Origin: Gemmatimonadota bacterium
Lineage (GTDB): Bacteria; JAAXHH01
Reading direction: 5' to 3'
Assembly (NCBI GenBank): GCA_026705925.1
Contig: JAPOZT010000011.1
Location: forward strand, 124,001-188,000
DNA: 64,000 nt
Shown: positions 1 to 64,000 of the stretch, one piece after another
Layout: the number at the start of each line of letters is the position of its first letter
How positions within the stretch are numbered: the stretch's first letter is position 1
Notes under the pieces: generated by a model
The model's database searches: none
Told to the model about the DNA's origin: nothing
What the model saw: the letters and a program-made list of their open reading frames with translations, nothing else
Program-made: the position numbers and the translations under genes

Positions 1-678
1 CGCGAATCCGCCCACGGACGTCCCGCCGCCGCCGAACAGCGGCGAGAAATGCTCCATCGATCCCTTCTCGGCCATGAAAAGGCCCAGCAGGATGAGTCCG
101 CCGAGCGCGGCCACCTTGATGAAGGTAAACAGGTTGGTGACCCTGCCGCTCCATCGGACGCCGACCACGTTGATCATCATCAGGATCAACACGCACGCCG
201 AGGCGATCACCGCCTGGGCGCCGTCGCTCAGGACGATGCCCTGGCCGCCCGCGTCGGCGGTGAGGATGTTGACCACGCTGGCCAGGTAATTGGCGAATAC
301 GTTGGCGACGGCGGCGATGGAAACCGGCCACACGAGCCAGAATGCGGACCAGCCGTAGATGAAGGTAACCCAGCGCCGGCGATAGGCTTCGCGGACGTAG
401 ACGTACTGGCCGCCGGTCCGGGGCAGCATGGCGCCGAGTTCGGCGATGCAGAGTCCGCCGCACAGTGCGAGGAGACCGCAGACCAGCCAGACGAGCAAGC
501 TCATGCCCGGCGAGCCCACGTTGGAGGCGATGGCACTCGGCGCCTGGAAGATGCCGGAACCGATGACGCCGCCCACGATGATGGTGGTGGCTTCGAGGGG
601 GCCGAGCCCCCGAACGAGACCTTCGTCTTCGGTATCGGCTACCGGATCTGCGGCGGTATTCGAATCGGTTTCAGCCAA
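1..678 (-). CDS. APC-family amino-acid permease, N-terminal part (runs off window)
   Basis: Reading the minus strand gives 226 codons of a polytopic membrane protein. A short polar N-terminus is followed by the TM1 signature IIVGGVIGSGIF and further hydrophobic segments, the pattern of APC-superfamily secondary amino-acid transporters in the inner membrane. The start is TTG at 676-678: a TGA lies two codons upstream in frame and GAGGTG sits just ahead, so no other start is possible. Roughly half of a usual 450-500 residue permease is visible. It is divergent from the tRNA-Met/tilS block. The substrate cannot be told from this part. Confidence 0.85.
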   Translation of the reverse strand, partial: MAETDSNTAADPVADTEDEGLVRGLGPLEATTIIVGGVIGSGIFQAPSAIASNVGSPGMSLLVWLVCGLLALCGGLCIAELGAMLPRTGGQYVYVREAYRRRWVTFIYGWSAFWLVWPVSIAAVANVFANYLASVVNILTADAGGQGIVLSDGAQAVIASACVLILMMINVVGVRWSGRVTNLFTFIKVAALGGLILLGLFMAEKGSMEHFSPLFGGGGTSVGGFA

Positions 679-791
679 TCCTCACCTCGACGGAAATACT
701 TGTTAAATCAGGCATAAACATGTGTAATGCATCCATATTCGCAGGTCAATAACAATCACATTAAAGCCGGGTGTGCGAACCGGTTATTGCC

Positions 792-820
792 TTGACACCC
801 TACCCGTCCGGGTCTATATT
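792..820 (+). promoter_or_regulatory. sigma70-type promoter for tRNA-Met
   Basis: A consensus -35 TTGACA (792-797) and -10 TATATT (815-820) are separated by 17 bp, ending 16 bp before the tRNA. The same architecture recurs at 37695, 40659 and 49207, which supports a standard housekeeping sigma factor. Confidence 0.8.
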
Positions 821-836
821 GGGATGTTCGATTCGA

Positions 837-910
837 GGCGGCGTAGCTCAGTTGGTCAGAGCATCGGAATCATAATCCGAGTGTCCGGGGTTCGAATCCC
901 TGCGCCGCTA
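837..910 (+). tRNA. tRNA-Met(CAT), probably elongator
   Basis: Complete cloverleaf of 74 nt: acceptor GGCGGCG, D arm GCTCAG...GAGC, anticodon stem TCGGA/TCCGA with loop ATCATAA, T loop TTCGAAT. CCA is not encoded. The first acceptor pair is G1-U72. The GGCGG acceptor resembles elongator tRNA-Met, but a CAT anticodon could also be tRNA-Ile2, the substrate of TilS, whose gene starts 99 nt downstream. Confidence 0.92.
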
Positions 911-995
911 TGTTCCATGGCCTTTCTGCACTCGGAAGGCCATTTTCATTTTGCCTTCCCCGCGGTTTCCCATGCGCGCAACGCGCGATTCCTCC

Positions 996-1023
996 ATGCC
1001 CGATACGATATGCCCGATACGAT
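996..1023 (+). repeat. 14-bp tandem duplication over the tilS start
   Basis: The 14-mer atgcccgatacgat is present twice in perfect tandem. The second copy carries the tilS start codon used here. The first is out of frame because 14 is not a multiple of three. Confidence 0.9.
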
Positions 1024-2407
1024 TGAACATAAAATCGAATCCAGGATCCGGCGCCACGGGATGATCAGCGCGGGCGACCGTGTGATCGCCGCGGTTTCGG
1101 GCGGCGCGGATTCGGTGGTCCTCCTTCACGCCCTGCACGGCCTCCGCGGCAAGCTGGACATGGAACTGGGGGCGGCCCATCTCGACCACGGTCTCCGTGG
1201 CGAAGAAGGACGGGAGGACGCCGCCTTCGTCATGGACTACGCGGCGTCACTGGGCCTGCCCTGCGTGGCGGAACGGGCGGACGTCGCGGCCTACTGCCGG
1301 GAAAAGGGCTGTTCCATCGAGCAGGGCGCGCGCGAGGTGCGGTACGGATTCCTGAAAAGGGTGCTTCTGGACCAGGATGCCGATTCCGTGGCGACCGGCC
1401 ATACGGCGGACGACCAGGCCGAGACGGTGTTGATGCGGCTCCTGCGCGGCAGTGGCAGTTCGGGTCTGTCCGCCATCCGGCCGGTCAGGGACGGATGGAT
1501 CATCCGGCCTCTGCTTGACGTCACCGCCGAAGAGATCGCCGAATATGCCAGGAAGCACGGGTTGCCCTACCGGACCGACCGGACCAATGAGGACCAGGAC
1601 ATGCTCCGCAACCGGATTCGGCACCACCTGGTGCCCCTGCTGCAAAGGGAGTACAATCCCCATATCGTCCACGGACTGGCGCGCCTCGCCGACGTGACGC
1701 GCGGCGAGGCGGAGTACCTGGACGCAGAGGCGACGACGTTCCTCGCCGATCATGCCCGGTCAGAGGACGGGAAGATCCTTCGGCTGGACCTCGCTGCCTG
1801 GACGAACGCGGCGCCCGCCCTGCAGCGGGTCCTGGTCCGGCGCCTGGTCCGGACCCTGGGCGGCAACGAGGAGCGACTGCGTTTCGACCAGGTGGAAGAC
1901 GCCCGTGCATGGATCGGCCGGGATCCGGTCGGCCAGATCCATGAACTGCCCTTCGGGATCCGCATGGAATGCCGCAAGTCCGAACTGGTTGCGTGTCGAG
2001 GTTTGCTAACGCCTTTCCGACTGAATCTGGAGGTACCCGGGAGGGTGGCGTTGCCGGACACGAACCTGTCGATCCACGTCGCGGAGGGATCCGCGGAAAC
2101 CGCGCCCGACGCGACGGCGCACCGGGCCGTTTTCGATGCGGCGGCCGTGCACCGGCCGTGGACCGTGCGTTCCCGCGAGCAGGGCGACCGCATGTCGCCC
2201 TTCGGCCTGGCGGGACACAAGTCCCTGAAGAAACTGTTCAACGAATGGGATGTGCCCCGGCTGTTGCGCGACCGCGTGCCGGTCGTCACGGACGGGACGC
2301 AGATCCTGTGGGTGGCGGGTTACCGGCAGAGCAACGAGGGCCTGGTCACCGGGAAGACCCGGCGCGTGATGGTCGCCGAGCTTATAGTGAACGAATCGAA
2401 GCGATGA
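1010..2407 (+). CDS. tilS: tRNA(Ile)-lysidine synthase
   Basis: TilS uses ATP and lysine to convert C34 of tRNA-Ile2(CAU) to lysidine, so that the tRNA reads AUA and is charged with isoleucine. The 465-residue product has the PP-loop ATPase motif SGGADS near residues 29-34, followed by the DHGLRGEEG and TGHTADDQAET segments of the family, and a full C-terminal TilS domain ending WVAGYRQSNEGLVTGKTRR. The ATG at 1010 is chosen because upstream in-frame codons run into the tRNA gene; no strong RBS is seen. The stop overlaps the hpt start (ATGA). The tilS-hpt-ftsH order is widespread in bacteria. Confidence 0.95.
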   Translation: MPDTIEHKIESRIRRHGMISAGDRVIAAVSGGADSVVLLHALHGLRGKLDMELGAAHLDHGLRGEEGREDAAFVMDYAASLGLPCVAERADVAAYCREKGCSIEQGAREVRYGFLKRVLLDQDADSVATGHTADDQAETVLMRLLRGSGSSGLSAIRPVRDGWIIRPLLDVTAEEIAEYARKHGLPYRTDRTNEDQDMLRNRIRHHLVPLLQREYNPHIVHGLARLADVTRGEAEYLDAEATTFLADHARSEDGKILRLDLAAWTNAAPALQRVLVRRLVRTLGGNEERLRFDQVEDARAWIGRDPVGQIHELPFGIRMECRKSELVACRGLLTPFRLNLEVPGRVALPDTNLSIHVAEGSAETAPDATAHRAVFDAAAVHRPWTVRSREQGDRMSPFGLAGHKSLKKLFNEWDVPRLLRDRVPVVTDGTQILWVAGYRQSNEGLVTGKTRRVMVAELIVNESKR

Positions 2408-2919
2408 AAATCCTGCTCACCGAAGAACAGATCGCCGAGAAGGTAAGGACCCTGGGCGCGCAGCTATCCGCGGACTACCGGGACAAGAACCCGGTGCTCA
2501 TCGGATGTCTCAAGGGGTGCGTGGTCTTCCTGGCCGACCTCATGCGGGAGATCACGGTGCCTCACGCCATCGACTTCGTCCGCACTTCATCCTATGGGAA
2601 GGGGCGGGTTTCCACCGGCGTGGAGGAGGCCGAAATCTTCGATGTAAACATCCGCGGACGGCACGCCGTGATCGTGGAGGACATCGTTGACACGGGGCTG
2701 ACGCTGGGCTATCTTACGGAAGTGTTGACGAAGCAGGAACCGTTGTCCCTGAAAGTATGCGCCTTGCTGGTCAAACCGGGGGCGCACCGTGCGCCCGTGA
2801 CGATCGATTACCGGGGTTTCGACATCCCGGCCGATTTCGTCGTAGGGTACGGCCTCGACTGGGGCGAGCGGTATAGGGACCTGCCATACGTCGCCGTGGT
2901 CGATGAACAGGATGCCTGA
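2404..2919 (+). CDS. hpt: hypoxanthine phosphoribosyltransferase
   Basis: This cytosolic purine-salvage enzyme makes IMP/GMP from hypoxanthine/guanine and PRPP. The 171-residue product carries the PRPP loop VEDIVDTGLT near residue 94, the flexible-loop segment VRTSSYGKG, and the C-terminal VVGYGLDWGERYRDLPY typical of bacterial Hpt. Translation is probably coupled to tilS through the 4-nt ATGA overlap. A 126-bp gap separates it from ftsH. Confidence 0.95.
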   Translation: MKILLTEEQIAEKVRTLGAQLSADYRDKNPVLIGCLKGCVVFLADLMREITVPHAIDFVRTSSYGKGRVSTGVEEAEIFDVNIRGRHAVIVEDIVDTGLTLGYLTEVLTKQEPLSLKVCALLVKPGAHRAPVTIDYRGFDIPADFVVGYGLDWGERYRDLPYVAVVDEQDA

Positions 2920-3045
2920 GCGTGGGGGCATGCGGGCGCGAATACGGCCTCGCAGATCCTCACGCTTATTTCTTGAGCATTGCGCAAGGTCGTTGCACAA
3001 CGGCAGCGGGCAATACATTCAAGCGCTCGGACGGCAAGGTCAATG

Positions 3046-5121
3046 ATGAATACCAGGCAGCACAATGAGGAGCCGCAAGGTCGTCGCCCCGCCGGACCGA
3101 ATCAGGACCGCGGCAACCGGCAGCAATCGCCGGGCCAGGGCCGCGGCAACCGGCAGCAATCGCCGCGCCGGACCCGCACCATCGTCATGTGGGTACTCCT
3201 GGCCCTGTTGTCGGTGGTACTGGTCCAGTTCTTCAGCCGGAACCGCACCGACGGGATGGAGATCGGTTACTCTACATTCCGGAACCACCTGGCCAACGGG
3301 AACATCCTGAGCGTGACGATACTCGAAAAGACCATCGTCGGCGAATTCAGAAACGGGGTCAGTACGCCCGTGCCCGGAGGCCGGGAGACCATGGAGACCC
3401 GGTTCAAGGTCGAGATTCCTTTCGAAGATACGGAACTGATCGATGAACTGGTGCGGAAAAACGTAACCATCACCGCGCGGCCGAAGTCAAGCCCCTGGTA
3501 TGCGCACCTGGTCACCTGGCTGCCGCTGCTCCTCATCATCGGCCTGGGGATCCTCATCTTCCGGCAGATGCAGGGCGGCCAGAAGGGACTATTTTCCATG
3601 GGGAAGAGCCAGGCCAGACTTACGGGAGAGCGTGAAGGCGTAAAGTTCAGCGAAGTGGCCGGTGTCGAAGAAGCGAAGCGCGACCTGCAGGAGGTCGTGG
3701 CGTTTCTCAAGCATCCGGAAAAGTTCAGCCGGTTCGGCGCGCGCATTCCGAAAGGCGTGCTCCTGCTGGGTCCGCCCGGCACGGGAAAAACCCTCCTGGC
3801 CCGCGCGGTTTCCGGGGAAGCGGGCGTTCCCTTCTTTACCATGAGCGGCGCGGATTTCATGGAGATGTTCGTGGGGGTCGGCGCGTCCAGGGTGCGGGAC
3901 CTGTTCAAGCAGGGCAAGGAGCACGCTCCGTGCATCATTTTCATCGACGAGCTGGACGCCGTGGGCCGCCACCGGGGCGCGGGCCTGGGCGGCGGGCACG
4001 ATGAGCGGGAACAGACGCTGAACCAGTTGCTCGTGGAAATGGACGGTTTCGAGCCGAACAGCGGGGTCGTCCTCATCGCCGCCACGAACCGCCCCGACGT
4101 GCTGGACCCGGCGCTGCTCCGGCCCGGACGGTTCGACCGGCACGTCACCGTGGACCGGCCGGACGTCAGAGGACGCGAGCAGATCCTGGAAATCAAGGCG
4201 AAGGACAAGCCGCTGGCGGAGTGCGCGAACCTGAAGACCATGGCCAGGCTCACGCCGGGCATGTCGGGCGCGGACCTGGAGAACATCATGAACGAGGCGG
4301 CCCTGCTCGCCGCGCGGGAAGATCACAAGCGGATCACCATGACGGACCTCGAACGCGCCAGGGACCGCATCGTCATGGGATCGGAACACCAGCTGGTCAT
4401 GTCGGAAGAGGAGCGCAGGACCGTGGCCTATCACGAAAGCGGCCATGCTCTGACCGCCGCCCTGATTCCCGAGATCGACTCTCCGCACAGCGTCATCATC
4501 ATTCCCCGCGGGCAGGCACTCGGGATCACCTACTCCATCCCGGAAGAAGACCAGTACCTGTATTCGGAAGCCTGGTGCCGGGGCCAGATCGCCTGCCTGC
4601 TGGCGGGACAGGTGGCGGAACGCATCGGGGTCGGTGACACGTTCAACGGCGCCGGCGACGACATCAAGCGCGCCACGGAACTGGCGCGGCACATGGTCTG
4701 CGGCTGGGGGATGGGCGAACTCGGCCCCCTGGCTCTCGGCAACCAGGCCGGGGAGGTATTCCTGGGCAGGGAACTCACCCGGAAGCGGGACTACAGCAAC
4801 AAGACGGCCGTGAAGGTCGACGAGGACATGAGAAGCATCCTGGATGCCTGCAGGCAGCGTGCCGAAACCATCATTTCGAAGCAGGAAGACATCCTGCACC
4901 GGATGGCCGAGGCCCTCCTCGAACATGAAACACTGGACCGGAGCCAGATGGAACAGTTGATCGCGGGCAAACGGCTGGCGCCGGCCGTCCAGCGCGAAGC
5001 CCCATCGACGCAGGACGCGAAGGATGAAGCCGGGCAGGCGGAGGAGACCCGGAAAGACGATGACAATGCGCCGGTCCCCACGCCTTTCAAGGAGCCTCCC
5101 CTGGCCGCACCCGGAGTCTGA
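3046..5121 (+). CDS. ftsH: ATP-dependent zinc metalloprotease FtsH
   Basis: Membrane-anchored AAA+ protease that degrades membrane and regulatory proteins. There are two TM segments (about residues 47-65 and 154-173) flanking a periplasmic domain, then an AAA module with Walker A GPPGTGKT (about 242), Walker B IIFIDELD (about 299) and arginine-finger region RPGRFDR, then the zinc site HESGH (about 462). The length of 691 residues is normal. ATG at 3046 has AAGG six bases upstream; ATG at 3043 is an alternative. The N-terminal tail contains a duplicated GNRQQSP block from a 25-bp DNA repeat. The C-terminal tail is acidic and low-complexity. Confidence 0.96.
3108..3165 (+). repeat. 25-bp direct repeat in the ftsH N-terminal tail
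   Basis: Two perfect 25-bp copies (3108-3132 and 3141-3165, period 33) duplicate the Gly-Asn-Arg-Gln-Gln-Ser-Pro coding block in frame within the cytoplasmic tail before TM1. Confidence 0.9.
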
Positions 5122-5123
5122 TC

Positions 5124-5978
5124 GTGGATGATGAACGGGTCATCGAGGGTGACGGGTTTCACTGGGACTGTTCGCAACGCACGCGGATCATGGGCGTCCT
5201 CAACGTCACGCCGGATTCCTTCTATGACGGCGGCCGGTACTGGGACCCTTTAACTGCCGTTCGGCACGGCCAGCAATTGGCCGAAGATGGCGCGGACGTC
5301 ATCGACGTGGGCGGTGAATCCACCCGGCCGGGCGCGGAACCGGTCGGTCCGGAGGAGGAACTTCGGCGGGTCATTCCCGTCATTGAAAAACTGAAGGACC
5401 GGATCGCGCAGCCGGTGTCCATCGATACGCGTAAGGCGGAGGTCGCCCGCGGGGCGATCAGTGCCGGGGCCCGGATGGTGAACGACGTCAGCGGCTTGAC
5501 CGCCGATCCGGATATGGCCGGGACGGTCGCCGCGACAGGAGTTCCCGTGGTGATCATGCACACGGCGGGCACACCGCGGGACATGCAACGGAATCCCGGT
5601 TACAGGGATACCGTGGGCGAAATCGTCGCGTGGCTGGACGCGCGCATAACGCACGCCGTGGCGCACGGTATCCGAAGATCGCGGATCATTATCGATCCCG
5701 GCATCGGTTTCGGCAAACGGCTCAGCGACAACCTGCTCCTGATCCAGTCCCTTGCGTCATTTCAGCGTCTGAATCGCCCCATACTGATCGGCCCGTCGCG
5801 GAAGTCCTTCATCGGCCGTGTGCTCGACGCGGAGAAAGACGACCGGATGGAGGGCACGGCGGCCGCGGTCGCGCTAAGCGTCGCCAACGGCGCCAGCATA
5901 GTCAGGGTCCACGACGTCCGGGAAATGAGCCGCGTGGTCCGCATGACCGACGCGATCTGCAAGGCGCGGCAGGCGTAG
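5124..5978 (+). CDS. folP: dihydropteroate synthase
   Basis: Condenses 6-hydroxymethyl-dihydropterin pyrophosphate with p-aminobenzoate in folate synthesis. The 284-residue TIM barrel shows all family blocks in order: GVLNVTPDSFYDGG, DVGGESTRPGA, SIDTRKAEVA, IIDPGIGFGK and GPSRKSFIG, and ends with the R-V-H-D segment. The GTG start lies two bases after the ftsH stop, so the two are probably cotranscribed, the common ftsH-folP arrangement. Confidence 0.95.
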   Translation: MDDERVIEGDGFHWDCSQRTRIMGVLNVTPDSFYDGGRYWDPLTAVRHGQQLAEDGADVIDVGGESTRPGAEPVGPEEELRRVIPVIEKLKDRIAQPVSIDTRKAEVARGAISAGARMVNDVSGLTADPDMAGTVAATGVPVVIMHTAGTPRDMQRNPGYRDTVGEIVAWLDARITHAVAHGIRRSRIIIDPGIGFGKRLSDNLLLIQSLASFQRLNRPILIGPSRKSFIGRVLDAEKDDRMEGTAAAVALSVANGASIVRVHDVREMSRVVRMTDAICKARQA

Positions 5979-6013
5979 GCGCCTACCGAGAACAAGGCCA
6001 TCCATCTTCCATC

Positions 6014-6931
6014 ATGACCATAGACATCGTTATCCTCGGCTCCGGAGGGGCCATTCCGACCCTGACGCGAAACCTGCCGTCAGTAGCCGTCCAGTGCGAC
6101 GGACGCGTGTTCCTCTTCGACTGCGGGGAGGGCACGCAAACGCAAATGGTCCGGGCGAAGTTGCCCCTGAGCAAGATCGAGCGGGTCTACATTTCCCATC
6201 TGCACGGCGACCACGTAATGGGACTGCCCGGCCTGCTGATGACCATGGGGCAGATACCGCGGGAACGGGCCCTGCACATCCACGGACCTCCGGGCATTTC
6301 AGAGTTCGTGGAAGGCAACCGGCGCTTTCTGGGCCACCAGTGCCCCTTCCCCGTGATCGTCACGGAGCACAAGGGCGGCCCGGTCTCCGAGGACGACACG
6401 GTCTTCGTCGAGGCCGTACCCGTGGACCACAGCTGCTTTACGCTGGCCTTCGCCTTCCAGGAGAGGGAGCGGCCCGGTCAGTTTCAGGTCGAGGAAGCCC
6501 GGCGGCTGGGCATACCGCCCGGACCGCTTTACGGGCGGCTGCAGGCCGGTGAAGCCGTGACGCTGCGGGATGGACGGGTGATCGAGCCTGAACAGGTCCT
6601 GGGTCCCGCCCGGCGGGGCCGGAAGATCGTGTACGCCACGGATACCCGGCCGTGCGACCAGGTAGTGTCGCTCGCCCTCGAGGCCGACGTGCTGATCCAC
6701 GACGGCATGTTCAGCGACGACCTGCGGGCGCAGGCCCGGCAGAAGCACCACTCGACGGTCGTGCAGGCCGCGCGCATCGCCCGGCGCGCGAAGGTCGGCA
6801 ACCTCGTGCTGACCCATATCAGTTCCCGCTACATGCAGGATGGGCCGCTGGCCGCCGAGGCGCGCAAGGTCTTTCCCGCAACCCGCGTCGCGCGGGACCT
6901 CATGGAATTCAACGTACCCATGTACAAATAG
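6014..6931 (+). CDS. rnz: ribonuclease Z (tRNA 3' endonuclease)
   Basis: Metallo-beta-lactamase-fold endonuclease that trims tRNA 3' trailers. The 305-residue protein has the zinc motif HLHGDH (residues 62-67), the GCEGTQ-like segment FDCGEGTQTQM before it, the exosite region in the middle, ATDTRPC, and the late metal histidine in LTHISSRY. Because no tRNA here encodes CCA, RNase Z processing is expected to be needed. It is convergent with the next minus-strand gene, with only two bases between the stop codons and no terminator between them. Confidence 0.94.
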   Translation: MTIDIVILGSGGAIPTLTRNLPSVAVQCDGRVFLFDCGEGTQTQMVRAKLPLSKIERVYISHLHGDHVMGLPGLLMTMGQIPRERALHIHGPPGISEFVEGNRRFLGHQCPFPVIVTEHKGGPVSEDDTVFVEAVPVDHSCFTLAFAFQERERPGQFQVEEARRLGIPPGPLYGRLQAGEAVTLRDGRVIEPEQVLGPARRGRKIVYATDTRPCDQVVSLALEADVLIHDGMFSDDLRAQARQKHHSTVVQAARIARRAKVGNLVLTHISSRYMQDGPLAAEARKVFPATRVARDLMEFNVPMYK

Positions 6932-6933
6932 GG

Positions 6934-8328
6934 TCACTCCCCAGTCTCGCGCTGGACGGCCTCCCAGGCCGCCAGGCCCCCGACCAGGTCCATCACGTCC
7001 GCGATGCCGTTCCGCTTCAGGATGCTGGCCGCCATGGCGGAACGATAGCCGCCGGCGCACTGGACGACCACCGTGGTGCCGTTGGGGATCTCGCCCAGCC
7101 GTTCTTCCAGGTGATTCAGGGGAACGTGGAGGCTGCCACGGATGGACCTGGCGGCGCGTTCCTGGCCGGATCGGATGTCGAGCACCAGGGGCGGGCTTTC
7201 CGTGTCCAGCCGGTCCCTGAGCGCCGCCGCGGTGATGCGGTCGGTCCGGCCCAACAGGTCGGGCCGTGCATCCAGCGCGTGCATGCCGCCCTTCAGGTAC
7301 CCCGCGATATGGTCGAAGCCGATGCGGCCCAGTCGCAGGGCGGATTCCTCCTCGGCGCCCGATTCCGTGATCAGCACGATCGGCCGGTCCCGCCGCAGCA
7401 GCGTGCCCGCCCAGCTGGCGTACTGGCCCCCGAGCCCGATGTTGACGCTCCCCTTCAGGTGCGCGCCTTCATAGTCCGCGGCGTCCCGCGTGTCGAGCAG
7501 CTGGGCGCCCTCTTCCGCCTTGCGCAACACCTCGTCCAATGAAAGGGGGTTCAGGTTGCGCTTCAGCAGGTGGTCCAGCGTTTCGTGTTCCTGCGCGTTG
7601 AACGCGGCGTCGTAGGTGAAGTACGAAGGCGCCTCGGGCTGGTCCGTCGTGATCAGGCGGGTAAAGGTCTCCCGGTCCATCGGCTGCAGGGCGTAGTTGT
7701 ACTTCTTCTGATCGCCCATGGTGGACACCGTGTCCGTACTCAAATTTTTGCCGCACAATGAGCCGGCGCCGTGCGCGGGATAAACGAGCGTCTCGTCGAC
7801 GGTCGCCGGAATCAGCTTCCCGTGGAGGGAGTCGTAGAGCAGGTTGGCGAGGTCCTCGGCCTTCCAGCCGAGGGCGGCCCGCAGGTCCGGTCGGCCCACG
7901 TCGCCGATGAACAGGGTGTCCCCGGTCAGTGCGGCGTAAGGCGAGGCGGCCGCCTCGGGGTCGAAGACCAGGATACAGACCGACTCGGGAGAATGCCCGG
8001 GCGTCTCGAGAAAATCGAGCCTGATCTTGCCCAAGTCCATGCCTCCGCCGTCCCACATCGGCTCGAAGGCGTAGTCTGCCTCGGCGCGCGCCCCGAGGTG
8101 GATCATGGCGCCCGTGCGGTCTCTCAGTTCCAGGTGGCCCGCGGCGAAATCCGCGTGGAAGTGCGTCAGAAAGACATGTTCGATGGTCATGTTCCGGGCT
8201 TCGGCCTCTTCGATGTACTGGCCGATGTCGCGCTGCGGGTCCACGACGGCCGCGACGCCGGAGGATTCGTCCCCGAGGAAATAGGACGCATGGGCGAGAC
8301 AGCCCAGATAGTACTGGTTGAGTATCAT
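6934..8328 (-). CDS. MBL-fold persulfide dioxygenase fused to two rhodanese domains
   Basis: The 464-residue cytosolic protein joins an ETHE1/CstB-type metallo-beta-lactamase domain with two rhodanese domains. Likely Fe(II) ligands are His56 (in THFHADF), the His of ETPGHSPES and the Asp of LTGDTLFIGD; His58 and Asp60 complete the motif. Rhodanese 1 (about 260-355) has VLITESGAEEES where the active-site Cys loop should be, so it lacks the catalytic Cys. Rhodanese 2 keeps Cys424 in VVQCAGGYRS. The family oxidises glutathione/CoA persulfides or produces thiosulfate. It is the last gene of the opp-like operon, 90 bp after the solute-binding protein. Confidence 0.88.
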   Translation of the reverse strand: MILNQYYLGCLAHASYFLGDESSGVAAVVDPQRDIGQYIEEAEARNMTIEHVFLTHFHADFAAGHLELRDRTGAMIHLGARAEADYAFEPMWDGGGMDLGKIRLDFLETPGHSPESVCILVFDPEAAASPYAALTGDTLFIGDVGRPDLRAALGWKAEDLANLLYDSLHGKLIPATVDETLVYPAHGAGSLCGKNLSTDTVSTMGDQKKYNYALQPMDRETFTRLITTDQPEAPSYFTYDAAFNAQEHETLDHLLKRNLNPLSLDEVLRKAEEGAQLLDTRDAADYEGAHLKGSVNIGLGGQYASWAGTLLRRDRPIVLITESGAEEESALRLGRIGFDHIAGYLKGGMHALDARPDLLGRTDRITAAALRDRLDTESPPLVLDIRSGQERAARSIRGSLHVPLNHLEERLGEIPNGTTVVVQCAGGYRSAMAASILKRNGIADVMDLVGGLAAWEAVQRETGE

Positions 8329-8340
8329 GTGGGACTCCTT

Positions 8341-8406
8341 CCGCGCTCCGGTCCTTCCGCGATTCGCCGCGCCTTCGCGCTCCTACCGCGCTCCGGTCCT
8401 TCCGCG
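8341..8406 (+). repeat. 21-bp direct repeat in an intergenic region
   Basis: Two perfect copies of a 21-mer beginning ccgcgctccggtcc (8341-8361 and 8386-8406) with a partial unit between them fill most of the gap between the binding-protein gene and the persulfide dioxygenase gene. Confidence 0.88.
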
Positions 8407-8418
8407 CTTTGGCTTGCC

Positions 8419-10161
8419 TCACTGTCTCCGGGCAGGCAGGGCAAGTTCCGGCTCGTCTTCCGCCAGGTAAAAGGTGATGGAGGAACTCATCACCTGGTCG
8501 CCCCTCCACGTCCGGTAACCCGACGAATTCGGCTCAAGGGCCGATCCTTTAAGGTAGGGCTTCCACACCTGCGCGCGCTGCCGGTGCCAGAGGAACACGC
8601 CGGCCACGTCTTCCACCAGCAGCCTTTCGGCTTCCTTGTAAAGTGAGATCCGACGGTGCGGATCCCTGACCTCGGCCTCGGCCGCGGTCATCAGTTCGTC
8701 GAAAGCGGCGTTATTCCAGTTGTGCCGCCCATTCGACCGCCACAACCCCAGGAGATTGCTGGGATCCACGAAGTCGAATTCGTAGGGTACCATGCCGAAG
8801 GCCAGGGTGTGGTTGTTCAGGCCGTCCATGAAGACCTTGTTCTCCACGTTGCGTACTTCGACCTCTATGTTCAGGTTCCGCTGCAGCATCGCCTGGATCC
8901 CCTCCGCCGCGTCCCGGTGCATGACGATTTCGTTCCGCAGCCACATGTCCATCGCGGGAATGCCGCGGCCATCGGGATACCCCGCATCCGCAAGGAGTTG
9001 CCGGGCGCGTTCCGGGTCGTATCCCTGGCTTTCCGCGTAAGCATCGTCGGAGTAGGCCGGGAATCCGGGCGGCAGCATGGCGTAGCCGGGAATGGCGAAC
9101 CCCTTCAGCGCGGAACGGCATATGGCGTCCCGGTCGATGGCGAGACTCAGCGCGAGCCGGACCCTCCGGTCGTTGAACGGCGGCTGCGTCACGTCGAAAA
9201 ACAGGTAATGGGTCCAGAAATTGGGCCAGGTATGGACCTGGTCGCTCAGTGCGTCGTCCGAAAGGAGGCGAGCCAGTTCAGCCTGGTTCTCCACCTCGGT
9301 GAAATCGATCTCTCCGGCCTCGTATGCCGGTATCCTCGGAGGCGGCGTGGTCAGGTTGAACATCTTGTAGATCAACCTTTCCAGGTAGGGCTTGTCGACC
9401 CCGCGGTACATGGGATTGGCCTCGTAGACCATGCGCTCGCCCTTTATCCATTCCACCATGACGAAGGGACCGGAAGACACGCAGGTTTCCGGCCGGGTGG
9501 ACCACGTGTCGCCATACTTGCGCACCGTATGTTCGGGCGATACCCACGAGTAGGTCAAGAGCAGGGGCAGGTGGGGCGTGGTCTCTTCGGTCGCGATGTG
9601 GAGCGTCAGATCGTCGGAAGCCCACACGCCCAGGGAGTCCACCGGCACCGTGCGGGCGACGACGGCCTGCCAGTTCCGGATCGGCTGGTAATACCACCCG
9701 AAGTCGTAGGCGTTTTCCGGATCGGCGCCACGGCGCAGGGAGAAGACGTAGTCGTGCGCCGTCAACGGCCGGCCGTCGCTCCACTGCAGCCCCGGCCGCA
9801 GGTGGAAGGTCCAGTCCAGTCCGTCATCCGACACCTCCCATCGTTCCGCCGCGCCGCCTCGCAACTCGAAATTCCGGTTGGTGCGCGTCAGGGGTTCGGC
9901 GATGATGTATTTCCCCGCGGCACCCTTGTAGACCGTACGGAACCACTCGTTATAGGGCCGTGACTCGGAGAAGACGCGAATGACCTGTTGTTCGGGAGGA
10001 AGGGCGTCCCCGGGGAGCGGCACGCCGATGGAATTGACATAGCGCGGCTCGGTGTCGGCGAGAAGCGTATCGATCAGGCCGTAGGCCGACCAGGCCAACC
10101 CCGCGATAAGGAACAGAAAGCTCGAACGCCGAAAAATCGAAATGCCGGTCTTGATTCGCAT
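8419..10161 (-). CDS. ABC transporter solute-binding protein, family 5 (peptide/oligopeptide)
   Basis: The 580-residue exported protein has the family-5 layout: an N-terminal hydrophobic segment (about residues 13-35), the region LRPGLQWSDGRPLTAHDYVFSL, YWVSPEH-like and GPFVMVEW blocks, and FNDRRVRLALSLAIDRDAI. It should deliver peptides or similar ligands to the OppB/OppC-type permeases encoded upstream. No lipobox Cys is present, so it is either cleaved and soluble or held by an uncleaved N-terminal anchor. It starts 27 bp after the oppC-type gene. No ATPase subunit is in the cluster. Confidence 0.9.
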   Translation of the reverse strand: MRIKTGISIFRRSSFLFLIAGLAWSAYGLIDTLLADTEPRYVNSIGVPLPGDALPPEQQVIRVFSESRPYNEWFRTVYKGAAGKYIIAEPLTRTNRNFELRGGAAERWEVSDDGLDWTFHLRPGLQWSDGRPLTAHDYVFSLRRGADPENAYDFGWYYQPIRNWQAVVARTVPVDSLGVWASDDLTLHIATEETTPHLPLLLTYSWVSPEHTVRKYGDTWSTRPETCVSSGPFVMVEWIKGERMVYEANPMYRGVDKPYLERLIYKMFNLTTPPPRIPAYEAGEIDFTEVENQAELARLLSDDALSDQVHTWPNFWTHYLFFDVTQPPFNDRRVRLALSLAIDRDAICRSALKGFAIPGYAMLPPGFPAYSDDAYAESQGYDPERARQLLADAGYPDGRGIPAMDMWLRNEIVMHRDAAEGIQAMLQRNLNIEVEVRNVENKVFMDGLNNHTLAFGMVPYEFDFVDPSNLLGLWRSNGRHNWNNAAFDELMTAAEAEVRDPHRRISLYKEAERLLVEDVAGVFLWHRQRAQVWKPYLKGSALEPNSSGYRTWRGDQVMSSSITFYLAEDEPELALPARRQ

Positions 10162-10188
10162 GTTACACCTGCCATAGGACGGGAAGCC

Positions 10189-11064
10189 CTATTCGTTCAT
10201 CCGCGGGTCGAGGGCGTCGCGGAGTCCGTCGCCGATGAGCGAGAATCCTAGCATGACCAGGGCGATCATGAATACCGGAAAGAGGGCAAGGTGCCAGTAG
10301 TAGATCACGTTGGGCAGGTGGCTGCTGACCATCTGTCCCCAGCTCGGCGTGGGCGGGTTGATGCCCAGTCCGAGGAAGCTCAGTCCCGCCTCGGCGAAGA
10401 TGGCCTGGGGAATGCCCATGGCCAGGCCGACGATGATGGGACTGAGGGCATTGGGCAACATGTGGCGCACGATGGTATGCACGTTGGAGGCGCCCATGGA
10501 ACGGGCGGCACGGACGAAGTCGGAAGCCCGCAGCGACAGGAACTGCGCGCGGACCAGGCGGCAAACGCCCACCCAGCCGGTCACGCCGATGGCGAACAGC
10601 ACGTTGCTCAACCCGCTGCCCAGCCAGGCCATGATCAGTATGGCGAAGAGCAGGCTGGGGAAGACCGACATGACGTCCACCAGGCGCATGACGATGTAAT
10701 CGGCCTTGCCCCCCTTGAACCCGGCGATGGCGCCCAGCGGCACGCCGATCAGCAGGGAGATCATCTGCGCGACGAACCCCACGATGAGCGAGATCCGGGC
10801 GCCGTACACGATCCGACTGAAATAGTCCCGGCCGATGCTGTCCGTGCCCATGGGGTGGGTCCAGGACGGAAACTGCCATGCTTCGTCGAAATTGGCCTCG
10901 GAATAGTGGGACGGCGAGACCCAGGGCGCGAAGACGGCCATGAAGGTGATGACGATGATGATGATGGCCGCGGCGACGGACAGCTTGTTCTTCATGAAAC
11001 GGCGCAGGGCGTCGCGCCAGAGGCCGCCGGAAGATGAGGTGATTTCGGTCAAGGTGCTGGTCAT
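10189..11064 (-). CDS. ABC transporter permease, OppC/DppC type
   Basis: Inner-membrane subunit of a peptide-type importer. The 291-residue protein has a first TM at about residues 30-48, a periplasmic loop with the hallmark HPMGTDSIGRDYFSRIVYGARISL, and five further TM segments. The EAA coupling loop is at DFVRAARSMGASNVHTIVRHMLPN, followed by LSFLGLGINPP. It lies in an operon with the OppB-type permease, the DUF368 gene and the binding protein. Confidence 0.93.
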   Translation of the reverse strand: MTSTLTEITSSSGGLWRDALRRFMKNKLSVAAAIIIIVITFMAVFAPWVSPSHYSEANFDEAWQFPSWTHPMGTDSIGRDYFSRIVYGARISLIVGFVAQMISLLIGVPLGAIAGFKGGKADYIVMRLVDVMSVFPSLLFAILIMAWLGSGLSNVLFAIGVTGWVGVCRLVRAQFLSLRASDFVRAARSMGASNVHTIVRHMLPNALSPIIVGLAMGIPQAIFAEAGLSFLGLGINPPTPSWGQMVSSHLPNVIYYWHLALFPVFMIALVMLGFSLIGDGLRDALDPRMNE

Positions 11065-11068
11065 TCGT

Positions 11069-11130
11069 GTGCTAGCCTTCCGTGTGCTGGTCTTACGTGC
11101 GCGCTGGTTTTCCGTGCGCTGGTTTTCCGT
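11069..11130 (+). repeat. 15-bp imperfect tandem repeat, four units
   Basis: Four 15-bp units at 11069, 11084, 11101 and 11116 fill the gap between the DUF368 and oppC-type genes. The last two (gcgctggttttccgt) are identical, and the first two differ at a few positions. The array covers the region where the oppC ribosome binding site should lie on the minus strand. Confidence 0.88.
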
Positions 11131-11133
11131 GTC

Positions 11134-12042
11134 TCAGGCGGATCGCCGCGTCGCGATACGCTCGATGATCACCACGATCGCGCAGCCCGCGATACCCAGG
11201 CCGATGGACAGCAGGACTTCTCCCGACAGCGACGCGGGCAGGACGTTCTCCTCGACTTCCTTCCACGGCCAGATCTTGCGCAACGAGCCGGCCATGAGAC
11301 CGATGAGGACCGCCACGGTCACGTCATGGAAGCGGCGCAACAGCCACCTGAGCACCCGCGCGAAGAAGACCAGTCCCAGGATCCCGCCACACCCGAAGAT
11401 GAAGATGGGCAGGAGATTGCGCTCGACCACGGCCGTGAGCATGTACTGGTATTTCCCCAGGATGACCAGGATGAACGAGCCCGAAATACCGGGCAGGATC
11501 ATTGCGCAGATGGCGATCGCCCCGCTCAGGAAGACGAACCATGCGGCCGAGGTCGTCTCGACCGGTACGGCGCCCACCAGGACGAAGGCGGCCACGGCCG
11601 CCAGCAGCAAAGCGAGCGCTTCCTTAACGGTCCAGCGGGACACCTTCACCCGCACGGTGATGATCGACGCCAGCACCAGTCCGAAGAAAAAAGCCCAGAC
11701 GTGGACGGGATGGTGTTCGAGGGCCCATGCGAAGAACTGGGCCAGGCTGAATATGGCCACGAAGATGCCGGTTACCAGGGCGATCAGGAACCGGTGGGGG
11801 AAACCGTCGAAGGCATCGCCGAACCGGAAGGTAACCAGCGAACGCAGAAACCTGGCGTTGACGGCGTGCACGGCGTCGAGCAACTCCTCCCATACGCCCA
11901 GTATGAAGGCCATCGTTCCCCCGGACACGCCGGGCACGACATCGGCCACCCCCATGCAGAAACCGCGGGCCGAGATGCCCAGGTAGTCCCGGAACGTCCG
12001 TTTCGAGCGCACGTCATCCGGGCGCGCGGAACCGTTGTCCAT
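11134..12042 (-). CDS. DUF368 membrane protein (candidate polyprenyl-phosphate transporter)
   Basis: The 302-residue polytopic protein has the signature GVADVVPGVSGGTMAFILGVWEELL (split here: GVADVVPGVSGG, then TMAFILGVW) near residues 32-55 and a second GISGSFILVILGKYQYML block. These inverted-repeat glycine motifs define DUF368, a family reported to return undecaprenyl phosphate across the membrane. ATG at 12042 overlaps the TAA of the oppB-type gene by one base (TAATG), so translation is likely coupled. It sits between the two permease genes of a peptide ABC transporter, an unusual place for it. Confidence 0.9.
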   Translation of the reverse strand: MDNGSARPDDVRSKRTFRDYLGISARGFCMGVADVVPGVSGGTMAFILGVWEELLDAVHAVNARFLRSLVTFRFGDAFDGFPHRFLIALVTGIFVAIFSLAQFFAWALEHHPVHVWAFFFGLVLASIITVRVKVSRWTVKEALALLLAAVAAFVLVGAVPVETTSAAWFVFLSGAIAICAMILPGISGSFILVILGKYQYMLTAVVERNLLPIFIFGCGGILGLVFFARVLRWLLRRFHDVTVAVLIGLMAGSLRKIWPWKEVEENVLPASLSGEVLLSIGLGIAGCAIVVIIERIATRRSA

Positions 12043-12974
12043 TACTTGCTCCCGCGAACGTATCTGACCCGGGGATCCACAAGCGCGTACAGGATGTCCG
12101 TAATCAGGTAGACGATGCCGATCAGCACCGCGACGAGCAGGGTCAGGGCCATGATCATGGGGTAGTCCCGCTCGAAGATGCTCGTGACGAAGAACTGCCC
12201 CAGGCCCGGGATGCGGAAGATGCCTTCGACGAAGAGCGATCCGGTCATCACCCCGGGAAGCATGGGCCCCATGATGGTGAGCAGCGGGATCAGGGAGTTC
12301 TTCAGCACGTGGATGAACAGGACGCTGCGCTCCTTCAGTCCCTTGGCCCTGGCCGTGCGCACGTAGTCCATGCGGAGGTTCTCGAGGATGCTCGAACGGG
12401 TGTACCGGGCGACGATGGCCATGGGACCCAGGGCGTATACGATCACTGGCATGATCCAGGTCTCCGGGCCGCCCCATCCGCCCGTGGGCAGGACCCTCCA
12501 GATGGTCGCGAAGAGGACGATGAACAGGATGGAAATGGCGAAACTGGGCACAGTGATCCCCAGGGTGGCGATAACCGTGGTCCCATAGTCCACCCAGGTG
12601 TTCTGGCGTATGGCGGACAGGATGCCCAGCAGGATGCCGAAGGAGAAGGCCACGGCCAGGCCCATTCCGCCCAGTTGCATGCTGATGGGCCAGGTCCGCG
12701 CGATAAGGTCCGTCACCGTCTCTCCCGGACTCTGGAAGGGGATGCCGAAATCGAATTGGAGCGCGTTCCACATGTACCGTCCGTACTGCTCGTAGAGGGG
12801 GCGGTCCAGTCCGTACTTGCGGAGGATATTCGCCTTGGCCTCGGCCGACAAGGGCATCTTCTCCTCGTCGAAGGGGCCGCCCGGTACCGCGTGCATCAGG
12901 CTGAAGGTGATGACCGTCACCAGGAACAGCACGCCGACCAGGCCCACGATGCGGTATATGATGTATCGGATCAT
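12042..12974 (-). CDS. ABC transporter permease, OppB/DppB type
   Basis: First gene of the minus-strand transporter operon. The 310-residue inner-membrane protein starts [11 protein letters not shown], the standard OppB N-terminus; an upstream in-frame ATG would add 11 residues. It shows HAVPGGPFD, the long periplasmic loop with [17 protein letters not shown], and the EAA loop [25 protein letters not shown]. It pairs with the OppC-type subunit two genes downstream; the energising ATPases must be encoded elsewhere. Confidence 0.92.
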
Positions 12975-13030
12975 AAAATCGGGTTTTGCGATGCGCCGGG
13001 GCGGCACACCGGGGCGAGACCGGGCCGATC

Positions 13031-13110
13031 CAGGCGAGTCCAGGCGAATTCAGGCGAGTCCAGGCTAAGCCGGACGAGTCCAGACGAGTCCGTGCGAATC
13101 CAGGCGTATA
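13031..13110 (+). repeat. 10-bp tandem array, eight units
   Basis: Eight consecutive 10-bp units resemble caggcgagtc (units 1 and 3 identical; others differ at one to four positions). The exact 10-bp period is close to one DNA helical turn. It lies in the presumed 5' leader of the oppB-type gene, ending about 57 bp before its start. Confidence 0.88.
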
Positions 13111-13186
13111 CAAACATAATGGGCGCGAATCCGGGCGTAACGGCCGGATCGCCATGTGACTGGGAATGCCGTCAATCCAGCCTCCA

Positions 13187-13215
13187 AAGTGCAAGTGGCC
13201 GCGCGGGGGTGTCAA
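13187..13215 (-). promoter_or_regulatory. candidate promoter for the opp/DUF368 operon
   Basis: On the minus strand a perfect -35 TTGACA (13215-13210) is followed 17-18 bp later by a weak -10 (CACTTT/GCACTT). If used, the transcript would have a leader of over 200 nt containing the 10-bp array. Confidence 0.4.
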
Positions 13216-13230
13216 GGTTTATTTCCCTGT

Positions 13231-13320
13231 TCCGAGGCGTTACCGGCGCGGTTCCAGGGGTGTTTCCGGCGGCGTTACCCGGCGCGGTTCCAGGGGCGTT
13301 ACCGAGGGCGTTTCCGGGGG
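13231..13320 (+). repeat. GC-rich degenerate direct repeats
   Basis: The core gcgttac-cggcgcggttccagggg occurs twice (about 13238 and 13273) with shorter reiterations of gcgtttccgg around it. It is non-coding as far as can be seen. Confidence 0.75.
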
Positions 13321-13425
13321 CGCGATCGAGGACGTCTCGCGGGCGAAATCAGACCGCGCAAAACCCGTGTTCGGGCAGGATTCCCGGGGGCCTTCGTCCC
13401 GATGCCGATCCAGGGGCATCTCCCC

Positions 13426-13454
13426 TTGACACCCCCCGTGTCGTTCCTCACATT
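13426..13454 (+). promoter_or_regulatory. candidate promoter for the dehydratase cluster
   Basis: Perfect -35 TTGACA (13426-13431) with a weak -10 CACATT (13449-13454) after 17 bp. The gene start lies 50 bp further on, behind a good AGGAGG site. The poor -10 suggests an activator or low basal level. Confidence 0.45.
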
Positions 13455-13504
13455 ACCGACGTGATTCCATGTTGTCGGGATGAGGACCATAGGAGGTCGT
13501 TCGC

Positions 13505-14620
13505 GTGCGGATCGTCGAGGTTTCCGCCCTGGTCCTGCGGCTGCCCCAGGTGACGGAAGCCTGTGACGGGACGCAGGATACCTGCCTGATTAAAATCGAA
13601 ACGGATGAAGGCATCACGGGCTGGGGCGAAGTCGATTCTTGTCCCACCGTGGTCAAGGCCGTCATCGACGCGCCGCTTTCGCACCAGATCTGCAATGGCC
13701 TGGCCAACGCGCTGGTCGGCGCCGATCCCATGGACATCGACACCTGCACGGATCGGATGATGGCGTCAGCCAACTACTACGGCCGGGTCGGCGTGGGGCG
13801 GCACGCCATGGCGGGGATCAACCTGGCGCTCTGGGACATCGCGGGGAAAGCGAGGGGACAGCCCGTTTACGAACTCCTGGGCGGCGCGCACCGGCTCCGG
13901 TTCCGGGCCTATGCTTCCGTCCTTTTTGGCGACACGCCGGAGCAGACCCGGGCTATCGGCCGGAAATTCGCAGACCAGGGATTCACGGCGGTGAAGTTCG
14001 GCTGGGGCCCCATGGGAGAAAACGAAGGGCAGGACGTCGCCCTGGTGCGGGAAGCCCGGCGGGGCACGGGCGACGAGGTGGACGTGCTCATCGACGCCGG
14101 CCAGGTGTGGGACTGGGAGACCGCGCTCGTCCGGTCCCGTCAGTTCGCCGAGTACCGGCCCTTCTGGATCGAAGAACCGCTGCATCCGGACGACATCGAG
14201 GGGTATGCCGCGCTGACCGCGGAGAGTCCGGTGCCCATCGCCACCGGGGAAGCGGAGTCCCGGCTCGAGGACTTCGAACGCCTGGTCACCGAGGGCGGGC
14301 TCGACTGGATCCAGCCGGACCCGGGACGCTGCGGCATTTCGACCATGGCCGAAGCCGGACGGACCGCCCACCGGCACGGCCGCAAGGTCGTCAACCACAG
14401 TTACAAGAGCGGCATTACCATGGCGGCGTCGCTGCACGCCCTGACTGCCCTGCCCAACGCGTCCGTCTTCGAGTTCTGCATGTCCGATTCGCCGCTGAGA
14501 CACGAACTGACCCACGAACGCTTTGCCATCGATGACGAAGGACTCGTGGCGGTGCCCGAAGGACCCGGGCTGGGCGTCACCGTAAACGAGGAAACCGTAT
14601 CGAAGTACCGGGTCGCGTAG
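13505..14620 (+). CDS. enolase-superfamily (mandelate racemase/muconate lactonizing type) dehydratase
   Basis: The 371-residue protein has the capping domain followed by the beta/alpha barrel of the enolase superfamily, which abstracts a proton alpha to a carboxylate; most relatives here dehydrate sugar acids. Visible elements: AVKFGWGP (one Lys instead of KxK), metal ligands in LIDAGQVWD, WIEEPLHPDD and IATGEAES, and a general-acid/base His in VVNHSYKSG. GTG start with AGGAGG nine bases upstream. It is followed by a cupin and a KDPG-type aldolase, suggesting sugar-acid breakdown. The substrate is unknown. Confidence 0.88.
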   Translation: MRIVEVSALVLRLPQVTEACDGTQDTCLIKIETDEGITGWGEVDSCPTVVKAVIDAPLSHQICNGLANALVGADPMDIDTCTDRMMASANYYGRVGVGRHAMAGINLALWDIAGKARGQPVYELLGGAHRLRFRAYASVLFGDTPEQTRAIGRKFADQGFTAVKFGWGPMGENEGQDVALVREARRGTGDEVDVLIDAGQVWDWETALVRSRQFAEYRPFWIEEPLHPDDIEGYAALTAESPVPIATGEAESRLEDFERLVTEGGLDWIQPDPGRCGISTMAEAGRTAHRHGRKVVNHSYKSGITMAASLHALTALPNASVFEFCMSDSPLRHELTHERFAIDDEGLVAVPEGPGLGVTVNEETVSKYRVA

Positions 14621-14652
14621 CCCCGGGTCGCGTAGCCCCGGGTCGCGTAGCC
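14608..14652 (+). repeat. 15-bp tandem triplication across a stop codon
   Basis: Three perfect copies of ccgggtcgcgtagcc. The first contains the last codons and the TAG stop (14618-14620) of the dehydratase gene, so the gene 3' end and its stop have been copied twice downstream. Confidence 0.93.
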
Positions 14653-14685
14653 CGAACACAACCGGTTCACCAAAGGAGCATCTTG

Positions 14686-15087
14686 ATGGCCCCGCCGAAC
14701 CCGATCATGCACGCCGCGCTCAACCGTATCAATATCGAGGAGATCAAGGAACGGATCGGCCCGCCGCCCGCCTCCTGCGCCGTCGTTGCCGCGGACCACG
14801 TTACCGCGGCCTTCATCTGGCAGGAATCGGGCACGATCAACGACAATCACTGCCATGATTACGACGAGTGGTGGCTGGTGCTGGAGGGCGAGATCGACTG
14901 GGTGATCGAGGGCCGGGACGAGACCGTCCACGCGAAGGCGGGAGACTTCATCTTCGTACCCGCCCTGACGTTCCATCACATTTTCCCCGTGGGCGGCAAG
15001 CCGTCCATCCGTCTCGGTGTGGCACTGACGGGACACGGGCACCTGCACGAGCGGCCGGAGCGCAAGGTGAAGGTCACCCTGGAGTAA
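14686..15087 (+). CDS. cupin-domain protein
   Basis: Small single-domain cupin of 133 residues. Metal-binding motif 1 appears as NHCHDYDEWWLVLEGE-like sequence (HCH and a following Glu), and motif 2 includes GDFIFVPALTFHH. ATG at 14686 follows AGGAG at good spacing; a TTG three bases earlier is a poorer choice. Cupins next to dehydratase and aldolase genes are often sugar-acid isomerases or sensors; here the reaction is not known. Same strand and probably same transcript as its neighbours. Confidence 0.8.
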   Translation: MAPPNPIMHAALNRINIEEIKERIGPPPASCAVVAADHVTAAFIWQESGTINDNHCHDYDEWWLVLEGEIDWVIEGRDETVHAKAGDFIFVPALTFHHIFPVGGKPSIRLGVALTGHGHLHERPERKVKVTLE

Positions 15088-15106
15088 CATCTGCTGGAGT
15101 ATATCC

Positions 15107-15775
15107 ATGTCTTCGAGAACTGAAAACCTCGCTTCCATCAAGACTTGCGGCGTGGTCGCGGTGCTCAGGGCAAGCGGTCCGGACCAGCCCGACGCGCTGG
15201 TCCAGGTCGCCCAGGCCATCGGCAGGGGCGGCATCGGGGCCGTTGAGATCACCATGACGACGCCCGGGGCCCTGGACGTCATCGGCGAATGCGCGAACCG
15301 GTTGGATGACGAGATCCTCCTCGGCGCGGGAACGGTACTGGACCCCGAAACGGCCCGGGCGGCGATCCTGGCCGGCGCCGAATACATCGTGACGCCGACG
15401 CTGAACCCGGACGTTATCACCCTCTGCCGGCGATACGACAAGGTCGTCATTCCGGGCGCATTGACGCCGACCGAGATCCTGACGGCCTGGGAATGCGGCG
15501 CGGACATCGTCAAGGTGTTCCCCGCAACGGCGGTGGGACCCCGGTATTTCAAGGACGTCAAGGCGCCGCTCCCCCAGATCGATCTCATGCCCACGGGCGG
15601 GGTGGACCTGGAGAACGCGGGTGACTTCATCCGGGCGGGCGCCTGCGCTGTCGCCGTGGGCGGTAACCTGGTCGACAAGGCCGCCGTGGCGGCGGGCGAA
15701 TGGCATGTGCTCACCGATACGGCCCGGAAATTCGTCGATACGGTCCGGACCGCGCGACAGGAAGGTGGGGGATGA
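15107..15775 (+). CDS. eda: KDPG/KHG-type aldolase
   Basis: The 222-residue class I aldolase cleaves 2-keto-3-deoxy sugar acids (or phosphates) to pyruvate and an aldehyde. Family blocks are clear: VVAVLRA, VEITMTTPGA with the catalytic Glu, LGAGTVLDPE, the Schiff-base Lys in IVKVFPATAVGP, and PTGGVDLENAGDFI. Following an enolase-superfamily dehydratase, it would complete a sugar-acid to pyruvate route. The stop overlaps the next start by ATGA. Confidence 0.9.
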   Translation: MSSRTENLASIKTCGVVAVLRASGPDQPDALVQVAQAIGRGGIGAVEITMTTPGALDVIGECANRLDDEILLGAGTVLDPETARAAILAGAEYIVTPTLNPDVITLCRRYDKVVIPGALTPTEILTAWECGADIVKVFPATAVGPRYFKDVKAPLPQIDLMPTGGVDLENAGDFIRAGACAVAVGGNLVDKAAVAAGEWHVLTDTARKFVDTVRTARQEGGG

Positions 15776-16704
15776 TCCGCAAGGCCGTCGTGCCCGTCGC
15801 GGGCCTGGGCACGCGGATGCTGCCGCTCACACGATCTGTCCCCAAGGAAATGCTGCCTCTCGGGCGCAAACCGGCCATTCACCATGTTGTGGATGAACTG
15901 GCGGCCGCAGGGATCGAACAGATCCTCTTCGTGACTTCCAGCCGGAAAAAGGCGATCGAGGAATACTTCGTGACCGGCGGTACGTCGGACGGACCACCCG
16001 CACTGGACTATTCGTTCGTCCGCCAGGAGATTCCGGGGGGAAACGGCGACGCCGTGCGCCTGGCAAAGGCCTTCGCCGGATCAGACGTCTTCGTCGTGGC
16101 CTGGGGTGATGCCGTCCTCCGGTCGACGGGAGAAGACAGCATCCTGCTGCGCATGATGGCGACTCACGAAACCGAAAACGCCGCGTGCACCATCGCGGTG
16201 GAGCACGTGCCCGAAGACAAGGTGTCGCGGTACGGCATCGTAAAGCCCAGGTACGATTCAGACACGGCCTTCCCCATCGACGATATCGTGGAGAAACCGC
16301 CCGCGGAAAGCGCACCCAGCCGCTTCGCCGTATCGGCCCGGTACATCTGCGGCCCTGACATCTTCTCTGCGCTCGAGGCGACGCCGCGCGGAAGGAACGG
16401 CGAACTGTGGCTCGCCGATGCCATCCGCGGCCTGCTCGGGAAGGGCGGTCCGGGTGACTCGGGCGGTCCGGGTGACTCGGGCGGTCCGGGTGGCTCGGGC
16501 GGTCCGGGTGGCGATGTCGGCACGCGCGGACCAGCCGGCCCCGGCTGCGATGTCTGGTGCGTTCCCCTGGGGTCTGCCGACCGGCGCTATGACATCGGTA
16601 CGCCCTCGACCTATTGGGAAGCCTTTGCCGATTACGCCCTGGCGGACGAAGCCGACGGACCGGCTTTCCGCGATCTACTGAAAGAACGGTTGAGCGAGTC
16701 ATGA
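15772..16704 (+). CDS. galU: GalU-like UTP-sugar-1-phosphate uridylyltransferase
   Basis: Nucleotidyltransferase-fold enzyme that should make a UDP-sugar from UTP and a sugar-1-phosphate. The 310-residue protein opens with AVVPVAGLGTRMLPLTRSVPKEMLPLG, given here as the two halves AVVPVAGLGTR and SVPKEMLPLG, then FVTSSRKKAIEEYF, and VAWGDAVL in place of the usual DD loop. A glycine-rich insert at about residues 225-247 comes from an 18-bp tandem repeat, placed before the RRYDIGTPSTYWEAF block. The GHMP sugar kinase next door would supply the sugar-1-phosphate. True sugar specificity is open. Confidence 0.8.
   Translation: MIRKAVVPVAGLGTRMLPLTRSVPKEMLPLGRKPAIHHVVDELAAAGIEQILFVTSSRKKAIEEYFVTGGTSDGPPALDYSFVRQEIPGGNGDAVRLAKAFAGSDVFVVAWGDAVLRSTGEDSILLRMMATHETENAACTIAVEHVPEDKVSRYGIVKPRYDSDTAFPIDDIVEKPPAESAPSRFAVSARYICGPDIFSALEATPRGRNGELWLADAIRGLLGKGGPGDSGGPGDSGGPGGSGGPGGDVGTRGPAGPGCDVWCVPLGSADRRYDIGTPSTYWEAFADYALADEADGPAFRDLLKERLSES
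16444..16513 (+). repeat. 18-bp in-frame tandem repeat inside galU
   Basis: About four copies of ggcggtccgggtgactcg (16444, 16462, 16480, 16498 partial). The period is a multiple of three, so it encodes repeating Gly-Gly-Pro-Gly-Asp-Ser without breaking the frame. Confidence 0.93.
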
Positions 16705-16780
16705 TTACCGCGTGCATACCGCGTGCGCCGCGTGCGCAATGGGTATTTCGGTAGAACAGTTTACACCAATCGGAGTCCAT

Positions 16781-17764
16781 TTGAACGAGACCATAACTGC
16801 ATCCGCACCCGGCCGTGTCGGCATTGTGGGCAACCCGACCGACATGTACGGCGGGAGCGTGATATCTTGTTCGACAAAGGAGCGGGCACGGGTCTGTATC
16901 CAGCCGGCTGACCGACTCGTCCTGGACGCCGGCACCGAGCAGCGCGTCATCACGTCGCCCGACGGCCTGGCCCCATGTGAGGACATATTCGATATCGCCC
17001 GGGTCGCGCTGGCCGGAACCGAATCCGCGGACCTGCGCGTCAGGATCTCGTGGTCGACCGATATCCCTTTCCGCGCCGGCCTGTCGGGATCGACCGCGCT
17101 GCTCGTATCGATGGTCGCCGGCCTGCTCGCCTTCCGCGGTATCCGCCACAGTCCGTACCACCTGGCGGAGCTTGTCCGCAGGACCGAATACCAGAACCTG
17201 ACTTTCTGCGGGTACCAGGACGCCTACATGTGTACCTTCGGCGGGCTTCACTACATGGATTTCAGAGGGAAGGAATTCCACCTTGAATACGGGACCGATC
17301 CCTTCGCCACCATGGAGTCGATGGCTCCCGCCGCGTCCCTGCCGCTTGTAGTGGTCATCACGGGAGGCCAGCGCGTATCGGGAGGCGTGCACACCCCCTT
17401 GCGGGAACGCTGGCTTGCCGGGGAAACGGAAGTGGTCGAAGCCTATAACGCCATCGCGGTCCTGGCCCGGGAAGGCAAGAAAGCGATCCTCGATAACCGG
17501 CTCGACGCGCTGGGGAAGCTGATGAACGAGAACCAGGCGATTACCCATTCGTTGGGTGGATCCAATCCCGAGGACGACCGGTTCATCGAACTCGCCCGGC
17601 GTGCAGGCGCGTCCGGCGCCAAGCTGGCGGGCAGCAGCGGGGCCATCGTGGCGCTCCACGACACCCCCGACGAACTGGCTCGGGTCATGATGGATGCCGG
17701 CGCCGCGGGCATACTCGAACCTTCGCCGGGACCCGGACTCGATATCGAGCCGGAAGACCTGTAG
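16781..17764 (+). CDS. GHMP-family sugar kinase
   Basis: The 327-residue kinase has the three GHMP motifs: SAPGRVGIVGNPTDMYGG near the N-terminus (galactokinase/glucuronokinase-like), IPFRAGLSGSTALL as the ATP loop, and AGASGAKLAGSSGAIVAL near the C-terminus. TTG at 16781 is chosen because GGAG lies five bases upstream and the product then starts right before motif 1; GTG at 16712 or ATG at 16739 would add 23 or 14 residues. It follows a GalU-like gene, so it may phosphorylate C1 of a sugar or uronate for UDP-sugar formation. Substrate unknown. Confidence 0.82.
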   Translation: MNETITASAPGRVGIVGNPTDMYGGSVISCSTKERARVCIQPADRLVLDAGTEQRVITSPDGLAPCEDIFDIARVALAGTESADLRVRISWSTDIPFRAGLSGSTALLVSMVAGLLAFRGIRHSPYHLAELVRRTEYQNLTFCGYQDAYMCTFGGLHYMDFRGKEFHLEYGTDPFATMESMAPAASLPLVVVITGGQRVSGGVHTPLRERWLAGETEVVEAYNAIAVLAREGKKAILDNRLDALGKLMNENQAITHSLGGSNPEDDRFIELARRAGASGAKLAGSSGAIVALHDTPDELARVMMDAGAAGILEPSPGPGLDIEPEDL

Positions 17765-17785
17765 GAAGTCCTTTAGGGAGCCGCC

Positions 17786-19078
17786 GTGAACATCACCCTC
17801 GACTACCATAAATCCGGCCTCGAAGTAAGCGTCCCGGACGAAAATCTGGCCGTTGTCCTCAAGATGCGGGAAACGCCTCCGCTCGATGATCCGGTGACCT
17901 CGACCCGGGAGGCCCTGCAGCGACCCGTGGCCGGTCCGCCCCTTGCGGAAATCGCCCGGGGCCGCCGCAACGCCTGCGTGGTCGTGTCCGACATCACCCG
18001 GCCCGTCCCACACGACATTATCCTGCCGCCGCTCCTTGAATGCCTGGAGCAAAGCGGGATCAGACCGGAGGACATCACCCTTCTGGTCGCCACGGGACTG
18101 CACACCCCCATGGACGAGGAACAGCTTCGCGAGACCCTGACCGGCGACGTGGTGGACCGGTATCCCGTCGTCAACCACGTCGCCCGCAACGGGAACGAAC
18201 AGGCCGACCTGGGCGCCACCAGCACTGGGATCCCTATCCGCGTGGACCGCAGATACGTGGAAAGCGACCTCAAGGTGCTGACCGGGCTGATCGAGGCGCA
18301 CTTCATGGCCGGGTACTCGGGCGGACGCAAGCTGGTCGCGCCCGGACTCGTGGGCGTGGAGACGATCGAGCATCTTCACGGACCCGGTATCCTGGAGCAT
18401 CCCAACGCCACGACGGGTGTGCTCGACGGCAACCCCCTTCACGAGGCCGCGCTGGAAATCGCCCGGCGGGCCGGGGTGGATTTCATCCTCAACGTGGCCA
18501 TGGACGAGGACCGCCAGATCACCGGGGTGTTTGCCGGCGAGCTCGACCGGGCGCACCGGCACGGCGTCCGCCACGTGGACGGCATGGTCGTGGCCTCCGT
18601 CGAAGAACCGGTGGACATCGTCGTGACCTCGTCGGCCGGCTATCCCCTGGACACCACCTTCTACCAGGCCGTGAAGGGCATGGTCGGCGTGCTCGACATC
18701 CTGAAAGAAGACGGTTCCATCGTCATCGCCGCGGGATGCGCAGACGGGATCGGCAGCGCGGAGTTCGAAGAACTGCTTCGGAAGACGACGGACATCGACG
18801 CCTTCATCCACTGGATTCAGCAACCGGGCGTGTTCACCATCGACCAGTGGGAGATCGAGGAACTGGTCAAGGCGCTGAAGAAGGGCCGGGTGTATCTTTA
18901 CACGGACGGGCTGAGTGACGACGACGTACGGGACTGCCTGGTCGAGCCGGTACCGTCCGTCGAGGCCGGCATCGCGCGGGCACTGATGCGTCACGGCGCC
19001 GGTGCCACCATCGCGGTCGTCCCGAGGGGCCCCTACGTCATTCCACGGGTGGTGCCCGGACAGGACGCAGCCGGGTAG
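17786..19078 (+). CDS. LarA-like nickel-pincer racemase/epimerase family protein
   Basis: The 430-residue protein matches the lactate racemase LarA layout: VVVSDITRPVPHD, VATGLHTPM (first catalytic His), LIEAHFMAGYSGGRKLVAPG with the second His and the Lys that anchors the nickel-pincer nucleotide, then HLHGPG. Relatives racemise or epimerise many 2-hydroxyacids, including sugar acids. No LarB, LarC or LarE cofactor genes are in the window, so they must be elsewhere. The setting beside a dehydratase and KDPG-type aldolase points to a C2 sugar-acid epimerase, an inference. GTG start. Confidence 0.87.
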   Translation: MNITLDYHKSGLEVSVPDENLAVVLKMRETPPLDDPVTSTREALQRPVAGPPLAEIARGRRNACVVVSDITRPVPHDIILPPLLECLEQSGIRPEDITLLVATGLHTPMDEEQLRETLTGDVVDRYPVVNHVARNGNEQADLGATSTGIPIRVDRRYVESDLKVLTGLIEAHFMAGYSGGRKLVAPGLVGVETIEHLHGPGILEHPNATTGVLDGNPLHEAALEIARRAGVDFILNVAMDEDRQITGVFAGELDRAHRHGVRHVDGMVVASVEEPVDIVVTSSAGYPLDTTFYQAVKGMVGVLDILKEDGSIVIAAGCADGIGSAEFEELLRKTTDIDAFIHWIQQPGVFTIDQWEIEELVKALKKGRVYLYTDGLSDDDVRDCLVEPVPSVEAGIARALMRHGAGATIAVVPRGPYVIPRVVPGQDAAG

Positions 19079-19195
19079 TGCGATGCAGCCGGTGGATCTA
19101 ACGGCTGTGGCCTGCAAATCGCCGGCCGGGTTTGCCGCCGCCGCCTGGCAGACCGCCCGCTGGATTCACCGCCGCGCCTTGAAAACGAGCCTCAC

Positions 19196-19723
19196 ATGAC
19201 TTCCAACCAGTACGTCCACCATACTCCAAGTATCCATCCCTCCGCCTTCGTAGCGGAAAGCGCCGACTTGATCGGCGCGGTGGACATCGGGAAGGACGCG
19301 AGCGTCTGGTTCCAGGTGGTGATCCGGGCGGACGACGAGCCCGTAACCATCGGCGAGGGAACCAACGTGCAGGACGGCAGCGTCCTCCACATCGACGCCG
19401 GCATGCCCACCGAACTGGGCATGGGCGTCACCGTAGGGCACCGTGCCATCGTCCACGGCGCGCTGGTGGAGGACCACGTGCTGATTTCCATGGGCGCCGT
19501 GATCCTCAGCGGCGCGCGGATCGGCAGGCACTGCATCATCGGCGCCGGCGCGCTGGTGCTCGAAAACATGGAAGTGCCACCGGGTTCCCTGGTCGTGGGC
19601 GTTCCCGGACGCGTGGTTCGTTCCGTCACGGACGAGCAGATCGAACGCATACACCGGACCGCCGAGGGGTATGTTGAACGGCGCGGAATCTACCTCGAAC
19701 GGCGGGTTCACGACACTTCCTGA
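19196..19723 (+). CDS. gamma-carbonic-anhydrase-like left-handed beta-helix protein
   Basis: The 175-residue hexapeptide-repeat protein has repeated [LIV]G-x4 turns and three histidines placed like the zinc ligands of gamma-class enzymes: SVLHIDAG, and VGHRAIVHGA. The C-terminal helix follows VPGRVVR. Members of this YrdA/CaiE/PaaY group bind zinc, and some hydrate CO2; activity here is unproven. It follows the LarA-like gene by 117 bp with no visible terminator. Confidence 0.88.
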   Translation: MTSNQYVHHTPSIHPSAFVAESADLIGAVDIGKDASVWFQVVIRADDEPVTIGEGTNVQDGSVLHIDAGMPTELGMGVTVGHRAIVHGALVEDHVLISMGAVILSGARIGRHCIIGAGALVLENMEVPPGSLVVGVPGRVVRSVTDEQIERIHRTAEGYVERRGIYLERRVHDTS

Positions 19724-19827
19724 CCGCCTGATTTGTGGTGCTCCGGACTCCGTGTCGGGCGTCAGAATCCACTTGACTTTGACAGGCTTGTTCTGTAGTT
19801 TGCGGTGCTCTGTTATGCTGGTCCTGA

Positions 19828-19901
19828 GCGCCTGTAGCTCAATTGGATAGAGCACCTGACTACGGATCAGGAGGTTGGGGGTTCGACTCCCTCCGGGCGT
19901 A
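19828..19901 (+). tRNA. tRNA-Arg(ACG)
   Basis: Complete 74-nt cloverleaf: acceptor GCGCCTG, anticodon stem CCTGA/TCAGG with loop CTACGGA, T loop TTCGACT. CCA is not encoded. The first pair is G1-U72. A34 must be deaminated to inosine by TadA, whose gene begins 20 nt downstream. TATGCT at 19814-19819 could be a -10, but no well-spaced -35 is seen. Confidence 0.95.
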
Positions 19902-19921
19902 TTTTCGTGGGACGCGGTAGC

Positions 19922-20473
19922 ATGAGAATGAACGAGGGCGAACACGAAGAATGGCTCAGGCTGGCGCTGGAGGAAGCCCGGTCGGCGGGAGCCGCCGGTG
20001 ATGTGCCCGTCGGGGCCGTGATCGTTCACGATGGTGTGGTCATCGGTCGGGGCCAGAATCGCGTGGAACGATTGCGCGATCCCACCGCCCATGCCGAGAT
20101 GCTCGCGATTCGGGAAGCCAGTTCATCGTTGGGGTATGAACGGCTAGCCGGGGCCACGATTTACGTTACGCTGGAACCCTGCGCCATGTGCGCGGGTGCG
20201 ATCGTACTGGCCCGTCTGGACGAACTCGTGTACGGGGCAGACGATCCCAAGACCGGGGCCTGTGGATCCCTGCGCGATATCGTGCGGGACACCCGGCTGA
20301 ATCACCAGGTGGCTGTAACGCGCGGTGTGCTGGCGGAAACCTGTTCAGGGCTGCTGAAGGAGTTCTTCAGGGCGAAACGGGGAACGGGCGAAACGGGCGG
20401 TTCGGGAAGTACGGACGGTCCAGGAGATACAGCTGTCGAACCGAGGTTGCCGGAGAGGTGCGAGAGTGGTTGA
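19922..20473 (+). CDS. tadA: tRNA-specific adenosine-34 deaminase
   Basis: Converts A34 to inosine in tRNA-Arg(ACG). The 183-residue product has the zinc-deaminase sites His57 and Glu59 (HAEM) and Cys87/Cys90 (PCAMC). ATG at 19922 is used; GTG at 19907 or ATG at 19928 are possible. The conserved domain ends near KEFFRAK. A low-complexity Gly/Thr/Ser tail of about 30 residues then runs on, and the stop lies 22 nt inside the tRNA-Ser(CGA) gene. It follows the gene of its own substrate tRNA. Confidence 0.94.
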   Translation: MRMNEGEHEEWLRLALEEARSAGAAGDVPVGAVIVHDGVVIGRGQNRVERLRDPTAHAEMLAIREASSSLGYERLAGATIYVTLEPCAMCAGAIVLARLDELVYGADDPKTGACGSLRDIVRDTRLNHQVAVTRGVLAETCSGLLKEFFRAKRGTGETGGSGSTDGPGDTAVEPRLPERCESG

Positions 20474-20536
20474 ATCGGACGGTCTCGAAAACCGTTGTGC
20501 CTTCGGGCACCGTGGGTTCGAATCCCACCCTCTCCG
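20452..20536 (+). tRNA. tRNA-Ser(CGA)
   Basis: Class II tRNA of 85 nt with acceptor GGAGAGG/CCTCTCC, anticodon stem ACGGT/ACCGT with loop CTCGAAA, a variable arm closed by GTGCC...GGCAC, T loop TTCGAAT and discriminator G. CCA is not encoded. The first 22 nt overlap the end of tadA. Confidence 0.95.
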
Positions 20537-20607
20537 TTCTACAGCCCGCTGAATGAAATCCTGGAGGATGGCTACCGGCCACGGTGATGGCTTCAGACAC
20601 AGACCTG

Positions 20608-20693
20608 GGAGAGGTGCGAGAGCGGTTGAATCGGCACGCCTGGAGAGCGTGTGTTCACCATGTGGACCGTGGGTTCGAATCCCACCCTCTCCG
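20608..20693 (+). tRNA. tRNA-Ser(GGA)
   Basis: Class II tRNA of 86 nt with the same acceptor and T arm as the preceding tRNA-Ser. Anticodon stem CACGC/GCGTG with loop CTGGAGA, long variable arm, discriminator G, no encoded CCA. The shared arms suggest an old tandem duplication of a tRNA-Ser gene with anticodon change. Confidence 0.95.
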
Positions 20694-20703
20694 TAATTGT
20701 TTT

Positions 20704-20776
20704 GGGGCAGTAGCTCAGTTGGGAGAGCGCCAGAATCGCAATCTGGAGGTCGGCGGTTCGATTCCGCTCTGCTCCA
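20704..20776 (+). tRNA. tRNA-Ala(CGC)
   Basis: Complete 73-nt cloverleaf: acceptor GGGGCAG/CTGCTCC with the alanine identity pair G3-U70, anticodon stem CCAGA/TCTGG with loop ATCGCAA, T loop TTCGATT, discriminator A, CCA not encoded. Confidence 0.95.
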
Positions 20777-20860
20777 CTCGGAAGGCCGGGCGCCAGGCAG
20801 TCGGTGTTCAGGGCAGCCGGTGTCCCCGCCGTCCCGTATTACAGGCTTGGATCGATTACG

Positions 20861-21130
20861 GTCGTGCTAGATGGGGAGTTAGCGGTGCCCTGTAACCCGC
20901 AACCCGCTACAGCGGGATCGAATTCCCATCCCGAGGATCGCACTTGCGTCGCCGGTATGCGCTGCATCCGGTATTGAAAGTCAGGTCCCGCGCAACGTGA
21001 CAACGCCCAACCCCGTCAGGACCGGAAGGTAGCAGCGGTAAGCGCCTGAAGCGTGTGCCGCGGGAGCGCCTGGCCGGAGCCGGCGGCACGGATGCCTCGA
21101 TACGAGTAGATTCGAGGGTGGGTGCACGAC
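20861..21130 (+). ncRNA. ffs: signal recognition particle RNA, long form with Alu domain
   Basis: About 270 nt. Terminal stem GTCGTGC (20861-20867) pairs with GCACGAC (21124-21130). The 5' Alu domain is recognisable by gtgccctgtaacccgc and the paired GC-rich segments after it. The S-domain tip has gtcagg, the GGAA tetraloop at 21024-21027 and agcagc, closed by CCCGCG...CGCGGG. This is the architecture of Bacillus-type scRNA, not the 110-nt 4.5S RNA. The ends are inferred from pairing. It lies directly upstream of dnaX, a frequent partner. Confidence 0.92.
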
Positions 21131-21199
21131 CGCTTTATCTTTTCCCCTTCGTTCCGCCTGCCGCTCGTCCCGAGTAACCCAGGCATGGAGGGTTGGGCA

Positions 21200-23407
21200 T
21201 TGGCCTACGAAGTCACCGCCCGAAAATGGCGCCCCCAGGAATTCGACGGCGTGATCGGGCAGGAACACGTCACCACCACGCTGAAAAACGCCATTCAGGC
21301 GGGCCAGATCGCCCATGCCTACCTCTTCGCCGGACCCCGAGGCGTGGGCAAGACGACCACGGCCCGCATCCTGGCCAAGGCCCTGAACTGCGTCGACGGC
21401 CCCACGGTGACGCCCTGCAACGCCTGCACGTTCTGCCAGGAAATCTCGGAAGGACGAAGCGTCGACGTGCTGGAAATCGACGGCGCATCCAACAACCGGG
21501 TCGAACAGGTCCGGACGCATCTGCTCGAGAGCGTCAAGTACACGCCCAGCCAGGGCAAGCACAAGATCTACATCATCGACGAAGTGCACATGCTGACCAA
21601 GGAGGCCTTCAACGCCCTGTTGAAGACGCTCGAGGAGCCGCCTGCCCACGTGTACTTCATCTTCGCGACGACGGACCCCCGGAAGGTGATCCCCACCGTG
21701 CTTTCCCGGTGCCAGCGATTCGACTTCCGGCGCATATCGGGGCCCACCATCGTGGATCACCTGGCCATGATCAGCGAGAAGAGCGGGTACGACGTCCAGC
21801 GCGAAGCCCTAGCCCTCATCGCGCGCCGGGTGGACGGCAGCATGCGCGACGCCGAAAGCCTGCTGGACCAGGTCGTCGCCTTCGGCGGCACCGCGCTGAC
21901 CGCCAGCGAAGCGGCGGAAGTCCTGGGCATCGTGGACCAGGACGTCTATTTCGAACTGCTGGACATCGTGGCGGAGCAGGACGTGCCCCGGGGACTGGAC
22001 CTGGTCGACCGGGTATTCGGACAGGGCCATGATCTCGAGGAGATCGTCCTCGGCATCCTGGAACACCTGCGCAACCTGCTCGTCGTCAAGGCGGCGCCCG
22101 AAGCGGAAGTACTGATCGGCGACGCCGCCCTCGCGTTGGACCGCTTCCGGGAACAGGCCGGAAGATTCGAGACGGAAGACCTGCTCCGGCTTTCCCAGCT
22201 GGCCACGCAGATGGAACAGTCGATAAAGACAAGCGCGCTGCCCCGGGTGCAGCTCGAGACGGGCGTCGTCCGCATGATACGCTTGGCCCGATCGGTCCAG
22301 CTGACGGACGTCATGGCCCGGTTGTCAGAAATGGCCAGCCGCGTGGAAGCGGGAGACGAAGGAGCGGGAGACGGTGGAAAGGGAGACGGAGAAAAGGCTT
22401 CCAGCACAGGGGCTTCCGGCAGAGAGGGTTCCGAAACAGAGGGTTCCGAAACACCGTCCGCTCAGTCTGCCGGTCCGCCGTCCGGCTCTTCACCTGCGCC
22501 GCCGGAGCCAGCATCATCGGGACCTGTCCCCTCTGGAACAGCCCCATCTGGGCCACCACCTTCAGGCCCAGCCACATCCGTTGATGCAACGCGAAGCCCC
22601 GCGGCATCCTCAGAGTCATCGGCGGCATCCACCGAATCTAAGGCGGCATCCACCGCGTCATCGGCGGTATCCACCGAGTCATCGACGGCCACCTCGACTT
22701 TGCCGAAGCTGGATCTACGGGCGGCCCGCGACCGATGGCCCGCCATCGTGGATGAGATCGCCAGGCAACCAGGCTTCCTGGGCAGGCAGTTGGAGGAAAT
22801 CGAGATAAAGCGTTTTACGCCGCCAAATGAAGAAGGATCTGGAGGTCCCGCCACGATTACGCTCGGGTTCGGGACCGGACAGGTATTTGTCAAGGAACGT
22901 GTCGAAAAACGCGAGAACTCGCAGATGATACAGTCAATATGTAGAGAAGTACTGGGCATCCCGGTACGTATCGAATGCGAGATCGACGAAAGCACGGCGG
23001 AAAACGCCGACCGGAAGACTGGTGGCGCCGAAGCGGAGATGGCCGGAGACGGCGGTAGAACAGTTGACGCCGAAGCGGGGACGGCCGGAGACAGCGGCAG
23101 GACCGAAGACCCCGAAGCAGAGATGGCCGGCGGCAATGCTGCGGCAGATATCGCCAGCGCCGAGATGGCCGGCGCCAGCGATAGCACCGACGACGCCGGG
23201 GCCGGTCTGGACGAATACCCCGGCTCGGCAGAAGAAATCGTCAGCGAAGCACAGGACACCACTGCGGCCGGCAGAACAGGCGGCCAGGCGGATCACACAG
23301 CCGGCAGAACAGGCGGCCAGGCGGCAAACACCCGCGCGGGCGCCGCGAAGGATCCGGCCGTCCGGAAAATCGTGGAGGCCTTCGACGGCCAGATCGTGAC
23401 GGACTGA
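21200..23407 (+). CDS. dnaX: DNA polymerase III subunits gamma/tau
   Basis: Clamp-loader ATPase of the replisome. TTG at 21200 has GGAGGG seven bases upstream and gives the usual start AYEVTARKWRPQEFDGVIGQEHV (MAYEVTARKWRP, then QEFDGVIGQ); upstream starts would overlap the SRP RNA. Walker A is GPRGVGKTTT (about residue 46), the zinc module CNACTFCQ follows, Walker B is IIDEVHML, and sensor 1 is FATTDP. Domain V appears as WPAIVDEIARQPGFLG. The tail after about residue 380 is low-complexity and built of short repeats. No convincing A-rich slippage site for a short gamma form is seen. Confidence 0.94.
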   Translation: MAYEVTARKWRPQEFDGVIGQEHVTTTLKNAIQAGQIAHAYLFAGPRGVGKTTTARILAKALNCVDGPTVTPCNACTFCQEISEGRSVDVLEIDGASNNRVEQVRTHLLESVKYTPSQGKHKIYIIDEVHMLTKEAFNALLKTLEEPPAHVYFIFATTDPRKVIPTVLSRCQRFDFRRISGPTIVDHLAMISEKSGYDVQREALALIARRVDGSMRDAESLLDQVVAFGGTALTASEAAEVLGIVDQDVYFELLDIVAEQDVPRGLDLVDRVFGQGHDLEEIVLGILEHLRNLLVVKAAPEAEVLIGDAALALDRFREQAGRFETEDLLRLSQLATQMEQSIKTSALPRVQLETGVVRMIRLARSVQLTDVMARLSEMASRVEAGDEGAGDGGKGDGEKASSTGASGREGSETEGSETPSAQSAGPPSGSSPAPPEPASSGPVPSGTAPSGPPPSGPATSVDATRSPAASSESSAASTESKAASTASSAVSTESSTATSTLPKLDLRAARDRWPAIVDEIARQPGFLGRQLEEIEIKRFTPPNEEGSGGPATITLGFGTGQVFVKERVEKRENSQMIQSICREVLGIPVRIECEIDESTAENADRKTGGAEAEMAGDGGRTVDAEAGTAGDSGRTEDPEAEMAGGNAAADIASAEMAGASDSTDDAGAGLDEYPGSAEEIVSEAQDTTAAGRTGGQADHTAGRTGGQAANTRAGAAKDPAVRKIVEAFDGQIVTD
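22616..22693 (+). repeat. 21-bp in-frame repeats in the dnaX linker
   Basis: Three and a half imperfect copies of tcatcggcggcatccaccgaa encode a Ser/Ala/Thr/Glu-rich linker between the clamp-loader and C-terminal parts. The nearby block gagggttccgaaaca is also doubled. Confidence 0.85.
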
Positions 23408-23487
23408 CGGACTGAGACCGGGTAGCGGTAGCTAATGGACTGAACCCGGGTCGCGACAATTAAAAGCGGGCAGGAAAGGAAAAGAAT

Positions 23488-23802
23488 ATGGCCAAGGGCA
23501 TGTCGGGCATGATGAAGCGCGTCCAGCGGATGCAGAAGAAGATGATGCAGATTCAGGAAGAAATGGCCGGGAAGCGGGTCGAAGGCACTGCGGGCGGCGG
23601 TATGGTCACCGCGGTGGTCGACGGCAAGCTGAACGTCGTGGAGATCAGGATCGATCCGGCCGTGGTGGACGCCGATGACGTGGAGATGCTCGAAGATCTC
23701 ATACTGGCCGCCGTCAACCAGGGCCAGCAGAAGGCGCAGGAACTGGTGAACCAGGAGATGGGCCAGATCGCCGGCGGACTGAACATCCCCGGCCTGGGTT
23801 AG
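23488..23802 (+). CDS. ybaB: YbaB/EbfC nucleoid-associated protein
   Basis: The 104-residue DNA-binding protein of the YbaB/EbfC family forms tweezer-like dimers. The N-terminal Met- and basic-rich helix MSGMMKRVQRMQKKMMQIQEEM (quoted in part: MMKRVQRMQKK) is followed by the conserved GTAGGGMVTAVVDGKLNV and ending QEMGQIAGGLNIPGLG. AGGAAAGG precedes the ATG. It lies in the standard dnaX-ybaB-recR order, 80 bp after dnaX. Confidence 0.93.
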   Translation: MAKGMSGMMKRVQRMQKKMMQIQEEMAGKRVEGTAGGGMVTAVVDGKLNVVEIRIDPAVVDADDVEMLEDLILAAVNQGQQKAQELVNQEMGQIAGGLNIPGLG

Positions 23803-23875
23803 TAGCACATCGTCGCGAGACGTTTCGCCGATCCCGGTCCGGTGTAACTGCCCGGTCTTACTGCCCGGCCGTGCA

Positions 23876-23914
23876 ATCCGGTCGTACTATCCGGTCGTAC
23901 TATCCGGTCGTACT
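23876..23914 (+). repeat. 13-bp tandem repeat, three perfect units
   Basis: Three perfect copies of atccggtcgtact just before recR, preceded by more degenerate reiterations of cccggtctta. It ends 12 bp before the recR start. Confidence 0.93.
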
Positions 23915-23926
23915 GGATGTTAACCC

Positions 23927-24529
23927 ATGGTGCGCAAATACAGTTCCGAGGCCCTGGCCATCCTGGTGGACGAGTTGAGCCGCCTGCCCAACATCGGCAG
24001 GGTGACGGCCCAGCGGCTGGCCTTCCATATTCTGAAGGGGCCCGCCGAACGCGCCTTTTCGTTGTCCGACGCCATCCGCGCGGTGAAGGAGAAGGTCCGG
24101 TACTGCAGCGTGTGCTGGAACATCACCGAGTCCGCAACCTGTGAGATCTGTCACGACGCCCGGCGTAAACCGGAGACCATCTGCGTGGTGGAAGAGCCCC
24201 GCGACGTGATCACGCTCGAAAGCACGGGAGAATATCGCGGCCTGTACCACGTGCTTCACGGTGCGCTTTCACCCCTCGACAACATCACCCCGGACGACAT
24301 TCGCGCCCGGGAACTCGTGGACCGGATGAGCGAATCGGTGGAAGAGGTCATCATCGCGACCAATCCCAATATCGAGGGAGAAGCCACCGCGCTCTACCTC
24401 AGCCGTCTGATCAAGCCCCTGGGCGTACGGGTTACCCGCCTCGCCAGGGGTCTTCCCATGGGCGGCGACCTGGAGTACGCCGACGAAGTGACCCTTGCAC
24501 GCGCCCTGGAAGGCCGCACGGAGTTGTAA
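23927..24529 (+). CDS. recR: recombination mediator protein RecR
   Basis: RecFOR-pathway DNA-binding ring protein. The 200-residue product has the helix-hairpin-helix LSRLPNIGRVTAQRLAFH (LPNIGRVTAQR), the four-cysteine zinc finger CSVC...CEIC, and the Toprim domain beginning ICVVEEPRDV and ending ATNPNIEGEATALYL. ATG start at 23927 immediately after a three-unit 13-bp repeat. Last gene of the dnaX-ybaB-recR set. Confidence 0.95.
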   Translation: MVRKYSSEALAILVDELSRLPNIGRVTAQRLAFHILKGPAERAFSLSDAIRAVKEKVRYCSVCWNITESATCEICHDARRKPETICVVEEPRDVITLESTGEYRGLYHVLHGALSPLDNITPDDIRARELVDRMSESVEEVIIATNPNIEGEATALYLSRLIKPLGVRVTRLARGLPMGGDLEYADEVTLARALEGRTEL

Positions 24530-24580
24530 CCCGGATCTGAATCAAGATCGCCGGACCGATCCGGCGATCCCCTTGCCGCC

Positions 24581-25165
24581 ATGAACCTACCCAACAAGCT
24601 GACCATATTCCGCATCATCCTGAGTCCCATCTTCATGGTCTTCTTCTTGGTAGATACATTGTATACACGGTATATCGCGCTGGTCATCTTCATGATCGCG
24701 TCGCTGACGGACCTGTATGACGGCTACCTGGCACGCAAGACCGGGGTGATCACCAGTTTCGGCAAGTTCATGGACCCCCTGGCGGACAAGATCCTCACGT
24801 CCACCGCGCTGATCTGCTTCGCGTCCCTCGGCTACATCTATACCTGGATGGTCCTGGTCATCATCGGAAGGGACTTCATCGTGACCGGCCTGCGGTGCAT
24901 CGCGGCCTACCGGGGCCTGCTCATCCTGCCGACCCAGGTGGCCAAGTGGAAGACCGCTTCGCAGATGGTGGTCATCGTGATCATCCTGCTTTATATCAAC
25001 GTCCAGACGACCATGATCGCCTTCGGCCAGTGGAACGGGGAGTTCGACAATATCGCATGGTGGGTCCTCAACGGCATGGTCTTCGTCTCCATGGTGCTCA
25101 CGGTCAGTTCCGGCCTGGACTACGTGGTCAAGAATCGGTCCATATTCACCAGTCTGCTGAGGTAG
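24581..25165 (+). CDS. pgsA: CDP-diacylglycerol-glycerol-3-phosphate 3-phosphatidyltransferase
   Basis: Inner-membrane enzyme that makes phosphatidylglycerophosphate. The 194-residue polytopic protein contains the CDP-alcohol phosphotransferase signature DG-x2-AR-x8-G-x3-D-x3-D as DGYLARKTGVITSFGKFMDPLAD (DGYLARK, G, D and D all present) near residues 47-68. Its N-terminus LPNKLTIFRI is typical of PgsA. It is followed two bases later by pgpA, the next step of the same pathway. Confidence 0.94.
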   Translation: MNLPNKLTIFRIILSPIFMVFFLVDTLYTRYIALVIFMIASLTDLYDGYLARKTGVITSFGKFMDPLADKILTSTALICFASLGYIYTWMVLVIIGRDFIVTGLRCIAAYRGLLILPTQVAKWKTASQMVVIVIILLYINVQTTMIAFGQWNGEFDNIAWWVLNGMVFVSMVLTVSSGLDYVVKNRSIFTSLLR

Positions 25166-25167
25166 GC

Positions 25168-25623
25168 ATGCGCGCCTTGATTACCTTGTTGTCGACCGGA
25201 TGTTACGTCGGCTACACGCCCCACGCGCCCGGCACGGCGGGCAGCATTCTGGGTCTGGGGCTGGTCTGGGCGCTGACCGGTCCGCTCGGGCTGAGCCTGT
25301 CCTATTACCTGCTGGTCACCGTACTCTTTTTCGTCCTCGGCGTCTGGGTATCAAGCCGGGCGGAATCCCTCTTCGGCCACGACGGGCCCAGGATCGTCAT
25401 CGACGAAATCGCCGGCGTCCTGATCGTCTTCGCCGGCATGCCCTTCGACCTTCTGACCGTGGTCGCGGGGTTCGTCCTGTTCCGCGTCCTGGATATCTGG
25501 AAACCCTTTCCCTGCGACCGGGTGCAGCGCCTTCCCGGCGGGTTGGGGGTCATGATGGACGATGTTGTTGCCGCGGTCTACGCCCATCTCCTGCTGCGAA
25601 TCATGATGGGGGTCTTGTCATGA
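25168..25623 (+). CDS. pgpA: phosphatidylglycerophosphatase A
   Basis: Dephosphorylates phosphatidylglycerophosphate to phosphatidylglycerol. The 151-residue membrane protein has the PgpA motifs APGTAGSILG, IVIDEIAGVLI and FRVLDIWKPFPCDRVQRLPGGLGVMMDD (IWKPFPCDR and GGLGVMMDD). The ATG is two bases after the pgsA stop, and the stop overlaps the cinA start by ATGA. Both steps of phosphatidylglycerol synthesis are thus adjacent. Confidence 0.93.
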   Translation: MRALITLLSTGCYVGYTPHAPGTAGSILGLGLVWALTGPLGLSLSYYLLVTVLFFVLGVWVSSRAESLFGHDGPRIVIDEIAGVLIVFAGMPFDLLTVVAGFVLFRVLDIWKPFPCDRVQRLPGGLGVMMDDVVAAVYAHLLLRIMMGVLS

Positions 25624-26906
25624 AGTCCGCCGCGATTATCACGATCGGCGACGAACTGCTCTACGGTTCCGTGGTCGACACCAACGCCGCCTATATCGGC
25701 CAGCGCCTGACGGAAACGGGCATCGAGCCGGTCTGCTCCATGACCGTGGGCGACGAGGGGCCGCGCATCGGGCAGGCGCTCGAAACCGTGTGCCGGCAGG
25801 CGGACGTAGTGCTCGTCACGGGCGGACTCGGGCCGACCCATGACGACGTGACCAAGACCGTCATCGCCGACGCGATCGGACAGGACCTGGTCTTTCATCC
25901 CGATATCATGGAAACCGTGGAGGGTATGTTCACCCGGCGGGGCATGGTCATGCCGGAATCGAACCGCATCCAGGCCTATATGCCCCGGCACGCCGAGGTG
26001 CTCGACAATCCCGTGGGCACGGCGCCCGGCTTCCTGGTACGCCACCACGACGCTGCCGTATTCGTCATGCCGGGCGTGCCCCGCGAGATGAAGAAGATGC
26101 TGAACGAACAGGTGCTGCCGCGGCTGAAGGACCAGGGCGCGGGGAGGGTCATCCTGCACCGGTGGATCCGCACCACGGGCATCGGCGAATCGAATCTCTC
26201 CCAGATCATCGGCGACGTCATCGATGCGGCGGAGGACGTCAAGATCGCCTCCCTGCCCCAGGAATCCGGGGTGAACCTGCGGCTCACGGCCGAGGGCCGC
26301 ACCGGGGAGGAAGCCCGGCGGCGTATCGAAGCCGTCGAAACCAGGATGGTCGCCCTGGCCGGTGAACATATCTACGGCGTGGACGACGATACCCTCGAAG
26401 AGGTGGTGGGACGCCTGCTCCGGCAGGCGGACGCGACCGTGGCCATCGCCGAATCCTGCACCGGCGGCCTCGTGGCCTCCCGCATGACCGACGTGCCGGG
26501 CAGTTCCGACTACCTGCTCGAAGGGGTCGTGTCCTACAGCAATGCCGCGAAAATGGCGCGCCTGGAGGTGCCGGTGAGCACGATCGATCGCCACGGCGCG
26601 GTCAGCGAGGAAACGGCGGCCGCCATGGCCCAGGGTGTCCGGCATACCAGCGGCGCCACCTACGGACTGTCCACTACCGGCGTCGCGGGGCCCGGCGGCG
26701 GGACGCCCGAGAAGCCGGTGGGACTGGTCTACCTGGGTCTCGCCTCGGTGAACGGCGTCGAGACGCGAAAACTCATGCTGGGACCGGACCGGCAGGTCAA
26801 CAAGACCCGGGCCGCGCTGGCCGCCCTGAACCTGCTGCGGCAGGCGCTTACCCGCGCGGCCGGCACGAACCGGGTCCCCGGGAACCGCAACCCGCAGGTC
26901 ACGTAG
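25620..26906 (+). CDS. cinA: CinA-family protein (competence/damage-inducible; NMN deamidase type)
   Basis: Two-domain CinA of 428 residues. The N-terminal molybdopterin-binding-like domain has AIITIGDELLYGSVVDTN and VLVTGGLGPTHDDVTK. The C-terminal PncC domain, which in characterised members hydrolyses nicotinamide mononucleotide, begins VAIAESCTGGLVASRMTDVPGSSDY with the catalytic Ser in ESCTGG, and has GVAGPGGGTPEKPVG. The 3' end, including the stop, is duplicated just downstream. Confidence 0.94.
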   Translation: MKSAAIITIGDELLYGSVVDTNAAYIGQRLTETGIEPVCSMTVGDEGPRIGQALETVCRQADVVLVTGGLGPTHDDVTKTVIADAIGQDLVFHPDIMETVEGMFTRRGMVMPESNRIQAYMPRHAEVLDNPVGTAPGFLVRHHDAAVFVMPGVPREMKKMLNEQVLPRLKDQGAGRVILHRWIRTTGIGESNLSQIIGDVIDAAEDVKIASLPQESGVNLRLTAEGRTGEEARRRIEAVETRMVALAGEHIYGVDDDTLEEVVGRLLRQADATVAIAESCTGGLVASRMTDVPGSSDYLLEGVVSYSNAAKMARLEVPVSTIDRHGAVSEETAAAMAQGVRHTSGATYGLSTTGVAGPGGGTPEKPVGLVYLGLASVNGVETRKLMLGPDRQVNKTRAALAALNLLRQALTRAAGTNRVPGNRNPQVT

Positions 26907-26927
26907 ACAACCCGCAGGCCATGTAGA
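26889..26927 (+). repeat. 19-bp tandem duplication across the cinA stop
   Basis: Copies at 26889-26907 and 26909-26927 (two mismatches, period 20). The first holds the final codons and TAG of cinA; the second retains a TAG. Confidence 0.9.
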
Positions 26928-26937
26928 AAGGTATTCG

Positions 26938-27492
26938 ATGCGTACGTTCATCGCCGTGGAAGTACCGGATTCCGCCAAGGACCGGATCGCACAACTGATC
27001 AATCACCTTAAGTCGACGGGGACCGACATCAAGTGGGTCGAACCGGACAACATCCACGTCACGCTGAAGTTCCTCGGCAACATCGAGACGGACCAGCCGG
27101 TGGTCATTCGCGATGGGCTGGGCGCGGCGCTCGATTCGACGGGTTCTTTCGACCTGAAGCTGGGACGCATCGGCGCCTTCCCGGATATGAACCGCCCGCG
27201 CGTCTTCTGGGTTTCGATCGTAGAAGGACGGGACGAACTGGTCGCCATGCAGCAGCGCATCGAAGCCGAACTGCACGCCCGCGGCTTCGTTCGCGAGGAA
27301 AGGCCCTTTTCGCCGCACCTGACCATCGGTCGGGTACGGTCGCCGCGAGGCCTGACCAAGCTGACGGATCTGATCGGGGACATGGCCTTCGAGACCGAAC
27401 CGTTTACGGTGAAACGGGCGGCCGTGGTAAAGAGCGACCTGAAACCGGACGGACCCTTGTACACGGTCATCGACCATGTCGAACTGGGATGA
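26938..27492 (+). CDS. thpR: RNA 2',3'-cyclic phosphodiesterase (2H family)
   Basis: The 184-residue 2H phosphoesterase has two H-x-T-x motifs, HVTLKFLGNI (about residue 40) and HLTIGRVRSPRG (about 123), which form the symmetrical active site that opens 2',3'-cyclic phosphates. The N-terminus MRTFIAVEVPDSAKD is typical. It sits between cinA and recX where many bacteria have thpR followed by recA. Confidence 0.92.
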   Translation: MRTFIAVEVPDSAKDRIAQLINHLKSTGTDIKWVEPDNIHVTLKFLGNIETDQPVVIRDGLGAALDSTGSFDLKLGRIGAFPDMNRPRVFWVSIVEGRDELVAMQQRIEAELHARGFVREERPFSPHLTIGRVRSPRGLTKLTDLIGDMAFETEPFTVKRAAVVKSDLKPDGPLYTVIDHVELG

Positions 27493-27508
27493 CCGACTGG
27501 AATGACCA
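27483..27508 (+). repeat. 13-bp tandem duplication across the thpR stop and recX start
   Basis: actgggatgaccg and actggaatgacca are adjacent (two mismatches). The first contains the thpR TGA; the second contains the recX ATG, so the recX start may have arisen from the duplicated thpR end. Confidence 0.85.
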
Positions 27509-28158
27509 TGCCGACCATAACGGAAATCACGCCGCGGGGGAGCGGAGGGCGACGGGAACGCAAGGTCACGATCGACGGCGAGCGCACCCTGACGATTACG
27601 GAAGAGACCTTCCTCCGGTTCGGACTTTTCGACGGCCAGGCGATGGACCCGGACCGGCTGCAGGAAATGGAATTGGCCGACGGCGTCTCCCGGGCCATGA
27701 CCGAAGCCCACCGGCTCATTGACTACCGCATGCGGACCCGCCGCGAGCTGGCGGTGAAACTCAAGGCCAAAGGGCGGCCGAACGAGGTGATCGACCAGGT
27801 GCTTGACCGGCTTGAGCACGCGGGACTGATCGACGACGGGCGCTTCGCCCGGCTGTGGATCGAGGAACGGCTTCGGAGAAAGCCGGCCGGCCTTTCCCTG
27901 CTGCGCCGCGAGCTGCGTCAGAAGGGGATTGACGCCGAAATCGTCGATACCGCTCTCGAGGAAAGTGCATCCCGCGACGAGGAAACCGAACGGGCCTACG
28001 AAGCGCTACGCCGCCAGTCCTATCGATATGCCCGGCTCGACCGCGATGCGGCACACCGCCGCATGGTCGCCTTCCTGGGCAGGCGCGGGTTCGGGCAGGC
28101 CGTCATCTACCAGGTCGTCCATCGCGTGCTGGACGAGATAGAGGAGTCCCGAAATTGA
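27502..28158 (+). CDS. recX: RecX-family regulator of RecA
   Basis: RecX proteins bind RecA filaments and modulate recombination. The 218-residue protein has an N-terminal extension with a beta-hairpin-like segment, then the helical RecX repeats: IDYRMRTRRELAVKLKAKG (RMRTRRELAVKLKAKG), GLIDDGRFARLWIEERL and LSLLRRELRQKGID. A second start at 27508 is possible. No recA lies beside it. The stop overlaps the alaS TTG start (TTGA). Confidence 0.9.
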   Translation: MTMPTITEITPRGSGGRRERKVTIDGERTLTITEETFLRFGLFDGQAMDPDRLQEMELADGVSRAMTEAHRLIDYRMRTRRELAVKLKAKGRPNEVIDQVLDRLEHAGLIDDGRFARLWIEERLRRKPAGLSLLRRELRQKGIDAEIVDTALEESASRDEETERAYEALRRQSYRYARLDRDAAHRRMVAFLGRRGFGQAVIYQVVHRVLDEIEESRN

Positions 28159-30791
28159 CCGGAGCCGAACTGCGAAAGTCCTTTATCGAGTTTTTTGCCG
28201 ACCGTGGCCACTCGATCGTGCCGAGCGCCAGCGTGGTGCCCTGGGACGATCCCACGTTGCTCTTCACCAACGCGGGAATGAACCAGTTCAAGGACGTTTT
28301 CCTTGGGAAGAGCACACGCGAATACGTGCGCGCGGTGGATTTCCAGAAGTGCATACGGGCCGGCGGAAAGCACAACGACCTCGAAGACGTGGGCCGATCG
28401 CCCATTCACCAGACCTTCTTCGAAATGCTGGGGAACTGGTCCTTCGGCGACTACTACAAGGAAGAAGCCATAACCTGGGCGTGGGAACTGCTCACGGAGA
28501 GGCTGAAACTCCCCGCCGAACGACTGTGGGTTACCGTGTTCCGCGAGGATGACGAGGCCGAGCTGCTCTGGCAGCGCCACACCGGCGTGCCCGCCGACCG
28601 CATACTCCGTTTTGACGAGAAGGACAACTTCTGGGAAATGGGCGAGACCGGGCCCTGCGGTCCCAACTCGGAAATCCACTACGACCTGGGTCCGGAGCGG
28701 ATAGGTCGGAATGAAGATCCCGGCCATGTCGGCGGGGCCAACGGAGACCAGGCACTTGAAGACCCTGCACGCTTGGTGGAAATCTGGAACCTGGTCTTCA
28801 TCCAGTACGACCGGGGCGCCGACGGCGCGTTGACGCCCCTGCCGTCCCGTCACGTGGACACGGGCATGGGCTTCGAACGCATGCTCACCATCCTGCAGGG
28901 CGTGGATTCGAATTACGAGACCGACGTGTTCCGCCCGCTGATGGACCACATCGGCGAACTGTCGCAACATGCCTACGCGGAAGGGAATACGGATGTGGCC
29001 TATCGCGTGGTCGCCGATCATATCCGGGCTCTGGCCTTCGCCATAACCGACGGCGCCCTGCCTTCCAACGAAGGGCGGGGTTACGTCCTCAGGCGCATCC
29101 TCCGGCGCGCCGCGCGGTTCGGCCGCAATCTCGGACTGTCCGATCCCTTCCTCTACCGGCTCGTGCCGACGCTCATCGAAGAGATGGGCGCGGCCTACCC
29201 GGAACTCCCCGCCACGCAGGATAAGGTGGAGCAGGTAGTCAAGTCCGAAGAAGAAAGCTTTGGACGCACGCTCGACCACGGGATCGAACTCTTCGAGGAC
29301 ATCGTCGAACAGGCGGGCGCCGAAGGACGAAATGAAATCCGGGGCGAAGAGGCCTTCAAACTGTACGATACCTACGGCTTCCCCGTGGACCTGACCCAGC
29401 TGATGGCCGAAGAGAAGGACATGACCGTGGACATGGCCGGCTTCGAGGCGGAGATGGGTCAGCAGCGTGAAAGGTCCACCAAAGCGAGGGTTACGGCGGG
29501 CATGCCATCAGTCACGGCTGATTTAAAGGTTGAAAACCCTACTCGTTTCCTCGGATACGATACGCTCGCCGTCGAAGATGCCGACGTCGTAACGGCGGAG
29601 GGAGGTTCCGTCGTCCTCACCAAAACCCCCTTCTACGCCGAATCGGGCGGGCAGGTGGGCGACACCGGCTGGCTGGAGACGGAATCAGGCGACCGGATCG
29701 CCGTGCTGGACACCACGCGGGACGGCGTGGCGATCATCCACCATTGCGACCCGGAAAGCGCCTCCGATCTCAAGCCCGGCATGACCGTCACCGTGCGGGT
29801 AGACGGGGCGCGCAGGCAGTCCATCATGCGGAACCATACGGCGACCCACCTCCTGCACGCCGTGCTCCGGGAGACCCTGGGCGCCCACGTGGAGCAGCGG
29901 GGCTCCGTGGTCGCGCCCGACCGCCTGCGTTTCGATTTCTCGCATTTCAGCGCCGTGACGCCCGAAGAGCTGAACGCGATCGAACGCCGGGTCAACGAGC
30001 TCGTCTGGGAGAACATCGGCGTCGAACCCTTCGAGACCGACCTGGAAGACGCGAAGCGCCAGGGCGCCATGGCGCTTTTTACGGAGAAGTACGAGGACCG
30101 GGTGCGCGTAGTGCGCATCGGTGAGATGAGCCTGGAACTGTGCGGCGGCACCCACCTCGGCGCCACCGGCGAGATCGGGCTGTTCCGGCTGGTCCGGGAA
30201 TCGGGCATCGCCGCCGGTGTGCGGCGGGTGGAAGCCCTGACCGGTGCCGGCGCATACGAAGCCGTCAAGCGGGACGAAGGACTCGTCGCAGGTACCGCGG
30301 AGGCCCTCAAGAGCGAACCGGAGGACCTGGTGAAAAGGGCAGGAGACCTGACCGCGCGGGTCCGCGAGCTGGAACGGCACATCCGGGAACTGAGCACGGA
30401 TTCTGCAAGGAACTGGATCGACGACATGATCGGTGGCGCCGTGGACGCGGACGGCGTCGCCGTGGCCGCGGGCCGGGTGGACTGCCCGGACATAGACACC
30501 CTCCGCGCCATGGGAGACACGCTGCGCGAGCGCCTTTCCGGCGCAGCGGTCGGCGTGCTGTTCGCCAGCTTCGAGGAACGCCCCGTCTGCATCGTCGTGG
30601 TGACCGACGGCGCCATTTCCGGACGCGGCCTACACGCGGGCAAGCTCGCGCGGGACGTGGCCGCCTTCATCGGGGGCGGCGGTGGCGGCAAGGCACACAT
30701 GGCGCAGGCCGGCGGAAAGGACGCGTCCCGGATCGACGAGGCCGTCGAACAGGCGCCGGGGGTCGTTGAGCAACATCTGCGGGACGCCTGA
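28155..30791 (+). CDS. alaS: alanyl-tRNA synthetase
   Basis: Charges tRNA-Ala and edits mischarged Ser/Gly. The 878-residue protein has the class II catalytic core from FIEFFADRGHSIVPSASVVP (FFADRGHSIVPS) through TFFEMLGNWSFGDYYK, then the editing domain with HTATHLLHAVLRETLG and CGGTHLGATGEIG, and the C-terminal DHHA1-like domain ending GGGGKAHMAQAGGKDA. TTG start at 28155 is set by overlap with the recX stop. A tRNA-Ala(CGC) is elsewhere in the window (20704). Confidence 0.96.
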   Translation: MTGAELRKSFIEFFADRGHSIVPSASVVPWDDPTLLFTNAGMNQFKDVFLGKSTREYVRAVDFQKCIRAGGKHNDLEDVGRSPIHQTFFEMLGNWSFGDYYKEEAITWAWELLTERLKLPAERLWVTVFREDDEAELLWQRHTGVPADRILRFDEKDNFWEMGETGPCGPNSEIHYDLGPERIGRNEDPGHVGGANGDQALEDPARLVEIWNLVFIQYDRGADGALTPLPSRHVDTGMGFERMLTILQGVDSNYETDVFRPLMDHIGELSQHAYAEGNTDVAYRVVADHIRALAFAITDGALPSNEGRGYVLRRILRRAARFGRNLGLSDPFLYRLVPTLIEEMGAAYPELPATQDKVEQVVKSEEESFGRTLDHGIELFEDIVEQAGAEGRNEIRGEEAFKLYDTYGFPVDLTQLMAEEKDMTVDMAGFEAEMGQQRERSTKARVTAGMPSVTADLKVENPTRFLGYDTLAVEDADVVTAEGGSVVLTKTPFYAESGGQVGDTGWLETESGDRIAVLDTTRDGVAIIHHCDPESASDLKPGMTVTVRVDGARRQSIMRNHTATHLLHAVLRETLGAHVEQRGSVVAPDRLRFDFSHFSAVTPEELNAIERRVNELVWENIGVEPFETDLEDAKRQGAMALFTEKYEDRVRVVRIGEMSLELCGGTHLGATGEIGLFRLVRESGIAAGVRRVEALTGAGAYEAVKRDEGLVAGTAEALKSEPEDLVKRAGDLTARVRELERHIRELSTDSARNWIDDMIGGAVDADGVAVAAGRVDCPDIDTLRAMGDTLRERLSGAAVGVLFASFEERPVCIVVVTDGAISGRGLHAGKLARDVAAFIGGGGGGKAHMAQAGGKDASRIDEAVEQAPGVVEQHLRDA

Positions 30792-30811
30792 CCGGCGGGT
30801 GACAGGAGCAA

Positions 30812-31741
30812 ATGCGCATCCTCATAACCGGGGCCCGGGGACAATTGGGTACGGACCTGCAACGTTCGCTGGCGGAACACAAGCTGGCGGATCACGAACT
30901 GATTCCGTGCACGCACGGTGAACTCGATGTCACCGAGAAACACCGCGTTTACGCTCTGCTGAAGGACCACCGGCCCGATGCGGTGATCAATACCGCGGCG
31001 TACCACCGGGTCGACGAGTGCGAGTCCCAACCCGACAAGACCTTCGCCGTCAATGCCTTCGGCCCCTGGCACCTGGCCATGGCCTGCCGCATGTACGGGG
31101 CGAAACTGGTGCACGTCAGCACGAATTTCGTCTTCGACGGCACAGCGGACCGGCCTTACCGGGAGGATGACCTGCCCCTGCCCCTGAACGTCTACGGCAC
31201 TGCCAAGCTTTCCGGCGAACACCTGGTGCGTTCGACCTGGGACCGCCATTTCATCATCCGCACCACCGGCCTGTTCGGCCACTCCGGCGGGGGCGGGAAA
31301 GGATACAATTTCGTCGAGGCCATGATCCGGGCGGGCACGGAAAGGCGGGAAGTGGTCGTGGTGAGCGACCAGGTGATGTCGCCCACGGGGACGGCCGACC
31401 TGGCCCGCGCGCTGGCGGAACTGGTGGCCACCGACGCCTTCGGGACGTACCATGTGACCAATGGCGGCGCGTGTTCCTACTATGACTTTGCACGGACCAT
31501 CTTTCAGAAGACGGGCATCGATGCGGCCTTGAAGCCCACGACCACCGAAGCATACGGCGCTCCCGCCGCCCGGCCCCTGTACACGGTGCTTGACAACGGC
31601 CGGATCCGGTCCCTCGGCATCGAGGAGATGCCCTCCTGGGAGGAAGCCCTGGACGGTTACCTGGCGCGGCGGACAGCCCGCGGCGACGCGCGGGGGGCGC
31701 ACCCGGACGCCACCAAAGAAACAACCGGCGGGAATCCATGA
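30812..31741 (+). CDS. rfbD: dTDP-4-dehydrorhamnose reductase-like SDR protein
   Basis: The 309-residue extended SDR has the NAD(P) fold ITGARGQLGTDL, VINTAAYHRVDECE, a catalytic STNFVFDG with YGTAKLSGE (YxxxK), and the RmlD substrate-binding C-terminus. It would reduce a 4-keto dTDP-sugar for cell-surface polysaccharide. RfbA/B/C partners are not in the window. ATGA overlap with hddA places it in a surface-sugar operon with hddA and gmhA. Confidence 0.88.
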   Translation: MRILITGARGQLGTDLQRSLAEHKLADHELIPCTHGELDVTEKHRVYALLKDHRPDAVINTAAYHRVDECESQPDKTFAVNAFGPWHLAMACRMYGAKLVHVSTNFVFDGTADRPYREDDLPLPLNVYGTAKLSGEHLVRSTWDRHFIIRTTGLFGHSGGGGKGYNFVEAMIRAGTERREVVVVSDQVMSPTGTADLARALAELVATDAFGTYHVTNGGACSYYDFARTIFQKTGIDAALKPTTTEAYGAPAARPLYTVLDNGRIRSLGIEEMPSWEEALDGYLARRTARGDARGAHPDATKETTGGNP

Positions 31742-32724
31742 TCATTACCCAGACGCCGCTGCGCATCAGCTTCGCCGGCGGACTCACGGATTTCGCCGAT
31801 TTCTACGAACGGGAGGACGGCCTGGTCGTCAGCGCGGCCATCGACAAGTACATCTTCGTCATCATCAACGAACGGTTCGACGACCGCATCTACATCAACT
31901 ACTCGAAGCGGGAGGCCGTGGATCATCCCGACGAGATCGAGCACGACCTGATCCGGGAAGCGCTGCGGCTCACCGGCGTGACCCGGGGCGTGGAGATCAC
32001 GACGCTGACGGACATCCCTTCCGAGGGATCGGGTCTGGGGTCCTCGAGCAGCATCACGGTCGGCCTGCTGAATGCCCTGTATACCTATTGCGGCAACCCG
32101 CAGCCTACCGAGAAACTGGCGCGGGACGCCTGCGAGATCGAGATCGAACGGTGCGCCCAGCCCATCGGGAAGCAGGACCAGTACATCGCGGCCTACGGCG
32201 GACTGTGCGGGTTCACGTTCCGGCCCGGCGGCGTGGAGGTGGAACGCCTCGGTCTCGCCGACGGTCACGCGGAACGGTTGAGCGAAAGCCTGATGCTGTT
32301 CTACACCAACAAGACCCGCAAGGCGGAGACCATCTTGCGCGAGCAGAAAGCGAACATGACCGGCAAGTTCGCCCTGGTGAAAGAGATCAAGGCCGTGGCG
32401 CAGAGCGCGCGGTCAGCTCTCGCAGCAGGGGAAATCGACTGCATGGGCGAACTGCTGGACCGGGGCTGGAACTGGAAGTACAAGATGTCAGGACTCGTGA
32501 GCAACGACGAGATCGACACCATGTACCGGAAGGCCAGGGACGCTGGCGCCACGGGCGGCAAGGTGTGCGGCGCGGGCGGCGGCGGCTTCCTGCTCCTGTG
32601 CTGCCCGGAGTCTTCCAGGTCCCGGGTGCGCGACGCGCTGTCCGACTACCGGGAACTGCCCTTCAACCTGGAGCGGGACGGCACCAAGGTGATCTTCAAC
32701 ATGCGAAGGCAGGTATTGAAATGA
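31738..32724 (+). CDS. hddA: D-glycero-D-manno-heptose-7-phosphate 1-kinase-like GHMP kinase
   Basis: The 328-residue GHMP kinase opens with TPLRISFAGGLTDFADFY, a signature of HddA and related C1 sugar kinases, then has IPSEGSGLGSSSSITVGLL as ATP loop and GGKVCGAGGGGFLLLCC near the C-terminus. HddA makes heptose-1,7-bisphosphate in GDP-heptose synthesis. The phosphoheptose isomerase gene overlaps its end, which supports the heptose assignment. HddC and GmhB are not in the window. Confidence 0.9.
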   Translation: MIITQTPLRISFAGGLTDFADFYEREDGLVVSAAIDKYIFVIINERFDDRIYINYSKREAVDHPDEIEHDLIREALRLTGVTRGVEITTLTDIPSEGSGLGSSSSITVGLLNALYTYCGNPQPTEKLARDACEIEIERCAQPIGKQDQYIAAYGGLCGFTFRPGGVEVERLGLADGHAERLSESLMLFYTNKTRKAETILREQKANMTGKFALVKEIKAVAQSARSALAAGEIDCMGELLDRGWNWKYKMSGLVSNDEIDTMYRKARDAGATGGKVCGAGGGGFLLLCCPESSRSRVRDALSDYRELPFNLERDGTKVIFNMRRQVLK

Positions 32725-33287
32725 TCCGCGAATACCTCGACTGGACGAAGGAGGTCCTCGGCCGGATCGAACCCGGCGAGGTGCAGGCGCTCATCGACCT
32801 CCTGATGGACGCGCGGAAGAACGGGCGCGGGATCTTCGTCATCGGCAACGGCGGCAGCGCGGCCACGGCTTCCCACTTCGCCGTGGACCTGGGCAAGGGC
32901 ACGCTCCGCGGCACGGAGGACGAGCCACGCTTCCGGGTCAACAGCCTCACCGACAACCTGCCCTACGTCACGGCCTGGGCCAACGACTTCGACTACGACC
33001 AGGTCTTCGAGCAGCAGCTGCGCAATCTGGGCGCGCCCGGCGACGTGGTCATCGGCATCAGCGCTTCGGGAAACAGCCCCAACGTGGTCCGCGCCATGGA
33101 GTTCGCCCGTTCCGCCGGGATGGTAACGGTCGCGGTGACGGGATTCTCCGGCGGCGCGCTGAAGGAAGCCGCGGCGCATTCGGTCCACGTCCCCGTGGAC
33201 GACTACGGCATGGCAGAAAACATGCACATGATCATCGTCCACATCATCATCACGCAGACCACATTCCGCATAGCGAACGGCGAATGA
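32721..33287 (+). CDS. gmhA: sedoheptulose-7-phosphate isomerase-like SIS protein
   Basis: The 188-residue SIS-domain protein converts sedoheptulose-7-phosphate to heptose-7-phosphate, the first step of heptose synthesis. Motifs are GIFVIGNGGSAATASHFAVDLGKG (GNGGSAATASHFA), VIGISASGNSPNVVRA, and the terminal AENMHMIIVHII. It overlaps hddA before it and ispE after it by ATGA, so all three are probably coupled. Confidence 0.9.
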   Translation: MIREYLDWTKEVLGRIEPGEVQALIDLLMDARKNGRGIFVIGNGGSAATASHFAVDLGKGTLRGTEDEPRFRVNSLTDNLPYVTAWANDFDYDQVFEQQLRNLGAPGDVVIGISASGNSPNVVRAMEFARSAGMVTVAVTGFSGGALKEAAAHSVHVPVDDYGMAENMHMIIVHIIITQTTFRIANGE

Positions 33288-34159
33288 CCCTTCGTTCCTT
33301 TGCCAAGATCAATCTCGCCATTCACCTGCTCGGCAAGCGGGCCGACGGCTACCACGAGATCGTCACGCTGATGGAGACCGTGGACCTGGCCGATGAAGTG
33401 GAAGTGTCCGCACGGGAGCAGGGAACGGCCATAACCTGCTCCGACCCGGCCGTGCCCACGGACGGGCGCAACCTGGTCCACAGGGCGGCCGGACTCGTGC
33501 GGGAGCGCTGCGGACTCGGCGACCGGGGCGTGCGCATCCACATCGAGAAGCGCATCCCCGTGGCCGCGGGACTCGCCGGCGGGAGCGGCAACGCGGCCAT
33601 GACGCTGCACGGGCTCAACGCGCTCTGGTCGCTGGGGTTGGGGGAAGCAGACCTGGCGGACCTCGCCGCGGAGCTGGGATCGGACGTGCCGTTCTGCCTC
33701 CATGGCGGCGTGGCGGTGGCTTCAGGACGGGGGGAGAAGGTCGCCTGGCTGGATGCGCCCGGATCGCGACACTACGTCCTGGTCTGCCCGCCCCTCGAAG
33801 TCGCGAGCGGATGGGCCTACAGCCAGTGGAAAATGGAATTGACAAAAGACGCGTCCTGTATTAACTTAATCTCTTCTGTCATGCAGGCCGGGGATGCCGA
33901 TAGACTGGCTTCCTGTCTGCATAACGACCTGGAACCGGCGGTCCGGGCGGCCCACCCCGAAATCGATGGGGCGAGGGGCCTGCTTGCGGACGCCGGACTG
34001 AAGGGTATGCTGATGTCCGGCAGCGGCCCGACGGTCTTCGGCCTTGTGCCAGGCCGGGCGGAGGCGGAGCGGATAGCACATGACCTGCGGGGACGGGTCG
34101 AACCGTCCTGGCGGGTCTTCGCGGTCTCCTCGTCATCCCGGCGGGATGTCGCGGTTTAA
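33284..34159 (+). CDS. ispE: 4-diphosphocytidyl-2-C-methyl-D-erythritol kinase
   Basis: MEP-pathway isoprenoid kinase of the GHMP family. The 291-residue protein has FAKINLAIHLLGKRADGYHEI at the N-terminus (KINLAIHLLGKRADGYHE), IPVAAGLAGGSGNAAMTL as ATP loop, and LMSGSGPTVFGL near the C-terminus. It links surface-sugar genes to prs, rplY and pth; the ispE-prs-rplY-pth order is common in bacteria. Confidence 0.94.
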   Translation: MTLRSFAKINLAIHLLGKRADGYHEIVTLMETVDLADEVEVSAREQGTAITCSDPAVPTDGRNLVHRAAGLVRERCGLGDRGVRIHIEKRIPVAAGLAGGSGNAAMTLHGLNALWSLGLGEADLADLAAELGSDVPFCLHGGVAVASGRGEKVAWLDAPGSRHYVLVCPPLEVASGWAYSQWKMELTKDASCINLISSVMQAGDADRLASCLHNDLEPAVRAAHPEIDGARGLLADAGLKGMLMSGSGPTVFGLVPGRAEAERIAHDLRGRVEPSWRVFAVSSSSRRDVAV

Positions 34160-34184
34160 TCGAGGTACCGGAGGAGGGCGGCAC

Positions 34185-35138
34185 GTGGCGGTCGGTTTGA
34201 AGATTCTGAGTGGGAATTCAAACGCACCGCTTGCACAAGACATTTGCACATATCTCGGCGTATCCCTGGGCAACGCCGCCGTTTCCCGTTTCAGCGACGA
34301 CGAGATCCGGATACACATCAACGAGGACATCCGCGGGACCGACGTGTTCGTGGTCCAGTCGACCAATTCGCCGGCGGAGAACCTCGTCGAACTGCTGTTG
34401 CTGCTGGACGCGGCCAAACGGGCATCGGCGCGAAGGGCCACCGCGGTGATCCCCTATTACGGCTACGCCCGCCAGGATCGCAAGGCGGGACCCCGGGTAC
34501 CCATTTCGGCCAAGGTGATGGCGAACCTGATCGCCGCGGCTGGCGCGGACCGCGTGCTGACCATGGACCTGCACGCGCCCCAGATCCAGGGGTTCTTCGA
34601 CATTCCCCTGGACCACCTGTATTCGGCGCCGGTGTTTACGCGCCGGCTCAGGGAGCTGGGGACTTCGGATGACCTGGTGATCGCGTCGCCGGACGCCGGG
34701 GGCATGGCCATGGCCCGGTCCTACGGCAGGCGGCTGAACTGCCCGCTGGCCCTGGTGGACAAGCGGCGGCCGAGGCCCAACGTGTCCGAAGTCGTCAACG
34801 TGATCGGCGAAGTGGAAGGAAAGAACGTGATCATCCGCGACGACATGATCGACACCGGGGGGAGCCTGACCGGCGCGGCCGAGGCCCTGAAGAAGAACGG
34901 CGCGGAGACGATCTACGCGGCGTGCACCCACGCCCTGCTCTCCGGAAACGCCATGCAGAAGGTGGAGGATTCCGTACTGGACTGCCTGATCGTCTCGGAC
35001 ACGATACGCCTGAACGATGAAATGAACAGCGGCAAGCTGGAACAGTTGTCCGTGGCGTCCCTCTTCGGCGAGGCGATCAAGCGCATACACGAAGAAAAAT
35101 CCGTCAGCTCGCTCTTCGAGTCGTCGGATCAGACCTGA
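34185..35138 (+). CDS. prs: ribose-phosphate pyrophosphokinase
   Basis: Makes PRPP from ribose-5-phosphate and ATP for nucleotide, His and Trp synthesis; PRPP also serves Hpt and PyrR encoded in this window. The 317-residue protein has SRFSDDEIRIHINEDIRG, YYGYARQDRK, TMDLHAPQIQGFF and the PRPP-binding loop VIIRDDMIDTGGSLTGA. GTG at 34185 follows GAGGAGGG by six bases, so earlier in-frame starts are rejected. Confidence 0.95.
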   Translation: MAVGLKILSGNSNAPLAQDICTYLGVSLGNAAVSRFSDDEIRIHINEDIRGTDVFVVQSTNSPAENLVELLLLLDAAKRASARRATAVIPYYGYARQDRKAGPRVPISAKVMANLIAAAGADRVLTMDLHAPQIQGFFDIPLDHLYSAPVFTRRLRELGTSDDLVIASPDAGGMAMARSYGRRLNCPLALVDKRRPRPNVSEVVNVIGEVEGKNVIIRDDMIDTGGSLTGAAEALKKNGAETIYAACTHALLSGNAMQKVEDSVLDCLIVSDTIRLNDEMNSGKLEQLSVASLFGEAIKRIHEEKSVSSLFESSDQT

Positions 35139-35152
35139 AACAGGAGAAGTAG

Positions 35153-35824
35153 ATGAACCAGGTATCGTTAAAGGCCCGTCAGCGGACGGACACCGGCAAG
35201 CAGGTCGCCAAGTCGCTTCGGCGGGACGGCGCGCTGCCCGCCGTGGTCTACGGCAGCGGTGAATCCTCCACGCCGCTGACCCTCGACTATCGCGAGTTCG
35301 AGGGCTTCCTCAGAAAGACCCGGGGCGAGAGCGTCGTCATCAACCTGGAAATCGAGGGCATGGAGGACAAGAAGGCCCTGTTGCGGGATATCCAGCGGGA
35401 CTACCTGAGAAACCAGTTGCTCCATGCCGATTTCCAGCAGATCAGGATGAGCGACCGGATCACCACGGAGGTTTCGCTCGTGATGATCGGTGAGCCCATC
35501 GGCGTGACGAGAGACGGCGGCGTGCTCGACCAGTCCCTGCGGGTGGTCGAAATCAGTTGCGTCGCTTCCGAGATCCCGGAGCACCTGGAAGTGGATATCA
35601 GCGAACTGAGCATGGGCGATACGATCCACATCAGCGATCTTTCCTTCGAGAACGTCGAAATCGTAACCGACGGAGAGGTCGCCGTGGTATCGGTACTCAC
35701 GCCCATGGCGGAGGAGCCGGAGGAAGAGGAAGTCGACCTGGAGCAGGAAGAGCCGGAGATCATCGGCCAGGCCCGGGAAGACGGCGAGGAAGAAGACGGG
35801 ACCGAGGACGAGCAGGAAGACTAA
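35153..35824 (+). CDS. rplY: 50S ribosomal protein bL25 (CTC form)
   Basis: The 223-residue long (CTC) form of bL25 binds 5S rRNA. The N-terminal bL25 domain runs from LKARQRTDTGKQVAKSLRRDG (TDTGKQVAKSLRRDG) to LLHADFQQIRM. A beta-rich C-terminal domain follows, then a very acidic tail of about 40 residues rich in Glu. It starts 14 bp after prs and precedes pth, the usual order. Confidence 0.94.
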   Translation: MNQVSLKARQRTDTGKQVAKSLRRDGALPAVVYGSGESSTPLTLDYREFEGFLRKTRGESVVINLEIEGMEDKKALLRDIQRDYLRNQLLHADFQQIRMSDRITTEVSLVMIGEPIGVTRDGGVLDQSLRVVEISCVASEIPEHLEVDISELSMGDTIHISDLSFENVEIVTDGEVAVVSVLTPMAEEPEEEEVDLEQEEPEIIGQAREDGEEEDGTEDEQED

Positions 35825-35896
35825 GGCAGCCCGGATATGTGTCAGCATGCCGATTCCGGTTCCTTGCGGCCCGCAGAGCGGCCTGACGATCCGTCC

Positions 35897-36472
35897 ATGC
35901 ATGCCTTCATCGGCCTTGGCAATCCCGGCGTCCGGTATGCGGACACGCGCCACAACGCCGGTTTCGACGTGATCGACACCTGGCTTCGGCGCCTCGGCCA
36001 TGAGCTCGCCCCGGTCAGCGAGCGGTTTCACGGCACCGTCGCGAAGATCGGCGGACTGCCCGTGGCGCTGGTCAAGCCGGTGACCTTCATGAACCGCAGC
36101 GGTTACGCGGTCCGGGAGGCGGTGGGACACTACGAACTCGACGTCGATCGCATCGTGGTCGTCTGCGACGACGTCAATCTGCCCTTCGGTACGCTGCGCT
36201 TCAGGGCGAAGGGCAGTCATGGCGGCCACCGGGGCCTGGAATCCATTATCGATGCGCTGGGCACGGAAGCATTCGCCCGCCAGCGCATTGGCGTAGATCA
36301 ACCCCGGGATGCCGATACGCTGGTCGATTACGTGCTGGAGGCGTTTACCAAAGAGGAAGCAACGGATCTGCCCATCGTCCTCGACCGGGCCTGTGACCAG
36401 CTCGAGGTGTTCATAAGCGAAGGTTGCGGCGAGGCGGCAAACAAGTATAACGGCCCGTCGTTCACGGACTGA
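35897..36472 (+). CDS. pth: peptidyl-tRNA hydrolase
   Basis: Recycles peptidyl-tRNA dropped by ribosomes. The 191-residue protein starts MHAFIGLGNPGVRYADTRHNAG (GLGNPG and TRHNAG with the catalytic His), and has KPVTFMNRSG and CDDVNLPFG. The family's GGHNG appears as GSHGGHRGLESI, with Arg replacing the usual Asn of the substrate-contact loop. ATG at 35897 gives the normal length; an upstream in-frame start would add 20 unrelated residues. Its 3' end is duplicated downstream. Confidence 0.93.
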   Translation: MHAFIGLGNPGVRYADTRHNAGFDVIDTWLRRLGHELAPVSERFHGTVAKIGGLPVALVKPVTFMNRSGYAVREAVGHYELDVDRIVVVCDDVNLPFGTLRFRAKGSHGGHRGLESIIDALGTEAFARQRIGVDQPRDADTLVDYVLEAFTKEEATDLPIVLDRACDQLEVFISEGCGEAANKYNGPSFTD

Positions 36473-36537
36473 AAGCCGGCCGGAATGAAAGCCGGCAGGG
36501 ATGAAGGGCATCGTTCACGGACTGAAGGCCGTCCGGA
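36458..36537 (+). repeat. 27-bp direct duplication of the pth 3' end with stop codon
   Basis: tcgttcacggactgaa at 36458-36473 (last pth codons plus TGA) recurs at 36511-36526. The match extends to 27 bp with two mismatches, period 53. A shorter atgaaagccggc reiteration lies between the copies. Confidence 0.9.
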
Positions 36538-36574
36538 CCCGGGCGAATCCGAAAACAACTTAAGGAGCATGCGC

Positions 36575-36958
36575 GTGCGTTCTTACGAAACAGTGGTGAT
36601 TATCGATTCCAAACTCGAAGAAGAGCCGCTCGAGGAAGAAATCTCCGCCATCGAGGGGCTCATCGCGTCGAACCAGGGAGAAGTCGTCGACACGGAACGC
36701 TGGGGAAGCCGGAAGCTCAGCTACGAGATCAACGACGCCCACCAGGGCAATTTCACGCTGATCCGTTTCGATGGCGAGCCCGCAACGGTGGACGTACTGG
36801 ACCGGTCGTTCAAGCTGAACGATCGCGTGCTCAGGCACATGACGAAGCGGGTCAGGAGGCATCCGGCCCACGTGTACGAGAAGGCGGAACAGGCCGAAAA
36901 AACCGAGCAGGCCGAGAAGGCGGAACAGGCCGACAAGAAAACGGGAGCGGAAGCATGA
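36575..36958 (+). CDS. rpsF: 30S ribosomal protein bS6
   Basis: The 127-residue protein starts [17 protein letters not shown] (GTG at 36575, seven bases after AAGGAG), matching the bS6 N-terminus; ATG at 36569 is too close to the RBS. Conserved [18 protein letters not shown] and VLRHMTKRV follow. The C-terminal tail is a Lys/Ala/Glu/Gln repeat made of 15-bp-scale reiterations. First gene of the rpsF-rpsR-rplI operon. Confidence 0.94.
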
Positions 36959-37188
36959 ATCAATCCAGGATGACCAGGGGAAGAAAGCAGAAACGCATTC
37001 CGGGCCGCATCAAGAACATCGATTACAAGGACCCGAAGGCGCTCCGGCGCTTCGTCACCGAACGGGGCAAGATCGTGCCGAGCCGGATTTCCGGCGCCAG
37101 CGCGTTGTGCCAGCGGCGCCTGGCAAAGGCCATCAAGCGGGCTCGGGCCATCGGCCTGCTCCCCTTTATCGAAGAAACCTACAAGTAG
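36955..37188 (+). CDS. rpsR: 30S ribosomal protein bS18
   Basis: The 77-residue bS18 partners bS6 on the 30S platform. It is basic at both ends with the conserved core [26 protein letters not shown] ([18 protein letters not shown]) and [20 protein letters not shown]. It overlaps rpsF by ATGA. Confidence 0.95.
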
Positions 37189-37202
37189 CCGAGGAGTCGG
37201 AC

Positions 37203-37646
37203 GTGAAGCTCATTTTGACCGAATCGGTGCGGAACGTGGGAAGCGTCGGTGAAATCGTGGACGTTTCCAACGGGTACGGCAGGAACTATCTGATGCTGAC
37301 GAAGAAGGCCGTTCCGGCGACGCCCGGAAACCTGAAGATGCTTCAGGGCAAATTGAAACGGCAGCTGGCCCTGGAAGCCAGGACGCGGGAACAGGCCGAG
37401 GAACTCGCCGGCGTCCTGGAAGAGGTCTCCCTCACCGCCGTCGTTCAGGTCGGCGAAGAGGACCGCATGTTCGGTTCCGTCACCCATCAGCACGTCGCCG
37501 ACCTGCTGAAGGAGAAGGGCTACGATATCGACCGGCGGAAGATCCATCTCGACGAGCCCATCAAGGCGCTGGGGATTTACACTATTCCCATCGCGCTGCA
37601 CGCCCAGGTAGAGGCCGGCGTGAAGCTCTGGGTGGTCAAGGAATAA
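37203..37646 (+). CDS. rplI: 50S ribosomal protein bL9
   Basis: The 147-residue bL9 has the N-terminal domain MKLILTESVRNVGSVGEIVDVSNGYGRNYL (VGSVGEIVDVSNGYGRNYL), a long connecting helix, and the C-terminal domain with FGSVTHQHVADLL and IKALGIYTIPIALH. The GTG start at 37203 follows GAGGAG. Downstream is a short reiterated ggccttccgc stretch and then a new promoter. Confidence 0.95.
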   Translation: MKLILTESVRNVGSVGEIVDVSNGYGRNYLMLTKKAVPATPGNLKMLQGKLKRQLALEARTREQAEELAGVLEEVSLTAVVQVGEEDRMFGSVTHQHVADLLKEKGYDIDRRKIHLDEPIKALGIYTIPIALHAQVEAGVKLWVVKE

Positions 37647-37694
37647 GGGCCTTCCGCGTGGCCTTTCGCCCTGGCCTTCCGCCTTGATTTGGAC

Positions 37695-37723
37695 TTGACG
37701 CGAAGCGGCATTTTACCTATATT
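37695..37723 (+). promoter_or_regulatory. sigma70-type promoter for the small membrane protein and tRNA array
   Basis: TTGACG (37695-37700), 17-bp spacer, TATATT (37718-37723). It lies 27 bp before the next start codon and probably drives the small gene and the three tRNAs. Confidence 0.75.
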
Positions 37724-37749
37724 GGCCGATCGTGGAGGCTTAAGGAGAA

Positions 37750-38040
37750 ATGGGGAGAAGATCGCAGTCAGCGTCCGGTTCAAACCGGTCTTCCGGACGG
37801 CGGCGCGCCACGGCGACCCAGGCCTATGTCCTGCCGTTCCGTGGAAGTCACCTTCGTCTCCTCGCCATCGTGCTCGGCGTCATACTGGCGGGTTTCATCG
37901 CGTTGGCCTACGAATCGATCACCCTGGCGCCGCTGCTAATGGTTTCCGGATATTGCGTGGGCATTCCCGTGATCCTGATCTGGAGAGGGAAGTTCCCGCG
38001 GACCGGTTCGGCCAGCGACCGGGAGTCGCGTCGACCGTAG
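37750..38040 (+). CDS. small membrane protein of unknown function, two TM segments
   Basis: A 96-residue protein not matched to a family. The N-terminal 25-30 residues are Ser/Arg-rich and basic, followed by two hydrophobic segments (about 37-53 and 58-76), giving a likely hairpin with both ends in the cytoplasm, and a polar tail. AAGGAG lies only two bases before the ATG, closer than optimal. It has its own strong promoter and ends 15 bp before tRNA-Val. It may instead be only the 5' part of a tRNA transcript, but the coding potential looks real. Confidence 0.6.
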   Translation: MGRRSQSASGSNRSSGRRRATATQAYVLPFRGSHLRLLAIVLGVILAGFIALAYESITLAPLLMVSGYCVGIPVILIWRGKFPRTGSASDRESRRP

Positions 38041-38055
38041 CGTGGATACACCTGC

Positions 38056-38130
38056 GGGCGATTAGCTCAGTTGGTTCAGAGCGCATGCCTTACAAGCATG
38101 AGGTCACTGGTTCGAATCCAGTATCGCCCA
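38056..38130 (+). tRNA. tRNA-Val(TAC)
   Basis: 75-nt cloverleaf: acceptor GGGCGAT/ATCGCCC, anticodon loop CTTACAA, T arm ACTGG/CCAGT, discriminator A, CCA not encoded. Confidence 0.95.
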
Positions 38131-38141
38131 TGCATCAAATC

Positions 38142-38216
38142 GGGGGCGTAGTTCAATCTGGTTAGAGCACTGCCCTGTCACGGCAGAAGTTGCGGGTTCG
38201 AGTCCCGTCGTCCCCG
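38142..38216 (+). tRNA. tRNA-Asp(GTC)
   Basis: 75-nt cloverleaf: acceptor GGGGGCG/CGTCCCC with one G-U pair, anticodon stem CTGCC/GGCAG with loop CTGTCAC, discriminator G as expected for Asp, CCA not encoded. Confidence 0.95.
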
Positions 38217-38229
38217 TTTTATATTGACC

Positions 38230-38267
38230 GATAGCCCGCCGAACGAGCATGTCTCCGGCGGGCTATC
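38230..38267 (+). terminator. hairpin between tRNA-Asp and tRNA-Leu
   Basis: Perfect 12-bp inverted repeat GATAGCCCGCCG/CGGCGGGCTATC with a 14-nt loop. The tail TTGATT is only moderately U-rich, so it may be a terminator or a processing hairpin. Confidence 0.6.
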
Positions 38268-38275
38268 TTGATTGT

Positions 38276-38359
38276 GCCGGAGTGGTGGAATTGGTAGACG
38301 CGAGGGACTCAAAATCCCTTGACCGCAAGGTCGTGTCGGTTCGAGTCCGACCTCCGGCA
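38276..38359 (+). tRNA. tRNA-Leu(CAA)
   Basis: Class II tRNA of 84 nt: acceptor GCCGGAG/CTCCGGC, anticodon stem AGGGA/TCCCT with loop CTCAAAA, variable arm GACC...GGTC, discriminator A, CCA not encoded. Confidence 0.95.
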
Positions 38360-38404
38360 TCCTCCCATTGGCATCTTCCTATCAAAGAAAGCAGGCTTTA
38401 AGTG

Positions 38405-39520
38405 ATGTTCGATCCTCTCCAGGTCACCAGGGAGCTGATCGCGTTCAATTCGATCAGCACCAACAGCAACGCCGCCGTATCCGATTACCTCCAGGACCAG
38501 CTCGACCGCGTCGGCTTTCAGGTCGAACGCATCACCTACCAGGACGACAACGGCGTGGAGAAGGTCAATCTCGTCGGCCGCAAGGGCGAGGGGCAGGGCG
38601 GCCTCGCGCTGCTGGGCCATTCGGACACCGTTCCGGTGGACGGCTGGGAAACGGACCCTTTTACGGCGGAGATCCGGGACAACCGGATATACGGCCGCGG
38701 GAGTTGCGACATGAAGGGCGCCCTGTCCACCATGCTGGCGGCGGGGGCGGCTTTCGAGGCGTCGGAACTCTCCGCTCCGATCTATCTCGTGTTCACGGCC
38801 GACGAGGAAGTCGGGTGCTGGGGCGCGGCCGAAGTCAGCGAACGGTCCGAATTCCTGAACGGCAGCGGCCTGCGCTACGGGATCATCTGCGAGCCGACGC
38901 GCATGGAGGTCGTACGGGCCCACAAGGGCGCGGTTTTCATGCGGGGCGAGACGGAGGGTCGGGCGGCCCACAGCAGCACCGGCAGAGGCGTCAACGCCCA
39001 TCACGCCATGATCCCCTTTCTCGTGGAGATGAAGGCCATCCACGACGAGCTCAGATCGGAACCCAGGCATCTGAACGACGAGTTCGATCCGCCCTTTTCC
39101 GACTGGAACATCGGGGTCAACGACGGCGGCGTCGCCCTCAACATGACGGCGCCCAAAAGCACTTGCACGGTCTACTACCGGCCGATGCCCGGACAGGACC
39201 AGGAAGCCCTCCTGGACCGGACTCGGAAAGCGGCCGAACGAAACGGCGTGGACCTGACGATCCAGAAGATCGGGGACCCCTTCAGTACGCCCGCGGACTC
39301 GGAGCTGGTCCGGACGGCGCTGCGGATCACCGGCACGGAGAAGGCCCACACGGTTCCCTACGGCACCGACGGACTGGTCTTTGGCAGGACGATGGAGCTG
39401 ATCCTGCTCGGTCCGGGGGACATCCGCCAGGCCCACACCGTGGACGAATGGATGGACCTGGACCAGTTTGGCCTGGCGATCGACGCGTACAAGGCGATGA
39501 TCCGCGCGTTTTGTGTTTGA
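38405..39520 (+). CDS. M20-family metallopeptidase (ArgE/DapE-like)
   Basis: The 371-residue co-catalytic zinc hydrolase resembles ArgE, DapE and related deacylases. The metal and catalytic set is complete: GHSDTVPV (His, Asp), YGRGSCDMKGAL (bridging Asp), FTADEEVGCWG (catalytic Glu pair), CEPTRM, and the late His in IRQAHTVDEWM. A dimerisation domain lies in between. ATG at 38405 is preferred over GTG at 38402. No arg or dap genes are nearby, so the substrate is unresolved. Confidence 0.85.
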   Translation: MFDPLQVTRELIAFNSISTNSNAAVSDYLQDQLDRVGFQVERITYQDDNGVEKVNLVGRKGEGQGGLALLGHSDTVPVDGWETDPFTAEIRDNRIYGRGSCDMKGALSTMLAAGAAFEASELSAPIYLVFTADEEVGCWGAAEVSERSEFLNGSGLRYGIICEPTRMEVVRAHKGAVFMRGETEGRAAHSSTGRGVNAHHAMIPFLVEMKAIHDELRSEPRHLNDEFDPPFSDWNIGVNDGGVALNMTAPKSTCTVYYRPMPGQDQEALLDRTRKAAERNGVDLTIQKIGDPFSTPADSELVRTALRITGTEKAHTVPYGTDGLVFGRTMELILLGPGDIRQAHTVDEWMDLDQFGLAIDAYKAMIRAFCV

Positions 39521-39535
39521 TAGGAGGAAACCAAC

Positions 39536-40609
39536 TTGCAGATCGGCCTCGTCGGGCTGCCCGGTTGCGGTAAGACCACGTTGTTCAACGCGCTGGTCAG
39601 GGCCAATGCGGTAACCGGCGGATACGCGGGACAGAACGCGGCCAACCGGGGCACGATCAGGGTCCCGGACCACCGAGTGAACCGCCTTTCCAGTCTCTTC
39701 AATCCGCGCAAGACCACCTTCGCCACCGTAGAATACCTCGATATAGGCGGCATCACGTCCGGTTCGGGACGGCAGGAGGAACAGCAGGGCGCGGGAGGGC
39801 TCGCCGACCTGCGCATGATGGACGTACTCGTGCACGTCCTGCGCGGCTTCCCGGACCTGGCCGGTACGCCCGTTACCCCGGGCGAGGATTTCGAGTCGGT
39901 GGAACTGGAACTCGCCATCGCCGATCTGGAGATCATCGAGCGCCGGCTGGCCCGCCTTTCCAAGGAGGCCCGGTCCACGAAGCAACCCGACCTGGTGCGG
40001 GAATGGAAACTGCTCGAACAGTGCAAGGAGGAGATCGAGGGCGGCGGGGTCATTCGTAACCTCGAATTTGCTCCTGAAGACGAGAAAAGGTTAAGAGGCT
40101 ACCGGTTTCTCTCGCAGAAACCGGTGCTCCTCGTGCTGAATGTCTCCGAGGAAGACATGGGCTCGGAAACACGCGTCCTGTCGGAACTGGGCGACTGCGC
40201 CGAAGGGCTGGACGCCCTGGCGCTTTGCGCGAAGGTCGAAATGGAGATCGCCCAGCTCGACGAGGCGGACACCGCGGCATTCCTGGACGAATTGGGCATT
40301 GAGGAATCTGCCCTGAGCCGCATGATCTCCGCCTCGTACCGGTTGCTCAACCTGATCTCGTTTTTTACCGTGGGTGAAGACGAAGTGAAGGCATGGACCG
40401 TCACGCAGGGCGTAACGGCGCCCGATGCCGCCGGGGAGATCCACTCCGATCTGAAGCGGGGTTTTATCCGGGCCGAGACCGTGGAGTGCCAGACCATCCT
40501 CGAGCTTGGAGGCTGGCAGGCCGCAAAGGAAAATGGCGTGCTGCGCGTGGAAGGCAAACAGTACGTCGTCATGGACGGCGACGTGATCAACGTGCGGTTC
40601 AGCGTCTGA
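39536..40609 (+). CDS. YchF/OLA1-like GTPase-superfamily ATPase, divergent
   Basis: The 357-residue P-loop protein has Walker A GLPGCGKTT and DxxG-like LDIGGI. LVLNVSEED stands at the G4 position, where YchF/OLA1 also lacks the Lys of NKxD. A coiled-coil helical insert follows G3. The C-terminal TGS/DUF933 part is clear: FFTVGEDEVKAWTVTQGVTAPDAAG and IHSDLKRGFIRAE...VMDGDVINVRF. YchF proteins bind ribosomes and prefer ATP. Shorter spacing and altered G1/G3 residues make it a divergent paralogue rather than standard YchF. TTG start after AGGAGG. Confidence 0.85.
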   Translation: MQIGLVGLPGCGKTTLFNALVRANAVTGGYAGQNAANRGTIRVPDHRVNRLSSLFNPRKTTFATVEYLDIGGITSGSGRQEEQQGAGGLADLRMMDVLVHVLRGFPDLAGTPVTPGEDFESVELELAIADLEIIERRLARLSKEARSTKQPDLVREWKLLEQCKEEIEGGGVIRNLEFAPEDEKRLRGYRFLSQKPVLLVLNVSEEDMGSETRVLSELGDCAEGLDALALCAKVEMEIAQLDEADTAAFLDELGIEESALSRMISASYRLLNLISFFTVGEDEVKAWTVTQGVTAPDAAGEIHSDLKRGFIRAETVECQTILELGGWQAAKENGVLRVEGKQYVVMDGDVINVRFSV

Positions 40610-40639
40610 CAGCGCCGTCCTGATCTGACCGCGCCGTCC
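40605..40639 (+). repeat. 16-bp direct duplication across a stop codon
   Basis: tctgacagcgccgtcc (40605-40620, containing the TGA of the YchF-like gene) recurs with one mismatch at 40624-40639. Confidence 0.88.
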
Positions 40640-40658
40640 GAAAGGTTTACGAATTCAC

Positions 40659-40688
40659 TTGTCAATCTGCAGGCAAGGTCAATATCAT
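40659..40688 (+). promoter_or_regulatory. sigma70-type promoter for the selenoprotein-like gene
   Basis: TTGTCA (40659-40664), 18-bp spacer, TATCAT (40683-40688); start codon 58 bp downstream. It shows that this gene is an independent, expressed unit. Confidence 0.7.
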
Positions 40689-40746
40689 AGATAACCCGAC
40701 CGGCCCGGGACAACCGGGGCTTTAGTCCACCACCTGAAACGGATCG

Positions 40747-41328
40747 ATGAAAATGAAAACCCGAATTCGCTTGATCACCGCGCTGATCCTGGCCGGAGCC
40801 ATGTCGTGGGCTTCGCAGGCCGGCGCCCAACTCAACACCAACACCAGCTTCAACCCGGAACCGCTCAGCCTCGTGGACTTCAAGAAGGCGTTCAACGGCG
40901 ATACGGGCAAGGTCCGCCTCGTCGTGATGTTCTCGCCTACCTGAGGCCACTGCATAAGCGGCGCCGGGGCGGTGCAGCAAGAGATACTGAAGAAGTTTCC
41001 CTCCGATGACCTCCGGGTCTACGTGGTCTGGCAGCGGATACTCAGGAACGATGCGGTCAATACGGCCAAGATCGCGGCGGAGCAAGTGTTCAGCGACAAG
41101 CGGGTCAGCCAGATGTGGGACCCCGCGAACGCGCTGGGATTCTGGTACAAGAAGTCGGGAGAACTGGAACACAAGGACCCCATGGTCTGGGACGCCTACT
41201 TCCTCTACGGTGCGGATTCCGAGTGGAAGGACGCGCCTACCGGGCTGATCGACGCTGGTTACACGGTGTGGAATATGAAAGACAGGCTCTTGAAATCGGT
41301 GGCAACGACGATGGAGACCGTGGACTGA
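40747..41328 (+). CDS. exported thioredoxin-fold protein with in-frame TGA: probable selenoprotein (UxxC)
   Basis: One reading frame of 193 residues interrupted only by TGA at 40942-40944 (residue 66). The codons around it read Phe-Ser-Pro-Thr-TGA-Gly-His-Cys, exactly a thioredoxin-type CxxC with selenocysteine in the first position. Homology-like context continues without a frame change on both sides: KVRLVVMFSPT before, and ISGAGAVQQEILKKFPSDDLRVYVVWQ split across the following codons after. A signal peptide (residues 1-28, ending AGA-Q) sends it to the periplasm. A GC-rich hairpin starts three bases after TGA (40948-40953 pairing with 40969-40974), a plausible bSECIS. It has its own promoter and terminator. 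The alternative is a nonsense-mutated Cys gene. Confidence 0.8.
40945..40977 (+). promoter_or_regulatory. candidate bacterial SECIS hairpin
   Basis: Immediately after the in-frame TGA, CACTGC (40948-40953) can pair with GCGGTG (40969-40974), one G-U pair, leaving a G-rich 15-nt loop; CTGCA/TGCAG is an alternative stem. Position and loop guanines fit a SelB-recognised element, but the structure was judged by eye. Confidence 0.5.
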
Positions 41329-41382
41329 TTTCCCGGCATCCGGGAATCAGGATACAACTACAGCACGACGAAGATTGATTGG

Positions 41383-41416
41383 ACGGGGCGGTTCGGCAAG
41401 GACCGCCTCGTTTTTT
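41383..41416 (+). terminator. intrinsic terminator after the selenoprotein-like gene
   Basis: GC-rich stem ACGGGGCGGT/ACCGCCTCGT with loop around cggcaag, followed by six T. It separates this gene from the convergent aceEF operon. Confidence 0.85.
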
Positions 41417-41511
41417 GTGGGGATGTTGTTCGAAGGTTCCGGCCGGTAAGTGCGGATTCAGTCCGGCAGAAAAGGTCCGACCGGTCGGGTCCGAAGGTCC
41501 CTGCCGCCCGG

Positions 41512-42978
41512 TCATCCCTCCAGACTGAGCAGGAAGGGTTCCTCGAAGGCCTGGACCAGCCACTGCATGAAGCGGGCGCCGTCCGCGCCGTCTATGAGCC
41601 GGTGGTCGTAGGAGATCATCAGCGGCAGCATGAGGCGCGGCTGGAACGCGCCATCCACGTAGACCTGTTCCATGCGGCTGCGCGCCAGCCCCAGGATGGC
41701 TACGTCGGGCGCATTAATGATCGGCGCGAAGAAGGTGCCGCCGAACCCGCCCAGGTTCGAGATCGTAAAGGTGTTCCCCTGCATATCGTCCGGCGAGAGC
41801 TTCCTGTCCCGGGCCCGGGCGGCGACTTCGGAAAGTTCGACAGACAACTCGACCATGTTCTTCCGGTCCACGTCCCGGATGACCGGCACGACCAGGCCGC
41901 GGTCCGTATCGACGGCCACGCCCACGTGGTAGTACTTCTTGTGGATGATCTCCTGCCCGGCCATGTCGACGCTGGCGTTGAAGAGGGGAAATCGCTTGAG
42001 CGCCGCGGCCACGATCTTCAGTGCGATGGCCGTCATGGTCAGCTTGCCGCCGGCGGCTTCGGCCGCGGGACCGAACTGCTTGCGCAGGGCTTCCATGTCG
42101 GTGACGTCGGCCTTGTCGGCGTAGGTGACGTGGGGGATGTTCGTCCACGCGGCGGACAGGTGCTCCGCGGCGGCCCGGCGAAGGTTGCTCATGGGCTCGG
42201 TTTCCACCGGACCCCATTTCGCGAAGTCCGGGAGCGTAGCCGGAGCGGATGGCCTGGGACCGGCAGCCCCTTGGCCGGCGCTCAACAGCCTGGAATGGGA
42301 TTTGACGTCTTCGACGGATATGCGGCCGTCGGGACCGGTTCCCGGTACCTGGCCGATGTCGAGTCCGATCTCCCGGGCGAAGCGGCGTACGGAAGGCGCC
42401 GCGGGTACCGGCGCGCCTGAAGTGGAAGTGGCCGCGGGAACGACCGGAGCCGTCGGTAGAGGGGGTGCATCTTCTTGTTCCGATGGACCAGCGTCCGCGG
42501 CAGGTGGCGCGCTGACTCCGTTCTCAGGAGTATCGGCAACTGAGGTTTCCGCGGCAGGCACTTCGGTAGTGGACTCCGAACCATCAGCGGCAGGTCCGTC
42601 GGCGGCAGGCGCTTCGGCCTCCGCCCCTTCTTCCGCTTCTGCTGCGGCGGACTCGCTGGTTGCCTCTCTGGCTGCCTCTCCGTCCGCGTCCCTGCTGGCT
42701 TCCTGCGCCGCGTCCCCGCCGGCTGCCGCACCCTCCCCCGCCCCTTCTTCATACATCAGGACAGGAGCGCCTACCTCGGCCGTCGCGCCGTTCTCCACGA
42801 GGATTTCCGTCACCACTCCGCTGAATCCCGACGGCACCTCGAGGTTGGCCTTGTCGGTCTCGATCTCCAGGACGGGCTGGTTTTCTTCGACTTGATCCCC
42901 GACGGCCACCAGGATACCCACCACGGTGCCCGCGTCGACGTTCTCACCCAGCGCCGGAAGATTAAAAGGCGTCGCCAT
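41512..42978 (-). CDS. aceF: pyruvate dehydrogenase E2, dihydrolipoamide acetyltransferase
   Basis: The 488-residue E2 core of the pyruvate dehydrogenase complex has one lipoyl domain (lipoyl Lys in IETDKANLEVPSG, about residue 44), an Ala/Glu/Pro-rich linker of about 110 residues, a peripheral-subunit-binding domain (VRRFAREIGLDIGQVPGTGPDGRI, quoted in part as GQVPGTGPDGRI), and the acyltransferase core ending SYDHRLIDGADG with the catalytic His. It follows aceE on the same strand by 86 bp. The E3 gene lpd is not in the window. Confidence 0.94.
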   Translation of the reverse strand: MATPFNLPALGENVDAGTVVGILVAVGDQVEENQPVLEIETDKANLEVPSGFSGVVTEILVENGATAEVGAPVLMYEEGAGEGAAAGGDAAQEASRDADGEAAREATSESAAAEAEEGAEAEAPAADGPAADGSESTTEVPAAETSVADTPENGVSAPPAADAGPSEQEDAPPLPTAPVVPAATSTSGAPVPAAPSVRRFAREIGLDIGQVPGTGPDGRISVEDVKSHSRLLSAGQGAAGPRPSAPATLPDFAKWGPVETEPMSNLRRAAAEHLSAAWTNIPHVTYADKADVTDMEALRKQFGPAAEAAGGKLTMTAIALKIVAAALKRFPLFNASVDMAGQEIIHKKYYHVGVAVDTDRGLVVPVIRDVDRKNMVELSVELSEVAARARDRKLSPDDMQGNTFTISNLGGFGGTFFAPIINAPDVAILGLARSRMEQVYVDGAFQPRLMLPLMISYDHRLIDGADGARFMQWLVQAFEEPFLLSLEG

Positions 42979-43001
42979 GTTTCTTGCTTCTCCCTGCCAT
43001 T

Positions 43002-43135
43002 AGCATGAGCGGATTCGGCTAGTAGGCGCCGGTTTCCGGGTCGGACTTCGCCGGCTTCAGCCTGCTACAGCATGAGCGGATTCGGCTTGTCGGCGTCGAT
43101 CTCCAAGTCGGCCATCGCCTGCTTCAGCTTGGAAG
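43002..43135 (-). repeat. degenerate duplicate of the aceE 3' end
   Basis: agcatgagcggattcggct occurs perfectly at 43069-43087 (last aceE codons) and at 43002-43020 in the gap. The flanking 45 bp also align without gaps (roughly three quarters identical), so about 67 bp, or the last 20 codons, were copied downstream and then decayed. Confidence 0.85.
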
Positions 43136-45737
43136 CCGGCAGTTTGCCGTCGCGCATCAGGCCGTAGAGCGCGGACAGCGCGATATAGCGGGCGTCCACC
43201 TCGAAGAAATCCCGCAGGGCGGCGCGGCTGTCGCTGCGTCCGAAGCCATCGGCCCCGAGCGTGATCAGGTGGCCCGGAAACCAGGCGGACACCGTGTCCG
43301 GCAGCGCTTTCACGTAGTCGCAGGCCGCCACGTAGGGGCCCGGCACGTCGGCCACGCAGGAGGTCACGTAGGGTACGCGCGGCGTTTCCTCCGGATGCAT
43401 GATGTTCCACCGCTCCACGTCCACCGCCTCGTTGTGCAGCGCCTTGTAGCTCGTGATGCTCCAGACGTCCGCAGCCACGCCGTATTGTTCCTCCAGGATC
43501 CGGCCGGCCTTGAGCACCTCGTTCAGGATGGCGCCGCTCCCGAAGAGCTGGACGCGCAGATCGCCGTCTTCTTTCTCCGACTTGCGGAACAGGTACATCC
43601 CCTTGAGGATACCCTCCCGGGTCGCCTCGGGATCGCCGGGCATGGGCGGCATGGCGTAGTTCTCGTTGTGCACGGTCAGGTAGTAGAACACGTCCTCCTG
43701 ATCCTCGTACATGCGCCGGATGCCTTCTTCGATGATCACCGCCAGTTCGTAGCCGTAGGCGGGGTCGTAGGCCAGCAGGTTCGGCACCGGGTAGGCCAGC
43801 AGGTGGCTGTTGCCGTCCTGGTGCTGGAGCCCTTCGCCCGCCAGCGTGGTCCGCCCCGACGTGGCGCCGACCAGGAAGCCCTTGCATTTCATGTCGCCCG
43901 CGGACCACACCAGATCCCCGACGCGCTGCAGGCCGAACATGGAATAGTAGATGAAGAAGGGGATGGTGTTGATGTCGTAGGTGGCGTAGGCCGTACCGGC
44001 GGCAATGAAGGACGACATGGCGCCCGCTTCCGAAATGCCCTCTTCCAGCAACTGGCCGTCTTTCGATTCGCGGTAGTACAGGAGCGTTTCGCTGTCCACC
44101 GGGTCGTAGAGCTGCCCCACCGGGGAGTAGATACCGGACTGCCGGAACAGGGCCTCCATGCCGAAGGTCCGGGCCTCGTCGGGGACGATGGGCACGATCA
44201 GGTTGCCGATTTCCTTGTCGCGCATCAGGTCCGACAGGATGTTGACGAAGGCCATGGTCGTCGACACCTGCCGGTCGGTCCCCTCGTAGTACTTGCGGTA
44301 CTTGTCCTGCTCCGGCGCGTGCAGCGGCGTGAAGGTCGTCCGCCGGGAGGGCACGTAGCCGCCGAGGGCCCTGCGCCGCTCGTGCAGATACTGGATCTCT
44401 TCGCTGTCCTCGGGCGGCTTGTAGAAGGGCACTTCGGCCACGTCTTCATCAGAAATCGGGATCCGGAACCGGTCCCGGAAGGCCAGCAGGTCGCTGTCCT
44501 CCATCTTCTTGATCTGGTGGGTGCTGTTGGCCCCCTGCCCGCTGTCGCCCATTCCGTATCCCTTGATCGTCTTCATCAGGATGACCGTCGGTGAACCCTC
44601 GTTCTCCACGGCGGCCTTGTAGGCGTGGTAGACCTTGAGTGGATCGTGGCCGCCCCGCCGCAGGTGCTGCAGCTGTGAATCGGAGAGGTGTTCCACCATC
44701 TTTTTCAGGTCCGGATGGACGCCGAAGAACTTGTTCCGGATGTATTCGCCGGACGCCATGCTGTACTTCTGGTACTGGCCGTCCACCGTCTCGTGCATGC
44801 GGTTCACGAGGAGACCGTCGCCGTCCTTTTCCAGGAGAGGGTCCCAGTCGCTGCCCCAGATGCACTTGATCACGTTCCATCCCGCACCCCGGAAGATGGC
44901 CTCGAGTTCCTGGATGATCTTGTGGTTGCCACGGACGGGGCCGTCGAGCCGCTGCAGGTTGCAGTTGATCACGAAGATGAGGTTGTCGAGGTTTTCGACG
45001 ACCGGCACGGTGATGGCGCCGAGGGACTCGGGCTCGTCCATCTCCCCGTCGCCCATCATGACCCACACCTTGGAATCGCTCGGTTTCTTGATCCCCCGGT
45101 TCTCCAGGTATTTCATGAAACGGGCCTGGTAGATGCCGGTGATGGCTCCGAGGCCCATGGACACCGTGGGGAATTCCCAGAAGTCCGGCATCAGCCAGGG
45201 GTGGGGATAGGACGACAGGCCGGGCGTATTCACCTCGTGGCGGAAGTTTTTGAGCTGCTCTTCGGAGACGCGGCCTTCCAGGTAGGCCCGCGCGTAGATG
45301 CCGGGCGCTGCGTGGCCCTGGACGAAGAGGAGGTCGCCCTCGTGGCTTCCGTTCCGGTTGCGGAAGAAATGGTTGAACCCCACCTCGTAGAGCGTCGCGG
45401 ACGATGCGTAGGTGGAGATGTGCCCGCCTATGGAGGCGTCGGCCCGGTTGGCCCGGACCACCATGGCGAGCGCGTTCCAGCGCACGATGTTCTTGATGCG
45501 CCGTTCCAGGTCGCGGTCACCGGGATAGGGTTCCTGCAGTTCGACGGGAAAGGTGTTGACGTAGGGTGTGTTGGCGGAGAAGGGCAGGCGGACGCCGGAC
45601 TCGGCGGCCCGGGACTCCAGCGCCGCGAGGATGCGGCGGGTCCGCTCCGGGTCGCCCTGCGAAATGACGTACTCAATCGATTCGAGCCATTCGTGAAGTT
45701 CCAGCGATGCTACATCGGGTTCCACGTCCGTTGTCAT
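43065..45737 (-). CDS. aceE: pyruvate dehydrogenase E1, homodimeric type
   Basis: The 890-residue thiamine-diphosphate enzyme of the AceE type decarboxylates pyruvate and acetylates E2. Recognisable parts: GHISTYASSATLYEVGFNHFF (GHISTYASSATLYEVGFNHF), the ThDP motif MGDGEMDEPESLGAI...NLDNLIFVINCNLQRLDGP (GDGEMDEPES and INCNLQRLDGPV), and IPFFIYYSMFGLQRVGDLVW. ATG at 45737 is preferred; TTG at 45740 is directly before it. A strong promoter with a palindromic operator candidate lies upstream. It is followed by aceF. Confidence 0.95.
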   Translation of the reverse strand: MTTDVEPDVASLELHEWLESIEYVISQGDPERTRRILAALESRAAESGVRLPFSANTPYVNTFPVELQEPYPGDRDLERRIKNIVRWNALAMVVRANRADASIGGHISTYASSATLYEVGFNHFFRNRNGSHEGDLLFVQGHAAPGIYARAYLEGRVSEEQLKNFRHEVNTPGLSSYPHPWLMPDFWEFPTVSMGLGAITGIYQARFMKYLENRGIKKPSDSKVWVMMGDGEMDEPESLGAITVPVVENLDNLIFVINCNLQRLDGPVRGNHKIIQELEAIFRGAGWNVIKCIWGSDWDPLLEKDGDGLLVNRMHETVDGQYQKYSMASGEYIRNKFFGVHPDLKKMVEHLSDSQLQHLRRGGHDPLKVYHAYKAAVENEGSPTVILMKTIKGYGMGDSGQGANSTHQIKKMEDSDLLAFRDRFRIPISDEDVAEVPFYKPPEDSEEIQYLHERRRALGGYVPSRRTTFTPLHAPEQDKYRKYYEGTDRQVSTTMAFVNILSDLMRDKEIGNLIVPIVPDEARTFGMEALFRQSGIYSPVGQLYDPVDSETLLYYRESKDGQLLEEGISEAGAMSSFIAAGTAYATYDINTIPFFIYYSMFGLQRVGDLVWSAGDMKCKGFLVGATSGRTTLAGEGLQHQDGNSHLLAYPVPNLLAYDPAYGYELAVIIEEGIRRMYEDQEDVFYYLTVHNENYAMPPMPGDPEATREGILKGMYLFRKSEKEDGDLRVQLFGSGAILNEVLKAGRILEEQYGVAADVWSITSYKALHNEAVDVERWNIMHPEETPRVPYVTSCVADVPGPYVAACDYVKALPDTVSAWFPGHLITLGADGFGRSDSRAALRDFFEVDARYIALSALYGLMRDGKLPASKLKQAMADLEIDADKPNPLML

Positions 45738-45802
45738 CAAGCTTCCCCGGGGTATTCTGCGCGCCTGTCGCGAGCCTTTTATTCATTCGAAAACAACGAC
45801 AC

Positions 45803-45832
45803 AAAATAGGGGCGTGGCGCCCCTTCTGTCAA
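45803..45832 (-). promoter_or_regulatory. aceEF promoter with palindromic operator in the spacer
   Basis: On the minus strand: -35 TTGACA (45832-45827), -10 TATTTT (45808-45803, 18-bp spacer; CTATTT gives 17). The spacer holds a perfect palindrome AGGGGCG-TGG-CGCCCCT (plus-strand 45808-45824). This is the position of operators bound by repressors or spacer-distorting activators. It lies 66 bp before the aceE start. Confidence 0.75.
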
Positions 45833-45993
45833 TCATTATATTGGTTTGCGGGCGCGTCCCGGACCCCTTCCGCAAGCGTGTCCGGGATACCCCCGGAGCG
45901 GTGCCCGAGATGCTTCGGAAGTGCTGCCCGGAATACCCCTGCAGCGACGCACAAACACGCTTGAAACCCTGTTTCCGATCAAGGGAGGTTGGC

Positions 45994-46902
45994 ATGAAAA
46001 GCGACGGTCGACAAGGCTGGCACGGCATATTCACCATTCCGCAGACGCCCTTTACCGACGATGGCGCGCTGGACGAGGAGGGACTGCGCAGGCAGATCGA
46101 TTTCTGCGTGGATACGGGCACCCACGGCATCGTCTATCCCGTCATGGTGAGCGAGTTCTGGCTGCTCTCGGACGACGAGCGAAAACGGGTCGTGGACGTG
46201 GCCGTGGAACAGGTGGACGGGCGCATCCCCATGATCGCGGGCGTGGCCGGGGTGAGTACCGAGGTCGCCGTGATGTTCAGCCGCCACGCGCGCGAGGCCG
46301 GCGCCGACGGCGCCATCGCCCTGCCGCCCTACGTGCTCAAGCCCGGGCTGGACGGCCTGGTCGACTACTACCGCCGGGTCGCGGAAGCCATGGGGAAACC
46401 CGTTTTCATCCAGAACTTCGATCCGCCGCTGGGTTCCAGCCTCCCACCGGCCGTCATCCGTGAGTTGCTGCTGGACATTCCGCAAGTGAAGTACATCAAG
46501 GAAGAGATGATGCCGCCGGGCCATTCGGTAACGGCGCTGCTGGAGACCTGTGGGGACGAGTTGCACGGTGTCTTCACCGGATTCGGCGGACGCTGGTTCA
46601 TCGACGAGCTGAACCGCGGCGCGAGCGGCACCATGCCGGCCTGCGAGTTCACCGACGTGCTGGTCCGCCTCTACGAGCGCTACCGGTCCGGCGACGTGGA
46701 AGGCGCGCGGGAGATTCACACCCGGCTATTACCGCTCATCAATATCGAAAGCCTGCAAGGCGTGATCTTCTGCAAGGAGATTCTGAAACGGCGGGGCCTG
46801 ATCGCGTCGACCTGCACGCGGGCGCCGGGCAGGCTGGACCGGCACGACCTCGCCGAGATCGACCGGCTCTTGCGGGACGTCGAGCCATTGTATATACGCT
46901 AA
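45994..46902 (+). CDS. DapA-superfamily class I aldolase/lyase
   Basis: The 302-residue beta/alpha barrel of the dihydrodipicolinate synthase/N-acetylneuraminate lyase superfamily has GIFTIPQTPFTDDGALDEEGLRRQI (TPFTDDGALDEEGLR) at the start and a Schiff-base Lys in VKYIKEEMMPPG. The Tyr that DapA uses (YNxP) is replaced: FIQNFDPP; the GTTGE loop reads GTHGIVYPVMVSE. It is therefore not DapA itself but an aldolase of unknown substrate. ATG at 45994 follows AAGGGAGG. Divergent from aceE and convergent with the next gene. Confidence 0.85.
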   Translation: MKSDGRQGWHGIFTIPQTPFTDDGALDEEGLRRQIDFCVDTGTHGIVYPVMVSEFWLLSDDERKRVVDVAVEQVDGRIPMIAGVAGVSTEVAVMFSRHAREAGADGAIALPPYVLKPGLDGLVDYYRRVAEAMGKPVFIQNFDPPLGSSLPPAVIRELLLDIPQVKYIKEEMMPPGHSVTALLETCGDELHGVFTGFGGRWFIDELNRGASGTMPACEFTDVLVRLYERYRSGDVEGAREIHTRLLPLINIESLQGVIFCKEILKRRGLIASTCTRAPGRLDRHDLAEIDRLLRDVEPLYIR

Positions 46903-46938
46903 ATGTAAACACTGACCGCAGTCGGCCACAGCGCAAGG

Positions 46939-48927
46939 CTACGTCCATTCATGCAGAGAGTGTCCCTGCCCCGGGAACCAGATCCAGTCCACGACGAACC
47001 CGAGAAAAACCCCCGTAGTGTACCCCACGAGCACGCCCCAGGCAAAGGGCTGGGCCCGGCGGTAGAACGTCACCCCGCCGATCCGCAGCAACAGCATCTT
47101 GATCAGCCAGGCCAGGAACAGCGAGAACATGAGGAGCCGGGTCACGTCGGCGAAGGCCACGGTGAACCCCACCGGTGCGAGGGGCCAGCCGGGAAACCGG
47201 TAGGACAGGGCCGTCATGACGAGCATGGCGACGCCGCCGAGGGCCATGAAGAGGAACTCGGGCGGCTGCAGCTGGTCAGCATTCCGTATCCACCGTACGA
47301 TGTCGTCGTAGTACGACTCGTTGATTTTGCCGCCGAAGGCGTCACGCTCGCCGAAGTTGTACGCGCCGACGGTCGTATTGCCGATGTAGACCGTGTACAG
47401 GACGGACGTCAGCAGGCTGATGACGAAGGTGGCGATCATGAGGGCGAGGATCCCCCGCTTGTCCTGCCGCAGGTCGGACATCACCTTGTCGGACTGGGCG
47501 ATGGTGCCGATGCCCATGCCCCGCCAGTTCCGGGCGTAGGCGGATCCCAGGCCGAGGGTGGTCAGGCTCTGGGGGTCGATGTTCCCCGATCCCAGGGTCA
47601 GGATCGTAAAATGGTGGGCATTGACCGGCAGGTCCAGGAAGGCCAGGCCCGTCTGGGCGATGATCCGCGCCGTGCCCAGGTACAGGACGAAGAGGAAGAA
47701 CAGATATACGGGCACCACATGCCACGAAAGGCCCGATCCTACCAGCCAGGCCACCAGGTACACCACGCTGCCCGCCAGTCCGAGCACGGCCACGCGGTAG
47801 GACATTAGCTCTGTAGGCCCTTGCTCACCGCCGCGCAGGGCCCGCTTAAAAACGTCGGCGATCTGCTCGCGGGCCGTCCACAGGTGCCAGATGACGAATA
47901 CGATGAACCCGCCGAAGAACTGAGCCTTCACCACGGCGTTTACGCCTATCGGGCTGCCGGAATACTGGAGTCCGACGCGGTCGAGCAGGCCACCTTCCAA
48001 TACGCCGAACAGGGCGAAGAACCACAGGCTGAAGGTAATCTCGAGCGGCGCCAGGAAGGCGAAGCACAGGGCATATATGTTGACGCTGACCCGAATGGCA
48101 GTGAAGCCCTCCAGGAAGTTAAGGTTAGTGTGGTAGAGCGCTCCGATGGGTATGGGCGAAATAGCGCCCCAGAACGCAGAGATGTTCCAAATCATCAGGG
48201 CCAGCGTGACGCCGAAGCCCACCTGGAACATGCGGTCGTACACGAAACCGGGGAACGTCCGTTCCGTCCGGTCGTCGTGGCGGATCAGGTCGACGGCCAT
48301 CCGGACGAGCGGAAAGGACAGTCTTTCGTGGGCCACCCACGTCCTCCGCATGATGGTGGACATGCAGGCGCCCATGAAGAAGAGCATCACGAAGAAGGTC
48401 AGCCACCAGAAGAGGGGCGGCAGCCAGGGTCCCCAGATGACGTCGCCGGCCCCTTCCGGGATCCCTTCGTAGAACCACACCAGCGTATTACCCTGGCCGC
48501 TCACCAGCAGCCAGTCGGGCAGGTACTCGAAAAAGGTGACCGCCCACTGATTCTCGGGGCGCGCGAAATAGTACGGCGTCGCGATGACCCCCATGAGATA
48601 GGCGACCAGGACCTTGCCCGGCACGAGGGAGGAAACGAACATCATCACGAAGACCAGGGCCAGTTCGTTTCCGGTCAGCACCCAGGTCGGCCGCCACGTG
48701 CGCAGGGCGGGGTTGACGATGAAGAGCAGGAAGAAGAAAGGTATGAGGACCGAGATCGGCAGGTGCCCTACCGTCATGCGGGAGGACTGCAGGATGAAGG
48801 AGCCGAAGGGCACCCAGATGTTGATCAGGACCGCGAGGGCTAGCCCCAGGACGACGGCGCGGCGGGATATGCCGGCCGATCGCAGTATGCCGGGCCGCGG
48901 TATACCGATTCGCGTAAGGGATGTCAT
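46939..48927 (-). CDS. large polytopic membrane protein, DUF6785/DUF6784-like
   Basis: The 662-residue inner-membrane protein has about a dozen hydrophobic segments. ATG at 48927 gives MTSLTRIGIPRPG followed by a basic patch and the first TM; an earlier start would add 33 residues. Conserved-looking loops include NQWAVTFFEYLPDWLL, RRTWVAHERLSFPLVRMAVDLI and SDLRQDKRGILALM. The arrangement resembles the DUF6785-DUF6784 pair seen in uncultured Latescibacteria/Planctomycetes-like genomes, recalled not searched. It may be a transporter; substrate unknown. Convergent with the DapA-like gene, 36 bp apart. Confidence 0.75.
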   Translation of the reverse strand: MTSLTRIGIPRPGILRSAGISRRAVVLGLALAVLINIWVPFGSFILQSSRMTVGHLPISVLIPFFFLLFIVNPALRTWRPTWVLTGNELALVFVMMFVSSLVPGKVLVAYLMGVIATPYYFARPENQWAVTFFEYLPDWLLVSGQGNTLVWFYEGIPEGAGDVIWGPWLPPLFWWLTFFVMLFFMGACMSTIMRRTWVAHERLSFPLVRMAVDLIRHDDRTERTFPGFVYDRMFQVGFGVTLALMIWNISAFWGAISPIPIGALYHTNLNFLEGFTAIRVSVNIYALCFAFLAPLEITFSLWFFALFGVLEGGLLDRVGLQYSGSPIGVNAVVKAQFFGGFIVFVIWHLWTAREQIADVFKRALRGGEQGPTELMSYRVAVLGLAGSVVYLVAWLVGSGLSWHVVPVYLFFLFVLYLGTARIIAQTGLAFLDLPVNAHHFTILTLGSGNIDPQSLTTLGLGSAYARNWRGMGIGTIAQSDKVMSDLRQDKRGILALMIATFVISLLTSVLYTVYIGNTTVGAYNFGERDAFGGKINESYYDDIVRWIRNADQLQPPEFLFMALGGVAMLVMTALSYRFPGWPLAPVGFTVAFADVTRLLMFSLFLAWLIKMLLLRIGGVTFYRRAQPFAWGVLVGYTTGVFLGFVVDWIWFPGQGHSLHEWT

Positions 48928-49153
48928 GATTCGGTGCGCCGAAACAGGAAAACAGGTTTTAGAGGGGGAAAAAGATCTGGATACTGTACGCCAATCAATA
49001 TATCCGGTCTCCGTCAGGTGGCACAACCCTAGTTTTAAACGGCGCGTAACCCCGCTTCAACCCCAAGGTCGTGCGCATACCGTGCACGCCTCGCGTGTCG
49101 TGCGCGCCCACGTGTCGTAAGCGCTTGTTGTGTACGTTGCGCGCGCTTCCGGC

Positions 49154-49183
49154 AAACTCGGGAACTCGAAACTCGGGAACTCG
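49154..49183 (+). repeat. 15-bp perfect tandem duplication
   Basis: aaactcgggaactcg occurs twice in tandem, with further partial units of actcggga on the right, just upstream of the promoter. Confidence 0.9.
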
Positions 49184-49206
49184 GGATCGGGCCGTCAGGT
49201 TTTTGC

Positions 49207-49235
49207 TTGAACCGTCGTATCATCTTTTTTATATT
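49207..49235 (+). promoter_or_regulatory. sigma70-type promoter for the FtsX fusion gene
   Basis: TTGAAC (49207-49212), 17-bp spacer, TATATT (49230-49235), with an AT-rich spacer. The implied 5' leader is about 250 nt. Confidence 0.7.
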
Positions 49236-49493
49236 GCTTTGTTAAAGTATGCGACAACTCACTACGCTCGGGATGAATGCGACTGGAAGGGCCTCTCGGC
49301 AGTCCCGGGCATACCAATGTTCCCCGGCAATGACTGACGCGGAGGCGGCGGTTCTGCGCGGCTTCCAGCGTACGAAACCACCGCTTCCGCATTCGGACTG
49401 CGGCAGCGGCGACAGGACTGCGGCGCGGCATGACTGCGCGACAGAACTGCGCGGCACCAGGCCTGCGCGGTCGCTTATCAGGGATAAACGCAT

Positions 49494-52400
49494 ATGTGGT
49501 CGAAGATCAAAACGGGCATAGGCATCACCATCGCGGTGCTGATGCTGTCCTCGGTCACCATCTTCCATCCCGAGGATATTACCGAAAACATCCTGATGAA
49601 GCTGATCTCCCTGCCGGAACCCCAGGAAGTCCAGCCTTTCCTGGGCCACGACCGCGACCTCGAGGAGGCCCTGGAGTCGGTCAGCGCGGAGTCGGTCGAA
49701 AACACGGTGCGTACCCTTTCCTCCTTTCCTTCCCGGGTGGTGGGCTACGCCGGCGCCGATTCGGCCTACGCGTACGTGCGGGATCAGTTCGAAGAGATCG
49801 GACTGGAGGACATCCGGACCGAGACGTTCCCGGTGACGGTGCCCATCGACAAGGGTTCGAAACTGACGGTGCTGGAGACGGGCGAGGAGATCCCCCTCCA
49901 TGCCCTATGGCCCAATCACGTGCGTACGCCCACCACGCCCGGCGAGGGCCTTTCCGGTCCGATCGTCTATGGCGGCAAGGGGGAATTCGCCGACTTCAAC
50001 GGGTACGAGATGCAGGGCAGCGTCGTGCTCATGGACTTCGATTCCCAGGACCGTTTCATCAATGCCCGGATGCTCGGCGCCAACGCGGTCATCTTCTTCG
50101 ACAACGGGCGGGTGACCCGGAGCGAGGCGGAACTCAAATTCATGGGGCTGCCGCTCAACGTGCCCCGTTACTGGGTCGATGAGGAACACGTGCCCGGCCT
50201 GCTGGCCCTGGCCGAACCGGGTACGAACCAGGTGAACGTCCAGGCCCGGATGGACTGGGAGGTGGTGGAAGGGAAGAACATCTTCGGGTGGATTCCCGGC
50301 CTCGACGAGGAAATGCCGAACGCCAGGGACGAGACCCGCACGAAGTGGAAGGACTACACGATCGTCATCTCGTCCTTCTACGACGCCATGTCGGTGGTCC
50401 CGGGCGTCGCGCCCGGCGCCGAAAGCGCCACGGGCGTCGCCGCGCTGCTCGAGGTCGCCCGGGCAGTCAAGCGCTACAACCCGAAGTACTCCGTGGTCAT
50501 CCTGGCCACTTCCGCCCACTTCATAGGCCTGGAAGGCGCGCACAACTGGCTATACCGGCACGGCCGGGCACGCAGTTACTTCATGTCCAGGATCCCCGAG
50601 GCGGACAAGATCGATTTCGACATGTTCTTCGGCATCGACCTTTCCAGTCACGACTCCCGCGTCGGCAGCTTTGCCTTCGGGACCTTCGACAACGGCGCCT
50701 GGGCGACCAACCACTACATCAAGAACATCTTCGCGCCTTATTCGCGGAAATTCGCGAGCTATATCCAGGAAGCCTTCGGCGCCGGCGCCGATTCGGCCCG
50801 GTACGTCAATGCCATCGTGCCGCCGCAACGGACCTGGAAGGACTTCATGCCCGTCAAGATCGGCCTGGACAGCGAGGCCGTCACCTACATGGGCAAGAAG
50901 GGCATGTCCTTCGTCACGCCGAACGGTACGCGGGGCCTGGTGGACACGCCCCACGACCGCTTCGAGTCGGTCAACATCGCCAATGTCACCGAGCAGGCGC
51001 GGTCGCTCGCGGTCATGCTCGCCCGGGCCACCACCGACGGCGAACTCTTCGAAGAGACCAAGCTCAAGATCCAGGACACGGCCCGCGACATGTCGGGCAC
51101 AGTCTACGAGTTCGACCGGGACGTCAACTTCTTCGTGCCCAAGAAGCCCATCCCCGGCGCGCTGGTCACCTATTTCAAGGGGCTGACCAATACGGGCGTG
51201 CGCGGCACCCTCATTGCCAAGGCCGATTCCCTGGGACGCTTCGAATTCCGTCCGCTGAAACAGCAGAAGGGGCCGGTCAAGCTGCGGTCGTACGCGCTGG
51301 ACGAGGACGGCGAGATCGTCTACGCGCCCGACCTGGGCCAGGAGGGCGACAAGACCTTCCCGCTGGACGCTGCGATCGGCGCGAATGAAAACACCACCCT
51401 GCAGATCGTGTTCCGGGCCCGGGCCCTGGACGTGTACGAGATCATCGACTCGCGGTACCTCACGGCGCTGGACCAGTTGACCGTCCTGGCGCAGAACGAC
51501 GCCGAACCCCAGTGGTACGGCCACAGCTACATCGAAAAGCAAAGCGGCTCGGAAGGCCGTACCATACCCGCGGCCGTCGTCTTCGCCAAGCCGGGCCAGC
51601 ACGTCAAGCTGCTCATGAGCACCAGCCTCTTCGGCGTCAAGTACCTGCTGACCAACGCGCCGGATACCTTCCTGAAGGACCCCGTCGAACCGAACGAGGT
51701 GACCCTGGATCTCCTGGAACAGGCCCAGGGCCAGGGCTACCCGGTCGATATGGGCCTCATCGTCAATCCGTCCTACCAGGGCACGCGGGATATGTGGGTC
51801 GTGGATGACGTAAGGCTCAAGCAACTCGCGCGCTTCGGCGTGGAGAACCAGCGCATCGAGCAGTTGCACGAACAGGCGCGCGTCAAGCTGCTCGAAGCGG
51901 AGGAGCACCTGGCGAACCGGGAATACGACGCCTTCATTTCCATGTCGAGAGAGGCCTGGGGGCTCGAAGCCCGGGGCTATCCGGAAGTCAAGTCCACGGC
52001 GGACGACACGGTCAAGGGCGTGATCTTCTATTTCATCCTGCTCATCCCCTTCTCCTTCTTCATGGAGCGCCTGGTCTTCGGGTTTCCGACGATCAACAAG
52101 CGGATCTTCGGTTTCGCCGCCTTCTTCATCGCGGTCTTCCTCGTGCTGCAGCAGGTGCATCCCGCCTTCAAGCTCAGCACGTCGCCCTACGTGATCTTCC
52201 TGGCCTTCGTCATCTTCGCGCTGGGGACGACCGTGCTCATCATCGTCATGTCCAAGTTCAACCAGGAAGTCCAGAAGATCAAACGGGCGCAGACGGGCAT
52301 GCACGAGGCCGACATCGGCCGGTTGAGCGCCACGGCCGTCGCCCTGTCGCTGGGGGTCTCCAACCTCCGCAAGCGCAAAATCCGCACGGCCCTCACGGCC

Positions 52401-54122
52401 GCCACCATCACGCTTCTGACCTTCACCGTGCTGTCCTTCACGTCCATCACCACGTCCTTAAGGTACTACAAGCTGGAACGGTACAACGAACCGACCTACG
52501 AGGGGACGCTGGTCCGGGACCGCAACTGGAAGGGACTGCAGCCCTCCGTCTACGACTATCTCAAGAGCACCTTCGAGGACAAGGCCACGCTCATTCCACG
52601 GGCGTGGTACATGTCCCAGGTCAAGGGCGAAAAGGGGTTCTTCTCCTTCTCGTCGCCCCGGTCGTCCCATGAAAGCTACGTCAACAGCATACTGGGCCTG
52701 ACCCCGGACGAGCCCAGGGCGACCCGCCTCGACGATTACCTCCTCGGCGGGCGGTGGTTCGAGCCCGGGGAACGGGACGCGGCCATCCTGCCCGACGACG
52801 TGGCCGCGGTGGTGGGCATCAAACCCGAAGACGCCGGCTCCTCCTACATCGACATGTTCGGCATGCGGCTGCAGGTCGTCGGCGTGATCGATTCCCGGCG
52901 GTTCAACCAGCTCAAGGACCTGGACGACGAGAAGCTCACGCCCGTCGACCTGGTCCAGGAAAAGGGCAAGATCGCGCAGCGTATCGGCGAGGACCCGCGG
53001 CTGCAGGCCGAGTCGCCCCCGGAGGCCTTCATCCATCTCGAATCCAACAACGTCATGATCCTGCCGTACGAGACGGTCATGGACCTCGACGGGAAGATGT
53101 ATTCGATCGCCATCACGGACTTCCTGGACGAGAGCGGACAGCCGAACCCCGACTTCGACCGGGATATCGAGGACTTCCTTTCCCGGGTCGCCATGACCAT
53201 GTTCGTGGGGAAGGACGGCACGGTCAACGTCTACAGTTCCATCGGTTCCACCTCCATCGGGGGCCTCGGCAACTTCCTCATTCCTATCCTCGTCGCCGCC
53301 ATGATCGTCCTGAACACCATGATGGGCGCGGTCCACGAGCGCTTCCGTGAAATCGGCGTCTACAGTTCGGTCGGCCTGGCGCCGAGCCATATCGCGGCGC
53401 TGTTCCTGGCCGAGTCCTCGGTCTTCGCCACGGTGGGCGCCGTGATGGGCTACCTGGGGGGACAGACCATCACCCTCGTGCTGTCGAATTACGACATCCT
53501 CGCCGGCCTGTCGCTGAACTATTCCTCCCTGTCGGCCGTCTGGTCGGTGGTCGTGGTCATGGCCACGGTGTTCCTGTCGACGGCCTACCCGGCCAAGAAG
53601 GCGGCGGACATGGCCGTGCCCGACGTGGGCCGGGAGTGGAAGTTCCCCGAGCCCGACGGGGACGACTGGAGCTTCGACTTCCCCTTCACCATCGGCAGCG
53701 TCGAGGTGCTGGGCATGTACGCCTATCTCACGCGGGTCTTCGAGTCCTACGAGGAGGGTTCCCTGGGCGCCTTCGTCACGGAGAACGTCCAGTTGACGGC
53801 CGTGGAAGGCGCGACGGACCAGCCCATGTACCATATCTCGATGATGACCTGGCTCGCCCCCTACGATCTGGGCATCAGCCAGAAGGTCTCGCTCAGCGCC
53901 GCGCCGGCGGAGAATGAAAGAGATCTCTACGCCGTATGGGTGGACATCCACCGCGAGAGCGGCGACGTGGCGTCCTGGCAGCGCATCAACCGGCGCTTCC
54001 TGAGCGTGCTGCGCAAGCGCTTCCTGGTCTGGCGCACCCTCCCGCAGGATCTCAAGAACCAATACGCCGCGACCGGCCGGGAAATGACGGAAAGGATGGA
54101 AGAGGCGGGACAACCCGTATGA
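49494..54122 (+). CDS. M28-peptidase-like ectodomain fused to FtsX-type permease
   Basis: A 1542-residue membrane protein. Order: signal anchor (about 7-25); helical segment; PA-like insert (about 130-250); M28 peptidase-like fold (about 270-500); a carboxypeptidase-regulatory-like beta domain (about 570); coiled-coil region; three TM segments (about 845-920); then an FtsX-like module with TM segments at about 965, 1260-1335 and 1350 including ERFREIGVYSSVGLAPSHIAALFLAES; and a cytosolic tail. Zinc ligands of M28 look lost: the HxD position reads SSFYDAM, the bridging-Asp loop GAESATGVAAL, and the EE pair LATSAHFIGLEG. FtsX-type permeases normally need an ABC ATPase, and none is adjacent. ATGA overlap with the next gene. 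Confidence 0.82.
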   Translation: MWSKIKTGIGITIAVLMLSSVTIFHPEDITENILMKLISLPEPQEVQPFLGHDRDLEEALESVSAESVENTVRTLSSFPSRVVGYAGADSAYAYVRDQFEEIGLEDIRTETFPVTVPIDKGSKLTVLETGEEIPLHALWPNHVRTPTTPGEGLSGPIVYGGKGEFADFNGYEMQGSVVLMDFDSQDRFINARMLGANAVIFFDNGRVTRSEAELKFMGLPLNVPRYWVDEEHVPGLLALAEPGTNQVNVQARMDWEVVEGKNIFGWIPGLDEEMPNARDETRTKWKDYTIVISSFYDAMSVVPGVAPGAESATGVAALLEVARAVKRYNPKYSVVILATSAHFIGLEGAHNWLYRHGRARSYFMSRIPEADKIDFDMFFGIDLSSHDSRVGSFAFGTFDNGAWATNHYIKNIFAPYSRKFASYIQEAFGAGADSARYVNAIVPPQRTWKDFMPVKIGLDSEAVTYMGKKGMSFVTPNGTRGLVDTPHDRFESVNIANVTEQARSLAVMLARATTDGELFEETKLKIQDTARDMSGTVYEFDRDVNFFVPKKPIPGALVTYFKGLTNTGVRGTLIAKADSLGRFEFRPLKQQKGPVKLRSYALDEDGEIVYAPDLGQEGDKTFPLDAAIGANENTTLQIVFRARALDVYEIIDSRYLTALDQLTVLAQNDAEPQWYGHSYIEKQSGSEGRTIPAAVVFAKPGQHVKLLMSTSLFGVKYLLTNAPDTFLKDPVEPNEVTLDLLEQAQGQGYPVDMGLIVNPSYQGTRDMWVVDDVRLKQLARFGVENQRIEQLHEQARVKLLEAEEHLANREYDAFISMSREAWGLEARGYPEVKSTADDTVKGVIFYFILLIPFSFFMERLVFGFPTINKRIFGFAAFFIAVFLVLQQVHPAFKLSTSPYVIFLAFVIFALGTTVLIIVMSKFNQEVQKIKRAQTGMHEADIGRLSATAVALSLGVSNLRKRKIRTALTAATITLLTFTVLSFTSITTSLRYYKLERYNEPTYEGTLVRDRNWKGLQPSVYDYLKSTFEDKATLIPRAWYMSQVKGEKGFFSFSSPRSSHESYVNSILGLTPDEPRATRLDDYLLGGRWFEPGERDAAILPDDVAAVVGIKPEDAGSSYIDMFGMRLQVVGVIDSRRFNQLKDLDDEKLTPVDLVQEKGKIAQRIGEDPRLQAESPPEAFIHLESNNVMILPYETVMDLDGKMYSIAITDFLDESGQPNPDFDRDIEDFLSRVAMTMFVGKDGTVNVYSSIGSTSIGGLGNFLIPILVAAMIVLNTMMGAVHERFREIGVYSSVGLAPSHIAALFLAESSVFATVGAVMGYLGGQTITLVLSNYDILAGLSLNYSSLSAVWSVVVVMATVFLSTAYPAKKAADMAVPDVGREWKFPEPDGDDWSFDFPFTIGSVEVLGMYAYLTRVFESYEEGSLGAFVTENVQLTAVEGATDQPMYHISMMTWLAPYDLGISQKVSLSAAPAENERDLYAVWVDIHRESGDVASWQRINRRFLSVLRKRFLVWRTLPQDLKNQYAATGREMTERMEEAGQPV

Positions 54123-55015
54123 AGTTCGCCTTCTGCAACGAGATGTTCCAGGACGTCCCCCTCCGGCGGATCTTCCAGACCGCCGCGGAAATCGGATATG
54201 ACGGCGTGGAGATCGCGCCCTTCACCGTGGCACGGTCGGTGAACGAGGCCGGTCCGGACGCCCGAAAGGCGATACGCGACGACGCGGCGGAATTCGGCCT
54301 CGAGATAACCGGGCTGCACTGGCTCCTGCTCAGCCCGGAAGGTCTCTACCTCAACCACCCCGATGACGGCATCCGGTACTGCACTCGCCTGTACCTCTGC
54401 GACCTGATCCGGTTCTGCGGCGACATCGGCGGCCGGGTCATGGTGGCCGGTTCGCCGAAGCAGCGCAACGTGCTGCCGGACCAGACCTACGAGGCGACCT
54501 GGGACCGGACCCGCCAGGCGTACCAGGAATGCCTGCCCACGGCGGAAGAGTATGGGGTCACCATCTGCCTCGAGCCCCTGGACGCCGCCCAGACAAATTT
54601 CATCAACACCCCGGCCGAAGCCGCGCGGATGGTCCGTGAGATCGACCATCCCAATTTCCGCCTGATCATCGACGTCCGGGCGACCCTGTGCCAAGGGCTG
54701 GACGTCGCGGCGGCCATCCACGAACACCGGGATATCACGGCCTACATCCACTTCAACGACGCCACCGGCAACGGGCCGGGGTTCGGAGATACCGATTTCG
54801 TCCCCATACTGCGGGCGCTCCGGGAAACCGGCTACGACGGTTACGGTTCGGTGGAGGTGTTCGACTATTCGTTCGGCGCGGAGCACATCGCCCGGAAGAG
54901 CCTGGAGACGCTGAAGGCGGGCTGGTCGGCGGTGGGCGCGCCTTCAGAGAACGAGGCGGGCGAGGGGACGCCGATTGGCGCGCCTGGCGCACCGCGCGAG
55001 GGGGCGGCCGGATGA
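54119..55015 (+). CDS. sugar phosphate isomerase/epimerase-like TIM-barrel protein
   Basis: The 298-residue xylose-isomerase-like barrel (AP endonuclease 2 superfamily) has MKFAFCNEMFQDV at the start, IGYDGVEIAPF, ITGLHWLLLSPEG, the metal Glu in ICLEPLD, a metal Asp in LIIDVRA, His in YIHFNDATGNGPGFGDTDF (HFND, PGFGDTDF), and Glu in GYGSVEVFDYS. Substrate unknown. The last 25 residues are a Gly/Ala/Pro-rich low-complexity tail. It overlaps both neighbours by ATGA. Confidence 0.85.
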   Translation: MKFAFCNEMFQDVPLRRIFQTAAEIGYDGVEIAPFTVARSVNEAGPDARKAIRDDAAEFGLEITGLHWLLLSPEGLYLNHPDDGIRYCTRLYLCDLIRFCGDIGGRVMVAGSPKQRNVLPDQTYEATWDRTRQAYQECLPTAEEYGVTICLEPLDAAQTNFINTPAEAARMVREIDHPNFRLIIDVRATLCQGLDVAAAIHEHRDITAYIHFNDATGNGPGFGDTDFVPILRALRETGYDGYGSVEVFDYSFGAEHIARKSLETLKAGWSAVGAPSENEAGEGTPIGAPGAPREGAAG

Positions 55016-55545
55016 GCGAGCAGATCCTCGACAGGGAAGGCATCGCCCGGGCGCTGTCCCGCATCGCCCGCCAGATCCTGGAACGCAACCAGGGCGCTTC
55101 CGGCATCGCCATCGTGGGTATCCAGCGGCGAGGCGACTGGCTGGCGCGGCGGCTGGCCGAGGCCATACGGGAGGCGGAAGACACGGCCGTACCCGTGGGC
55201 GTGCTGGACATCAATCTGTACCGCGACGACCTCCAGGTCCGCGCGGACTACCCCGTCGTCCGCACGACCGACATCCCCTTCGACATCGAGGGGCGCACCG
55301 TCATCCTGGTGGACGACGTCCTGTACACGGGCCGTACGATCCGCGCGGCGCTGGACGAGCTTAAGGATTTCGGCCGGGCAAGGCGGATCGAACTCGCCGT
55401 CCTGATCGAGCGGGAAGGACGGGAATTGCCCATCCAGGCGGATTACATCGGGGAGACTATCGAAGTGGGCCCCGGCCGGACCGTCGTCGTCCACGTCCAT
55501 GAGCTGGACCGGGACGACAACGTCGCGGTGGAGGAGGTGGCCTGA
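55012..55545 (+). CDS. pyrR: PyrR bifunctional regulator/uracil phosphoribosyltransferase
   Basis: The 177-residue PyrR has the PRPP motif VILVDDVLYTGRTIRAAL, the N-terminal RGDWLARRLAEAI region and DINLYRDDL. PyrR binds pyr mRNA in some bacteria and has UPRTase activity. It heads pyrR-pyrB-pyrC. I see no evident anti-antiterminator and terminator pair here, since upstream is coding sequence, so its control of this operon is uncertain. Confidence 0.93.
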   Translation: MSEQILDREGIARALSRIARQILERNQGASGIAIVGIQRRGDWLARRLAEAIREAEDTAVPVGVLDINLYRDDLQVRADYPVVRTTDIPFDIEGRTVILVDDVLYTGRTIRAALDELKDFGRARRIELAVLIEREGRELPIQADYIGETIEVGPGRTVVVHVHELDRDDNVAVEEVA

Positions 55546-56501
55546 TGGCGAAGAAAAGGCTTCGCGCACTGCGCCACCGCCACCTGATCGGCCTCGAGGA
55601 CTATTCCCGAGAGGAGATCGGGCTGATCCTGGATACGGCGGACTCCTTCAAGGAAGTGATCCGGCGGCCCATCCGCAAGGTCCCCGCTCTCCGCGGGAAG
55701 AACGTCGTAAACCTCTTCTTCGAATCGAGCACCCGCACGCGGCTGTCCTTCGAACTCGCCGAGAAGCAGCTCTCCGCCGACACCCTGAACTTCGCGTCCA
55801 CCGGCAGCAGCGTGTCCAAGGGAGAATCCCTGAGCGACACGGCGCGGAACATCGAAGCCATGCAGGTGGACTGCGTTGTGGTGCGCCATGGCGCCGCCGG
55901 CGCGCCCCTCTTCCTGTCGCAGTGCCTGTCGAGCGCGGTGGTCATCAACGCGGGCGACGGCGCCCACGAACATCCCACGCAGGGGCTCCTGGACCTCCTG
56001 ACCATGCAGGACGCCCTGGGCCGGCTGGAAGGTCTGAAGGTAGCCCTCATCGGCGACATCGCCCACAGCCGGGTGGCGCGCTCCAATATCTGGGGACTCC
56101 GGAAAATGGGCGCCGAAGTGGTCGTATGCGGGCCGCCCACACTGATTCCCGTCGACATCGAGGAGATGGGCGTGGAGGTCTGCTACCGGATCGGGGACGC
56201 CCTCCGCGACGCCGACGTAGTCTACGCCCTGCGGATACAGCTCGAACGGCAACAGGAAGCCTTCTTCCCGTCCCAGCGCGAATACACGCGGCTGTTCGGC
56301 ATCGATCCCGAACGGCTGGAACTCGCCAAGCCCGAAGCCATCGTCATGCATCCCGGCCCAATCAACCGCGGCGTGGAACTCGACAGCCGCGTGGCGGACA
56401 GCGGGAGATCGGTCATCCTGGACCAGGTGACCAACGGCGTCGCGGTACGCATGGCGGTCCTCTATCTCCTCAACGGCGGAGGTGAGCGCGATGCGGCCTG
56501 A
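55545..56501 (+). CDS. pyrB: aspartate carbamoyltransferase catalytic subunit
   Basis: The 318-residue protein forms carbamoyl-aspartate in pyrimidine synthesis. Motifs: carbamoyl-phosphate loop FESSTRTRLSFE, STGSSVSKGESLSDT with the active-site Lys, HPTQGLLDLLTM, and HPGPINRGVELD. TGATG overlap with pyrR. No pyrI regulatory subunit follows; pyrC does, the arrangement of PyrB/PyrC-complex enzymes. Confidence 0.95.
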   Translation: MAKKRLRALRHRHLIGLEDYSREEIGLILDTADSFKEVIRRPIRKVPALRGKNVVNLFFESSTRTRLSFELAEKQLSADTLNFASTGSSVSKGESLSDTARNIEAMQVDCVVVRHGAAGAPLFLSQCLSSAVVINAGDGAHEHPTQGLLDLLTMQDALGRLEGLKVALIGDIAHSRVARSNIWGLRKMGAEVVVCGPPTLIPVDIEEMGVEVCYRIGDALRDADVVYALRIQLERQQEAFFPSQREYTRLFGIDPERLELAKPEAIVMHPGPINRGVELDSRVADSGRSVILDQVTNGVAVRMAVLYLLNGGGERDAA

Positions 56502-57828
56502 CGGACCGGATACCATCGGCGGCGCAGCCGGAGCCACCGGGCTCGTGGTGGTCTGCAACGGACGCATCGTCGACCCCGCTTCCGGTCGCGACGAGCCGGG
56601 CGATCTCTGGATGCGCGACGGCCGGATCGTCGACCGGCCGGCAGATGACGAGGCCAGAGGCGCCGCGGTCATCGATGCGGTCGGCATGCTTGTCCTGCCG
56701 GGCCTGGTCGATCTGCACGCCCATCTCTGCGAACCGGGTTACGAGTACAGGGAGACCCTGGAGAGCGGCGCGCTCGCCGCCGCCGCGGGCGGGGTCACCG
56801 CCGTGGCGTGCATGCCGGACACCGACCCGGTCATCGACGACGCGCCCACGGTGAAATTCGTACGGGAAAGGGCGGCCGGCGCGGCGGCCAGGATCCATCC
56901 CATCGCCGCAGTCACCGCGGGACGCCGGGGTGAACGCCTGACCGAGGCCGGCGAACTGGCCGAGGCCGGCGCCGTGGCGCTGTCCGATGCCAGCCGGACC
57001 ATCCGGAACCCGGCCATCCTGCGACGAGCCCTCGAATACGGCCGGATGTTCGACCTGCCCATTCTCGTGCACTGCGAAGACCCGGCGCTTTCGGCCGGCG
57101 GGCACATGCACGAGGGAAGCCACGCCTCCCGCCTGGGCCTGAAGGGCATACCCTCCATCGCGGAGGAAACCGTCGTGGCCCGGGACCTCATGCTGGCCGA
57201 GTGGACGGGCGGACGGATCCACGTCACCCACGCCAGCACGGCCGTGACGGTGGATCTCATCCGGTCGGCGAAGCAGCGGGGCGTGCGGGTGACCGCCGAT
57301 GCCAGCCCCCACCACCTGGTGTTGACCGACGAATCCCTTTCAACCTACGAAACGCACCTGAAGGTCAATCCGCCCCTGCGGAGCAAAGCGGACGTGGAAG
57401 CGCTTCGCGCGGGCCTGGCGGACGGAACGATCGACGCCGTCGCTTCGGATCATACGCCGCGGTCGGTGGACGAGAAGAACACGGAGTTCCAGCAAGCGCT
57501 GCCTGGTGCCACGGGTCTCGAGACCATGCTGGCCGTCGTGTTTACGGAGCTGGTCAGGCCCGGCGTGCTGACCCTGGGCGACGCGGTAAAGGCCCTGTCC
57601 ACGTCTCCCGCGGGGATACTAGGGATCGAAGGAGGCAGCCTGGCGTCCGGTGGTTCCGCCGACCTCCTGCTCTTCGATCCGGATGGAACCTGGACCGTGG
57701 ATACGGCGTCCTTCAGGTCAAGATCCAACAACTCGCCATTTACCGGTCGCACGCTGGAGGGATGCGTATCCATGACCATCGTCGACGGACGGGTCAGTTA
57801 CCGGCGCGACGCACCCGAATCACCTTGA
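56491..57828 (+). CDS. pyrC: dihydroorotase, type I, with altered HxHxR motif
   Basis: The 445-residue amidohydrolase has GLVDLHAHLCEPGYEY: His76 and His78 are kept, but residue 80 is Cys (TGC) where dihydroorotases have the Arg that binds the substrate carboxylate. Other sites look intact: GVTAVACMPDTDP, the Asp in LSDASRTI, VHCEDP, HVTHAS, ASPHHL and SDHTPRSVDEK. ATG at 56491 is eight bases after GGAGG; GTG at 56482 lies inside that RBS. It is either an adapted active enzyme or a structural PyrC' partner of PyrB. Confidence 0.9.
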   Translation: MRPDGPDTIGGAAGATGLVVVCNGRIVDPASGRDEPGDLWMRDGRIVDRPADDEARGAAVIDAVGMLVLPGLVDLHAHLCEPGYEYRETLESGALAAAAGGVTAVACMPDTDPVIDDAPTVKFVRERAAGAAARIHPIAAVTAGRRGERLTEAGELAEAGAVALSDASRTIRNPAILRRALEYGRMFDLPILVHCEDPALSAGGHMHEGSHASRLGLKGIPSIAEETVVARDLMLAEWTGGRIHVTHASTAVTVDLIRSAKQRGVRVTADASPHHLVLTDESLSTYETHLKVNPPLRSKADVEALRAGLADGTIDAVASDHTPRSVDEKNTEFQQALPGATGLETMLAVVFTELVRPGVLTLGDAVKALSTSPAGILGIEGGSLASGGSADLLLFDPDGTWTVDTASFRSRSNNSPFTGRTLEGCVSMTIVDGRVSYRRDAPESP

Positions 57829-57854
57829 CGAACCGGTGCGAATCACTTTATTTT
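57825..57854 (+). promoter_or_regulatory. candidate promoter for the exported TPR gene
   Basis: TTGACG (57825-57830, overlapping the pyrC stop), 18-bp spacer, TATTTT (57849-57854). The start codon is 105 bp downstream. Confidence 0.5.
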
Positions 57855-57958
57855 AGAAGACTGTCTACATCGGATCCACCGGACGCGATCTAGAAGATGC
57901 AAACCCATGGCAGGCCGCGGAGAAGTGTCATAGACGTACCTGTCGAAAGGAGTCCGTA

Positions 57959-59158
57959 ATGTTTTTCAGAAAGGTTTCCGTCTGCGTATTGTTTGCCCTC
58001 GGCTTCGCCCTGTTGATACCGGTCGCCGCCGACGCGCAGAAAATCGAGCTTCGTTCCGCAAAGATCTACATTCGCGAAATCCCGCCGCAGACCGAAAAGG
58101 CACTGGCCCTGCTCGAGACCGCACTGGAAAAAGACCCGGGCAACAACGAAGCCCACTATCTTCTCGGGCTGATTCATTACCGCTCGGGCAACTTCGACCA
58201 GATGTTCCAGAACTGGGGAGCGGTTACCTTCGATGATCTGGACAGGAAGGACAAGGAACAGTTCAGAAACACCCTGGGCTCCATGATCCGCATAAACTAC
58301 CAGACGGGCCAGCAGAACTATGAACAAGGGAAGTACGCGGACGCCGCCCAATTCTACGGCCGCTCTGTCAACGCGACCTCGATGCTCCAGGGCATATTGC
58401 GCTCCATCGGAAAGAAGAACGAGGCCGAGGAGGCAGACAACCTGGAAATCGCCAAACAGCAGGGCTACCTGTATTGGGGCTACGCCGCCCTGCAAGCGGA
58501 AGACTATGAAAATGCCAGGATGGCCCTCGAGCAGCTCACCGAAGCGGATCCGGACAGATTCGAAGCCTGGGACGGCCTGATCAACGTGTACTACAACTCC
58601 CAGGCCTGGGACAAGGCGATCATGGCCAGCGACAGGGTCATCGAACTGTCGGAAGAGGTCGATCTCAACACCTACCTGATCAAGCGCGATGCCTATTTCA
58701 ATGTCGCCGACACGGCCGGCGTGATCACCACGTACGAGCAGGCGATGAAAGCGTTTCCGGAAGAAAAGTCTCTTTATCGGGACCTCGGTTCCATCCAGTC
58801 CACCAGGAATGACCTGGCCAAGGCGATCGAAGTGCTGGAAAAGGGAACCGTCGCCCTACCGGAAGATCAGGATCTGCTGCGGTACCTGGGGACCAACTAC
58901 TACAACAAGGGGCTGTCCGACCGGGATGCCGGTAACGTGGAAGCCGCCTCGGCAGCGTTTAACGGCGCCGTCGAAAGCATGAACAAGCTGCTGGTGCTGG
59001 AGCCGAAAAGTATCGAAGCCCACGATATTCTCGGCGATGCATACGTCGGACTGGCCAGTATCGAAACGGACGAAGCCAGGAAGATGGAGTTGTTTACCAA
59101 GGGAGAAGAACACCAGAAGACGAAGATGGATCTGATCACCTCGGGAGAAGGCAAGTAG
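57959..59158 (+). CDS. exported tetratricopeptide-repeat protein
   Basis: The 399-residue protein has a signal peptide (residues 1-26, ending ADA-Q) and then TPR-type helical pairs. Clear units are around ALLETALEKDPGNNEAHYLLGLIHY, quoted as EKDPGNNEAHYLLG, LEQLTEADPDRFEAWDGLINVYYN in part, and VLEPKSIEAHDILGDAYV. It is probably a periplasmic scaffold in envelope assembly; the specific role is unknown. GTAATG context with AAGGAG upstream. It ends at an intrinsic terminator. Confidence 0.85.
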   Translation: MFFRKVSVCVLFALGFALLIPVAADAQKIELRSAKIYIREIPPQTEKALALLETALEKDPGNNEAHYLLGLIHYRSGNFDQMFQNWGAVTFDDLDRKDKEQFRNTLGSMIRINYQTGQQNYEQGKYADAAQFYGRSVNATSMLQGILRSIGKKNEAEEADNLEIAKQQGYLYWGYAALQAEDYENARMALEQLTEADPDRFEAWDGLINVYYNSQAWDKAIMASDRVIELSEEVDLNTYLIKRDAYFNVADTAGVITTYEQAMKAFPEEKSLYRDLGSIQSTRNDLAKAIEVLEKGTVALPEDQDLLRYLGTNYYNKGLSDRDAGNVEAASAAFNGAVESMNKLLVLEPKSIEAHDILGDAYVGLASIETDEARKMELFTKGEEHQKTKMDLITSGEGK

Positions 59159-59213
59159 GTTCCGGGGATGGTTCCCGGCTGGTGGTCGGCCGATCTTAAA
59201 ACTCGTTGTTTTC

Positions 59214-59248
59214 AAGAGGATTCCGTGATTTTTCGGAATCCTCTTTTG
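59214..59248 (+). terminator. intrinsic terminator after the TPR gene
   Basis: AAGAGGATTCCG pairs with CGGAATCCTCTT around an 8-nt loop, with a T run overlapping the 3' arm. Its symmetry (A run before, T run after) would let it work on both strands. Confidence 0.88.
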
Positions 59249-59308
59249 CTACCGTTGCCCTGTCCCAAGCCTTCCCACCAGGCGCCATCGCCAATACGGG
59301 TGCTGATC

Positions 59309-59836
59309 ATGCGGTATGACTTTCCGTTGAAATCGCCGTACCAGGTTGCGTTGATGGTAGTGTGTCTCCTGGTCGGCATGAATCTGGCGGGCTGCACGTG
59401 GCTGCTTGGGAAACGGGCACCCGACACGGCGCCTCCAGCATCTCTGCCGGAAGCGCAGGCCCCCGAAGCGCAGGCCCCCGAAGCGCAGGAGCGCGAATAC
59501 GACACGTCACGATCCGATGTGGCGTTGATCGGCGATTCGGCCGAAGCGGCATCCGAAACCCCCGTCCCCGCCACGGTAGCAGAACCCATCCTGGGATACA
59601 GAGTCCAGCTATATTCCTTAACGAGCCGCGAAGCGGCCGAAGCCGCGCTACAGCAGGTGGAGCAAACGCTGTCGGAATGGTCGTATGGCGTCTACGTGGA
59701 AGAGGAATCCAACAGTTTCAAGGTACGCGTGGGCGATTTCAAGGATAAGGCCGATGCCGATATCCTGCGCGACTGGTTGAGAACCAGGGGTTTTGTCGAC
59801 GCCTGGACTGCCAGCACCCCGATAAAGACGCGTTGA
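59309..59836 (+). CDS. SPOR-domain lipoprotein
   Basis: The 175-residue lipoprotein starts at ATG 59309; earlier in-frame starts would include the terminator. Signal with lipobox MNLAGC (Cys about residue 31), an EAQAP repeat linker, then a SPOR domain (about 97-173): YRVQLYSLTSREAAEAALQQ (partly quoted) and SFKVRVGDFKDKADADILRDWL. SPOR domains bind denuded septal peptidoglycan, so a septum or cell-wall role in the envelope is likely. Confidence 0.85.
   Translation: MRYDFPLKSPYQVALMVVCLLVGMNLAGCTWLLGKRAPDTAPPASLPEAQAPEAQAPEAQEREYDTSRSDVALIGDSAEAASETPVPATVAEPILGYRVQLYSLTSREAAEAALQQVEQTLSEWSYGVYVEEESNSFKVRVGDFKDKADADILRDWLRTRGFVDAWTASTPIKTR
59450..59489 (+). repeat. 15-bp in-frame tandem repeat
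   Basis: gaagcgcaggccccc occurs about 2.7 times and encodes Glu-Ala-Gln-Ala-Pro repeats in the lipoprotein linker. Confidence 0.92.
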
Positions 59837-59903
59837 CGGATTAACAACCCGGTCAGCCTGCGCTCCGAAAGGCGCACCTCCATCCCGAAGGGAACACCAA
59901 CGC

Positions 59904-61100
59904 ATGCCCCTGCATCATGACTCATTCGCCCCCCTGGACCCCGGCCGGCGCGTCCTCATGGGGCCCGGACCGAGCGACATGCATCCCAGGGTCTACCAGG
60001 CCATGGGAGCTCCGCTGACCGGGCACCTGGACCCGTATTTCATCGGGGTCATGGACGATACCAAGGCGCTGCTGCGATACGTGTTCCAGACCGAAAACGC
60101 CATGACGCTGGCCATCTCGGCCACGGGTTCCGCCGGCATGGAGACCTGCATCTGCAATCTCGTGGAGCCGGGTGACGAGGTACTCATCTGCGTGGGCGGC
60201 GTCTTCGGAGACCGCATGGCCCAGATGGTTGAGCGCCACGGCGGCAGGTTGATCCGTCTCGAAGGCGAACCGGGACGGCCGTTCACGCCGGAACAGGTCC
60301 GACACGCGCTGGATGGATGTCGTCCCAAGGTCGTGGGGCTTGTACACGCAGAGACGTCCACGGGCGTGCTGCAGCCCCTCGAGGAGATCATCCCCGTCAT
60401 CCACGAGCACGGCGCCCTCGTCCTGGTCGACACCGTGGCCTCCCTGGGCGGGACGCCGGTCAAGGTCGACGCATGGGGCATCGACGTCTGCTACACCGGA
60501 AGCCAGAAATGCCTGAGTGCCCCGCCGGGCCTGGCGCCCCTTACGCTCAACGGTCGCGCGCTCGAGGCCATTGCCGCACGCAAGACTCCGGTCGACAGCT
60601 GGTACATGGACCTCTCCCTGATAAACGCCTACTGGGACGGCGACCGGACCTATCACCATACCGCGCCGGTGAGCCTGTTCTACGCCCTTCGGGAAGCCCT
60701 CGTGCTCATCCACGAGGAGGGGCTGGAGAACGGCCACCGCCGGCATGCCGCGAACTACGAAGCGTTCAGGGCGGGGATCGACGCCATGGGGCTTGCGTTC
60801 TTCGTCGACCCGCCGCACCGCGCCCCGACCATCAACCCCGTTCTGGCTCCGGAAGGGATCGACGAGGCCGCCGTACGGAGCCGATTGCTGAAGGATTACG
60901 GCCTCGAACTCGGCGGCGGCCTCGGCGCGTTGAAGGGAAAGGCCTGGCGCGTGGGGCTCATGGGCCAGTCCTCGCAGCGCGACCACGTCATCCTTTGCCT
61001 GGGTGCCCTCGAACAGGCCCTGCGCGCGGAAGGAAGCGAAGTCGCCGAGAGCGGCGTGTCGGCGGCGAGCGCCGTATACGCAGGCACCGGAACGGCCTAG
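59904..61100 (+). CDS. class V aminotransferase (alanine/serine-glyoxylate type)
   Basis: The 398-residue PLP enzyme resembles alanine-glyoxylate and serine-glyoxylate aminotransferases: MGPGPSDMHPRVYQAM near the N-terminus, SATGSAGMET, AETSTGVLQPLEEI, DTVASLGGTPV with the PLP Asp, the Schiff-base Lys in TGSQKCLSAPPGLAP, and GLGALKGKAWRVGLMG late. It would handle glyoxylate or a related amino acceptor. It opens a cluster with a cupin, a creatininase-family amidohydrolase and an amino-acid ABC transporter, suggesting nitrogenous-compound catabolism. Confidence 0.9.
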   Translation: MPLHHDSFAPLDPGRRVLMGPGPSDMHPRVYQAMGAPLTGHLDPYFIGVMDDTKALLRYVFQTENAMTLAISATGSAGMETCICNLVEPGDEVLICVGGVFGDRMAQMVERHGGRLIRLEGEPGRPFTPEQVRHALDGCRPKVVGLVHAETSTGVLQPLEEIIPVIHEHGALVLVDTVASLGGTPVKVDAWGIDVCYTGSQKCLSAPPGLAPLTLNGRALEAIAARKTPVDSWYMDLSLINAYWDGDRTYHHTAPVSLFYALREALVLIHEEGLENGHRRHAANYEAFRAGIDAMGLAFFVDPPHRAPTINPVLAPEGIDEAAVRSRLLKDYGLELGGGLGALKGKAWRVGLMGQSSQRDHVILCLGALEQALRAEGSEVAESGVSAASAVYAGTGTA

Positions 61101-61209
61101 CCTGGATGGCCCGATCCGACCGCTTGCGCACTACCGATTGACGGCCCGATCCGACCGGTTCGCATACGACCGATTTCACCGGGCATCCTGCCCATAGACG
61201 GAGGAGCAT

Positions 61210-61533
61210 ATGTATTTCGTCGAAGAGGAAAACATGTCCAAAAAGTCCATCGCCCCGGGCGTCAGCATCGCCGTGGCCGGAGGCGACCGGGCCCAGATGT
61301 CCTTCGTGACGCTCACGCCGGGATCGCAGGTGCCCATGCACGACCATCCCCACGAACAGATGGGCGTGGTGCTGGAAGGGGAATTCGTCATGGTCATCGG
61401 CGGGGAAAGCCGGACCATCCGGACGGGCGACAAATACGTGATTCCCGGCGGGGTCCAGCACGGCGTGACCGAGGTCATGACCCGGTCCGTCGCCCTGGAC
61501 ATCTTCAGCCCGCCCCGGGAGGATTACGCCTAA
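61210..61533 (+). CDS. small cupin protein
   Basis: The 107-residue single cupin domain has metal motif HDHPHEQMGVVLEGE (His, His, Glu) and motif 2 GDKYVIPGGVQHGV with the late His. ATG at 61210 follows GGAGG; an ATG 24 bases later is an alternative. Similar small cupins act as ligand sensors or as dioxygenase/isomerase subunits. Position between the aminotransferase and the creatininase-family gene suggests a shared pathway. Confidence 0.8.
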   Translation: MYFVEEENMSKKSIAPGVSIAVAGGDRAQMSFVTLTPGSQVPMHDHPHEQMGVVLEGEFVMVIGGESRTIRTGDKYVIPGGVQHGVTEVMTRSVALDIFSPPREDYA

Positions 61534-61578
61534 ACGAGAAATACCGTGTCCGCGCCGATCAACCAGTAAGCCCAGTAA

Positions 61579-61647
61579 GAACCGCCGCGGCTTTCACAGT
61601 GAGACCCGCCGCGGCTTTCACAGCGAGACCCGCCGCGGCTTTAAGCC
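61579..61647 (+). repeat. 24-bp tandem repeat, three units
   Basis: Units of gagacccgccgcggctttcacagc at 61579 (22-bp variant), 61601 and 61625 (altered end), filling the gap between the cupin and creatininase-family genes and ending 19 bp before the next start. Confidence 0.92.
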
Positions 61648-61666
61648 AACCAGTCAGGAGTCTTCC

Positions 61667-62416
61667 ATGTCCGACGCCCTACCCCAAGATCGTCCCGTAC
61701 AGCTATGGAAAATGACCCGCAGGCAGTTCCGCGAGGGGATCTACGACGGCAACCTCAAGGGAGCGATCATTCCCACGGGCAGTACGGAACAGCACAACGA
61801 GCACCTGGAGATGTCCCACGACACCGCCAGCGCCGTCCACGTGTCCGAACGCGCCGCGCAGGCGCTCTATCCCGAAGTCGTGGTCACCACGCCGCTGGCC
61901 ATCGGCGTGTCGGAGCACTGGATGGGCCACAAGGGTACGCTGACGACCCGGCCCGAGATCTTCACGGAACTCCTCTACGACGTGGCCGACAGCATGAAGC
62001 GGGGCGGGATCAACCATATCCTGGCCGTCAACGGCCACGCCGGGAACGCCGGTCCCGTCAACGCCGCGCTGGAGGACATCCAGTCCCGTCTGGGCGTCGA
62101 TTTCGCCTTCTGCAGCTACTGGGAAGCCTACACACCGGAAATCGTCCGGAAGTACATGGACTCCAACAACTGTCCCGGCCACGCCAGCGAGTTCGAGACC
62201 TCCTTCGCCTACGCGGCCTTCCCCGGGCACGTCCACTGGGAAGGCGTCGACTACGATGCGGCCAGGCTGACTATTTCCCAGACCGACCGGGCGACACAGG
62301 ACCGGGAATTCCACCACGAGGCCAAGCTTGCCGACGCCGTGAAGGGACAGGGCATGATCGACGTGGCGGTCGACTGGGTAGCGGCCAGGATGAAAGCGAT
62401 GATCGAGGGCACCTGA
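61667..62416 (+). CDS. creatininase-family amidohydrolase
   Basis: The 249-residue metallohydrolase has the creatininase fold and motifs: IIPTGSTEQHNEHLEMSHDTA with metal Glu, His and Asp, TTPLAIGVSEHWMGHKGTLT (SEHWMGHKGT), AVNGHAGNAG, and GHASEFETS with the late Glu. Relatives open creatinine, pyrroloquinoline or riboflavin-pathway amides, so the substrate cannot be named. It is followed four bases later by the ABC ATPase gene, implying the imported compound is its substrate or related. Confidence 0.88.
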   Translation: MSDALPQDRPVQLWKMTRRQFREGIYDGNLKGAIIPTGSTEQHNEHLEMSHDTASAVHVSERAAQALYPEVVVTTPLAIGVSEHWMGHKGTLTTRPEIFTELLYDVADSMKRGGINHILAVNGHAGNAGPVNAALEDIQSRLGVDFAFCSYWEAYTPEIVRKYMDSNNCPGHASEFETSFAYAAFPGHVHWEGVDYDAARLTISQTDRATQDREFHHEAKLADAVKGQGMIDVAVDWVAARMKAMIEGT

Positions 62417-62419
62417 TCC

Positions 62420-63181
62420 GTGTCTGGCGATACCCCATCCATTATCGCGTTTGAAGACGTAAGCAAGTGGTTCGGGACGTTCCAGGTGCTTCGTGACGTG
62501 GACCTGAGCATCGGCGAAGGCGAGTGCGTCGTCATCTGCGGTCCTTCCGGATCGGGCAAGTCCACGCTGATCCGCTGCATCAACCGGCTGGAAACCCATG
62601 ACCGGGGCGTGGTCCGGGTCCACGGCGTCCCGCTGGGACCGGGCGAGCGGCTTCCCCGCGAACTGCGCGGGAAGATCGGCATGGTGTTCCAGAGCTTCAA
62701 CCTGTTCCCGCACATGACCGTCCTGCGCAACCTGGCCCTCGCCCCCATGCGCAATCTCCGGATGGATAAGGAGAAGGCGGAAGAAACCGCCCTGACCTAT
62801 CTCGAGCGCGTACACATCGGGGACCAGGCCGAAAAGTACCCCGACCAACTCTCCGGCGGGCAGCAGCAACGCGTGGCGATTGCCCGGGCGCTGTGCATGC
62901 AGCCGGATATACTGCTCTTCGATGAACCCACGTCGTCGCTCGATCCGGAGATGATCCGGGAGGTCCTCGACGTGATCTTCGAACTCACGGACAGCGGCAT
63001 CACCATGGTCTGCGTGACCCACGAGATGGGTTTCGCCCGCAAGGTGTCTGACCGGGTCGTTTTCATGGACCATGGCGAGATCGTCGAAAGCGCCGCGCCG
63101 GACGCCTTCTTCGACGCGCCCAGGGAAGAACGGACCCGGGCCTTCCTCAACCAGATCCTCCACTACGAGGCTACGGCGTGA
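62420..63181 (+). CDS. polar amino-acid ABC transporter ATP-binding protein
   Basis: The 253-residue ATPase of the GlnQ/HisP group has Walker A GPSGSGKST (about residue 41), Q-loop VFQSFNLFPHMTVL, signature LSGGQQQR, Walker B ILLFDEPTSSLDPE and the H-loop CVTHEMGFA. The FNLFPHMTV sequence is characteristic of polar amino-acid uptake systems. GTG start. The permease start overlaps its end by 4 nt. Confidence 0.93.
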   Translation: MSGDTPSIIAFEDVSKWFGTFQVLRDVDLSIGEGECVVICGPSGSGKSTLIRCINRLETHDRGVVRVHGVPLGPGERLPRELRGKIGMVFQSFNLFPHMTVLRNLALAPMRNLRMDKEKAEETALTYLERVHIGDQAEKYPDQLSGGQQQRVAIARALCMQPDILLFDEPTSSLDPEMIREVLDVIFELTDSGITMVCVTHEMGFARKVSDRVVFMDHGEIVESAAPDAFFDAPREERTRAFLNQILHYEATA

Positions 63182-63975
63182 TCGGGCTATTCCGCAGGCC
63201 GTGGGTCAGGCGCGTCCTGTCGAACTGGATCCAGCCGGCGGCCATCGCCGGCATCCTCGTCTTCGCGGTCATGCGCGGCGCCGAGAACATCAACTACCGG
63301 TGGCAGTGGTACCGGGTCGACGACTTCCTGTTCACGTCCGAAAACGGCGCCTGGGCCGCCGGCCCGCTGGTGCAGGGCCTGTTCGTCACCCTCGAAATAT
63401 CCGTCCTCAGCCTATTCCTGACCCTTGTCATCGGGCTCGTGACCGCGCTGCTGCGACTGTCTTCTTCCATGGTCGGGCGCGGACTCGCCCGCGGGTACCT
63501 GGAACTGATCCGCAACACCCCCCTGTTGATCCAGCTCTACGTGATGTACTTCGTTCTCGGCCCGATCCTCGGCTGGGGACAGACCACGACGGCGATCGCG
63601 TGTCTCGCCGCGTTCCAGGGCGCCTATACGTCGGAGATCTTCCGGGCCGGCCTGCGGGCCATCCCCCGGGGGCAGGTCGAGGCGGGGGAGAGCCTGGGCC
63701 TGAAGCGCCTCGACAACTACCGGTACGTCATTCTGCCGCAGGTGCTCCGGAACATGCTGCCGCCGCTCACCAACGAGGCGGTATCGCTCGTGAAGAACTC
63801 CTCGATCGTCAGCGTCATCGCCATCTTCGACCTCACCACGCAGGGCCGGAACCTCATCGCGGACACCTTCCTGACCTTCGAGATCTGGCTGACCGTGGCC
63901 GCGATCTACCTCGCCGTGACCCTGGCCCTTTCCACCGCGGCGGCCATGGCCGAACGGCGAAGGGCGGGTGCTTGA
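63178..63975 (+). CDS. polar amino-acid ABC transporter permease
   Basis: The 265-residue HisM/GlnP-type permease has an N-terminal TM (about 18-34), a periplasmic segment, then LVQGLFVTLEISVLSLFLTLVIGL (in part), LELIRNTPLLIQLYVMYF, and the EAA loop EAGESLGLKRLDNYRYVILPQ. RNTPLL and the following FVLGP are typical of this family. The GTG start overlaps the ATPase gene; its stop overlaps the next ATG (TGATG). A second permease or the binding protein should follow. Confidence 0.92.
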   Translation: MIGLFRRPWVRRVLSNWIQPAAIAGILVFAVMRGAENINYRWQWYRVDDFLFTSENGAWAAGPLVQGLFVTLEISVLSLFLTLVIGLVTALLRLSSSMVGRGLARGYLELIRNTPLLIQLYVMYFVLGPILGWGQTTTAIACLAAFQGAYTSEIFRAGLRAIPRGQVEAGESLGLKRLDNYRYVILPQVLRNMLPPLTNEAVSLVKNSSIVSVIAIFDLTTQGRNLIADTFLTFEIWLTVAAIYLAVTLALSTAAAMAERRRAGA

Positions 63976-64000
63976 TGTCGACAGTCAACCAATGGACAGG
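63975..64000 (+). CDS. start of the next transporter-operon gene (partial)
   Basis: ATG at 63975 overlaps the permease stop as TGATG and opens a frame of eight full codons (MSTVNQWT) before the window ends. From context it is likely another transporter component; nothing in the eight residues shows which. Confidence 0.4.

Follow-up and report, generated by a model that had tools for sequence, protein, structure and literature searches.

A probable exported thioredoxin-like selenoprotein from an apparently unnamed, mostly selenocysteine-containing family in a Gemmatimonadota bacterium

The window analysed here, a stretch of 64,000 nucleotides from a Gemmatimonadota assembly, carries on its forward strand at positions 40747–41328 a single reading frame which, read directly from the sequence, is interrupted solely by a TGA at 40942–40944 and closes with a TGA stop. 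A previous sequence-only reading of this DNA had reported one frame broken only by an in-frame TGA within Ser-Pro-Thr-TGA-Gly-His-Cys, and frame, position and motif all match what we find. The translation begins MKMKTRIRLITALILAGAMSWASQAGAQ and continues ...VVMFSPT-U-GHC...TVD, where U is the TGA codon (40942–40944, +) taken as selenocysteine and aligned with TGC or TGT in four relatives, and where the TGC codon at 40951–40953 (+), the C of UxxC, would by sequence and alignment supply a putative resolving cysteine. The first possible start lies at 40747, and a start at 40753 appears more likely because Met 3 is the Met kept across the genus; the selenoprotein coding sequence, including its final TGA stop, is thus placed at 40753–41328 (+), and the selenocysteine would be residue 66 if counted from 40747 or residue 64 if counted from 40753. 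The hydrophobic N-terminus MKTRIRLITALILAGAMSWASQAGA, which precedes a Q, is a putative signal peptide (40753–40827, +; cleavage after AGA), identified by eye from the sequence rather than by a predictor program, and similar hydrophobic N-termini occur in the genus.

The flanking elements named in the sequence-only reading are seen here as a by-eye signal peptide, a consensus-matched promoter-like site and a strong terminator hairpin. Specifically, a promoter-like site (TTGTCA-18-TATCAT, 40659–40688, +) was found by consensus match only, in a scan that gave two such sites on both strands of 40600–41500 against 0.3 expected. Downstream, a stem-loop followed by a run of six T residues (41381–41416, +) forms a predicted intrinsic terminator of −24 kcal/mol (z −5.6; none of 200 shuffles equally stable), and a consensus terminator scan gave another, weaker site at 41406–41422. 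An Rfam scan of 40700–41450 returned two matches only, both at chance level. The upstream neighbour encodes a YchF-type GTPase (39536–40609, +) and the downstream neighbour a pyruvate dehydrogenase E2 of the aceF type (41512–42978, −), the E1 gene lying with E2 on the opposite strand. This order of ychF, gene and aceF is kept in seven of seven same-genus loci from the close relatives compared, and the named database records among these relatives are MAGs submitted under Candidatus Latescibacterota or Gemmatimonadetes.

Within the genus, each of the 12 genomes examined carries a family gene whose matched region contains a single TGA, and the 12 assemblies agree on the TGA itself, in line with the codon reported earlier. 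For the 35 codons that precede the TGA, a comparison of 11 distinct same-genus sequences gives a pN/pS of 0.167; the 46 codons that follow have a value of 0.283, and a C-terminal stretch of 65 codons one of 0.155. One sequence (L041) carries a one-codon insertion. Purifying selection therefore acts on both sides of the TGA, and the low pN/pS downstream shows that translation and selection extend past it. The pattern by which bacterial selenoproteins are recognized, an in-frame UGA flanked on both sides by conserved coding sequence, is thus present at this locus.

The gene belongs to a family for which the searches found 42 genes, counting that of the window, spread over 39 genomes and five phyla; 37 of these genes have TGA at the active-site position, four have Cys (TGC or TGT) and one has Ser. 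Because the usual gene-calling programs often divide selenoprotein genes or leave them out, a family that is mostly selenocysteine would be easily overlooked. Within the window's phylum, profile A1 matched 14 of 16 genomes; elsewhere it matched four of 80 in the phylum of G187 (one dropped as weak), 10 of 132 in the phylum of G172, two of three in that of G088 and 11 of 47 in that of G340, while in a broad sample 22 of 384 genomes matched at E ≤ 0.001, weak matches among them. Excluded from the 42 were L049, L070, L071, L072 and L076 (E 2e-7 to 7e-4), which are generic thioredoxin-like or lack UxxC, as well as L047, a C-terminal remnant in G013; L051–L067 and L073 are repeats of genes under other identifiers and L025–L031 same-genus duplicates, so that none is counted twice. 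The 42 genes reduce to 41 distinct rows (G002 and G006 are identical over the stretch compared), 30 of which were used for alignment A6 and the tree. Two loci have unusual structures: the remnant in G013 (L047:1364-1567) comprises the C-terminal part only, and the 600 bases before it show no active-site part in any of the three frames, while in G492 the gene is divided between two overlapping frames, one with the N-terminal half and the other with the Sec half (L106:5368-6257(−) and L080), a frameshift or assembly error at a place where G493 (L082) and G491 (L086) read continuously. A single protein query (L044) found no relative in viral contigs.

The sequence-only reading had proposed a search for homologues with Cys or TGA at residue 66, and such homologues exist: four Cys genes (L050, L074, L093 and L096, in G187, G384, G591 and G592) and 36 further TGA genes. 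TGA, Cys and Ser all occupy one column of the 30-row A6, in which Pro44 and Trp75 are invariant and Phe29, Arg37, Ser43, Sec/Cys46, Cys49, Asp82, Arg99, Trp104, Asp129, Tyr134 and Trp140 nearly so. On the tree of these rows two changes suffice for the three states, and the Ser row falls within the Sec rows. One genome, G187, holds both a TGA and a Cys form (L046 and L050). In the Ser form (L084 in G586) the motif reads SPTSASS, the UxxC being replaced by S-A-S-S.

The source genome (38 contigs, 94% complete) contains the components that would be needed to decode the UGA, and the search for selA, selB, selD and tRNA-Sec suggested earlier recovered all four over their curated cut-offs: tRNA-Sec at 70.6 bits (called tRNA-SeC by ARAGORN), SelB at 322.6 bits (344.3 including a second piece), SelA at 490.4 bits and SelD at 254.7 bits. 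The selB and selA genes lie on contig C5 and selD on C23. The tRNA-Sec gene directly adjoins selB (C5:25599-27661; L001 and L009), and the tRNA-Sec model also matches another site (C13:46584-46669; L002), which is borderline at 47.5 bits against a cut-off of 47; the same model gives weak matches in all 14 genomes used as controls, five of them above the cut-off. Across the family, SelB is over the cut-off in 31 of the 35 genomes with TGA genes, and the lack of a SelB match over the cut-off in the remaining four, G009 (87% complete), G088 (97%), G602 (88%) and G622 (83%), may reflect assembly gaps. It is likewise over the cut-off in all three Cys-only genomes. The Ser-form genome G586 (100% complete) has no SelB over the cut-off, and a natural Ser form in such a genome suggests that the domain may keep a non-redox role. 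As a discriminator of the family, however, SelB co-occurrence fails (31 of 35 TGA genomes versus 35 of 40 non-family genomes hand-picked from the same phyla), because SelB is common in these phyla; the single Ser genome is the exception.

Downstream of the UGA we predict a SECIS hairpin, GCGCCG-GGG-CGGUGC (40961–40975, +), in which 40961–40966 would pair with 40970–40975 around a GGG loop at 40967–40969, placing the helix 16 nt and the loop 22 nt from the UGA. The sequence-only reading had instead set a hairpin three bases after the TGA, which is displaced by this comparatively supported helix starting 16 nt beyond it, and the fold of 40942–40985 that it had recommended as a check proved uninformative on energy alone (z 0.44; 135 of 200 shuffles as stable). 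The support for the window hairpin is therefore comparative and not energetic. According to the rules given in the text of a 2026 review, bacterial SECIS elements have a loop of 3–9 nt with G in the first two places and a stem of 4–16 bp, lie 16–37 nt from the UGA and have an energy of −7.5 or lower (PMC13188914). The window hairpin conforms, with 6 bp, a GGG loop and a distance of 22 nt, although its helix-alone energy of −7.6 kcal/mol is only narrowly past the limit of −7.5. In a scan that demanded at least five unbroken pairs, 29 of the 36 distinct TGA rows conform (11 of the 29 from the same genus) and seven do not, and none of the five Cys or Ser rows does; the specificity of these rules is weak, as 125 of 1619 background TGA triplets on both strands of the window also satisfy them. 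The hairpins fall into two registers, with the loop either 22 nt after the UGA (the window type) or 17 nt after it, and the first loop base is G in 25 of 25 rows of alignments A4 and A5. In the window-type register (A4), 95.2% of 84 cells are paired against 90.5% in shuffles, 15 of 500 of which score as high, and one pair is changed on both sides; in the other register (A5), 100% of 77 cells are paired, none of 500 shuffles scores as high and two pairs are changed on both sides. These counts cover 14 of 22 rows of group A, omitting seven near-identical same-genus copies and L097 (2/6 pairs), and 11 of 14 rows of group B, omitting L048 (4/7), L078 (4/7, with a 3-nt shift) and L085 (3/7), and they are to be read with the helix positions having been picked by eye beforehand and with protein coding also constraining these bases.

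Could the TGA be a true stop, what follows being either the relic of a decaying gene or a small gene of its own, and the whole a broken gene or an assembly error? The stop codon is there, the mechanical ORF list contains a 118-aa ORF from GTG 40972, and the remnant in the related genome G013 shows that a C-terminal part without an active site can occur; yet a TGA shared by all 12 same-genus genomes and by 37 of 42 family genes across five phyla, with purifying selection downstream of it and the SECIS pattern, makes this explanation highly improbable. A change of code, by which TGA would be read as Trp, as Cys or by readthrough rather than as selenocysteine, is scarcely credible: the frame does stay open whichever amino acid TGA is taken to encode, but the gene's own terminal stop is also TGA, the sense residues aligned with it are Cys (four) or Ser (one) and never Trp, and both the Sec machinery and the SECIS pattern are present. 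The intact frame, its conservation and the Sec/Cys/Ser exchange are supported by computation, as are the machinery and the SECIS pattern, and because machinery, conservation, selection, exchange and SECIS pattern point the same way, the prediction that TGA 40942–40944 encodes selenocysteine is nearly certain. The main point of the sequence-only reading is thereby upheld, and two of the three outcomes that it had named as refuting, a genome lacking selB/selC and a lack of homologues with Cys or TGA aligned at the site, did not come about.

The thioredoxin fold proposed in the sequence-only reading is supported by sequence comparison alone, through a match of profile A6 to 2l5o, a ‘putative thioredoxin’ (E 4.6e-4), and an hhalign comparison with five TlpA/redoxin-like proteins (probability 94.6 over 108 columns), two of which (L049 and L072) are themselves weak matches of the family search; on this basis we regard the protein as probably thioredoxin-like. 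Profile A1 matched PDI chains at a best E of 8.7e-5, a signal that fades in the deeper A6 (best E 0.5). By alignment, the CxxC or UxxC lies after the first strand and before the long helix, as in thioredoxin folds, whereas no cis-proline is found in the region of A6 aligned to that facing the active site. This region reads [AVILG][WY][DNG], the exact residue depending on register, with Trp-Asp in 25 of 25 Sec rows, Tyr-Asp or Tyr-Gly in the four Cys rows and Trp-Asn in the Ser row. The cis-proline of thioredoxin folds normally shields active-site cysteines from metals. An AlphaFold2 model built from eight close sequences only had a pLDDT of 43, too poor for use.

Profile libraries gave the family no name. 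No Pfam model matches the window protein, and in scans of 15 different family proteins against Pfam and NCBIfam 20.0 no model exceeded its cut-off for any of them. Sub-threshold matches comprised Thioredoxin_4 (E 0.005–0.006) for the Cys relative L050, DUF3887 (E 0.029) for one member, GAGA and Rv2179c-like (E 0.07–0.09), phosphatidylserine decarboxylase (E 0.094) and pdi_dom (E 0.13). By label and motif, no clear match appears among the 119 families and subfamilies of the 2026 catalogue, although UxxC thioredoxin-like entries are present in it. A literature search (including PMC13188914, PMC12013277, PMC2398784 and PMC1088965, with no preprints and few subscription papers) tied no paper to the family. 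The earlier label ‘new-type’ thus gains from the lack of a Pfam or NCBIfam model over the cut-off and of a catalogue label match, and is not thereby proven.

In some relatives, mercury-transport domains or MerR-family genes occur next to the family gene or fused to it. Raw counts were taken over the regions around 20 of the 42 family genes, chosen for diversity. In three of these regions (L104 in G389, L110 in G620 and L115 in G622) MerT, HMA, a linker and the Sec domain occur in one frame, with the Sec domain C-terminal and both MerT and HMA over the Pfam cut-offs. The open reading frames at L104:5371-6507(−), L110:5371-6159(−) and L115:5357-6670(−) join MerT and HMA to the first half of the Sec domain and end exactly at the SPT before the TGA. 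In L106 (G492), genes for MerR, MerT-HMA (MerT below the cut-off), Thioredoxin_3/DUF2703 and an unassigned product precede the Sec gene on the same strand, and in L108 (G602) a MerR-family gene lies directly upstream of it. L099 (G088) has, some 2 kb upstream of the Sec gene and on its strand, a partial HMA truncated by the contig end (24.1 bits against a cut-off of 24.8), and L109 (G615) has what resembles, by eye, a degenerate first MerT segment. Besides this upstream HMA, G088 (L099:3893-4564(−) and 7284-7688(−)) has an ArsR-type regulator-rhodanese fusion, then a metallo-beta-lactamase-fold gene and an MFS transporter, downstream of the Sec gene. The other 14 regions showed no MerT, HMA or MerR, Pfam having been applied to selected neighbours and to none for L098, L101 and L103. 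In Pfam the window gene itself has no MerT or HMA domain, such domains being present in relatives only.

Two further explanations bear on identity and function rather than on the TGA. The family may already have been reported under another name, most plausibly as GOS_C (NF045500), which the text of an ocean survey describes as thioredoxin-like with UxxC, with Sec and Cys forms and no conserved domain, and for which it counts 74 Sec sequences (PMC2398784); MDP6169091.1 is listed for GOS_C in the 2026 catalogue. That description fits, but none of the 15 family proteins scanned matches NF045500 in NCBIfam 20.0, on the assumption that the library includes this model, and we consider the identification doubtful; the family is apparently unnamed so far. 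The other explanation concerns chemistry: the Sec-Cys pair might bind a soft metal, Hg(II) or another, in the periplasm or hand it on, instead of carrying out general disulfide chemistry. It draws on the MerT-HMA fusions in three of the 20 regions, the MerR gene nearby in two more, the partial HMA and the seemingly degenerate MerT segment, as well as on the 2026 review, which lists MerT in a selenocysteine form together with further selenoproteins linked to metals, whose precise roles according to that review need more study (PMC13188914). Against it stand the 14 regions without MerT, HMA or MerR among the neighbours looked at, and the solitary position of the gene between ychF and aceF in the window's genus, so that it is a possible but less probable reading. 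Since the mercury context occurs in some relatives while the gene is solitary in the window's genus, soft-metal handling is best regarded as a hypothesis for part of the family. On a bolder reading, possible but less likely than not, these exported thioredoxin-like domains, mostly Sec, spread over five phyla and without the cis-proline, might use their selenol to trap mercury or other soft metals, or to pass them on, on the outer side of the membrane, fused in some lineages to MerT-MerP-like transporters, with the window protein as a freely diffusing version. With the in-frame MerT-HMA fusion, a connection of selenocysteine to mercury handling becomes open to test.

The reading that we prefer, and hold to be very probable, is that the gene encodes an exported thioredoxin-like selenoprotein whose UGA is decoded by the organism's own Sec machinery with a SECIS element, yielding a UxxC redox pair. 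Ribosomes would decode UGA 40942–40944 as selenocysteine by means of SelA, SelB, tRNA-Sec and SelD and the SECIS element with its loop 22 nt downstream, and the thioredoxin-like product, estimated at about 21 kDa as precursor and 19 kDa when mature, would be exported to the periplasm. There Sec66 and Cys69 would make up the UxxC redox pair, placed where the first long helix of the thioredoxin-like domain begins; the selenolate would attack a disulfide, an oxidised thiol or a soft-metal adduct, and Cys69 would resolve the intermediate. The export, fold and chemistry are what we infer, and ‘selenium-dependent oxidoreductase’, the term used in the sequence-only reading, may suit the protein, with metal handling as an alternative that the mercury-gene fusions of relatives add.

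Several known systems resemble the family in part. The TlpA/redoxin-like proteins (Pfam Redoxin, AhpC-TSA) likewise have a CxxC-type motif after the first strand, whereas the family has selenocysteine for the first Cys in most members and Trp-Asp in the cis-proline region, and its 15 scanned members reach no Pfam cut-off. The Rcas_1661 family thioredoxin-like (seleno)lipoprotein (NF041057, a ‘DsbG-like protein’) is thioredoxin-like with UxxC, as is the family; its model gives the best of the sub-threshold NCBIfam matches, to the Cys relative L050 at an E of about 1e-4 and 21.3 bits against a cut-off of 190, and matches neither the window protein nor any other of the 15 scanned members. GOS_C is likened to the family by description, and the NCBIfam scans gave no GOS_C match for any scanned member. 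Finally, Sec-containing MerT (PF02411) shares the mercury-transport context seen in some family relatives, but there the Sec motif, C/SxxU, lies in MerT itself, whereas in the family the selenocysteine lies in a separate C-terminal thioredoxin-like domain.
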